DNA from: a virus
Length of the DNA stretch: 36,885 bases
Virus record (IMG/VR): IMGVR_UViG_3300031951_000564
Location: 1-36,885 of that record
Reading direction: 5' to 3' (one strand)
The notes beneath the pieces were generated by a model. It did no database searches. It was not told the origin of the DNA and saw only the letters and a list, made by a program, of their open reading frames with translations. Shown here one piece after another: positions 1 through 36,885 of the stretch. Both the position numbers and the translations under genes were made by a program. Within the stretch, counting starts at the first letter, position 1; every line of letters starts with the position of its first letter.

Positions 1-1
1 C

Positions 2-415
2 AACGATCACGTTGAAGGCTGTAACTGTGTAGAGTGTGAGCTTAGGAGCTACTTAGCTACTTCGGAAGTCCACCAATTCATTACTCAGATCACTGACATT
101 CCAGTCTCCAGCAGCAACGAGCTTTTCGCTTCTTGGTATAGCATCGGAGACTTCCTTTCGACTCACAGCGATGGTCCTAACGGCCAGATGGGCTTTGTCT
201 ATAACATTTCTCGAGGCTGGCGTCCGGAATGGGGAGGAATGCTTCATTTTCTAAAGCAGGGAGATCCTAACGGTGTAGAAAAAGTCATCTCTCCTCGATA
301 CAATTCTCTGATACTTTTCGATCTCTCAACATCTGCGGGCACTGATCACTTCGTCTCTCATGTGAATGCACCTTCTTACGCTAAAAGGCTTTCATTCACT
401 GGCTGGTTCAGCTAA
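2..415 (+). CDS. 2OG-Fe(II) oxygenase (prolyl-hydroxylase type), 5' truncated by window edge
   Basis: The frame is open from base 2 to the TAA at 413-415, giving the last 137 residues; the start lies outside the window. The fold is read from the iron-binding motif H-S-D (codons 164-172), followed by a W-x-P-E-W-G-G strand, a distal His (codon 359-361) and the closing R-L-S-F-T-G-W-F stretch, whose Arg normally binds 2-oxoglutarate. This order is typical of P4H/PHD-like 2-oxoglutarate dioxygenases (PF13640/PF13661 type), which are frequent in T4-like phages of aquatic bacteria. The substrate cannot be told from the sequence: proline in a phage or host protein is the family default, nucleic-acid substrates are possible. 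The glycosylase gene follows 40 bases downstream. Confidence 0.85.
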   Translation, partial: NDHVEGCNCVECELRSYLATSEVHQFITQITDIPVSSSNELFASWYSIGDFLSTHSDGPNGQMGFVYNISRGWRPEWGGMLHFLKQGDPNGVEKVISPRYNSLILFDLSTSAGTDHFVSHVNAPSYAKRLSFTGWFS

Positions 416-420
416 AACAG

Positions 421-449
421 TTTCTAAAGTGGATCTTTTTTACTAGATT
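421..449 (+). promoter_or_regulatory. weak promoter candidate (TTTCTA-N17-TAGATT)
   Basis: TTTCTA at 421-426 and TAGATT at 444-449 are 17 bases apart and lie just before the glycosylase gene. The arrangement resembles the candidate at 36355-36383 (TTTCTG-N17-TATAAT), both preceded by AG. The leader would be only a few bases, so the call is tentative. Confidence 0.25.
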
Positions 450-454
450 TGTCT

Positions 455-835
455 ATGATGCTTCAGGAGATATATCTGCACGATCCGTGGAAAATGCTAG
501 TAGGATGTATCCTTTTGAACCAGACGACGAGAACCCAGGTCGACAGCGTAAGAGAAGATCTCTTTTCTTTCTGGCCTGATCCCATAGAAATGGCTTCAGC
601 CGATCCAGAAGAGATCGCTAGAGTAATAAAACCTCTAGGGCTCTATAACAGGAGAGCTCGTACTCTTATTAAATTCAGTCGAGAATGGACAGAGAAAGAT
701 TGGAAAGAACCCATAGAGCTCCACGGCATCGGCCAATACGCTCAAGACTCTTGGGAGATCTTTCAGAAGAACAATTACGAGATCCAGCCTACTGACAAAG
801 AACTCATCGGCTATCTGAGGAGCTTGAATAAATAA
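455..835 (+). CDS. MBD4-type HhH-GPD DNA glycosylase
   Basis: A small (126-128 residue) helix-hairpin-helix DNA glycosylase that matches the catalytic domain of vertebrate MBD4, a G:T/G:U mismatch glycosylase. Counting from an upstream in-frame TTG at 449: D-P-W-K-M-L-V at 12-18, the L-L-N-Q-T segment at 22-26, K-P-L-G-L-Y at 61-66, the hairpin L-H-G-I-G-Q-Y at 91-97, and the P-T-D-K motif whose Asp116 aligns with the catalytic Asp of MBD4 (in P-E-D-H). There is no four-cysteine Fe-S cluster, unlike EndoIII/MutY. ATG 455 is preferred over TTG 449; ATG 458 is also possible. Expected role: removing thymine or uracil, or another altered pyrimidine, from mismatched DNA. It is followed after 5 bases by a ligase-like gene, which would fit a repair or modification pair. 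Family assignment is firm, substrate is inferred. Confidence 0.85.
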   Translation: MMLQEIYLHDPWKMLVGCILLNQTTRTQVDSVREDLFSFWPDPIEMASADPEEIARVIKPLGLYNRRARTLIKFSREWTEKDWKEPIELHGIGQYAQDSWEIFQKNNYEIQPTDKELIGYLRSLNK

Positions 836-840
836 AAGAT

Positions 841-2130
841 ATGATAGGGAACATACCAGAGCTCGACAAGCTTTACCGAGAAAGAGGCCAGACTTTTCTA
901 CAGGACCTCTTCGATTCTTATGTGATAGTCTCTGAGAAGATCAACGCCTCAGACTTCTATGTCATGAGAGAAGGTTCTTCTCTGTGTTATTTTAAGAAAG
1001 GTGAAGAAAAGATCAATCTCATCGATCGTACTCTTGCCCTCTTTTACGAGAAAGGCATCAAACACTTCGAAGATCTTCCGATGGACGTGAAGCTCAAAAT
1101 GCCTGAAGACTGGCTCTTCGGCTTCGACTATTTTCCTGGTGAGACTTCCATCTATGGCAAAGTTCCTCCATCAGGTTTGATCCTCAGCAGGATCATGATC
1201 AAGAATCCTCAAAATACGAGAACTCTAAAGACAGTGGAAGATCCACGAGTACTCTCTGACTGGGCTCATCGCTTAGGAGTCTCTGAGAATCCTCCGCTCT
1301 TCGCTGGAAAATTAGACGATGAAAGAAAGAAAAAGATCCTTGAATTTCTAGCGGTTCCTAAAGACGAGCTGGAGGAAATAATCGGTACCGATTCTTTTTT
1401 CAGATATCTCTTCAGCATATTAGATCCCAAAGGCTATTACACATATCGTCCTCTTCTGGCCGGTGATGATGAGACAGTCTTCGATTCTCTCATCTTCAAG
1501 TTCGTAAAGCCTGGTGGAGAATCAATAGTCACTGCCAAGATAGTCGACCCCTACATGAAGTCTCTCTACAAAAAAGAGGCGAGCAAACGTAGATCCACCG
1601 ATTCAGTATCGATACTCCTCTTAGACTTGTTAGAGTTTTTAGAGACTCACGGCATCAAGTCTGAAATGGCTCTAGGAGAATTTCCAGACGAAAAGTATCT
1701 CACTCTCGTCTGCTCCATCTACAACGATTACATGGAGAAGAGAGAATCAGACCTACAAGGTTTGAATTTCGAGACTCGGGATTTTGCCAAGAATGCTGAA
1801 CATTCTCTGAACGTAGAGATGATTCCAAACGAAAAGACTCGAGAGATCATCGAAAAATCTGGTAACAACGAAAAGATTTTCCAGATCTTCCTCAACTGTC
1901 TTAGGAAGAAGAGAGACCCCGAGAGATCTAACGATGTTCTCACACCGCTGGTCATCCAAGACCTTAACAAGTTGATAAATAAGATCAAGGAGATCACTCA
2001 TCAAAAAGAAGCTTCAGGGTTTAAGACTTTCGGAGACTATCTGAACGATAAGCGTGTCATGGAAGGCATTTTCATCGAAGAAGTCGATAAGTCTCTCATA
2101 TCAGAAGAAATAAAAATAGAGCTTAAATGA
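841..2130 (+). CDS. predicted ligase-like nucleotidyltransferase
   Basis: 429 residues. The N-terminal third looks like a covalent nucleotidyltransferase of the DNA/RNA ligase superfamily: S-E-K-I-N-A-S-D-F-Y at 31-40 occupies the place of motif I (K-x-D-G), with Lys33 as the candidate adenylated residue, and W-L-F-G-F-D-Y-F at 91-98 resembles motif III. G-G-E-S-I-V-T-A-K-I-V-D-P near 235-247 could be motifs IV/V. Proteins of this layout are widespread, mostly as hypothetical proteins, in marine T4-like phages, usually with a more canonical E-K-L-D-G motif. Here motif I has Asn-Ala instead of Asp-Gly, so activity is uncertain. The C-terminal half (about 250-429) is helical and unassigned. The start is 5 bases after the glycosylase gene; the stop overlaps the next start (ATGA). 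Confidence 0.55.
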   Translation: MIGNIPELDKLYRERGQTFLQDLFDSYVIVSEKINASDFYVMREGSSLCYFKKGEEKINLIDRTLALFYEKGIKHFEDLPMDVKLKMPEDWLFGFDYFPGETSIYGKVPPSGLILSRIMIKNPQNTRTLKTVEDPRVLSDWAHRLGVSENPPLFAGKLDDERKKKILEFLAVPKDELEEIIGTDSFFRYLFSILDPKGYYTYRPLLAGDDETVFDSLIFKFVKPGGESIVTAKIVDPYMKSLYKKEASKRRSTDSVSILLLDLLEFLETHGIKSEMALGEFPDEKYLTLVCSIYNDYMEKRESDLQGLNFETRDFAKNAEHSLNVEMIPNEKTREIIEKSGNNEKIFQIFLNCLRKKRDPERSNDVLTPLVIQDLNKLINKIKEITHQKEASGFKTFGDYLNDKRVMEGIFIEEVDKSLISEEIKIELK

Positions 2131-3266
2131 ACGCTCAGGAAATAAAAGCAGCTGTAGACGCTGGCAAAAAGGTCTACTGGAGCAACAAAGGTTACCAAGT
2201 AGTCAAGGCGAAAGGCGATTACATGATCAAAGCAGCTAACGGCCACATGATCGGTCTCACCTGGGAAGACGGGAAGACTCTCAACGGTAAAGAAGCAGAC
2301 TTCTTCGTAGGCGAGAGCAATTCACCAATGAATCTAAAAACACATAGCATAATGAAGCACTTAAAACTCTTCGAACAGTTCATCAATGAAGCCAAGAAAT
2401 TTCCAGACGCCTTCTCGGTGTTAGATTTTTTCGGCGGCGCATTACCGAACGATTATAATAAAGCTCATGCGGCTGCCAAGAAAGCTGGATATGATCTACC
2501 AACTTCTCTATACGATGAAGCTGCCCACATGGCTCAAGACGGAGAAAATGAAAATCTCCACGAAGGCCGCATCGCCCTCAACCACGTTTATGCTAACGCT
2601 CCAGTTCGTAATAAGGTTCTCGAAATCTTAAGAAACGGCAGAGTCGCAGAACAGGATTTCATGGATGCAGTCTCTAAGGCTGGAGCTCCTACGAAGTGGA
2701 TCAGCCGTAACTCTCACTTTTTCAAAGTTGAAGAAGAGGACGGTATAAAATACTATTCTTTGACTAAGAGCGGCCATGTGATCATGAGCGCCCTCAACGA
2801 ATCCGAAGTTCTTGAAATTTACGAAGAATTCGGCTTAGAAGAAAACCTCATCGTCGATCCACTCGATCTCACTAAAGACTTTTTCTATGTGAGCATCAAC
2901 GGTAAAGTCTACGGCTACCAGGCTAAGCCAGGTGGGAACATTGAAGACGTGGCCACTACTTTCAAGAAGATGCTCAAGTATTCAGCTGGCAAAGCTCTAG
3001 CATGGTTAAAGAAGAACACTGAACTTGCACTAGGCGCAGGCGGTTCTGGTCCTCTTCGTGAAAAGAACGATGAAAAATATATTGCATACATAGACGATAG
3101 AAGAAAACCGGGAGGATCTGATAAAGAAATTAAAAAAGACTATAATTTAGATGTTGAAGATAGAACTTCATCAGGTTTTTCTATCGTAGGATCTAAAGAA
3201 GACATTGAAGCTTTTGTCGAAGATTACAGCATCATTTTAGATGATGAAATTCAAGTTAAAAGATAA
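2127..3266 (+). CDS. two-part protein: small SH3-like domain + internal head protein with targeting-like peptide
   Basis: 379 residues, start overlapping the previous stop (ATGA). Residues 1-65 form a small beta-rich domain (K-K-V-Y-W-S-N-K-G-Y-Q-V-V, then G-L-T-W-E-D-G-K-T-L-N-G-K-E) that I recognise as a recurrent short phage domain of unknown role. From Met76 (ATG at 2352) a second module begins with M-K-H-L-K-L-F-E-Q-F-I-N-E-A, the peptide shared with the CTS-like proteins near the capsid gene; I-N-E would be a prohead-protease site. The rest (about 90-379) is unassigned and polar. The A-rich bases before 2352 resemble start regions elsewhere in the window, so the second module may also be made alone. 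Inferred role: protein packaged inside the head. Function otherwise unknown. Confidence 0.6.
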   Translation: MNAQEIKAAVDAGKKVYWSNKGYQVVKAKGDYMIKAANGHMIGLTWEDGKTLNGKEADFFVGESNSPMNLKTHSIMKHLKLFEQFINEAKKFPDAFSVLDFFGGALPNDYNKAHAAAKKAGYDLPTSLYDEAAHMAQDGENENLHEGRIALNHVYANAPVRNKVLEILRNGRVAEQDFMDAVSKAGAPTKWISRNSHFFKVEEEDGIKYYSLTKSGHVIMSALNESEVLEIYEEFGLEENLIVDPLDLTKDFFYVSINGKVYGYQAKPGGNIEDVATTFKKMLKYSAGKALAWLKKNTELALGAGGSGPLREKNDEKYIAYIDDRRKPGGSDKEIKKDYNLDVEDRTSSGFSIVGSKEDIEAFVEDYSIILDDEIQVKR

Positions 3267-3278
3267 CAAAAAGCAAAG

Positions 3279-4160
3279 ATGCCAGCACGTTCAATAGCAC
3301 AACAACGGCTCATGGCTCAAGCTTATGCTCTTAAAAAGGGTGATCTTGATCCATCTGATATCAATCCCCAGTACAGAGACGAGATAGAAGATCTCTCTCA
3401 GGGAATGACCCAGAAGCAGCTGAAAGATTTTGCAGCCACAAAACACAAAGGCTTGCCTAACAAAGTAAAGAAGAAGGACGAGTCGATGGCTACTCCATCT
3501 AATGTCAATGGAATGGGAGCTGTCTCTTTTTCAGGAGATCCAGGAGATCTCACGTCATTTCCTACTCAAAGAACAGGATCCGGAGACGTACCGGCTTCTC
3601 GCAAAAGATTAAAAACAAAGAAAGATATGAAAATAGTAAAGATGTTTGAAGAATTCGTCTTTGAAGCTTTCATCGATGATCCAGGAGTTAAAGCAAGCAT
3701 CGCTGAATTCTACGATCTCCAGAATGAGATTAAGAGAATGGAAGCCGAGCTTGAAGAAAAGAAGCTCGCATTCAAGCAGTTCGAAGGAGAAGTCAAGCCG
3801 ATGCTTGATGGAATGAAAGAAGTCGGCGATAAGTTGGCTGAGACTGAAGGGTTCGTGATCAAGGTCTCCCGCTTCGGTGGAGAGAGAAAAGATGCATCCT
3901 ACAAGACTGCTTTTGAAAACGCTCTCGGTAAAGTAAATGCGGCAACTCGTAGAGTTCTTGAAGAGGCTCTCGAAGCAAGCAAAAAAGTCACTCAGGTAAA
4001 GCACAGCTTCTCCATCGATAAAGTGGTTGTAGCAGAAGCTTCAATCTTTGACAAGATCAAGAATGCCATCAAGGGAGCGATCAACAAGCTTCTCGGAGTC
4101 TTCAAGAAAGAATCGAAGACTATCGATGATGCTAACAAAGATCTCAAGAAACTCGTATAA
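3279..4160 (+). CDS. three-part protein: DUF3008-like + capsid-arm-like peptide + CTS-like internal protein
   Basis: 293 residues. Residues 1-65 (M-P-A-R-S-I-A-Q-Q-R-L-M-A-Q-A-Y, then M-T-Q-K-Q-L-K-D-F-A-A-T-K-H-K-G-L-P) match the DUF3008 small-protein family. Residues 78-105 are nearly the same as residues 61-88 of the major capsid protein encoded at 30644 (21 of 28 identical, from G-M-G-A-V-S-F to G-S-G-D-x-P). Met117 (ATG 3627, behind an A-rich stretch) starts M-K-I-V-K-M-F-E-E-F-V-F-E-A, a capsid-targeting-like peptide, followed by a helical region (about 135-175) and a basic tail. Each part starts near a Met (1, 70, 117), so this looks like a fusion of three small genes or a set of nested genes. 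Role inferred as head-internal or capsid-interacting; none of it is proven. Confidence 0.6.
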   Translation: MPARSIAQQRLMAQAYALKKGDLDPSDINPQYRDEIEDLSQGMTQKQLKDFAATKHKGLPNKVKKKDESMATPSNVNGMGAVSFSGDPGDLTSFPTQRTGSGDVPASRKRLKTKKDMKIVKMFEEFVFEAFIDDPGVKASIAEFYDLQNEIKRMEAELEEKKLAFKQFEGEVKPMLDGMKEVGDKLAETEGFVIKVSRFGGERKDASYKTAFENALGKVNAATRRVLEEALEASKKVTQVKHSFSIDKVVVAEASIFDKIKNAIKGAINKLLGVFKKESKTIDDANKDLKKLV

Positions 4161-4163
4161 ATA
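4156..4163 (+). promoter_or_regulatory. T4-like late promoter box TATAAATA
   Basis: An exact match to the T4 late -10 box, overlapping the stop codon of the preceding gene and 22 bases before the ATG of the CTS protein at 4186. The window's own predominant late box appears to be TATATAGAA, so this could be either a variant or a chance match in AT-rich DNA. Confidence 0.4.
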
Positions 4164-4185
4164 ACATGCTAACAAAACAAAAAAT

Positions 4186-4956
4186 ATGAAATACGTAAAA
4201 CTTTACGAAGACTTCATCGTTTCTCTCTCTTCTGAACGTATAATTGAGAATAAGGGAACAATGAAAGTATATGAGGCTGGCAATTTTCTCTTCGATAACA
4301 AAAATGCTGCCCAAAAATATATTGATCTCTTGAAGAAATTAACGTTTGAATATAATACAGGAAATAGTAGACTTTATTCTAGGGGGCCGATTGACGATGC
4401 GTTTAATGTAGAAGAGCTTACGATTAATGCAGATTCAATTCAAGAAGGGCTTGATAGCGCAAGAGTTGATGAAAATTACTATAGAGACTTACAAAAGAGA
4501 ATCGCCAACACACCTTCTCCAGTTCCTGCAGACATTTTAGCCGAAGCAGAAAACATACTTGCGCCATTCATAAAACATTTTTCTGTTGAAGCTGACTTCA
4601 AATTCGCAGGTACAAATTCTAAGGCACCTTCGCTTCGATTAGCGCTTTACGAGAATTATCCTAATTCAGATTACAGAGAATATGCAATGCCTGGTAGGTT
4701 TTTGAATGAGAAAGACGCTAAACAAGCTTTAAACTTCGCTATGAAAAATGCAATTGCGTATCCTTTAGATAAAGACCCCTTCGGGCAAACTCACTTTTCT
4801 CTTGATAAATTATCGCCTCGTACCTCACGCTCGAAATTCGAAATGCTCGATCATGAACAATTACTTGATCTAGCAAAATCTAGCAGATCGAAAAGCGTGA
4901 TAGATGCAGTTGAGGAATTCATCTCTTTTCGAAAGTCTCTTGAGGGTTGGCGTTGA
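4186..4956 (+). CDS. hypothetical protein with N-terminal capsid-targeting-like peptide
   Basis: 256 residues, no recognised family beyond its first residues. The N-terminus M-K-Y-V-K-L-Y-E-D-F-I is the same peptide that opens the proteins at 28812, 30136 and 32412 and, internally, those at 2127 and 3279. In T4 such a leader directs internal proteins into the prohead core and is removed by the gp21 protease after (L/I)-x-E; I-I-E at residues 19-21 is the nearest candidate site. The body is charged and mixed alpha/beta, and its codon use looks more AT-rich than its neighbours, which suggests later acquisition. The start is preceded by an A-rich leader. It closes the cluster of three CTS-like genes far from the head-gene cluster. 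Role inferred: protein carried in the capsid, perhaps injected. Confidence 0.55.
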   Translation: MKYVKLYEDFIVSLSSERIIENKGTMKVYEAGNFLFDNKNAAQKYIDLLKKLTFEYNTGNSRLYSRGPIDDAFNVEELTINADSIQEGLDSARVDENYYRDLQKRIANTPSPVPADILAEAENILAPFIKHFSVEADFKFAGTNSKAPSLRLALYENYPNSDYREYAMPGRFLNEKDAKQALNFAMKNAIAYPLDKDPFGQTHFSLDKLSPRTSRSKFEMLDHEQLLDLAKSSRSKSVIDAVEEFISFRKSLEGWR

Positions 4957-5046
4957 TTTCAATCACCACCTGCTTGTCGAGATACCAGCAAGGTTTTCGC
5001 GCTAGGACGGAGAGATCCCTGAGACGTGTTGGAATTGTGAATACAA
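4957..5046 (+). other. non-coding spacer, GC-richer than surroundings
   Basis: Between the stop of the 4186 gene and the terminator hairpin lie about 90 bases with noticeably higher GC than the flanking DNA and short self-complementary patches (for example CTTG...CAAG near 4973-4994). No convincing tRNA, no credible reading frame. It could be the 3' untranslated region of the upstream gene, a small RNA, or a scar of an inserted element. Confidence 0.3.
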
Positions 5047-5074
5047 AAGAGGACCTTAAAAAGTCCTCTTTTTC
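5047..5074 (+). terminator. Rho-independent terminator
   Basis: AAGAGGAC at 5047-5054 pairs perfectly with GTCCTCTT at 5063-5070 across an 8-base loop and is followed by a T-rich tract. It closes the left accessory block just before the promoter of the gp56-like gene. Confidence 0.8.
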
Positions 5075-5076
5075 TT

Positions 5077-5105
5077 TGAAACACTTTTCTTTCGTGCACT
5101 ATAAT
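5077..5105 (+). promoter_or_regulatory. early/middle promoter TGAAAC-N17-TATAAT
   Basis: TGAAAC at 5077-5082 and TATAAT at 5100-5105 with 17-base spacing, directly after a terminator and about 20 bases before the gp56-like start. It is the best match to the window's repeated NGAAAC-N17-TANAAW pattern and also to a plain sigma-70 promoter (TTGAAA, N18, TATAAT). Confidence 0.7.
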
Positions 5106-5124
5106 CTAAGCAAAAGAAAGAAAT

Positions 5125-5592
5125 ATGGCAAACATTGACAACAGCTGTTCTCAATTAGAGATCGAAAATTTGCACAGTTCCTCTAAGGACACACTCGGAG
5201 ACATCCTCAACACTCAGGCGTACACTCAGAAAGAGATTTACGGGTGGGATTTTGAGAACATGACTCTTAGAGATCTTATGGGATTCTGGCACATGAACAA
5301 CCACGCTCTCCTTGATGAGATTCACGAAGCTACAGACGCTCTCGGTGGCATTAAAGACGGTAACGGAAGCGCTATCTGGAAAAGGTGGAAGAAGGCTTAC
5401 TCAACTTATTCAGACATTAAGTTCTCAGATCTTTCAGAGAATGATCAATTAGAATGTAAGTTCGAGATTATAGACATCTTGCATTTTTTCATGAACATGG
5501 CCGTATCAGTAGGAATGACACCCCAAGAAATGTACAACATGTATATGAGCAAGAACAAAGAGAACATCGATCGCCAAAAAAGAGGCTACTGA
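5125..5592 (+). CDS. 56: gp56-like dCTP/dUTP pyrophosphatase
   Basis: 155 residues, close in length to T4 gp56 (171). The C-terminal part matches T4 gp56 almost residue by residue: W-K-R-W-K-K-A-Y, then D-Q-L-E-C-K-F-E-I-I-D-I-L-H-F, then V-G-M-T-P-Q-E-M-Y and the end K-N-K-E-N-I-D-R-Q-K-R-G-Y. The all-alpha MazG/dUTPase-2 metal site is seen as D-E-I-H-E-A-T-D in the first half and E-x-x-D in the second. The enzyme hydrolyses dCTP and dUTP to the monophosphates; in T4 this keeps plain cytosine out of phage DNA and supplies precursors to thymidylate synthesis. Here it heads the replication block under its own promoter. Whether this phage replaces cytosine cannot be told, as no hydroxymethylase is in the window. 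Confidence 0.88.
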   Translation: MANIDNSCSQLEIENLHSSSKDTLGDILNTQAYTQKEIYGWDFENMTLRDLMGFWHMNNHALLDEIHEATDALGGIKDGNGSAIWKRWKKAYSTYSDIKFSDLSENDQLECKFEIIDILHFFMNMAVSVGMTPQEMYNMYMSKNKENIDRQKRGY

Positions 5593-5594
5593 TG

Positions 5595-5623
5595 AGAAAC
5601 TATTTAGAGATGAGAGATAAAAT
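5595..5623 (+). promoter_or_regulatory. early/middle promoter AGAAAC-N17-TAAAAT
   Basis: AGAAAC at 5595-5600 and TAAAAT at 5618-5623, 17 bases apart, in the 37-base gap before the polymerase N-half. It repeats the pattern seen before gp56, H1-like, clamp, uvsX and gp44. The leader would be very short, as for gp41. Confidence 0.5.
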
Positions 5624-5629
5624 AAAGAT

Positions 5630-7042
5630 ATGCTGCTTGATGTACAACAGAGAGGGACGAACCTTACAATTTCATATTACGACAAAGAAGGCAACACTAA
5701 CTACAAACAGTATAAAGTAAGCCAAGTCGCCAACTGGGAAGTCTGTGAAGAAAGAGACAAGAACAAATCAGATAAATTCAGAAACTGGGACGGCCGACCA
5801 GTCAAAAGAACGGCTTCAAAATCACTAGACAAATACTCTCTCATCCAATTCATCGATGAGCTATCCTTTGAGGAAACTGAAGAGATATTTGGTTACAACT
5901 TACCAAAGACCTATTTTGTAGATATCGAGGTTGAAGTCAAGGACGGCTTCCCTGAAGCCGATAGAGCAGATACACCGGTCACTACCATAGCAATAGTTAC
6001 ACCAAACGCACAAGCGATTGTTTTGGCTACTGGAGATCTTCCCCAAGATCAACAACAGAAGATTCAAAATGATGTCGATGACTATTTCAAAGACACAAAT
6101 ACGAGATTTAGTTTTGTCTATAAGAAATTTGATTCAGAATACGATCTTCTCTATACATTCTTCAAATCTTTCGTTTCAAAGTTTCCAATGATCACAGGTT
6201 GGAACTTCATTAACTTTGACTGGAAATATCTTGTCAATCGAGCTTCCAAGCTAGCAATAGATCCAGCAATATCAAGCCCAGTCGGAGAACTCTGGGGAAA
6301 GGAAAATCTCCCTCTTCACGTAGGAATGATGGACTACTTGGAACTCTATCGAAAATGGGATCGTTCAGATTTTATCAAAGAAAACTTTACTCTCGATTCT
6401 ACAGCCGAAGCAGTAGTTGGATTGAAAAAAATCAAGTATAGCGGTACCATCCAAGATTTGTACGAAAAAGAATATACAAAATACGTCTATTACAACGTGG
6501 TAGATACCTGTCTCGTATATCTCATCCATCAGAAATTGAGAACGATGGATATTGCATTGACTATTGCTACTATGTGTAGGATTGGAATTTACAAAGCAGC
6601 TTCACCGGTCGCAATTACTGAATCGATGCTCTGCCGAAAATTCTTAGCTCAGAATAAAGTAATGGCCAGAAACTTCGTTGAAGATTCAAGAAAAGACACA
6701 CAATATACTGGAGCCTATGTAAAAGCTCCTGTCGTAGGAATGCACAGAGCAGTTGCCTGCTTTGACTTTGCTTCTCTATATCCATCGATCATGAGGCAGA
6801 TCAATATCAGCCCTGAATCTTTCATCAAGAAGATCGATCCTGTCGAAGCTCTGAAAGAAAAATCTCCTGATAAGATCGTATCGGTAACAGGTGCCATCTA
6901 TAAGAAGGATGATTCTATTCTCAAGAACATCTTGACAGAGCTCTACACAAATCGAAAGGTCTACAAAGGAGAATCTAAGAAGTATCAAGTCGAAGCTGAA
7001 AAATTAAGAGAAGAAATTAAGAACATAAAAAACGAGCTATGA
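5630..7042 (+). CDS. 43A: family B DNA polymerase, N-terminal half (exonuclease + palm motif A)
   Basis: 470 residues: the first half of a T4 gp43-type replicative polymerase. Visible: exonuclease motif I F-V-D-I-E at 96-100 (Asp98, Glu100), motif II G-W-N-F-I-N-F-D near 190-200, motif III Y-Y-N-V-V-D near 287-292, and polymerase motif A D-F-A-S-L-Y-P-S at 379-386 with catalytic Asp379. The chain stops in a strongly charged helix (E-A-E-K-L-R-E-E-I-K-N-I-K) which corresponds to the outgoing helix of the fingers. Motifs B and C are absent and are found in the gene at 11708. The two halves (470 + 382 residues) add up to roughly the 898 residues of T4 gp43, so they are expected to assemble into one enzyme. 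The stop overlaps the start of a 47-residue ORF (ATGA). Confidence 0.92.
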   Translation: MLLDVQQRGTNLTISYYDKEGNTNYKQYKVSQVANWEVCEERDKNKSDKFRNWDGRPVKRTASKSLDKYSLIQFIDELSFEETEEIFGYNLPKTYFVDIEVEVKDGFPEADRADTPVTTIAIVTPNAQAIVLATGDLPQDQQQKIQNDVDDYFKDTNTRFSFVYKKFDSEYDLLYTFFKSFVSKFPMITGWNFINFDWKYLVNRASKLAIDPAISSPVGELWGKENLPLHVGMMDYLELYRKWDRSDFIKENFTLDSTAEAVVGLKKIKYSGTIQDLYEKEYTKYVYYNVVDTCLVYLIHQKLRTMDIALTIATMCRIGIYKAASPVAITESMLCRKFLAQNKVMARNFVEDSRKDTQYTGAYVKAPVVGMHRAVACFDFASLYPSIMRQINISPESFIKKIDPVEALKEKSPDKIVSVTGAIYKKDDSILKNILTELYTNRKVYKGESKKYQVEAEKLREEIKNIKNEL

Positions 7043-7182
7043 TTTCTACTTCCGCGAGGGGCATCCCAAAAATATATAGAACAACTAAGCAGATATGTGA
7101 CAACACGTATCAAAGACTAGTTCCGTCCTCTTCGAAAGATGGAGGATTTTTTTATCACGTAAAAACAATAAATCGACTATAA
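7039..7182 (+). CDS. small ORF of 47 residues filling the gap between 43A and nrdB
   Basis: ATG at 7039 overlaps the stop of the polymerase N-half (ATGA), and the TAA at 7180-7182 ends one base before the nrdB ATG. The product begins [13 protein letters not shown] and ends [11 protein letters not shown]; it is basic and of no recognised family. The exact fit between two genes and the translational-coupling overlap argue for a real gene. Against it, a late-promoter-like box (7073) and a possible terminator (7126) lie inside. Confidence is therefore moderate. Confidence 0.5.
7073..7081 (+). promoter_or_regulatory. late promoter box TATATAGAA
   Basis: The box and the bases after it (TATATAGAACAACTAA) match the capsid promoter at 30545 (TATATAGTACAACTAA) at all but one of 16 positions, so a real promoter is likely although it lies inside the 47-residue ORF. 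It could drive nrdB-nrdA late, or a short RNA ending at the hairpin at 7126. Confidence 0.5.
7126..7153 (+). terminator. possible terminator upstream of nrdB
   Basis: TCCTC at 7126-7130 pairs with GAGGA at 7142-7146, with an inner TCTT/AAGA possibility, followed by a run of seven T. The stem is short and imperfect, and the same bases encode G-G-F-F-Y in the small ORF, so this is a weak call. Confidence 0.4.
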
Positions 7183-7183
7183 A

Positions 7184-8152
7184 ATGGAGAAAATTCTGAT
7201 TGAAGAACCTAATCGTTTCGTGCTTTTCCCAATAAAGCACCACGATATCTGGCAAATGTACAAGACACACCAAGCTGCTTTCTGGACCGCTGAAGAGATT
7301 GATCTAGCTCAAGATCTTACTGATTGGAGAGAAAAGTTAAATGCAGACGAGCAGCATTTCATTAAACACGTCCTTGCATTCTTTGCTGCATCTGACGGTA
7401 TCGTTAATGAAAATCTAGGAGTCAATTTTCTTTCAGAAGTACAATACGCAGAAGCTCGCTGTTTTTATGGCTTTCAGATCATGATCGAGAACATACACTC
7501 TGAAGTGTATTCGCTTCTCATCGATACTTACATCACTGATTCAGCAGAAAAGGACTTTCTGTTCAATGCCCTTGAAAACGTGCCAGCTGTAAGCAAAAAG
7601 GCGGAATGGGCTCTTCGTTGGATTAACAGTCCCCATTTTGTCGAGAGACTCATCGCTTTCGCAGCAGTCGAAGGTATTTTCTTCTCAGGCAGTTTTTGTT
7701 CCATCTTCTGGTTAAAGAAAAGAGGGTTGATGCCAGGTCTTTCTTTCTCTAATGAACTTATTTCTAGAGACGAAGGAATGCACACAGATTTTGCATGTCT
7801 TCTCTATCGCAACCACATCGATAACAAATTGTCTAGAGAAAGAGTGCTTGAGATCTTAGACTCAGCTCTTACCATCGAAAAAGAATTCATCACTGAAGCT
7901 CTTCCAGTCAGACTTATTGGAATGAATTCTGACCTCATGAAGCAGTACTTAGAATTCGTTACTGACAGACTTCTCGTCTCACTAGGTTATGAGAAAGAGT
8001 ACGGATCTAAGAACCCTTTCGATTTCATGGAGAACATCGCTCTCGAAGGAAAAACTAATTTCTTCGAAAAGAGAGTAGGAGAGTATCAAAAGGCTGGAAT
8101 TCTTAACAAGGCGTCAGAGAACGAGACATTCTCATTTGACACAGATTTCTAA
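7184..8152 (+). CDS. nrdB: ribonucleotide reductase class I, small (beta) subunit
   Basis: 322 residues. Makes the tyrosyl radical that NrdA uses to reduce ribonucleotides. By comparison with mouse R2 the diiron ligands are all present: Asp71 (A-S-D-G-I-V), Glu102 and His105 (E-N-I-H), Glu163 (V-E-G-I-F-F), Glu197 and His200 (D-E-G-M-H), and the radical Tyr109 (H-S-E-V-Y). The C-terminal tail F-S-F-D-T-D-F is the R1-docking peptide of the eukaryote-type enzyme. Overall it resembles eukaryotic R2 far more than the NrdB of T4 or E. coli. The start ATG lies directly after TATAAA (7178-7183), so a promoter there would give a leaderless message; translation by coupling from upstream is more likely. 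nrdA follows after 14 bases. Confidence 0.95.
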
Positions 8153-8166
8153 AAAATAAAAAGACA

Positions 8167-10587
8167 ATGCAGGTAATTAAGAGAGACGGGAGCCGAGAGC
8201 TCGTGAAATACGATAAAATCACTATCAGAATCAGAAAACAGACGTATGGGTTGAACTCAGACTATGTGGACGCTTTAGAAGTCGCGAAGAAAGTCATTCA
8301 AGGAGTTCACGATGGAGTGACCACTATAGAGTTGGACAACTTGGCAGCAGAAACTGCTGCTAGCATGACATCTCTCCATCCAGATTATTCGATACTCGCT
8401 TCTAGAATCGCCGTCACTTCTCTTCATAAGAGCACGAAGAAGTCTTTTTACGAGACTATCAAAGATCTCTATGAATATGTCGATCCTAAAACGGGAGAAA
8501 ATGCCGGAATGATCAGCGATGAAGTCTTCAAATTCATTGAGAAGAACAAGAACGCGATAGAAGAAGCGATCGATTATAACCGAGATTTTAACTATGATTA
8601 TTTCGGTTTCAAGACTTTAGAGAAAAGCTACCTCTTGAAGACCAACGGTCTTCCTGCGGAAAGGCCTCAGCACATGTTGATGAGAGTGGCATGCGGAGTT
8701 TGGTACAACAGTTTGAAAGAAGCTTTAGAGACTTATGAGCTTCTCTCACAAGGTCTCTTCACTCATGCAACACCTACCCTATTCAACGCTGGAACCAAGA
8801 GACCTCAGTTGTCTTCATGCTTCCTTCTCATGATGAAAGATGATTCTCTAGAAGGAATCTATAAAACTCTTGCTGATAGCGCTATGATTTCTAAGAATGC
8901 AGGAGGGATAGGTATTCACATTCATAATGTCAGAGCTAAAGGATCTTACATTAAAGGGACTAACGGAACTTCTAACGGCCTCATACCGATGCTTAAAGTC
9001 TTCAACGAGACTGCTCGATATGTAGATCAAGGAGGAGGAAAGAGAAAAGGCTCAATAGCCGTTTATTTAGAACCTTGGCACGCTGACGTGATGGATTTTC
9101 TAGATCTTAGAAAGAATCACGGTAAAGAAGAAATGAGAGCCAGAGATCTTTTCTTAGCTCTTTGGATTCCAGATCTCTTTATGCAACGCGTAGAAACTGA
9201 CCAAGACTGGACTCTTTTCAGTCCTAGTGAGGCACCTAATCTCCACGAGAAATACGGTGAAGAGTTTGAAGCTCTCTACACGCAATACGAACAAGAAGGT
9301 CGTGGCAGAAAAACCGTTAAGGCTCGTGAGATATGGCAAAAGATTTTGGAATCTCAGATTGAGACTGGAACTCCTTACATGCTCTACAAAGACTCTGCTA
9401 ATAAAAAGAACAACCAGAAAAATCTAGGAGTTCTTCACGGCAGCAATCTCTGCACAGAGATCATGGAATACACCAGCGCGGATGAGACAGCTGTATGTAA
9501 CCTTGCTTCAATTGCTCTTCCGAAATACATTGACTATCCTACGACTAGAAAACAAGACAAGTCTAAGAGGAGCTTTAACTTCCAACGACTCTATGAAGTA
9601 ACATATCAGATTACTAAAAACTTGAACAGAGTTATCGATGTCAATTACTATCCGATACCTGAAGCTAGAAATTCTAACATGAGACACCGTCCTATCGGAA
9701 TCGGTATCCAAGGTCTGGCTGATATGTTCGCCCTTTTAGGATTGCCTTTCACTTCTGAGGAAGCCAAAAAGATGAACAGAGAGATATTTGAGACTATTTA
9801 CTTTGCTTCTCTCACTGCTTCTAAAGATTTGGCGAAGAAGGAAGGGAAATATGAATCTTACGAAGGAAGCCCTATTTCTCAAGGAATTTTCCAATTTGAT
9901 ATGTGGGGAGTAACTCCTACTGTTCGTTGGGATTGGGATGGCTTAAAGAAAGAGATCATGAAACATGGTGTTAGAAACTCTCTTCTCTTGGCTCCAATGC
10001 CTACTGCATCTACTGCGCAGATCTTAGGAAATAATGAAGCTTTTGAAGCTTTCACTTCCAATCTTTACAAGAGAAGAACTCTCGCAGGAGAATACACAGT
10101 GGTCAATAAGTATCTCGTAGAAGATCTTATCGATAGAGGAATGTGGGGAGAAGAGATGAGGTTGAGACTCATTGCTCACAAGGGATCTGTACAGAACATC
10201 ACAGACATTCCCGAAGACCTCAGAGAAATTTACCGCACAGTTTGGGAAATGAAACAGAAGGACATAATTGATATGTCGGCTGACCGTGGAGCTTTCATTT
10301 GCCAGAGTCAGAGCTTGAATCTCTTCATTGAGAATTGTAACCCTGCTAAATTGACATCAGCTCACTTCCACGCTTGGAAGAGAGGTCTAAAGACGGGCAT
10401 GTACTATCTCAGAACTAAGGCTGCAATAGAAGCTTTGGCTGGACTAGGAATAGATATGGAGGCTTTGAAGAAAGCTTCTACTTCGACCGCACATCCAGCT
10501 GATAAAGTTGAAGTTACGACGGACATGGCTGAAGCTTTGGCTTGCTCCCTCGATAACCCTGAGGCATGCGAAATGTGTAGCGGATAA
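8167..10587 (+). CDS. nrdA: ribonucleotide reductase class I, large (alpha) subunit
   Basis: 806 residues. The N-terminus ([11 protein letters not shown]) is an ATP-cone, the regulatory domain that senses ATP/dATP. The active-site cysteines sit at 218 (L-S-S-C-F-L), 429 (N-L-C-T-E-I) and 444 (C-N-L-A-S), exactly the numbering of mouse R1, and the C-terminal redox pair is in C-E-M-C-S-G at the very end. This is the eukaryote-like class Ia type, matching its NrdB partner. Together they supply dNTPs for phage DNA synthesis. The gene has no frameshift or intron. The pair sits between the two halves of the DNA polymerase. After the stop comes the promoter of the H1-like gene. Confidence 0.96.
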
Positions 10588-10595
10588 AAAAATGT

Positions 10596-10624
10596 TGAAA
10601 CTTTTTTTCTGGTTTCAATAGAAA
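10596..10624 (+). promoter_or_regulatory. early/middle promoter TGAAAC-N17-TAGAAA with inverted repeat
   Basis: TGAAAC at 10596-10601 and TAGAAA at 10619-10624 with 17-base spacing. The -35-like box is the left arm of a perfect inverted repeat, TTGAAAC (10595-10601) and GTTTCAA (10612-10618), filling the spacer, which might be an operator or simply a small hairpin. Confidence 0.6.
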
Positions 10625-10655
10625 TATCTAAATTTGTCTAACAAAAAAAATCAAT

Positions 10656-10850
10656 ATGAGTACATTTCAAAAGATTCAGGAGCTCATTAAAGCAACTGAA
10701 GATGACGTGGATAAATTCTTCGTCAAAGGCAACAAGGCTGCTGGAACTAGAATCAGAAAAGCGATGCAAGAGTTAAAAGGTCTTGCTCAAGAAATGAGAC
10801 TAGAAGTCCAGAATTCTAAGAAGGAAACAGACGCCGCTGATAAGAAATAA
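10656..10850 (+). CDS. histone H1-like (Hc1-type) DNA-binding protein
   Basis: 64 residues, rich in Lys, Ala and Glu. The core F-F-V-K-G-N-K-A-A-G-T-R-I-R-K-A-M-Q-E-L is the signature of the small Hc1/histone H1-like proteins found in many Bacteroidota, and the whole length fits that family. These are thought to bind DNA without sequence preference and compact it. In the phage it might coat replicating or packaged DNA, or alter host nucleoid structure; this is inference. It is monocistronic: its own promoter (10596) is upstream and a strong terminator (10871) downstream. It is one of the better hints to the host phylum. Confidence 0.75.
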   Translation: MSTFQKIQELIKATEDDVDKFFVKGNKAAGTRIRKAMQELKGLAQEMRLEVQNSKKETDAADKK

Positions 10851-10870
10851 TTTTGTTCATACGAGTGTTA

Positions 10871-10901
10871 AAGGCCCGAACGTAAGTTTGGGCTTTTTTT
10901 T
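10871..10901 (+). terminator. strong Rho-independent terminator
   Basis: AAGGCCCGAAC (10871-10881) pairs along 11 positions, two of them G-T, with GTTTGGGCTTT (10886-10896) around a GTAA tetraloop, followed by a T run. It ends the H1-like transcript. Confidence 0.88.
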
Positions 10902-10909
10902 GCTAAACG

Positions 10910-10938
10910 TGAAACTCTGGTCATTTTTTCAATAAAAA
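10910..10938 (+). promoter_or_regulatory. early/middle promoter TGAAAC-N17-TAAAAA
   Basis: TGAAAC at 10910-10915, TAAAAA at 10933-10938, 17 bases apart, right after a terminator and 24 bases before the sliding clamp start. Confidence 0.6.
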
Positions 10939-10962
10939 TACTAATTCAAACTATTTCAAAAA

Positions 10963-11721
10963 ATGGAACTCAAAATCAAAAAAATTAACGGGGTCGAATT
11001 TCAGACCTTTGTGAAGAAGCTTTTATCGATCGATAAATTCATCTTCATGAAATTGGCTGCAGATCAAGTAACCTCTTCCGTCTATCTTCCACAGAAAGAC
11101 GCCGTCAAGTTCACCACAGTAAAGACCGCAGAAATGTTCGAGCTTGAAGAAGCACCAGCAGCTCCTATCAAGATCTCGTTCTTCAACGGCAACAAAGTAA
11201 TTGATGCTCTATCTTTCTTCGGTGAAGAAATTTCAGCAAAAGTATCTTACCAGAAAATCGGAGATGATCTAGTAGCTACAGACTTTACTGTAGAAGATGA
11301 AAATCTGAAGATCAATCTTTACTGTGCAGACCCAAGCTTGAACTTCATGGAAATGACCGATGACGAAATCAAAAGAGCATTCGGAGCAACCGGTAAAGTT
11401 TTCAGCTTTGAACTTCTTACAGTCCATGTGGATAAGATGAAGTCTCTCTTCAAACTCGAAGATGATAGAGAACTCTTCAAATTCAAAGTATCTGAAAAAG
11501 GAGTACATGTATCCGGTGACAGATATGATGCAGTCCTCACTCACCAGGTCGAAATTCACAATGAAGAGATGACAGAAGTCAGCATGTATAAAAAATACAT
11601 TCCGATCTTAGACAAAGAGAACTATAAAGTGGTTGTTTGCGAGAACAAAGCCATTTTTAAATCTCTAGACACTAACACAATTCTTACCGTAGCTCTCGCC
11701 ATCGTAGATGACAATGAGTAA
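10963..11721 (+). CDS. 45: DNA polymerase sliding clamp (gp45-like)
   Basis: 252 residues, against 228 for T4 gp45. Sequence similarity to gp45 is weak but spread over the chain: A-D-P-S-L-N-F in the middle (gp45 has A-A-D-P-S-T), and Y-K-V-V-V-C-E-N-K-A near the end against Y-K-L-L-L-W-A in gp45. The predominantly beta, acidic composition fits a trimeric clamp ring. The position is decisive: its 3' end overlaps the C-terminal half of the polymerase, as clamp and polymerase genes cluster in T4-like phages. In T4, the DNA-loaded clamp also activates late transcription together with gp55 and gp33, and a gp55-like gene is present here. Own promoter at 10910 and A-rich leader. Confidence 0.72.
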   Translation: MELKIKKINGVEFQTFVKKLLSIDKFIFMKLAADQVTSSVYLPQKDAVKFTTVKTAEMFELEEAPAAPIKISFFNGNKVIDALSFFGEEISAKVSYQKIGDDLVATDFTVEDENLKINLYCADPSLNFMEMTDDEIKRAFGATGKVFSFELLTVHVDKMKSLFKLEDDRELFKFKVSEKGVHVSGDRYDAVLTHQVEIHNEEMTEVSMYKKYIPILDKENYKVVVCENKAIFKSLDTNTILTVALAIVDDNE

Positions 11722-12856
11722 AAGAGAAAAGCTAGAAGAATTACAAGAAAGATTGGCTCAGGTAGAGTTCGAAGCTCAGAAATACTATAACTTTGAACAG
11801 GCCGTAAAGCTCATGCTGAACTCTATCTACGGAGCATTCGGTAACGAGTGGTTCTATTTTTTCAATGTTGATATTGCTGAAACCATCACTTTGCAAGGTC
11901 AGGATGCGATCCTCTATACTGAAAAGATGATCAATAAGTACTTTCAGGAGTACTGGACCAAAGACAAAGAGGTGCATGAAAAAATGGGAATTGAAATCAC
12001 GGGTCAGATCAAAAAGCCTATGGTCATTTACATTGATACTGATTCATGTTATTTGAGCTTTCAGGAAGTTTTAGAAAACTGTACGTGGAAAGGAGATGAA
12101 AAAGAATTCGTACTTAAGTTGTACGAATACCGTCTCTCCAGCTTCAATGTTAAAGTTCTTGAAAAATATGCAAAGGATCTCAACGCAGATAATTTTCTTG
12201 ATTTTGAGATGGAATCCATCGCTAAGAATGCCATCTGGTTGGCCAAGAAAAAATACATGCAGAACATCGTTTGGAAAGATCCTAATCTGCATTATGAGCC
12301 TCTTACAAAAATCAGCGCTAAAGGGTTTGAGATCATTCAATCAAGTACTCCTCTCTTTGCTAGAAATAAGCTGAAAGAAGTTCTCAAATTCATATTTTCT
12401 GTGGAAAAAGTCGAGCTCAGTGATCTTGTCAATCTACTTAAGAAATTGAAAAGAGAATTCAAGTTGGCTAATACTGAACATATTACTTTCAACGTTAGGA
12501 TTAACAACTATCGAAAATACGTTCTTTCAGATTATGATCATTTTGAGATTGCTTCAGGGTGTCCCATCCATATCAGAGCTGCAGGTTACTACAACTATCT
12601 CTTGAATAACAGCAAATACAAGAATCGTTATAAGACTTTGACGGACGGTGAAAAGATCAAATACTACATCAGTAAAGACAAGACTTGTAACGTCTTTGCT
12701 TTTCCTCCAGGAGATTTTCCCGTGGAATTTGCTCCTAGCGTAGATCATGATCTGCAATTCGAAAGATGCATTGTCGATCCTATCAATCGAGTCATTGATG
12801 CAATGGGTCTAGGTAAATTAGATCGGAATCTTGTTTATTCTGCTTCTGTTTTTTAG
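11708..12856 (+). CDS. 43B: family B DNA polymerase, C-terminal half (fingers, palm motif C, thumb)
   Basis: 382 residues; ATG 11708 overlaps the clamp gene (alternative ATG at 11714). The chain starts with a charged helix (K-R-E-K-L-E-E-L-Q-E-R-L) that is the returning helix of the fingers, then motif B K-L-M-L-N-S-I-Y-G-A-F-G-N at about 34-46 and motif C Y-I-D-T-D-S at 108-113 with catalytic Asp110 and Asp112. The remainder is palm and thumb, ending F-V-Y-S-A-S-V-F-like, as in clamp-binding tails. It lacks exonuclease motifs and motif A, which are in the gene at 5630. The break is therefore at the tip of the fingers hairpin. It should be active only together with the N-half. Confidence 0.92.
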   Translation: MTMSKREKLEELQERLAQVEFEAQKYYNFEQAVKLMLNSIYGAFGNEWFYFFNVDIAETITLQGQDAILYTEKMINKYFQEYWTKDKEVHEKMGIEITGQIKKPMVIYIDTDSCYLSFQEVLENCTWKGDEKEFVLKLYEYRLSSFNVKVLEKYAKDLNADNFLDFEMESIAKNAIWLAKKKYMQNIVWKDPNLHYEPLTKISAKGFEIIQSSTPLFARNKLKEVLKFIFSVEKVELSDLVNLLKKLKREFKLANTEHITFNVRINNYRKYVLSDYDHFEIASGCPIHIRAAGYYNYLLNNSKYKNRYKTLTDGEKIKYYISKDKTCNVFAFPPGDFPVEFAPSVDHDLQFERCIVDPINRVIDAMGLGKLDRNLVYSASVF

Positions 12857-12858
12857 AA

Positions 12859-12887
12859 TGAAACAAAAGCTTTCTTTTCACTACAAT
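12859..12887 (+). promoter_or_regulatory. early/middle promoter TGAAAC-N17-TACAAT
   Basis: TGAAAC at 12859-12864 and TACAAT at 12882-12887, 17-base spacing, starting 3 bases after the polymerase C-half stop and 16 bases before the uvsX ATG. Confidence 0.6.
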
Positions 12888-12903
12888 AATCAAATAAAAA
12901 ACT

Positions 12904-14124
12904 ATGTCTAAGACTTTCACATTCGAAGACCTGAACAAAGAGCTTTCTAAAATATCTACATTCGGAGATACTTTAGACAAGAGCGAAGTAAGTACGGTTG
13001 ATCATCATATCAGCACCGGTAACTATGCTCTTAATGCAGCTCTTACCGGTTCAGTTTGGGGCGGATTCCCCAATAACAGATCAGTAGCCATCGCAGGACC
13101 TTCAGGCACCGGAAAGACTTATCTGATCTTAAATGCAGTTAGAGAAGCTCAAAAACTAGGCTACTCTATCATCTACTACGATTCTGAGAACGCTGTAGAT
13201 AGAAGCCTTACAGATAAATTCGGTATCGATCCTGCTAAGCTTCGTTACGAACCCTGTAACACTGTCCAGGAATTTAGATCTAGCGTCACTAACTTGACCA
13301 AAGCAATGTTAGAAGCTAAGAAGAAAGGATCAGAGCTTCCTCGCATCATGGTGATCCTGGATTCTGCAGGTAACCTCGCAACTCAAAAAGAAATCGATGA
13401 TGCAGCATCCGGCTCAGATAAATCAGATATGACAAGAGCAAGACTCTTGAAATCTACTTTCAGAATTTTGATGACGCAAATGGGTATTTGCAAGATTCCT
13501 TTTCTCTTTACTAACCACGTCTATCAGACTCAAGATCTTTTTAGCAAGCAAGTTGCAGGTGGAGGAACGGGACCTGAATACGCAGCATCTATTATTCTTT
13601 TCTTGAACAAAGCAAAATTAGCAGACGGTAATTCTACAGGAATCATAGTTACTGCAAAGCCTAACAAGAACAGATTCGCAAAACCAACGCCTGTCAAGTT
13701 TTGGATAGACTTCAACAAAGGAATGAACCCCTACGTCGGTCTTCAGGAATTTATCAGCTGGGACAATTGCGGTATTCAGAGAGGCAGACTGATCAACGAA
13801 AAAGATTTCATGAAGATGTCTGAAAAGGATAAAGAACCTTGTCGTAAACACACATACAAGAACGAAAAAGGTGATGAGGTCACTGTTTACTTCCAGCCTT
13901 CTGAAACTGCTCGTAAGCTTTGCGTCAAACACTTGAACGATACAGTAGATTTGAACATGCTTTTCAAACCTGAGGTTATCACGAAAGAAGTCTTAGATCT
14001 CTTAGATGAAAAAATAATCAAACCAACCTTCAGTTACGGAGTTGATGAAGAGTTTGATGATGATCCTGAGACTTTTGAAGATTCTGACGAGATAGCTGAA
14101 GAACTTACAAAAGAAAATGAGTAA
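12904..14124 (+). CDS. uvsX: UvsX recombinase (RecA family)
   Basis: 406 residues, T4 UvsX has 391. Walker A is G-P-S-G-T-G-K-T at 65-72, Walker B I-M-V-I-L-D-S-A-G at 148-156, and the V-A-G-G-G-T-G-P region around 215-223 is the L2-like segment. The C-terminal tail is strongly acidic (D-D-D-P-E-T-F-E-D), as in UvsX and RecA. It forms filaments on single-stranded DNA and drives strand exchange for recombination-dependent replication, working with the gp46/gp47 resection nuclease encoded 4 kb downstream. Its 3' end overlaps the next gene by 8 bases. A-rich leader with no Shine-Dalgarno. Confidence 0.94.
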   Translation: MSKTFTFEDLNKELSKISTFGDTLDKSEVSTVDHHISTGNYALNAALTGSVWGGFPNNRSVAIAGPSGTGKTYLILNAVREAQKLGYSIIYYDSENAVDRSLTDKFGIDPAKLRYEPCNTVQEFRSSVTNLTKAMLEAKKKGSELPRIMVILDSAGNLATQKEIDDAASGSDKSDMTRARLLKSTFRILMTQMGICKIPFLFTNHVYQTQDLFSKQVAGGGTGPEYAASIILFLNKAKLADGNSTGIIVTAKPNKNRFAKPTPVKFWIDFNKGMNPYVGLQEFISWDNCGIQRGRLINEKDFMKMSEKDKEPCRKHTYKNEKGDEVTVYFQPSETARKLCVKHLNDTVDLNMLFKPEVITKEVLDLLDEKIIKPTFSYGVDEEFDDDPETFEDSDEIAEELTKENE

Positions 14125-14404
14125 CATAAATTGGAACAAAGTCAAAATAAAACACGTTCTCGGGATAGCCAAAGATTTGCCTGGCTATCCTGATGAGCAT
14201 GATCTACTTTTTCATATCATCAAAGAAGTAGGTAGCCGAAAAGATCCTTCTTTCACTGATGTCCAACTAGCCTCTCAATTAGGAGAGGATAGAGAAAGAA
14301 TCAGGACTCTTCTAACTTCTCTCTCATCTCAAGGCTACATTAAAATAGGTAAAGTTTCTGAAGAAAAGATGATCGTTAAGGTTGACAACAATCCTTACGT
14401 ATAA
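14117..14404 (+). CDS. small winged-helix protein
   Basis: 95 residues, overlapping the uvsX stop. Residues about 48-90 look like a winged helix: F-T-D-V-Q-L-A-S-Q-L-G-E-D (helix-turn), R-E-R-I-R-T-L-L-T-S-L (recognition helix) and a wing G-Y-I-K-I-G-K-V. No family name is recognised. Placed between recombinase and helicase genes, where T4 has the small gene 40, so a replication accessory or a transcription regulator are both possible. Not resembling gp40 in sequence. Confidence 0.6.
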   Translation: MSNINWNKVKIKHVLGIAKDLPGYPDEHDLLFHIIKEVGSRKDPSFTDVQLASQLGEDRERIRTLLTSLSSQGYIKIGKVSEEKMIVKVDNNPYV

Positions 14405-14406
14405 CC

Positions 14407-14433
14407 GGAAACTTTGTCATCTTCGACTATAAA
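14407..14433 (+). promoter_or_regulatory. promoter candidate GGAAAC-N15-TATAAA
   Basis: GGAAAC at 14407-14412 and TATAAA at 14428-14433 in the gap before the gp41 helicase. The spacing is 15 instead of 17, and the TATAAA ends only 9 bases before the ATG, so the message would have almost no leader. Confidence 0.4.
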
Positions 14434-14442
14434 AAAAATAAA

Positions 14443-15744
14443 ATGGATCGTTACGGTGTAGATTTTGAAAAGATTTTTTTCTTGTATTTTCTGAGAAACC
14501 CAATTCTCTTAGACAAAGTCTACGAAGGATTTTTCAAGAATCCTGATATTGATCTTTTGGCGAAAGTTTCTAAACAGTTTCTCACAAAATTCTCAGAGAC
14601 TCCTTCTAAAGAGCAGTTAAAGATTTTGATCAAAGACATCAAAACTAAGAGAAAATTAGATGATGACATTGTAGAAGCAATCTTTCAAACTGACATTAAA
14701 GAATATGATGAAGAGTGGTTAAAAAGAACTACTGAGGCCTGGGTCAAGTGGCAGTATTTCGATAGAAAATTGATATCTGTCGTTGAATATGTAAAGCTTC
14801 AAGAAGTATCACCTGACAATGTAGAAAATGTTGTCAACCACGCAATCGGTCTTCTTAACCAAGGTTCTCTTTCTTTTGATGAAAAATTCGGCTTAGACTT
14901 TTTCTCACCTGAAGATCACCTTCAACTAGAAGGTCAGAAGATTCAATCAGGTCTTACTTTCATCGATAGACTAACTAATGGCGGATATGATCCTAAATCT
15001 CTCATTGTTTATGCCGGAGAACAAAACGTCGGAAAATCTATTTGGATGGCCAATGATGCAGCAAATTTTGTGAGGATGGGATATAACACTGTTTATGTTA
15101 CTGCTGAAATGGCTGCAGTTAAAGTGATGAAAAGAATAGGAGCTAATCTTCTAGGAATTCAGATGTCAGAGTACCAACAAAAAAGTGCAGATAGAGATTT
15201 TCTAAAAAGAAGATTAGATAGAATTTCTAACGGTCTCATGCCACCTGGAAAATTATTCGTTAAAGAATTTCCAACGAGCCAAGCCACTGTTCTGGAAATT
15301 GAAAACTTTCTCAAGAGTCTTGAAGAGAAGCAAGGGTTCAAATTAAAAGCCATTGTCATCGATTACATCAACATTCTTGCTAACTATAGAAATCCTAACA
15401 GCGAAAATACATACTTGAAGATAAAGCAGATAGCAGAAGATCTTAGAGCAATGGCTGTTAGAAATGATTGGTTGATCATAACGGCAACTCAATTAACTAG
15501 AGGCGCATGGGACGCAACAGAAGTCACCATGCAAAATATCGCTGAATCTGCCGGTTTGGCCCACACTGCAGATATGATGTATGCTATCATACAAGATCAA
15601 ATGATGCATGCAGCCAGAGAATACTGGTTAAAAGTCTTGAAGATTAGAGACGGTGAGGGCAAGGGAACTAAATGCAGGTTCACTATAGACTATAACTACA
15701 TGAAGCTCTCAGAGACTTCAGACATAATTACTAATCAATCATGA
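14443..15744 (+). CDS. 41: replicative DNA helicase (gp41/DnaB family)
   Basis: 433 residues, T4 gp41 has 475. The RecA-like motor has Walker A G-E-Q-N-V-G-K-S at 192-199, the T-A-E-M motif at 220-223 typical of DnaB motif 1a, and Walker B A-I-V-I-D-Y-I-N at 303-310, then the T-A-T-Q-L-T-R-G sensor segment. The N-terminal 140 residues form the helical collar-like region. It unwinds the lagging strand template as a hexamer and would pair with a gp61-type primase that is not in the window. The last 4 bases overlap the next gene. No intein or fusion is seen. Confidence 0.93.
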   Translation: MDRYGVDFEKIFFLYFLRNPILLDKVYEGFFKNPDIDLLAKVSKQFLTKFSETPSKEQLKILIKDIKTKRKLDDDIVEAIFQTDIKEYDEEWLKRTTEAWVKWQYFDRKLISVVEYVKLQEVSPDNVENVVNHAIGLLNQGSLSFDEKFGLDFFSPEDHLQLEGQKIQSGLTFIDRLTNGGYDPKSLIVYAGEQNVGKSIWMANDAANFVRMGYNTVYVTAEMAAVKVMKRIGANLLGIQMSEYQQKSADRDFLKRRLDRISNGLMPPGKLFVKEFPTSQATVLEIENFLKSLEEKQGFKLKAIVIDYINILANYRNPNSENTYLKIKQIAEDLRAMAVRNDWLIITATQLTRGAWDATEVTMQNIAESAGLAHTADMMYAIIQDQMMHAAREYWLKVLKIRDGEGKGTKCRFTIDYNYMKLSETSDIITNQS

Positions 15745-16307
15745 TAGAAAAAGGGGACACATTTAGAGACGACGAGCTCGATATCGAGAACACCGAACAC
15801 CTCGAAGAGGATACGAGCCACGAAGAGGTAGGAGAAGTCGACAGCGAAGGTCAGCCTCTACCTCCTTTGAAAGTCAAAGTCGATAAGATTTTCGACAACA
15901 CTTACGGTGATGTTGAGCCTGATTCTTACACAAGAGTATCATTCACAGTCGACAGCAGCTTTCATTCTTATGAAAATCCTGAAGAGAAGCTCCACGAAAG
16001 ATTGCTCTTCCAACAAATACACGGTTTGATAGAGAGTTCCAAGTTTTCAGTTCATAACTTGATCGATGAAAATTTGAAACACCGTAAATTGAACAAGCTA
16101 GAGATGAACGAAGTCTTTGGATACATTTCATCCAACCTGATCAACATCAGAAGAATAGACATTTTCTCTCATCTGACAGATTATTTTGACATTGCTCCAG
16201 CCAAGTTCTATTCTTCTCTATCCAATAAGTACAAAAATGAACTGATCAACGAACTTGACAAGGCTACTAACATCTTGGAGAAGAAAAAGATCAGAAAATT
16301 ATTTTAA
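15741..16307 (+). CDS. hypothetical protein, acidic N-terminus
   Basis: 188 residues, start overlapping the helicase stop. The first 45 residues are strongly acidic and probably disordered (E-D-T-S-H-E-E-V-G-E-V-D). Residues 75-188 are helical with a conserved-looking basic end (E-K-K-K-I-R-K-L-F). No family recognised. Wedged between gp41 and the nuclease genes in one transcription unit, so a replication or recombination accessory role is the reasonable guess. Confidence 0.6.
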   Translation: MIEKGDTFRDDELDIENTEHLEEDTSHEEVGEVDSEGQPLPPLKVKVDKIFDNTYGDVEPDSYTRVSFTVDSSFHSYENPEEKLHERLLFQQIHGLIESSKFSVHNLIDENLKHRKLNKLEMNEVFGYISSNLINIRRIDIFSHLTDYFDIAPAKFYSSLSNKYKNELINELDKATNILEKKKIRKLF

Positions 16308-16310
16308 GGG

Positions 16311-17882
16311 ATGAAATTCGAAGAACTACAAGAACATGACGTTCAGCACATGGCTCAAGTCTATTGGGACAGAGACAAAACTTACGATGAAAGAATGGCA
16401 GAGCTAAGCTCATTCATCGGTAAGTCTGAACGTACAGTACAAATTTGGCTTTCTAAATTAGGCATCAAAGAGAAGCCTGATCAAGAATCTCCTCAACTAA
16501 TTGAAGCTAGGAAAAGAGTCTTCGACAAGAAGAAAAAACGCTTCATCATCACCTGGGCGCAGAACGATACGCCGGTTCATGAAGCTTTCATTTCTAACAT
16601 CGAGGCTTACTCACAAAAGATCAATGCAAGCATACACGTTATCGCAGGCAGATATAAAAATCCGACATCCATTTTTACCGACAAAAATTACGAGACCTGG
16701 TCGGAGAGAATAGAGCAGTACTTAGACGCTAATCGTCACGAGATCCATAAACACATGTGGATCATGTCTGACGTAAAGATCCAACCTACTGCAGTGGATC
16801 CAATGACTGGACTGCAGGGAATGAGCGGAATCAATTCATGCATTTTCGGCTCTCCGAAAGTTCAGCTAGAAATGATACCTGTTCTTCAGGACTGCATGCC
16901 TAAAATGATGATGACGACTGGTGCTTGCACCGAGAAGAACTATACAGATTCTAAATCTGGCAAGAAAGGAGAGTTCCACCATACTTTAGGGTTTGTGATC
17001 GTAGAAATAAAAGACGAGGATGTCTTTTTTGCACGCCAAGTCACCGCCGATGTCGATGGTAACTTCCACGACTTGTATTACAAAGTGCAATATGATCTCA
17101 ATAATAGCTCTTCAGTCATTCACGAGATATCAGAAATTTCTGCACTAATTCTAGGAGACCTCCACTATGGTCACCACGACGAAGAGGTGATCAAGAGAAC
17201 TCTGCAGATGATGAAAAAGATCAAACCTAATCACGTAGTTCTCCACGATGTTTTTGACGGCATGTCTATTAACCATCACGAGATGAACGATCCTTTTGCA
17301 CAGTTCAAAAAAGAAATGGACGGGACAAATTGTCTAAAGGCTGAAATAGAAGCAATGTTAACCGGCCTCGAGGCTTTCAAAGACTACAACGTGACAGTGG
17401 TTAGAAGTAACCACGACGATTTCTTAGATCGCTGGTTAAAAAATACCGATTGGAGAAAAGCCAACACGATGAAGAATTCGATAGAGTACATGGAGTACAG
17501 TTATCTTCTTCTCAGAGGTGAGGCTCCTAACGGTATCATTCCTCATTTGATCAACAAGAAGTTTCCGAACATGAGAACTCTAGGGCGTAATGACAGTTTC
17601 GTGGTCAATGGCTGGGAACTCGGACAGCACGGAGACATCGGTTCTAACGGTTCTCGCGGCTCTCTATTACAATTTAGAAAGTTAAATGTGAAGATGGTAG
17701 TAGGACACTATCATTCGCCTGGTAGAAAAGACGGAGCCCTATCAGTAGGAACTTCAACTAAGCTCAGAGTCAATTACAATCTAGGCCCTAGCTCATGGTT
17801 GCAATCTCACGTGATCATTCACGGCGACGGGAAGGCTCAACACATCAATTTCATTAATGGTCAGTTTACAACATTCAAATGA
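16311..17882 (+). CDS. HTH + calcineurin-like metallophosphoesterase, unusual phage protein
   Basis: 523 residues. Residues 1-52 look like a helix-turn-helix (E-R-T-V-Q-I-W-L-S-K-L-G). Residues about 75-270 form a phage-type domain with conserved stretches R-Y-K-N-P-T-S, then D-V-K-I-Q-P-T-A-V-D-P and K-N-Y-T-D-S-K-S-G-K-K-G-E-F-H-H. From 275 on there is a metallophosphoesterase: D283-L-H285 (G-D-L-H), V-F-D-G, S-N-H368-D and G-H466-Y-H468. The third motif is S-N-H-D instead of G-N-H-D. I recall similar proteins in large phages, possibly related to T5 A1, but cannot verify it. Inferred role: DNA nuclease or phosphatase acting next to gp47. Its stop overlaps the gp47 start by 4 bases. Confidence 0.65.
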   Translation: MKFEELQEHDVQHMAQVYWDRDKTYDERMAELSSFIGKSERTVQIWLSKLGIKEKPDQESPQLIEARKRVFDKKKKRFIITWAQNDTPVHEAFISNIEAYSQKINASIHVIAGRYKNPTSIFTDKNYETWSERIEQYLDANRHEIHKHMWIMSDVKIQPTAVDPMTGLQGMSGINSCIFGSPKVQLEMIPVLQDCMPKMMMTTGACTEKNYTDSKSGKKGEFHHTLGFVIVEIKDEDVFFARQVTADVDGNFHDLYYKVQYDLNNSSSVIHEISEISALILGDLHYGHHDEEVIKRTLQMMKKIKPNHVVLHDVFDGMSINHHEMNDPFAQFKKEMDGTNCLKAEIEAMLTGLEAFKDYNVTVVRSNHDDFLDRWLKNTDWRKANTMKNSIEYMEYSYLLLRGEAPNGIIPHLINKKFPNMRTLGRNDSFVVNGWELGQHGDIGSNGSRGSLLQFRKLNVKMVVGHYHSPGRKDGALSVGTSTKLRVNYNLGPSSWLQSHVIIHGDGKAQHINFINGQFTTFK

Positions 17883-18949
17883 GAATAAACGCAACCCGAA
17901 TAATTTTTTCTTCAGACTGGCACTTCGGTCTCAGGTCAAATAACTTAGAATGGTTTGAGATAGCCAAAGACTATTTTGAGAACTTTTTTCTCACTTGGCT
18001 GGATGAAAATGTCAAAGAAGGAGACGTCTTCTATTGTCTAGGAGATGTTTTTGACAATCGGCAGACAATGAATCTCATGGTTGCTAGCTATGCGATAGAT
18101 CTCTTTGAAAGAATCGCTCAACGACTTCCAGTCTACATCATAGTCGGAAACCACGACATCTACAGAAAGAACACCAACGACATTAGCTCGGTAGATATTC
18201 TTCGTCACATCAAAAACGTTCATGTTTACAAAGAACCTCAAGTACACGAGTTCAAAAAGAGCAGATGTCTTTTAATGCCTTGGCGTAGAGATAAAGAACA
18301 TGAAAAAGAAACTCTAGCAGCTCACAAAAACATAGACTGGGTTTTTTGTCATTCAGAAGTTAGAGGTCTCAGAGTCAATCCTAACCCTTACGTGATCCAC
18401 GAAGGAGGCAATTCAGTCGAGATCTACAACGGTTACAAAGGAATGTATTCAGGTCACATTCACTATTCTCAACGGAATAAGAACGTGACTTTCGTAGGTA
18501 ACATCTTTCAGATGACTCGATCTGATAGAAACAATCCGAAAGGGATTTGGACTTTAGAGCCTGATACCGGAATCGAGGAATTCTATGAAAATACTCGATC
18601 TCCGAAGTTTCTAAAGTATTCCATCGAGTCTCTATATGAAAAGACCATCGATGAACTCAGGAAAGAATTTGAAAACAATTTTGTCGACATAAAAGTCGAT
18701 AGAGCGACTTTTTCAAATTACAATGTCAGCCTGCTTCTGAATCTTCTCGAAGGCTCAGCTAGAAGCATTCAGACAGAAGTTTACGAGAGCGAAGAAGCAG
18801 AATCGCAAGCTTTAGCTGATGAGATTAACGATTACGATGTGATCAACATCTCTAAAAGATACATCGCATCTAGCAGTTATGACGACACTCTCAAAGAAAG
18901 ATTATTGTCCACGGTAGAAAATCTCTACCAAAAGGTCAACCAAGAATGA
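17879..18949 (+). CDS. 47: recombination endonuclease subunit gp47 (Mre11/SbcD family)
   Basis: 356 residues, T4 gp47 has 339. All phosphoesterase motifs are intact: D13-W-H15, G-D-V-F-D-N at 55-60, G-N-H-D at 90-93, and G-H-I-H at 192-195. Together with gp46 it resects double-strand ends to feed UvsX-driven recombination. The 5' end overlaps the preceding metallophosphoesterase and the 3' end overlaps gene 46 (ATGA), so the three are co-translated. The C-terminal 120 residues should bind the gp46 coiled coil. Confidence 0.93.
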   Translation: MRINATRIIFSSDWHFGLRSNNLEWFEIAKDYFENFFLTWLDENVKEGDVFYCLGDVFDNRQTMNLMVASYAIDLFERIAQRLPVYIIVGNHDIYRKNTNDISSVDILRHIKNVHVYKEPQVHEFKKSRCLLMPWRRDKEHEKETLAAHKNIDWVFCHSEVRGLRVNPNPYVIHEGGNSVEIYNGYKGMYSGHIHYSQRNKNVTFVGNIFQMTRSDRNNPKGIWTLEPDTGIEEFYENTRSPKFLKYSIESLYEKTIDELRKEFENNFVDIKVDRATFSNYNVSLLLNLLEGSARSIQTEVYESEEAESQALADEINDYDVINISKRYIASSSYDDTLKERLLSTVENLYQKVNQE

Positions 18950-20613
18950 AAATAAACAGAATAGAATTTCGCAACTTTGCGTCGTACGGTAACAAAGTAC
19001 AGTACATTGATATGGAGTCAGAAGGCTGTCTCCATCTGATCACGGGAAATAACGGAAATGGAAAAAGCACCATCGCCAACATCATCAAGTTTCTCTGCTA
19101 CGGCAAAGTCGATGGATTCACTAATTCTGATCTACCGAATAGAATCAACAAAGAGCTCTGGGGAAAAATCTATCTCGAAGCTAAAGGGAAGAAGATAGAG
19201 ATAGAGCGTGGATTGGCACCATCTGTTTTCAAAGTCAAGATCGATGGAACTGATTTTGATCAGGCTGGAAAAAGCAACGTCCAGGAGTACTTAGAAGAAG
19301 AGCTCTTCGGTATCAGCGCTAACGTATTTAAGAATCTGATCATACTCTCAGTAAACGACTTTAAATCTTTTTTGACGATGTCGCCTGGAGACAAGAAAGG
19401 CATAGTCGACAAGATCTTCGGTTTCTCTGTCATCAACCAAATGTTGGAGATAGTCAAGAGAGAAAAGAGAGAAGTCAAGACTGGAATTAAGTCGATAGAA
19501 GACGAGCTCAGTGCTATATCAGATTCTATTCAGGCAACTCAGAGAAAGCTAGAAGTCCTCGAAAAAAATGCTAAAGAGCAGAACAGCGAGAAGATAGAAG
19601 ATCTGAAGAAAAAATTAGCTGATCTAGTCGAAGCCAAAGGTAAACTAGAAGACGCCAAGAACGCAATTAAGAAGCAGCAGGTAGAAAAGGAAAATGGTCT
19701 CAGAGACGACAGAAAGTCTTTGATCAGCCGTGAATCTAATAAGAGAAAATTAGAGAAAGAATTAGACCTCTTCAAGAACGACCAATGCCCTACTTGCCAC
19801 GCAGATCTCAAATCAGAATTTCACCTCGGCTTAAAAGATAAGTTAGAGAAAGAAAAGTCTGAGAACGAAGAAGAGCTCAAAGGAGTCAGAGATCGAGTAA
19901 CTGCTGTAGAAAAAGAGATCACTGAGATCAGAAACAAGGAGACTAAAGTCATTTCTAAAATATCAGATCTCAATTCTAAGATTCAATCATTCAAAGCCGA
20001 GCTTTTAGACTTAGCCAAAAAAATGGACAAAGGCGAGCACGGAGAATTTCAATCTCTGATCGAAGAATTCCAAGCCAAGGAGAGGTTAAAGACTTCTAAG
20101 AAGACTGAACTTACTTCTGAGGAACATTTTTACGGCATCTTAGAAGCGATGCTTGGAGATGACGGGATTAAGAACATGGCGATGAAGATGATTCTTCCTT
20201 CTTTGAACGCCAACATTTCTCAGATGACAAGAACTCTAGGAATCCCTTTTAACATCTCATTCGATAACAAATTCGATTCAGTAATTACGCATCTAGGAGA
20301 AGAAGTCAATCCTAAAACTCTGAGCACCGGAGAAAAGAAGAAAGCCGATTTTGCGATCATTATCGCTCTCATCAAAATGATGAAAGTGAGATTTCCGAGC
20401 TTGAACGTACTTTTCTTAGACGAGATTTTTAGTTCGGTCGATTCAGATGGGATCTATCACATTTTAGGCATCATTCACGAGACGATCAAAGAGGCTAAGA
20501 TTAACGCCTTTGTGATCAATCACACAGTGCTACCCAGCGAACTTTTTGACAAGAAAATAGAAATAGCTAAGGTCTCAGGCTTTAGCGAAGTATCAATCGA
20601 GACCATCTCGTGA
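18946..20613 (+). CDS. 46: recombination endonuclease subunit gp46 (Rad50/SbcC family)
   Basis: 555 residues, T4 gp46 has 560. Walker A G-N-N-G-N-G-K-S at 34-41; long coiled coils on either side of a zinc hook C281-P-T-C284; ABC signature L-S-T-G-E-K-K-K near 459-466; Walker B L-F-L-D-E with Asp492 and Glu493. It is the ATPase that holds DNA ends and controls the gp47 nuclease. The gene is the last of the overlapping run that starts at uvsX/gp41, and the region changes to late genes right after it. Confidence 0.95.
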   Translation: MKINRIEFRNFASYGNKVQYIDMESEGCLHLITGNNGNGKSTIANIIKFLCYGKVDGFTNSDLPNRINKELWGKIYLEAKGKKIEIERGLAPSVFKVKIDGTDFDQAGKSNVQEYLEEELFGISANVFKNLIILSVNDFKSFLTMSPGDKKGIVDKIFGFSVINQMLEIVKREKREVKTGIKSIEDELSAISDSIQATQRKLEVLEKNAKEQNSEKIEDLKKKLADLVEAKGKLEDAKNAIKKQQVEKENGLRDDRKSLISRESNKRKLEKELDLFKNDQCPTCHADLKSEFHLGLKDKLEKEKSENEEELKGVRDRVTAVEKEITEIRNKETKVISKISDLNSKIQSFKAELLDLAKKMDKGEHGEFQSLIEEFQAKERLKTSKKTELTSEEHFYGILEAMLGDDGIKNMAMKMILPSLNANISQMTRTLGIPFNISFDNKFDSVITHLGEEVNPKTLSTGEKKKADFAIIIALIKMMKVRFPSLNVLFLDEIFSSVDSDGIYHILGIIHETIKEAKINAFVINHTVLPSELFDKKIEIAKVSGFSEVSIETIS

Positions 20614-20675
20614 CATCGATAGCATGAGTAAGGTAGTATAATAATCTTGTAGCATAATGTCTCTGCGTTCAGGCG

Positions 20676-20683
20676 AATAAATA
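20676..20683 (+). promoter_or_regulatory. late promoter-like box AATAAATA
   Basis: One mismatch to the T4 late box, in the 89-base gap between gene 46 and the gp15-like gene, 19 bases before its GTG start. The gap also holds TATAAT at 20637-20642 without a good upstream box. Low confidence because the bases are AT-rich. Confidence 0.35.
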
Positions 20684-20702
20684 AGAAAAGAAAGCCCTCT
20701 AA

Positions 20703-21671
20703 GTGTCAGCATACAACGCAGAATATAACAAGGACCTGTCTTACATTAGACACATCATAGTAGCTCTGCTCAACGAGCTGAATAACAAGATCTATTTCTA
20801 TAATGTCCTTGACGAGGACACTAAACAGAAGATCGACATTCCTTTCTACTACTCAGTAACAGGACAAGAAAGATTTTTGTTGGATAATTTTCTTTTTGAT
20901 GCTCAGGCCGAAGGAAAGGCGATAGGAGATTACGAAAGAACTCCTAGAGGCATCATTCAATTAGAGTCTGCTGCGATCGATTCAGCTGCTTTGATAAACA
21001 AATTTGTTAGGACTCAGATCATTAGACCTTACAAAGGCCAGCTAAAAACTTTTGCTCTGTCTACGCAGGCAATCCCTCTCAGCTTAAATTTCAATACCAC
21101 GGTAGTAGTCAACAATAACTTAGAACTCTTTAAAGTTACAGAAGCTCTAATCAGCCGTCTCTACAAGAACAATCTCTTCTACGTGGATTACGGTGGATTT
21201 CAGGCACAGTCTAATTTTTCTCTTCCTGAGGATTTGGCGCAAGAACAGCTTTTCGAATATGGCTTCACTGATAGAAAAGAGTACAAAGTCAGTTTTTCTC
21301 TCGCAGTCAGCAGCTTTCTTTACGTCTTTGAGGACGGCCTTCAGTTGGCTGAAATACCAATGCAGGTCGTAGAGACTTCCAACAATTCTCGACTAGCCGG
21401 AGTCGGTATCTATAACGGCGGTGGAATCTATTTCGGTAATGTGATGGAGACTATAGAATCTACCATCGACGATTACAGAAAGGCACCTTACAGTGAAGGA
21501 GAAGCCAGCAACCAAGGCTACAATCCTCTTTCTGATCCGACGGGTGGAGTTACTCCGACTGGACCGGTGTTCGCTGAAACTATTGTGCAACCTTACAATA
21601 CAAATGATATAGAGAGCTCTGACAGCAAAGAGTATCGAAACGATAACAACTCTAATCCTCAGACTCTGTGA
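20703..21671 (+). CDS. 15: tail sheath terminator/tail completion protein (gp15-like)
   Basis: 322 residues with a GTG start (no ATG nearby). The pattern follows T4 gp15 (272 residues): an N-terminal helix L-S-Y-I-R-H-I-I-V-A-L-L-N-E-L, then I-D-I-P-F-Y-Y-S against I-R-V-P-I-T-Y-A in T4 gp15, then a segment with P-L-S-L-N-F-N-T-T in place of the T4 S-P-I-K-M-I-Y-E-L region, and a strand-rich end. gp15 caps the tail tube and sheath and joins the tail to the neck. The last 50 residues are acidic and Pro/Asn-rich, probably disordered, as in T4 gp15. No other tail genes are in the window. The match is read by eye and moderate. Confidence 0.6.
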   Translation: MSAYNAEYNKDLSYIRHIIVALLNELNNKIYFYNVLDEDTKQKIDIPFYYSVTGQERFLLDNFLFDAQAEGKAIGDYERTPRGIIQLESAAIDSAALINKFVRTQIIRPYKGQLKTFALSTQAIPLSLNFNTTVVVNNNLELFKVTEALISRLYKNNLFYVDYGGFQAQSNFSLPEDLAQEQLFEYGFTDRKEYKVSFSLAVSSFLYVFEDGLQLAEIPMQVVETSNNSRLAGVGIYNGGGIYFGNVMETIESTIDDYRKAPYSEGEASNQGYNPLSDPTGGVTPTGPVFAETIVQPYNTNDIESSDSKEYRNDNNSNPQTL

Positions 21672-21676
21672 CAGGA

Positions 21677-21685
21677 TATATAGAA
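21677..21685 (+). promoter_or_regulatory. late promoter box TATATAGAA
   Basis: Located 5 bases after the gp15-like stop and 20 bases before the ATG at 21706. Followed by ATAATGAAAATAC, similar to the bases after the box at 26954. Confidence 0.6.
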
Positions 21686-21705
21686 ATAATGAAAATACGA
21701 AAGAA

Positions 21706-23439
21706 ATGGGATACCCAGTCTATTTAAACGGTCATTTCCCGAATGCAGGTGAAACTGCAGCCGCGAAAGACACTCTAACAATCTTGGTCAACGAGTTCAG
21801 AAAAAGCGGAAAGACCGATGCTCAGATCTACAGCGTGCTTCTCGGTATGGGAATAGATCCTGAAAAGGCCGCTAATGGCATTCAAGGAATTTCTAAAGTT
21901 CCAACCTCTTCTGAGGTAGCAATGCAGAAAGCAGCTCAAACTTTTTTACAAGTTATCAGCGTTGAAGAAAACAATTCACAAACAAAAAATACAAACATGA
22001 AGTTTTCAGTCGAGAATCTCGTCAAGAAGATTCAAGAAACAAAACAATCTGTCGGCGAGCTCGATGCGGCTAATGCCGGTAAGTATGGCTTTTCAGCTAA
22101 AAAGATCAGCGAAGCATTAGATGCTTCTCTCGTAGCTCTAGACATGGAAAAAGCCCAAGGTCTTTTAAAGTCTATCGATAACACTAACAAGTCTTTAGAA
22201 GACGCTAATATGAACAAGAGCAGCGCTCAAGCTGAACTTGAAAAACTTAAGAAACAAGCTTTAAGCGTTACAGAGAAAAGAAATTATCTCGAGACGATCA
22301 GCGTTCTTAGACAAAAGCTTCATGAGCATGCTTGGATCGAATCAGTAAAAGATCTTTGCCTACATATCGACGAGGCTAAGTCTCAAAATCGTCTTTCTCT
22401 TTTCTTAATGGAAGCTCTTTACAATATGAAGAGCGACAGATATGTTGCTTTCAACTCGAAACCAGTTGAAGCTATCGAGAAAATGATCGAAGAAGGTGAA
22501 GATTTCATCAAAGACAATTACTCTTCTTTAAAGGCATTTGCATGGTCAGTACCAGTTAGAACTGCAGCTACCAAAATTGCAAATACTTTGAATGAGATGA
22601 AAGATACTTCTACTGCGGCAATGCAGAAGATCTACAGCCCAGTTCAAGAAAATGAAGACGGAACTTTAACTATTTCTTTGGCTGGTAAATTCTACGCAGT
22701 ATCTGAAAACAGCATCATAGAAGCATCAGAAAATCAAAAGCCTGGCTCTAGATTCTTAAAGACTCTCGATGCTTTATCGATCTTCTCTGCGACTAACGAA
22801 GGCTTCACTTACTATGGTAAGAGAAAGTCTTTGACTATCAACGAGAACGGAGTTACTGTAGAGAACAAAGTTCTTGAGAATACGACTCCAGAAGCTATCA
22901 TGACAGCTTTACAGGAAAGTGCTCTTACTTCTAACGATTCTAAAATTGTTTCAGAAAAAATTGCTTTCTTGATCGAATCTATCGATACAGTTAAAGAGAT
23001 CGATCTCTTCACCTCTGTAGTTTCTACTCAGCGTAGAGGCGTAGCAGTAAACATTGCTAAAATCAACGAAAGCATCTTCATCAACAGAATCAATACTGCG
23101 ATGGGATGTAACGAAATGATCCAAGTTAACAATGCTAAAGTTGCTCAAGAATTGGTCAACGAATTTGTAAACTTTGATATCACTCCTCTAGTTCAAGAAA
23201 TGCTCAGCTCAGAAGAGAAACTTGCTTTTGATCTTCAAGGTAAGAAAAATTCTATCCAAGAAAATCTTCAATCTCTCGAGGAAAAGAAAAAAGAAGTCAT
23301 AGCTACTATGGCTCTTCATCCAAACCACGAGCCGTTGAAAGAAGCTTTTGACATTTTGACTTCTGAGATCGAGGCTAAAGAAAAAGAACTCCAATCAATC
23401 TACCACCGAATTTCTGAAATTTCAGAAAAAAAAAGTTGA
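21706..23439 (+). CDS. large protein of unknown function, probably virion or head assembly
   Basis: 577 residues, no recognised family. Residues 1-85 contain A-A-A-K-D-T-L-T-I-L-V-N-E-F and look like a helical domain; a linker rich in Asn/Thr/Lys follows (91-97). Met98 (ATG 21997, behind the A-rich bases ACAAACAAAAAATACAAAC) starts a second module M-K-F-S-V-E-N-L-V-K-K-I. Coiled coils are likely near 140-185 and 500-577; the middle (about 310-420) is beta-rich. The late promoter box upstream and the position between tail completion and gp55/gp4 genes suggest a structural or assembly protein. The internal ATG may give a second, shorter product. Confidence 0.6.
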   Translation: MGYPVYLNGHFPNAGETAAAKDTLTILVNEFRKSGKTDAQIYSVLLGMGIDPEKAANGIQGISKVPTSSEVAMQKAAQTFLQVISVEENNSQTKNTNMKFSVENLVKKIQETKQSVGELDAANAGKYGFSAKKISEALDASLVALDMEKAQGLLKSIDNTNKSLEDANMNKSSAQAELEKLKKQALSVTEKRNYLETISVLRQKLHEHAWIESVKDLCLHIDEAKSQNRLSLFLMEALYNMKSDRYVAFNSKPVEAIEKMIEEGEDFIKDNYSSLKAFAWSVPVRTAATKIANTLNEMKDTSTAAMQKIYSPVQENEDGTLTISLAGKFYAVSENSIIEASENQKPGSRFLKTLDALSIFSATNEGFTYYGKRKSLTINENGVTVENKVLENTTPEAIMTALQESALTSNDSKIVSEKIAFLIESIDTVKEIDLFTSVVSTQRRGVAVNIAKINESIFINRINTAMGCNEMIQVNNAKVAQELVNEFVNFDITPLVQEMLSSEEKLAFDLQGKKNSIQENLQSLEEKKKEVIATMALHPNHEPLKEAFDILTSEIEAKEKELQSIYHRISEISEKKS

Positions 23440-23630
23440 TTGAGTCAATAAAAAGTGGAGAAGCTTACGTCGTAGTAGCTGCGAGCGATACAAATCTTAA
23501 AGTTGGCGATAAAATAATAGTCAACGCTGAGGAATACGCAAGGTCTTCTGATTCACAGGAGATCTCTTATAAAACCTTGGACGGTGGCAGTGGCACTATT
23601 TTAAGAAAAAACCTCAAAGCGCAGATTTAA
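23436..23630 (+). CDS. small SH3-like beta-barrel protein
   Basis: 64 residues from a TTG start that overlaps the previous stop (TTGA). No in-frame ATG exists, and the stop overlaps the ATG of the gp55-like gene, so the tight fit supports a real gene. The sequence G-E-A-Y-V-V-V-A-A-S-D-T-N-L-K-V-G-D-K-I and the end G-T-I-L-R-K-N-L-K-A look like an SH3 or KOW-like barrel. Function unknown. Confidence 0.6.
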   Translation: MIESIKSGEAYVVVAASDTNLKVGDKIIVNAEEYARSSDSQEISYKTLDGGSGTILRKNLKAQI

Positions 23631-24007
23631 TGAAAGCAAATCAGGAAAAACCATATTACGTAAAACCCAAAGAATTCTTTGAGGAAATCGTAATTTCGAA
23701 GAAGCAAGACGCCTTAACTCCGAGAGCACAGGAAATGATGATTAAGATCGCTAACAAGGCATCTCAGAGACTCGTTTACAAAAACCCAGAAGATCGTAAA
23801 GACTGCATTTCAGCAGCTTATTTAGATCTTTTGAAATACTGGAGAAGCTTCAATCCAGAGAAAGGAACTAACGCCTTTGCTTACTTCACAGAAATAGCAA
23901 AAAGAGGATTCGCAAAAGGCTGGAACCAGATACACCCTAAGAAGTACAAAGGTACCATTAGCATGGACAGCCACGGAGACGATTCCGAAGGCATATACAG
24001 CATCTAA
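23630..24007 (+). CDS. 55: late transcription sigma factor (gp55-like)
   Basis: 125 residues, shorter than T4 gp55 (185). The central part follows gp55 and sigma region 2: R-K-D-C-I-S-A-A-Y-L-D-L-L-K-Y-W, then F-N-P-E-K-G-T-N-A-F-A-Y-F and R-G-F-A-K-G-W, where T4 gp55 has L-H-N-F-D and N-P-H-A-Y-I-T-Q-A. It would direct host RNA polymerase to the late promoters, here probably TATATAG(A/T)A, with the sliding clamp as enhancer-mobile coactivator. The start overlaps the preceding stop and the stop overlaps the gp4 start. The short C-terminus may lack part of the T4 clamp-binding tail. Confidence 0.8.
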   Translation: MKANQEKPYYVKPKEFFEEIVISKKQDALTPRAQEMMIKIANKASQRLVYKNPEDRKDCISAAYLDLLKYWRSFNPEKGTNAFAYFTEIAKRGFAKGWNQIHPKKYKGTISMDSHGDDSEGIYSI

Positions 24008-24486
24008 TGAGTAAAATCAAGAGGGTAAAACCGACGTCAAAGTCGGGCTTCAAACAGAGTTATTTTCAACCAAAGAACATCGGCAAATATGTGGGAGAGT
24101 TACCCATAATTTGCCGATCTTCTTGGGAAAAGAAGTTTGCTATATTTTGTGATACCAACCCAGCGGTGATCAAATGGAGCTCAGAACCCACTGAGATCAA
24201 ATACTATAATGTTCTAGACAAGAAATTTCATAACTACTACCCTGACTATTTTATCATCGTAAAGAGAGGTGAAGTCGAGGAGAAATACATAGTAGAGGTG
24301 AAACCTTCTGCTCAACTGAAAAAACCAGAACCTCCAAAAAGGCTTACTGAAAAAGCAGTCGCTAGCTTCAAATATGCTTATGATACTTACGTGAAAAATC
24401 TCTGTAAGATGGAAGCACTGAAGAAATTCGCGGCTGATAGAGCAATGAAGGTAATGATCATCACTGAAAATAGCAAACTGATCTAA
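24007..24486 (+). CDS. 4: head completion protein gp4 (gp50/gp65)
   Basis: 159 residues, T4 gp4 has 150. The match includes Y-F-Q-P-K-N-I-G-K-Y, then I-C-R-S-S-W-E-K-K-F (T4 I-Y-R-S-G-W-E-R-K), then W-S-S-E-P-T-E-I-K-Y-Y and Y-Y-P-D-Y-F (T4 R-Y-F-P-D-F), with I-V-E-V-K-P as the last strand. These E, D and E-x-K residues form a restriction-endonuclease-like fold (TnsA type). gp4 is needed to finish filled heads before tail joining. Overlaps both neighbours by one or a few bases. Confidence 0.88.
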   Translation: MSKIKRVKPTSKSGFKQSYFQPKNIGKYVGELPIICRSSWEKKFAIFCDTNPAVIKWSSEPTEIKYYNVLDKKFHNYYPDYFIIVKRGEVEEKYIVEVKPSAQLKKPEPPKRLTEKAVASFKYAYDTYVKNLCKMEALKKFAADRAMKVMIITENSKLI

Positions 24487-25232
24487 TGCCAAGTACTCCT
24501 CTTCTCATTCACTTATATCAGACTGAACAGCTGAAAAGAGCTGACGATTATCTCAAAATCAAGAAGAGAAGAGAAGATTTCATCAAAGAGGCTAAGAGTC
24601 TTTCCAACGCATCCAATGCTGCAGAAGACTGGGTTAAAGAATCAGAATCTACGAAAAACGAAAGAGTTAAAAAGATCACTAATTCTGACCAATACCAACC
24701 AGGAAAATTGTACGTCTTTGACTACTCTAATCCTCTATGGCCTGATGAACCACACGACCAAAAACCAGTAGTAATCTGTTTAGGAGAGACGGGTAGAGAC
24801 TCAGGTAGACTATCTGCAGGGTTTCAAGGGAAATTTGATAGAAAATACATTTATGAACCAGGCTACATGATCGGAATCAACATCAATTGGCTTCCTGAGA
24901 TCATGAAACCCAATTTCTTACAAGAATGGTTCAATTTTTTCAGACCTCAGCTGATGCAGCAGTTCATAGACATTAAAAGCTTGAATGTAAGACAGCAGAC
25001 TTCTCTCCAATTTAGATATTCTGATTTGTTTGCGCTAGAAAAAACTTTTTACTTTTCTTACGCTATAAAAATGTATCACAAAGCTAGCATCAAAGAAGCG
25101 TATGAATTGACTTATGAAAACTGGTTTCTGGCCAGTTGTATCATACCTAGATTTTTCAAGAATACGAACCTAACGCAAGTGACAGAAGGGTACAGACAAT
25201 ATATACGTAATAAGAGCATCAAATACTCATAA
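24486..25232 (+). CDS. hypothetical protein of T4-like phages, probably virion associated
   Basis: 248 residues, start overlapping the gp4 stop. After a charged N-terminal helix (about 15-65) comes Y-Q-P-G-K-L-Y-V-F-D-Y, then K-P-V-V-I-C-L-G and I-G-I-N-I-N-W-L-P. This Y-x-P-G-x-L-Y-x-F-x-Y pattern is familiar from uncharacterised proteins of T4-like marine phages. In T4 the neighbours of gene 4 are the DNA end protector gp2 and baseplate gp53, but I see no good match to either. Located between head completion and portal genes, it is likely a structural or assembly protein. Confidence 0.55.
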   Translation: MPSTPLLIHLYQTEQLKRADDYLKIKKRREDFIKEAKSLSNASNAAEDWVKESESTKNERVKKITNSDQYQPGKLYVFDYSNPLWPDEPHDQKPVVICLGETGRDSGRLSAGFQGKFDRKYIYEPGYMIGININWLPEIMKPNFLQEWFNFFRPQLMQQFIDIKSLNVRQQTSLQFRYSDLFALEKTFYFSYAIKMYHKASIKEAYELTYENWFLASCIIPRFFKNTNLTQVTEGYRQYIRNKSIKYS

Positions 25233-25235
25233 GAT

Positions 25236-26933
25236 ATGGCCGGATTTTCAGACAGAAAGGGTTCGTTAACGAAAGGCAATCCAGTTTCGGACGCCCTGAA
25301 ACGTCTTAGCCGACTGGGAATGAACTACGACGACATGGTCTTGAGAAACTCAAGAGCAGTCGGTTTCACCGAGAACCAGATAGGCTACGGCATGTTCAAT
25401 CCCATGGGATCGGACTCAGACGACATGTACTATCTTTTCGCTTCTCTTTCAATGACAGACGTGTCAAATAAGAAGAACATTTCTTATTTCGACAAGAGTT
25501 ATATGAAGAAGAGGGACCAGTTGAGAAACTTCGCGGTCCAAGACGAAATTGAAGACATTTTAGATACAGTAACAGACGAAGCTATCGTCTTTGACGAGAC
25601 TAACTATTTTGCATATCCTATCATCAATGCTTCGGTTTCTAAAGAAGTCAAGGATGATCTCATAGACAGCTACAATAAGATCTATGAATACTTTGGATTC
25701 AGCGATGGCCAATCTGCTTGGAACTACTTCCGTAAGTGGTTAGTAGACGGCTATCTTTCTTTTGAAATAATCTATGACGATGAGCAGAGACACATTATCG
25801 GCTTTAAGGAGCTCGATCCAGTTTCTCTAATGCCAGCCGTAGATAAAGAATCAGGCAAGAAGATTTGGATTCAGTACAAGGGTGGAGGACCGAAAGAAAG
25901 AGTTCTTTTCGACACTCAAATCATCTATCTAGCATATTCATCAGTCAACTCTCCTTCTAGAGTTTCTTATGTTGAGAGACTGATTAGATCTTTCAACTTA
26001 TTGAGGATCATGGAACACTCCAGAATTATCTGGGCTGTAACTAATGCGAGCTTCAAGATGAAATTCGTGATTCCAGTAGGTGGTAAATCAAAAACGAGAG
26101 CAAAGCAATCTTTGGCCCAGTTGATGAACAACTATCGTGAACTGGTGAATTTTGATATGCAATCCGGAGAGATACAGACTAATGGAAAGCCGATGATGCA
26201 ATTCCACAAAGAGTATTGGCTTCCTTCTAAAGACGGAGAACAGCCCGAGATTGATACATTAGCAAATGACGGTCCTCAGCTTTCAGACACTGAATCTTTA
26301 CAGTGGTTCTACGACAAATTGAAGCTTGCTTCAAAAATTCCTTTCAGCCGATTTGATAAAGACTCTCCAGCTACTTACGAAATGGCTGCAGAAGGTATGA
26401 ACAGAGAAGAGATCAAATTTGCGAAGTTCATCAACAGATTAAGATCAATTTTTCAGGAGATCTTGGTCAAACCTCTTTACATTCAAATATGTCTCGATTA
26501 TCCAGAATTGGAGGACGACACCAATTTCAAGGGTAACTTGACGATCAAATATAACAAAGACAACGTCTTTGAAGAATTAAAGCAGATGGAACTTGCTTCT
26601 AAGAGAATAGACTTTATCTCTCAGGTTAGAAGCGGCCTTACAGAACAAGACAGCGAGATGAATGAAGTTCCTTTCTTCAGCCTTAACTTCTTGATCAAGA
26701 AGTACGGTGGATTCACTGAAGAAGATTTGAAGAAGAATAAGAAGATGAAAGAAGTCGACGACCTGGTGAAACAAGGGTATGAACCAGGCGACGCGGAAAA
26801 GATAGCAGACGGAGAAGATCCTAAGAAGTTCAAGAAGGTTTCCAAAGACATGGGAGACGAGAACATCGATGCAGGTTCTCTTGGCGGAGATGACGCTGGA
26901 GGCGCAGAGGACATACCAGGCCTCGAGCTCTAA
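25236..26933 (+). CDS. 20: portal vertex protein (gp20)
   Basis: 565 residues, T4 gp20 has 524. The N-terminal third has the portal signature around D-E-I-E-D-I-L-D-T-V-T-D-E-A-I-V and Y-F-R-K-W-L-V-D-G-Y-L-S-F-E; the middle has Y-V-E-R-L-I-R-S-F-N-L-L-R-I-M-E and R-F-D-K-D-S-P-A-T-Y-E, which is typical of gp20. The C-terminal 50 residues are Gly/Asp rich, ending E-D-I-P-G-L-E-L. The dodecameric ring nucleates prohead assembly, forms the DNA channel and docks the terminase. It comes directly before the protease-scaffold gene, in the T4 order 20-21-22-23. Confidence 0.93.
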   Translation: MAGFSDRKGSLTKGNPVSDALKRLSRLGMNYDDMVLRNSRAVGFTENQIGYGMFNPMGSDSDDMYYLFASLSMTDVSNKKNISYFDKSYMKKRDQLRNFAVQDEIEDILDTVTDEAIVFDETNYFAYPIINASVSKEVKDDLIDSYNKIYEYFGFSDGQSAWNYFRKWLVDGYLSFEIIYDDEQRHIIGFKELDPVSLMPAVDKESGKKIWIQYKGGGPKERVLFDTQIIYLAYSSVNSPSRVSYVERLIRSFNLLRIMEHSRIIWAVTNASFKMKFVIPVGGKSKTRAKQSLAQLMNNYRELVNFDMQSGEIQTNGKPMMQFHKEYWLPSKDGEQPEIDTLANDGPQLSDTESLQWFYDKLKLASKIPFSRFDKDSPATYEMAAEGMNREEIKFAKFINRLRSIFQEILVKPLYIQICLDYPELEDDTNFKGNLTIKYNKDNVFEELKQMELASKRIDFISQVRSGLTEQDSEMNEVPFFSLNFLIKKYGGFTEEDLKKNKKMKEVDDLVKQGYEPGDAEKIADGEDPKKFKKVSKDMGDENIDAGSLGGDDAGGAEDIPGLEL

Positions 26934-26953
26934 CTGCACAAAAGAGTATTTGA

Positions 26954-26962
26954 TATATAGAA
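26954..26962 (+). promoter_or_regulatory. late promoter box TATATAGAA
   Basis: Lies between the portal stop and the protease-scaffold ATG, 21 bases before the start, followed by ATACAAATTAAGAG. Same position and sequence as the box before 21706. Confidence 0.65.
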
Positions 26963-26983
26963 ATACAAATTAAGAGACTACAA

Positions 26984-28810
26984 ATGTCCAAGAAATTACT
27001 AATTTTGGAACGTTCGGGCGAGACCCTCGTTCACAAAGGGGATGACGACAGCATCACCTTAGAAGGAACTTTCACCCAGTTCGACATTAAAAATAAAAAC
27101 GGCAGGATCTACGAGGAGAAAGAGTTTCTTCCTCACCTCAAAGAACTGCAAGAGAAAGTAAAGAAAGGGAAGCTTCTAGGCGAACTAGATCACCCTACTA
27201 AATTTGACATCTCTTTGCAGAACGTCTCTCACGTCATTGAAGACTTAGAGTACGATCCAGCTAAGAAGCAAGTGGTCGGTAAGATCAAACTTCTCAACAC
27301 AGATAAAGGAAAGCAAGCTAAAGCTTTAGTAGAGGCTGGAGTTCCACTTCACATTTCTTCCAGAGCTGCAGGCAATGTTGGTAACGACGGCAAAGTAAAA
27401 ATCCAAAAACTTTTTACTTATGACCTAGTAGCTGATCCAGGTTTTGCGGCAGCTGAGCTTAGAAGAGTCAATGAGTCTTTCGGTTTCGGCGAAGACGACG
27501 AACTTTTCATCTATGAAATGTCTGAAGACACTAATACGGTACAAGAGAACCCCAATAATAAATATAAAAATACAGAAGAAACGATGAGCAATCCAAATTT
27601 TGTCTCAACTGAGGACTTCAACAGGTACTCCGAGTATGTGAAACAGCAGTTCGAGTCTTTGAAGAATGGCCAAGAATCATCTGAGAAGCTTGAAAAGGTT
27701 GTAGAATATACTAACCACTTGGCTGAGAACATGAACAAGCTTTTCGGTTACACCAACTACTTGGCTGAGAACCTCGATAAGAACATCTCCCACGGAGACT
27801 ATGTAGTTGAAAGCCTCAACAAGCTAAAAGAGTACTCTAACTACCTCGCAGAGAGCGTTAGCAAAGGAATCTCTTATTCTGAGTACGTTGCAGAGCAGAC
27901 TAACTCTCTCGTAGAATACACTAAATATGTAGCAGAGAAAGTAGATCAAGGTATTTCTTATTCTGAATACCTCGCAGAGAACCAAGACAAAATGATCCAG
28001 TTTTCTAACTATCTCGCAGAGAACCAGAACAACACAATTTCTTACTCTAAATATCTTGCAGAAAGACTTGATCAAGGCCTTAGTTACAGCGAATACCTCG
28101 CTGAGAACCAGAACAACATGATTAAGTATTCTGAGTACATCAAAGAAAACGTAGAGAATCTCGGTAAATATGCAAATTATCTTGCAGAGAACCTCAACAC
28201 TTTGAATGAAAAGACTGACGATACAGCTGCTCCTGCTGAGCAAAAGCCAACTGTACACGCAGTTGCAGAAAAAATCGAAGAATCAGTAACTGCAAAAGTA
28301 GATGCTATCCTCGAATCAGTAAAGAACAAGACTGTGGAAAAAGAAGAGAATCATTTCATGAGATTCCTCGATTCTGCAAAGAGAAATGAATTTGAAGCTC
28401 TTAACGAGAGCATGCAAACTAAGGTGACAGAAGCCTTTGCTAGCAACAGATACATGTCAGTACAAGATGCTAACAGAATCTGGAACTCTGTATTCATTCC
28501 TCAAGGACCTGCTAAAATAGACTATGTGGCTAACATGCCTGAAAGATACAAAGAGATCTACGAGTCTCTCAATCCTTCTCAGAAAGACACCATTCACAAG
28601 CAGTCTAAAATGTATCCTCTAGAGACTCAATATCAGATCGATAATTTCTGGCAGACCAGAGATCTTAGACCTAAGAAAGTTGAGATTCAGAAGATCAATG
28701 AAAGTGAAACACCTGCAGCGACTGTAGAAATTACTCCAGCTGGAGTTCCTGCTCAGAGAGTCAACGATATCAAAGAAGCTCTTACTTCAAGATTCAAAAA
28801 CATTCGCTAA
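26984..28810 (+). CDS. 21/22: prohead protease + scaffold fusion (gp21-gp22)
   Basis: 608 residues. Residues 1-175 are a T4 gp21-type serine protease: L-L-G-E-L-D-H70-P (T4 L-G-E-L-N-H-P, catalytic His) and I-S125-S126-R-A-A-G (T4 V-S-S-R-G-L-G, catalytic Ser). Residues 176-200 are an acidic, Asn/Thr-rich linker with I-Y-E as a possible self-cleavage point. Met201 (ATG 27584) opens a scaffold-like part with twelve 14-residue repeats (242-409), a charged linker, and a helical C-terminal domain (about 430-608). In T4 these are separate genes 21 and 22. Here one frame covers both, with an A-rich stretch and a late-box-like AATAAATA just before Met201, so the scaffold may also be made alone. Protease degrades scaffold during maturation. 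Confidence 0.88.
   Translation: MSKKLLILERSGETLVHKGDDDSITLEGTFTQFDIKNKNGRIYEEKEFLPHLKELQEKVKKGKLLGELDHPTKFDISLQNVSHVIEDLEYDPAKKQVVGKIKLLNTDKGKQAKALVEAGVPLHISSRAAGNVGNDGKVKIQKLFTYDLVADPGFAAAELRRVNESFGFGEDDELFIYEMSEDTNTVQENPNNKYKNTEETMSNPNFVSTEDFNRYSEYVKQQFESLKNGQESSEKLEKVVEYTNHLAENMNKLFGYTNYLAENLDKNISHGDYVVESLNKLKEYSNYLAESVSKGISYSEYVAEQTNSLVEYTKYVAEKVDQGISYSEYLAENQDKMIQFSNYLAENQNNTISYSKYLAERLDQGLSYSEYLAENQNNMIKYSEYIKENVENLGKYANYLAENLNTLNEKTDDTAAPAEQKPTVHAVAEKIEESVTAKVDAILESVKNKTVEKEENHFMRFLDSAKRNEFEALNESMQTKVTEAFASNRYMSVQDANRIWNSVFIPQGPAKIDYVANMPERYKEIYESLNPSQKDTIHKQSKMYPLETQYQIDNFWQTRDLRPKKVEIQKINESETPAATVEITPAGVPAQRVNDIKEALTSRFKNIR
27557..27564 (+). promoter_or_regulatory. internal late-box-like AATAAATA with A-rich leader before internal ATG 27584
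   Basis: Inside the protease-scaffold frame, the linker codons contain AATAAATATAAAAATAC (27557-27573) followed by ATG at 27584, the first codon of the scaffold part. The layout copies a late promoter plus an A-rich start region. Confidence 0.35.
27707..28210 (+). repeat. twelve 42-base / 14-residue repeats in scaffold
   Basis: Residues 242-409 of the fusion protein divide exactly into twelve units of 14 residues, with the pattern Y-[ST]-x-Y-[LV]-A-E-x-x-x-x-x-[IL]-x. Examples are Y-S-N-Y-L-A-E-S-V-S-K-G-I-S and Y-S-E-Y-L-A-E-N-Q-N-N-M-I-K. Fourteen residues is two heptads, which fits a coiled-coil rod. The units differ at base level, so this is old, selected repetition and not recent slippage. 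Confidence 0.9.
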
Positions 28811-28811
28811 T

Positions 28812-29540
28812 ATGAAGCATGTTAAATTATTTGAAGATTTTCTAAACTCTTCTTTAGTAGAAAAATTAAACGAAGGAGAAAACTCACCTTCAGCTAAAGA
28901 GCTAGATGAACTAGAAAAAGCAGCTCAGAAGATATATGAAATGATGTACAAATTCACTAAAGACTATGTTGGCCAGTGGAGACATCCGCACGGATATACC
29001 GAAATCCCGGATGCAGAAGGTTATAAATTGAGTTTTGATATTGATATCGCAAAGGCTGAAGGGAATGATGCACTGGTTGACAAGCTCAAAAAACAAAATG
29101 AGCAGAAAAGAAACAGTGACGCTGCTACAATGAAAACACAGGACAATTACATGAAGAATGTATATGACCCGTTTTACCAAGAGATGAAGAATAAATTAAG
29201 CTCAGCTATTGCTGCGTTAGGAAATTTTGAATCTTATGGATGGGAGCACTTCGTGGATAAAAACACAAATTTTCTTCTATTAGTTCAAAGACTCGCTGAA
29301 GACCAGGCTGAAATCGATAGGATAGAACCTGTGATAGCACTTTGTAATCGTTATCGGAAAATCTTACCTGACGGGGATCCTTATCCGTGGCCACAGACTC
29401 CAAAGGAACGATGTGAAGGTATACTGAAAAAGTTCGAAGAAAAAACGAAGAAGAATGAAAGATCTGTTAAAATCATGGAATCGGAAATGAAAAGAGGTCT
29501 TGCAAAAATTAAAGAATTAAAAAAACTAGCAGATGATTAA
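28812..29540 (+). CDS. hypothetical internal head protein with capsid-targeting-like leader
   Basis: 242 residues. The first residues M-K-H-V-K-L-F-E-D-F-L-N are the clearest copy of the shared leader; L-V-E (16-18) and L-N-E (20-22) are candidate prohead protease sites. The body is charged, with helices near 30-50 and 200-242, no recognised family, and AT-richer codons than the neighbours. It begins one base after the protease-scaffold stop and overlaps the next gene by 8 bases. Inferred to be packed in the prohead core like the T4 internal proteins. Confidence 0.6.
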   Translation: MKHVKLFEDFLNSSLVEKLNEGENSPSAKELDELEKAAQKIYEMMYKFTKDYVGQWRHPHGYTEIPDAEGYKLSFDIDIAKAEGNDALVDKLKKQNEQKRNSDAATMKTQDNYMKNVYDPFYQEMKNKLSSAIAALGNFESYGWEHFVDKNTNFLLLVQRLAEDQAEIDRIEPVIALCNRYRKILPDGDPYPWPQTPKERCEGILKKFEEKTKKNERSVKIMESEMKRGLAKIKELKKLADD

Positions 29541-30126
29541 GGACTTTCAGTCTTTTTTACATGAAGCAGAGGGATACAACGGTAGAGGCACCTTTACCGT
29601 TGCTTCTCTTTCTCAGAAGAACCTCTTCTCAGCTGAAATTACAGGACAGCTCAGTGACGGAGCTTGGGAAAATACCAAGCCTTACGATCATTGGACACCT
29701 TGGGCCGGCTCTGAAGTCAAAGTAGGTTCTAGAATTGGAAGAGATTTCCCTGTAAAGAAAGACGGTTATAATTTAGGCAGTCTTCTCGATTATGTAGGAG
29801 ACAGAATGCTAGGACTCGGCGCAGCCGGATCTGTAGGCTGGGACTTAAATAGCGGCGATGAACAAGGAGCTATAGAATACTTCTTCAGTGCAGGTAGCCT
29901 CGCAGCTACCGAGAGAATGTGTATTACTGAGGATTTCGAACGTCATTTTGAGAAATTCTTAGAAAAGTACAGCTCTGGCTATCTCAAAAAATACGCAGAT
30001 GCTGCTCTAAAGAACAAGAAGAAGCTCCAAGAAACTTGGGATGCTATCAAGTCTGGTCGCTACGGCATCAGACAGCTGAAGAATGATCTTACGAGCATTT
30101 CTAAAGCGATGAAAATCTATAACTAA
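29533..30126 (+). CDS. hypothetical internal head protein
   Basis: 197 residues, ATG overlapping the previous stop. The leader M-I-K-D-F-Q-S-F-L-H-E-A-E is very close in form to the T4 internal protein leader M-K-T-Y-Q-E-F-I-A-E-A, with L-H-E as the cleavage site. The mature part contains G-A-W-E-N-T-K-P-Y-D-H-W and Asp/Gly-rich segments and ends in a basic helical region (about 140-197). No family recognised. Proteins of this class in T4 are injected with the DNA and can act on host defences; whether that applies here is unknown. Confidence 0.6.
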   Translation: MIKDFQSFLHEAEGYNGRGTFTVASLSQKNLFSAEITGQLSDGAWENTKPYDHWTPWAGSEVKVGSRIGRDFPVKKDGYNLGSLLDYVGDRMLGLGAAGSVGWDLNSGDEQGAIEYFFSAGSLAATERMCITEDFERHFEKFLEKYSSGYLKKYADAALKNKKKLQETWDAIKSGRYGIRQLKNDLTSISKAMKIYN

Positions 30127-30135
30127 ACATACAAA

Positions 30136-30519
30136 ATGCATATTAAGTTATTTGAAGATTTCAATAAAGAAGAATCTAAATCAGCGGACACCATCAGCGA
30201 AAGCGTTTATCCTACCTCAAAAGGAGGCAGAATAGAAAATTCATTAAGAGCTGAAGAGATCGGCCGTATGAACTTAAAACATAAAGGCGAAATCATCGGA
30301 ACACTTTTGGTTTGGATGAAGCCTGGATATATTTTCGGAGGTGGCGGCGGCTACGATGAAAACCAATGGGAAGTCGGCGCTTCATATACGAGCTACCCTT
30401 ATAATGACAGATACAATGGCAGCACTGGATCTGGAGTATGGAGTTCAAGCGGTTATACGTCTAAAGACGATGCTATCAAAGCCGGTAAAGAGTTCATGAA
30501 AAACGTAAAAATGTCCTAA
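30136..30519 (+). CDS. small hypothetical internal head protein, Gly/Tyr-rich
   Basis: 127 residues. The leader M-H-I-K-L-F-E-D-F-N-K-E belongs to the shared family, with I-S-E (about 20-22) as possible processing site. The mature part is rich in Gly, Tyr and Ser (Y-I-F-G-G-G-G-G-Y, then G-S-T-G-S-G-V-W-S-S-S) and ends in a basic helix. No family recognised. It is the last gene before the capsid promoter. Confidence 0.55.
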   Translation: MHIKLFEDFNKEESKSADTISESVYPTSKGGRIENSLRAEEIGRMNLKHKGEIIGTLLVWMKPGYIFGGGGGYDENQWEVGASYTSYPYNDRYNGSTGSGVWSSSGYTSKDDAIKAGKEFMKNVKMS

Positions 30520-30544
30520 TTGAAAAAGTCAATTTGAGACATAA

Positions 30545-30553
30545 TATATAGTA
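30545..30553 (+). promoter_or_regulatory. late promoter box TATATAGTA of the capsid gene
   Basis: The box is 90 bases before the capsid ATG, giving a long A-rich leader (its last 40 bases are nearly all A with few other bases). The leader also holds TCACGT (30567) and ACGTGA (30611), which could pair. The following bases ACAACTAA are shared with the box at 7073. Confidence 0.6.
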
Positions 30554-30643
30554 CAACTAAACACTATCACGTCCTTAACTGCTGAGAAGCAAAGAGCGGA
30601 ATAAGATAAAACGTGAAATAAGCATAAAAACAAAAAACAAAAA

Positions 30644-32320
30644 ATGCACAATCAATTAATCAATGAGGCAGAAGTCGTAAAGACTTGGGCTCCTGTGATT
30701 GAAGAGGCGACTGGCATTAACGACAAGAGCAAGCTCTCTTGGATGTCTAAATACTGCCACTTCCACCAATTGAACGAGAACGTGTACAACCAAGTTCACC
30801 TTAACCCTAACATGAACCTTTATGGCATGGGTGCGGTATCTTTCCCTGGCGATCCTGGTTTGAACACTGCGTTCCCAACACAAGCAGCCGGTTCTGGTGA
30901 CAAGCCTTTCAGCTTGCTTCCACTTGCTATGCAAGTTGCAGCTCAAACTGTAGGTTTAGACCTTGTACCAGTTGTTCCAATGAGCGGTCCATTAGGCGTT
31001 CTTACTTATCTTGACTTCATCTACCAAGGTGGTCGTCTTGACAGCTTAGAGACTCCTTTGATGGTTAGAATCGATGGTGGCAACACTACTTACGCTTCTG
31101 GCTATGCTGCTTCTTCTTTCGCTGGTAACACTGTTTACTACTTGAGAGATTCAGGTGGAACTACTCAGTACGCTTTGACTTTCATCGGTCTTTCTCGTAT
31201 CGACGGATGGCCAATCTTCAAAGTGAACGCATGGTCTGGTGGCGCTCAGCAGCCTAACGGTACTGCAGGTGCAGTAACTCTTGCTGCAGCAGTTGACGCT
31301 GGAGACATCTACACAGCAGCTTCTGGTGGAACTAAAATTGCAGATCTTACTGCAGGTGCAGCTCTTCTTGTTAAAGCTCTTGAAGATCACATCACCGGTT
31401 TCTCTGGTAACGGTCTTGCTGGTTACGGCGGTACTGCTAACAACGTAACTTCTGATCAGCCTTACCTCAGACAAAATGGTGAGAACACTCCTGATAACAT
31501 CATGGGTCTTTCTCTCTTCAACAAGTCTGTTGAGGCATTCACTTACCAAGTTGCTGCTGCAGTAACTCGTGAGCAAGTTCAAGACCTTAAGCAGTTCGGT
31601 ATCGATGCAGTTGCTCAAGTAGAAGCTGTACTCGTGAACGAATTGACTCAGTCAATCAACAAGCTCATCCTTGGAAGACTCTTCCAACTTGGTGCAACCA
31701 ACGCTGAAAAAGTATACGGCATCGATGGTACTAACTTGAACCTCTATGTTGCTTCTACTTCAACTTCAGCATCTCTTTCTCTCGGTAACGACTGGGAAGG
31801 AAACGCGGTAAGTATCACTACATCATCTACAGTTCCAACTTCAGGTGACAATGCTGGTACTCTTCAGAGAAGAATTCTCTCTAAGATCCTCGCATCTTCT
31901 AACCTCATCGCTATCCGTGGTCGTAGAGGAGCTGCTAACTTCGCCGTTACTAACGGTCAAGTAGCTTCTGCTCTTCAGGACATCGCAGGATTCATCACCT
32001 ATCCTTTGGCTAACACTGTTAACCAAGCTGGTGGTTCTCTCTACCCTGTAGGTGCTATCGCAGGCGTAACAGTCTACGTAGATCCTAACATGAGCTGGAC
32101 AGATACAAGAATCTGCGTTGGTAGAAAAGGTGACGGAAACTCTCCAGGTTTGGTATTCATGCCTTACTTAATGGCAGAAAGCGTACAAACAATCGCAGAG
32201 CTTACAATGGCTCCTAAGATTGCAGTAAAATCAAGATTCGCTCTTGTAGACGCTGGTTTCTTCCCATTCCTTTACTATTTCACAATGAGAGTAAGATTTG
32301 ATAACTATCAAATCATCTAA
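30644..32320 (+). CDS. 23: major capsid protein (gp23)
   Basis: 558 residues, T4 gp23 has 521. The N-terminus M-H-N-Q-L-I-N-E-A contains I-N-E, and W-A-P-V-I-E-E matches W-K-P-L-L-E of T4 gp23. L43-N-E45 before N46 is a good maturation site, analogous to the L-T-E of T4 gp23. Residues 61-88 carry the G-M-G-A-V-S-F to G-S-G-D motif; then L-P-L-A-M-Q-V-A-A-Q-T-V-G-L-D-L-V-P-V begins the HK97 fold. Codon use is visibly optimised, as expected for the most abundant protein. It has its own late promoter and a strong terminator downstream. No separate gp24 vertex gene follows. Confidence 0.94.
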   Translation: MHNQLINEAEVVKTWAPVIEEATGINDKSKLSWMSKYCHFHQLNENVYNQVHLNPNMNLYGMGAVSFPGDPGLNTAFPTQAAGSGDKPFSLLPLAMQVAAQTVGLDLVPVVPMSGPLGVLTYLDFIYQGGRLDSLETPLMVRIDGGNTTYASGYAASSFAGNTVYYLRDSGGTTQYALTFIGLSRIDGWPIFKVNAWSGGAQQPNGTAGAVTLAAAVDAGDIYTAASGGTKIADLTAGAALLVKALEDHITGFSGNGLAGYGGTANNVTSDQPYLRQNGENTPDNIMGLSLFNKSVEAFTYQVAAAVTREQVQDLKQFGIDAVAQVEAVLVNELTQSINKLILGRLFQLGATNAEKVYGIDGTNLNLYVASTSTSASLSLGNDWEGNAVSITTSSTVPTSGDNAGTLQRRILSKILASSNLIAIRGRRGAANFAVTNGQVASALQDIAGFITYPLANTVNQAGGSLYPVGAIAGVTVYVDPNMSWTDTRICVGRKGDGNSPGLVFMPYLMAESVQTIAELTMAPKIAVKSRFALVDAGFFPFLYYFTMRVRFDNYQII

Positions 32321-32343
32321 TCTCTAGTAGATAGGATTTTTAG

Positions 32344-32371
32344 AAAGGGACTCTTCGGAGTCCCTTTTTTT
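32344..32371 (+). terminator. strong Rho-independent terminator after the capsid gene
   Basis: AAAGGGACTC (32344-32353) pairs perfectly with GAGTCCCTTT (32358-32367) across a TTCG tetraloop, followed by more T. A textbook terminator. Confidence 0.95.
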
Positions 32372-32378
32372 GTGAGAA

Positions 32379-32387
32379 TATATAGAA
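32379..32387 (+). promoter_or_regulatory. late promoter box TATATAGAA
   Basis: Eight bases after the capsid terminator and 24 bases before the ATG at 32412; followed by CAAGAATC. Clear promoter context. Confidence 0.65.
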
Positions 32388-32411
32388 CAAGAATCTACTA
32401 AATTCAACATC

Positions 32412-33941
32412 ATGCCAAAAGTAAAACTATTAGAACAATTCTTGCAAGAAGACTTAAATGAAGGACTCTTTGACGTAGTCACTAAGAGCAAAGCCTTTGT
32501 TAAAAATCCGATCGCAGCGACCAAAATCAGCAATAACGGTAAGAAGCTGGCCCAGGCTCAAGTTGATTCAGCATCTACTGAATTAGACTTTGAGAAGAGA
32601 AAGCTGGCATCCTCTAAAGCTGCTAAGCAGAAGATTGAAGCCCTGAAGAAGAAAGGAGACAATGACGGTGCTCAGAAAGTTAAAGATGAATTTACTGATA
32701 ACAAAGACGCTCTTAAAGCTGCTCACGATCAAAAAAGTGATGCCCTTACAGACAAAGTCGGGAGCATCAAAGACCGAATAGACGATCTCGCCAAGAAGAA
32801 TTCTTCTTTGCAGGACTTGGCTTCTTTAGTTAAGACTGCAGCAAGAGTGAAGAAGAATGAAGTTCTTTTCAAAGGAGCTGATGATGAAGAGAAGAAGCAA
32901 TTGAAGCTACAGATGAAAGATGACATGGAGAAAATCCAAGGTCTTCAGAAGGGTTTCGGAGATTACGAAGGCGCTGATGAGCCAGAAGATAAGGGTGAAA
33001 AAACCAAAGATAAGAAGGATAGCGATGTGACAGTAGATACTGGAGACGATAAGACTTCAAGCTCGACAAGCACAACACCGCCACCACCTCCTCCGGCGGC
33101 TCCTAAGTCTGATAAGCCAACTGATAAGCCTCTTACTACATCACAAGCTCCTAAAGATGAAACCCCTGATGAAGCCGTAGCTAGAACGAGACAAGATGTT
33201 CGGGATCAGCAGAGAATCATTGCAGATCATAAAGGTAGAATAAAAGATGCTGAGGATAAAATAGCTGATCTTAAAGCCGGTAAATATGACAAAAAGAAGG
33301 TAGCAGACCCGCAAGCTGAAATAACTAAATTGCAAAATTCCATACAGGCTGAAAAGGACGCCATGACTATAGCACAATCAGAATTAGAAGATTTAGTAAA
33401 AGCTTCACAAGAAGCTGAAGCTAAAGTACCTAAGGATGAGCCTACAGCAGAACCAAAAGCAGCTGAGCCAAAAGCTGAGCCAAAAGCAGCTGAGCCAAAA
33501 GCTGAACCAAAGGCAGCTGAACCAAAAGCTGAACCAAAAGCGGAACCAAAAGCAGCTGAACCAAAAGCTGAACCAAAAGCAGCTGAGCCAAAAGCAGCTG
33601 AGCCAAAAGCGGAACCAAAAGCAGCTGAACCAAAAGCGGAAGATCCTATGGTCGCCCTTGACGCAGAAATTGAAAAGAATATAGAGGACAGAGGTAAAAT
33701 AACCAGACAGATAAAGGATTTAGAAAAAGAACTTGAGTGGAAGTCTGGTGATGAAGAGAAAGCGGTGAAAGACAAAATTGAGAGTCTTAAAGCAGAACGC
33801 CAGAAGATAGATGATGAAGGAGAAAATCTTTCTAAAAGAAAGAGAGAATTAGAAGGCGACCCTTGGAAGGGAAGCGCGAAAGAATCATTCACCACTCTTA
33901 AAAGCTTCAAAGATTTTGTCAACGAAAAGAAATTCTCGTAA
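32412..33941 (+). CDS. long coiled-coil / EPKA-repeat protein with targeting-like peptides at both ends
   Basis: 509 residues, no recognised family. Leader M-P-K-V-K-L-L-E-Q-F-L-Q-E with L-N-E-G at 15-18; Lys/Glu/Ala-rich helices (about 45-195); Ser/Thr/Pro segment with P-P-P-P-P-P near 226-231; a second helical region (255-335); tandem E-P-K-A / A-E-P-K-A repeats (about 345-409); a third coiled coil (about 413-480); and the last residues L-K-S-F-K-D-F-V-N-E, which again look like the targeting peptide. Very charged and probably extended. Follows the capsid gene under its own late promoter. Inferred role: head-internal or capsid-associated structural protein that binds DNA or acts as a spacer. 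Confidence 0.6.
   Translation: MPKVKLLEQFLQEDLNEGLFDVVTKSKAFVKNPIAATKISNNGKKLAQAQVDSASTELDFEKRKLASSKAAKQKIEALKKKGDNDGAQKVKDEFTDNKDALKAAHDQKSDALTDKVGSIKDRIDDLAKKNSSLQDLASLVKTAARVKKNEVLFKGADDEEKKQLKLQMKDDMEKIQGLQKGFGDYEGADEPEDKGEKTKDKKDSDVTVDTGDDKTSSSTSTTPPPPPPAAPKSDKPTDKPLTTSQAPKDETPDEAVARTRQDVRDQQRIIADHKGRIKDAEDKIADLKAGKYDKKKVADPQAEITKLQNSIQAEKDAMTIAQSELEDLVKASQEAEAKVPKDEPTAEPKAAEPKAEPKAAEPKAEPKAAEPKAEPKAEPKAAEPKAEPKAAEPKAAEPKAEPKAAEPKAEDPMVALDAEIEKNIEDRGKITRQIKDLEKELEWKSGDEEKAVKDKIESLKAERQKIDDEGENLSKRKRELEGDPWKGSAKESFTTLKSFKDFVNEKKFS
33447..33638 (+). repeat. tandem EPKA/AEPKA coding repeats
   Basis: Alternating 12-base and 15-base units (core GAACCAAAAGCAGCT and variants) encode about fourteen E-P-K-A or A-E-P-K-A units. 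The high base-level identity suggests recent expansion by slippage or recombination. The array may vary in length between isolates. Confidence 0.9.
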
Positions 33942-34443
33942 GAGCCCCAAGATCAGCATTAGAGACTGGGGTAAAGCTCCTAGAAAGCATGGAATCATGC
34001 TCAAATTTCTGACGGAAGATCAAAGGAGATTTCTCTTCGATAACGATCATCTTAAGTTTATTTCTCGAAAAAAGGACTCTATCTCTGCCGTGTTCTACGT
34101 CTTCTACCAAGAACAATTGCGTAAGATTGATAGAGCAGCTTTGCACAATCCTTTCGCTGGAACCTTTACCAACCGCATTCAGTTATACAAAGATGCTCAG
34201 TTAGTAGATTGGAAGTGTGCCGTTTGCGTTGATGAGATTAAATCTAGCATGACAGATTTCTCACCTGAAAACTTTCTCTGTTCTACGTGTCAAGAAGCTC
34301 ATTCCGGGTCAAAGAGAATAGATTCTAGAATCAAACAGAGCTCATTAGAATTCACAGAGCACTGCAAATCTCTGTTAAAGATAGAACAGAAAGACTTCTT
34401 AAAGTTTGTGAAAGCTAATCGAAAGCAAGAGCCTCCTCGATAG
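33916..34443 (+). CDS. small zinc-ribbon protein of unknown function
   Basis: 175 residues from a TTG start that overlaps the preceding gene; ATG 33997 (residue 28) is the alternative and would remove a basic N-terminus (K-R-N-S-R-K-S-P-K). Two C-x-x-C pairs (W-K-C-A-V-C and L-C-S-T-C, about 33 residues apart) form a likely zinc site. The rest is helical and basic. Its 3' end overlaps the minus-strand gene by 29 bases, so the two transcripts converge. Role unknown; a DNA/RNA-binding role is plausible. Confidence 0.55.
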   Translation: MSTKRNSRKSPKISIRDWGKAPRKHGIMLKFLTEDQRRFLFDNDHLKFISRKKDSISAVFYVFYQEQLRKIDRAALHNPFAGTFTNRIQLYKDAQLVDWKCAVCVDEIKSSMTDFSPENFLCSTCQEAHSGSKRIDSRIKQSSLEFTEHCKSLLKIEQKDFLKFVKANRKQEPPR

Positions 34444-35281
34444 AGATTTTCTGAAAAGATTCAAGCTTGCTGATTTGAGAAGCGTTATAGACTTTGACTT
34501 TTCTCTTTTCTAATGGATCTATCAGAGTATCAAAGTTAGGTACCATCAATCGAGCCATAGTATCTGTATCAGCAGTTGAAGGGTAACCTTCATGCCAGTG
34601 AGTTTCTTTTCCATTAGTCTGCATATCAAATCCTAGAAGAACAATTCTTTTTGCTCCGAGATGGTATGCTAAATTGATAGCAGCGTAACCAGAATTTCCA
34701 CCGTCTCTCAATCCATAAGACATTGTTTCTAATCCAGTCTTTCCAGTGTTGAGCAGATTAATAATGTCTCCTCTCTTCGGCTGAGCTCTGCAGGTGACTT
34801 TAATTCCTTTGAAATTATCGACTTCTTTCGAGTGCCATTCGTAGAATCTCGTATCGCTCCAATAAAGAACTTGAGCAAATGGTAAATGCATGAACGCCTT
34901 GTTGACTGCGATGACGACCTTGTCTTTGAGCCTATTGAAATCAAATCCTTTCAGAGAAGTTCCACCACCTACAATATAGATAGTGTCTCCGAGAAAAATT
35001 GGATCAATGTAAGTATAGTTGTCGTATTTCCAGACATTGGCTATTCTTCTGTGCTTTTCTTCCGGCGGCGTGGTGGCTCTTATTTCTCTAGCCTCCTCGA
35101 TAGCAGTGATCTTCCCTACTGCTCTATCCACCATTGATTGTCTGGATGATGAGATCTCTAAGACTCTTACCGGTCTAGGATCGTCAAACTTTTTCTTGAT
35201 TTCTTGGGGCTTGACTCGGATGACGTTTGTCCTCCTCCTGATGATATATTCACCGCCACCTTCATTTCTACGTGTTGCCAT
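34415..35281 (-). CDS. DUF115 / 'norphogenetic' family protein
   Basis: 288 residues on the minus strand, the only clear minus-strand gene. The ATG at 35281 is used because the frame upstream would run into the gp44 promoter. After a basic N-terminus (M-A-T-R-R-N-E-G-G-G-E) there is a Rossmann-like core: I-Y-I-V-G-G-G-T-S-L-K-G-F-D, then V-V-I-A-V-N-K-A-F and V-L-Y-W-S-D-T-R-F-Y-E-W-H, then I-V-L-L-G-F-D-M. This pattern is found in phage proteins labelled norphogenetic or DUF115 and resembles MptE-type and sialyltransferase-like folds. The reaction is not known; sugar or nucleotide-sugar handling is the usual guess. TATTTATC at 35287-35294 (GATAAATA on the coding strand) could be its late box. 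Confidence 0.65.
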   Translation of the reverse strand: MATRRNEGGGEYIIRRRTNVIRVKPQEIKKKFDDPRPVRVLEISSSRQSMVDRAVGKITAIEEAREIRATTPPEEKHRRIANVWKYDNYTYIDPIFLGDTIYIVGGGTSLKGFDFNRLKDKVVIAVNKAFMHLPFAQVLYWSDTRFYEWHSKEVDNFKGIKVTCRAQPKRGDIINLLNTGKTGLETMSYGLRDGGNSGYAAINLAYHLGAKRIVLLGFDMQTNGKETHWHEGYPSTADTDTMARLMVPNFDTLIDPLEKRKVKVYNASQISKLESFQKISIEEALAFD

Positions 35282-35334
35282 ATTGATATTTATCCTATGC
35301 GTAGAAGTGACTTCTAGGGGCCTCGAAATGTCTC

Positions 35335-35363
35335 TGAAACTAAAGATCGATTCCACATATAAA
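35335..35363 (+). promoter_or_regulatory. early/middle promoter TGAAAC-N17-TATAAA
   Basis: TGAAAC at 35335-35340 and TATAAA at 35358-35363, spaced 17, in the 110-base divergent gap between the minus-strand DUF115 gene and gp44. Confidence 0.65.
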
Positions 35364-35391
35364 AGATAGCAACAACAAAAAACAGAAAAAC

Positions 35392-36351
35392 GTGAAAATA
35401 GACAATGTCCTCTTTTATGAGAAGTATCGGCCAAAGAATTTGAATGAGCTCATCGTTCCGGCTAGAGTCATGGAGAAGCTCAAGAAAGGAGTTTATCAAC
35501 ATCTATTGCTTTACGGCAGCCCTGGTACAGGAAAGACCAGTAGTGCTAAAGTATTGGTCAAAGAGTTCGGTCTTCCTTATTGCTACATTAACGCTTCGGT
35601 TGATACCAGCGTTGATACCGTCAGAAACAAGATTACCGACTTTTGTGCAAACAGAAGCATCATGGACGAAGCCGGAAAAATGAAAGTAGTAATCCTCGAT
35701 GAGATCGACGGAGTATCTGATCAGTTTTTCAAAGCTCTTAGGGCTACGATGGATCAGTTCAGCGCTAATGCTCGATTCGTAGCCACGTGTAATTACATCA
35801 ACAAGATTCCAGAACCGATTCAATCTCGTTTTGAGATGATCAACTTCGACTTTTCGAAAGAAGAGGAAAATGAATTGATGAAGAGTTACATCCTGAGGAT
35901 CAACCAGATCTGTAAGAACGAAGGAGTTGAGATGGACAAAATGGCTATGCTGGAACTCGTGAAACGTAAGTTTCCTGATCTTCGTAGCATTTTGACTACT
36001 ATCCAAGGGTATTATTCACAAGGCATTACAAAGATCACTGTCGAGGATGTCAAGAAGTTCAACAGCATGTATAAAGATGTTTTTGAACTCGTCTTTAATT
36101 CGATTGATCCAATTAAGAATTATCAGCTCTTGGTTTCTGACTATTCCAATCGGGTGGATGATGTCCTCTCGGCATTAGGATCTGAACTCATCGATTACAT
36201 TAGAACTGAACAGCCGACCTATGACAGAGCAGTACCTCAAATCATAGTCACAGTGGCTAAGTACCAATCAATGAGAACTCAAGTCATCGATCCTGTGATC
36301 ACCATGCTGGCATGTGTTTATGAATTACAAAGCATCATAAAAGAGTCTTAA
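35392..36351 (+). CDS. 44: clamp loader large subunit (gp44, AAA+ ATPase)
   Basis: 319 residues, the same length as T4 gp44. Walker A G-S-P-G-T-G-K-T at 42-49, Walker B V-V-I-L-D-E-I-D at 99-106, sensor 1 A-T-C-N at 131-134, and the arginine-finger motif S-R-F at 145-147. It opens the sliding clamp (gene at 10963) and loads it onto primer ends. The start is GTG 35392, as no ATG is near. The partner subunit gp62 was not found in the window, unlike the T4 order 45-44-62, so the clamp and loader genes are separated here by more than 23 kb. Confidence 0.94.
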   Translation: MKIDNVLFYEKYRPKNLNELIVPARVMEKLKKGVYQHLLLYGSPGTGKTSSAKVLVKEFGLPYCYINASVDTSVDTVRNKITDFCANRSIMDEAGKMKVVILDEIDGVSDQFFKALRATMDQFSANARFVATCNYINKIPEPIQSRFEMINFDFSKEEENELMKSYILRINQICKNEGVEMDKMAMLELVKRKFPDLRSILTTIQGYYSQGITKITVEDVKKFNSMYKDVFELVFNSIDPIKNYQLLVSDYSNRVDDVLSALGSELIDYIRTEQPTYDRAVPQIIVTVAKYQSMRTQVIDPVITMLACVYELQSIIKES

Positions 36352-36354
36352 TAG

Positions 36355-36383
36355 TTTCTGTTGTCGCTTATTTTAACTATAAT
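36355..36383 (+). promoter_or_regulatory. promoter candidate TTTCTG-N17-TATAAT
   Basis: TATAAT at 36378-36383 is a perfect -10 box, 5 bases before the ATG of the next gene; TTTCTG lies 17 bases upstream. The upstream box is AGTTTCT, the reverse complement of AGAAACT, so it may be the GAAAC element in the opposite orientation. Confidence 0.4.
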
Positions 36384-36388
36384 TAAAC

Positions 36389-36885
36389 ATGGGAAAGCTT
36401 ACTCTTTTAATAGATGGCAACTACTTTCTTTTTAGAAGCTTTTACGTCCTGCCAAAGACGTCCGGAAAAGCTCTAGACAGCAAGAAAGAGATGGACATAT
36501 TCATGAGAAAATTGTCAATCGACTTTACTTCGGAGATGAGAAAGTTTCGTAATATAGTAGATCAGGTGGTCTTTACTATAGATTCAAAATCTTGGCGAAA
36601 AGATTTTTTTCCAGAAGCTGAGTACAAAGCCAACCGATCAGAAGACGGTGCAATCAACTGGGATAATTTTCACAAAGTAGGAGAAGAATTCAAGGCCATT
36701 CTGAAGAAGAAAGGCGTTATTCTCCACAAAGTAAACGGAGCAGAAGGCGATGATCTCGTTTTTGCTTGGTCTGTCAATTGCAATCTCAGAGGAAAATCTA
36801 CTATCATTTTTTCAGGTGACAAAGATTTGATTCAGCTTGTCAATAGAAATTCTTCGACAGATGCCTTTACTCTGTGGTATGCTAA
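36389..36885 (+). CDS. rnh: RNase H / 5'-3' exonuclease (FEN family), 3' truncated by window edge
   Basis: ATG 36389 opens a frame that continues to the window end (165 residues shown; T4 RNase H has 305). Family motifs are present: L-I-D-G-N-Y-F-L-F-R at the start, F-T-I-D-S-K-S-W-R-K-D-F-F-P, then Y-K-A-N-R, G-A-E-G-D-D-L and F-S-G-D-K-D-L-I-Q-L, which carry the metal-binding acidic residues of FEN-type nucleases. It removes RNA primers from Okazaki fragments. Confidence 0.93.
   Translation, partial: MGKLTLLIDGNYFLFRSFYVLPKTSGKALDSKKEMDIFMRKLSIDFTSEMRKFRNIVDQVVFTIDSKSWRKDFFPEAEYKANRSEDGAINWDNFHKVGEEFKAILKKKGVILHKVNGAEGDDLVFAWSVNCNLRGKSTIIFSGDKDLIQLVNRNSSTDAFTLWYA

Follow-up and report, generated by a model that had tools for sequence, protein, structure and literature searches.

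A putative self-dismantling head scaffold, with a protease-type site in each repeat of its coiled-coil rod, in a large T4-like phage

In phage T4 the core and its scaffold protein gp22 are degraded by the protease gp21 to small peptides, which exit the head (PMC9026906, PMC9958956). Scaffold outnumbers protease about ten to one, and the structure of the core is still unresolved (PMC9958956). The T4 enzyme recognizes L/I-x-E and that of phiKZ S/A-x-E, and redundant sites are described in the substrates of phiKZ gp175 (PMC9026906). By our counts T4 gp22 carries 16 [LI]-x-E motifs in 269 residues (5.7 expected), with enrichment only at the +2 spacing; several other T4-type scaffolds are site-rich like gp22. 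Protease and scaffold are annotated as a single fused polypeptide, 'prohead core scaffolding protein and protease', in Tenacibaculum phage PTm1. Little is known about core removal in very large phage heads.

We analyzed a 36,885-nucleotide stretch of viral DNA (the window; IMG/VR record IMGVR_UViG_3300031951_000564), which is part of a large T4-like phage. It includes a run of genes for a late sigma factor, homologues of the head closure and DNA end protector proteins, a portal protein, a protease-scaffold fusion and a gp23-type capsid protein, the last three being:

25236..26933, plus strand: portal protein, gp20 type (PF07230, E 1e-74)
26984..28810, plus strand: protease-scaffold fusion gene, 608 aa (open reading frame; phrog_207 head maturation protease, E 1e-38; PF03420 Peptidase_S77, E 2e-14)
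30644..32320, plus strand: major capsid protein, gp23 type (PF07068, E 7e-34)

Other genes of the window were noted in passing. A protein with a long AEPKAEPKA-type repeat is encoded 3' of the capsid gene (32412-33941), a family B DNA polymerase is split into two open reading frames (5630-7042 and 11708-12856) with ribonucleotide reductase genes between them, and a minus-strand frame (34415-35434) matches the phage alpha-2,3-sialyltransferase family (E 3e-41). A 577-residue protein whose family was not recognized (21706-23439) contains 28 [LIV]-x-E motifs versus 13 expected (z 5.1), which makes it a candidate additional core protein and protease substrate.

The fusion protein comprises, in order, a T4-type prohead protease (the first 165 residues), a linker, a rod of 14-residue repeats, a second linker, a helical domain and a short tail. 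Its features, all on the plus strand, are as follows:

27032..27478, plus strand: protease domain, residues 17-165 (Foldseek to T4 gp21 5jbl, E 2.8e-8; invariant columns; pLDDT about 80)
27467..27478, plus strand: putative protease-release site V-N-E164|S165 (E164 in 23/23 and N163 in 22/23 representatives <70% identity)
27584..27586, plus strand: Met201, a putative internal start codon that would give a 408-residue free scaffold (Met in 23/23 representatives; A-rich context)
27713..28216, plus strand: rod built from twelve heptad coiled-coil units of 14 residues, each with [LIV]-x-E at unit positions 3-5 (lag-14 identity; 3.5-residue periodicity; relatives)
28346..28678, plus strand: C-terminal scaffold domain, helical and conserved, about residues 455-565 (pLDDT near 80 for most of its length; profile matches)
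28694..28705, plus strand: putative C-terminal release site I-N-E573|S574, 35 residues before the end (N572 and E573 fully or almost fully conserved)

A first-pass annotation of this DNA had proposed a scaffold fused to its own protease, an identification confirmed by PF03420 (53.8 bits; cut-off 27 bits), phrog_207 and Foldseek. A profile match to 5jbl (E 5e-7) also places the domain in family S77, homologous to T4 gp21 in both sequence and fold. The putative catalytic residues H70 and S125/S126 are invariant in sets of 23 and 35 sequences. The likely specificity of the enzyme can be read from its other predicted substrate, the capsid protein:

30770..30781, plus strand: putative capsid propeptide site L-N-E45|N46 ([LIM]-x-E in 27/27 capsid proteins, P2 variable)

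All 27 capsid proteins, including those of a divergent group of relatives (clade G), have [LIM]-x-E|[NSAD] where the T4 propeptide would end, with P2 free. Given this invariance, the fusion protease has very probably retained a T4-like specificity, as the first-pass annotation had supposed.

The rod is strongly periodic. Identity is 63/154 (0.41) at lag 14 and 66/140 (0.47) at lag 28, whereas the best identity at any lag in 2,000 shuffles was 0.19. The twelve 14-residue units had been placed at 27707-28210, in frame residues 242-409; they are real, with their cleanest phase at residues 244-411 (27713-28216). Nine units had been credited with L-A-E or V-A-E, a pattern that holds with a count that was too low: 10 of the 12 have [LV]-A-E, and the other two (VVE and IKE) bring [LIV]-x-E to 12/12 in register. 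The rod contains 15 such motifs against 3.9 expected, a number reached in 0 of 5,000 shuffles. This enrichment alone does not prove function because the units share ancestry, and a plain composition p-value was for that reason set aside as functional proof; the comparison with relatives carries the weight. An SbcC-like coiled-coil protein of the window, used for comparison, has no excess of this motif type. A forward-versus-reverse test (LxE versus ExL) is clear for T4 gp22 and not for the window rod, because the repeat itself generates ExL. A minus-strand open reading frame overlying the rod (27824-28258) was read as a mirror of the repeat.

Hydrophobicity along the rod has a sharp 3.5-residue period, the signature of a heptad coiled coil, and AlphaFold2 predicts long helices for the rod, at low confidence. 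Low confidence is common when one chain of a coiled coil is modelled alone. In the heptad register, unit positions 3, 4, 7, 11 and 14 lie around the core, and the site Glu lies opposite it, facing outward from the coil.

This geometry raises the possibility that L-A-E is structural, with Leu, Ala and Glu serving core packing, helix propensity and surface charge and any cleavage being incidental. The strong heptad periodicity is what such an explanation predicts, whereas the position of the Glu, away from the core, is not. Relatives were collected by a scaffold-based scan (39 loci), from annotated phage records (five huge-phage relatives, 462-735 kb) and by a capsid-protein scan independent of the scaffold (45 loci, with additional scaffolds upstream). 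Nearly all have the 14-residue rod. The main and huge-phage groups supply 209 distinct units, of which 206 have L/I/V at P3, 187 have Glu at P1 and only 140 have Ala at P2; where the P2 Ala is missing, the full motif is nonetheless retained in 62 of 69. Within the tripeptide, P3 and P1 are conserved above P2. The site is roughly matched in conservation by the aromatic positions 2 and 13, as a structural role for the repeat would have it. Against such a role, P2, the core Ala, is more variable than P1 and P3.

These counts also bear on whether one site per unit is a mere by-product of recent duplication of a single site-bearing unit. Many units are near-identical in clade H, the huge phages, as duplication would produce. 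Elsewhere, however, diverged units retain P3 and P1 while their other columns drift, and duplication would not predict the relocation described below; we regard this explanation, already disfavoured, as very improbable. Still, part of the site conservation may be structural or may come from shared descent of the units. Overall, the maintenance of site spacing across many related phages suggests a scaffold built for chopping and for clearance before DNA packing.

The site is not kept in place everywhere. In clade F the motif occurs in 6 of 11 units, and in clade G the repeat is retained with the in-register Glu replaced by a conserved Lys at position 5, giving I-A-K in most units. Exact L-A-E is therefore not essential, and free drift of the tripeptide within a persisting repeat, which the first-pass annotation had named as grounds for rejecting its idea, does occur in clade G in the literal sense. 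Yet many clade G units, though only part of them, carry other sites at positions 10-12 or 7-9, and the more general form of the idea, one site per unit, is strengthened by such relocation. A switch of the clade G protease to cutting after Lys was ruled out, the clade G capsid site still being L-N-E; with T4-type specificity very probably kept there, I-A-K is not a site. In the capsid tree, clades G and J and the rest leave an unresolved base on long branches. Because the site is present in the main group, in clades J and H and in PTm1, the distribution favours loss in clade G. In the divergent clade J (loci L091-L098), units that lose the in-register Glu have K-L-N-E-S within the unit.

For a general test of relocation we assigned register with the motif columns ignored, in 59 proteins that together contain 438 distinct units. 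The in-register site is present in 346 of these units. Another [LIVM]-x-E lies within the unit in 56 of the 92 site-less units (61%) versus 33 of the 346 site-bearing ones (9.5%), mostly at positions 10-12 or 7-9. Within-protein permutation gives p <= 0.0008 even for 15 representatives <55% identity, and p 0.0002 with clade G left out. The excess of backup sites is specific to Glu (hydrophobic-x-D, 0.10 vs 0.08) and occurs only at offset +2 from a hydrophobic residue, other spacings showing none; among units with Glu at position 12, a hydrophobic residue occupies position 10 in 38/38 of those lacking the site versus 22/46 of those bearing it. At the level of events there are about ten recent independent losses, six of them with a backup, compared with 16/64 (25%) families of site-bearing units. 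Event-level support for relocation is therefore modest, since unit counts are not independent events.

Relocation also returns to the structural explanation, with which clade G agrees in keeping the repeat with its conserved Lys, as do the backup sites at 10-12, which occupy equivalent heptad positions one heptad later. Surface charge alone would be served by Asp, however, and the excess is confined to Glu two residues beyond a hydrophobic residue. We therefore consider a purely structural role for the tripeptide quite unlikely.

Alternatively, few sites may actually be cut, the others providing redundancy as in phiKZ-type propeptides, in which case the rod would break into a small number of large pieces instead of 14-mers. 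There are precedents in the redundant sites of phiKZ gp175 substrates, in those reportedly suggested for SPN3US, and in the 16 possible sites of T4 gp22. That divergent clades keep roughly one site per unit suggests instead that most sites matter, but cannot show that each is cut. On balance we think extensive redundancy rather unlikely.

Outside the rod, the two putative release sites share the form [LIV]-N-E|S. In the structure model, V-N-E164|S165 stands where a low-confidence linker begins, and I-N-E573|S574 falls within the low-confidence stretch 567-580. Between the release site and the rod, Met201 is invariant in the 23 representatives although the linker is variable and gapped. The sequence upstream of it is A-rich, resembles the gene starts of these phages and ranks at a median 97th percentile of in-frame ATGs; the invariance is the stronger point, because the Asn/Lys-rich linker inflates the context score. 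Met201 is thus likely an in-frame start for a free scaffold, and an internal start would make possible an excess of scaffold over protease, as in T4. The A-rich context would fit initiation without Shine-Dalgarno sequences of the kind described for Bacteroidota (PMC6847099), a Bacteroidota host being a guess from the A-rich start context and PTm1. The C-terminal domain has profile matches to the fusion proteins of PTm1 (E 1e-8) and Lak phages (E 4e-7).

Taken together, the sequence comparisons indicate that this gene probably encodes a self-dismantling head scaffold. We infer the following order of events. A single chain would join the N-terminal T4-type protease, a flexible linker, the long heptad coiled-coil rod and the helical C-terminal domain, and the rods would form the core during assembly. 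The active protease would release itself at VNE164|S, make a second cut at INE573|S close to the C-terminus, and cleave the rod at many of its per-unit [LIV]-x-E sites; the resulting short peptides would then exit before DNA is packed. Translation from Met201 would likely add free scaffold in excess over protease. The I-A-K units of clade G, the modest event-level support and the low-confidence rod model count against this reading. A fuller version, in which one gene supplies both the protease-scaffold and a Met201 free scaffold, with release sites at both ends and one cut per repeat producing near-uniform short peptides, is tentative, and we judge it somewhat more doubtful than not. A regular rod with one predictable cut per repeat makes a clear prediction of peptide length, unit numbers (ranging from about 8 to 15) form a natural series to compare with head size, and clade G offers a natural variant without the usual Glu.

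Compared with T4, the window phage shares the protease fold and family, the L/I-x-E type of motif and a site-rich scaffold adjoining the portal and capsid genes, but T4 protease and scaffold are two genes where this phage has one. T4 gp22 lacks the 14-residue repeat (lag-14 identity 0.086), and profile comparisons of the rod and C-terminal domain with gp22 found no homology (probability <=3%). The rod is predicted to be helical and is site-rich, and its degradation is here a prediction.

The fusion belongs to the PTm1 type, being homologous to the PTm1 protein in the protease (E 4e-26) and the C-terminal domain; of the cultured relatives found, PTm1 is the closest. PTm1 repeats are 16 residues long with L-S-E. 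Their alignment to the 14-mer was judged solely by eye, and comparing the two rods by profile gave no significant match; an internal Met matching Met201 was not seen in PTm1. The huge phages (LR7565xx/LR745206; 462-735 kb) have the whole architecture in common, with 9-14 repeat units, and Lak phages have the protease and C-terminal domain in common but no 14-residue units.

Herpesvirus UL26/UL26.5 offers a parallel layout, with a protease-scaffold fusion, a release site after the protease, a second site near the C-terminus and an in-frame shorter scaffold (PMC12474303). The likeness is one of organization only: in the window it is predicted from sequence, the internal start is putative, and the protease has a weak fold match to the herpesvirus protease (E 2e-3 or worse).

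The first-pass annotation had considered a scaffold whose every structural repeat has a cut site to be seemingly non-standard. A cut-rich scaffold is not new, given T4 gp22, which is site-dense and cut up, and protease-scaffold fusion is already annotated in PTm1; scaffolds with one cut site per repeat were not described in the papers reached by a literature search of incomplete coverage. What is new here is the locking of predicted sites to a coiled-coil repeat, together with the invariant Met201 and the flanking putative [LIV]-N-E|S sites.
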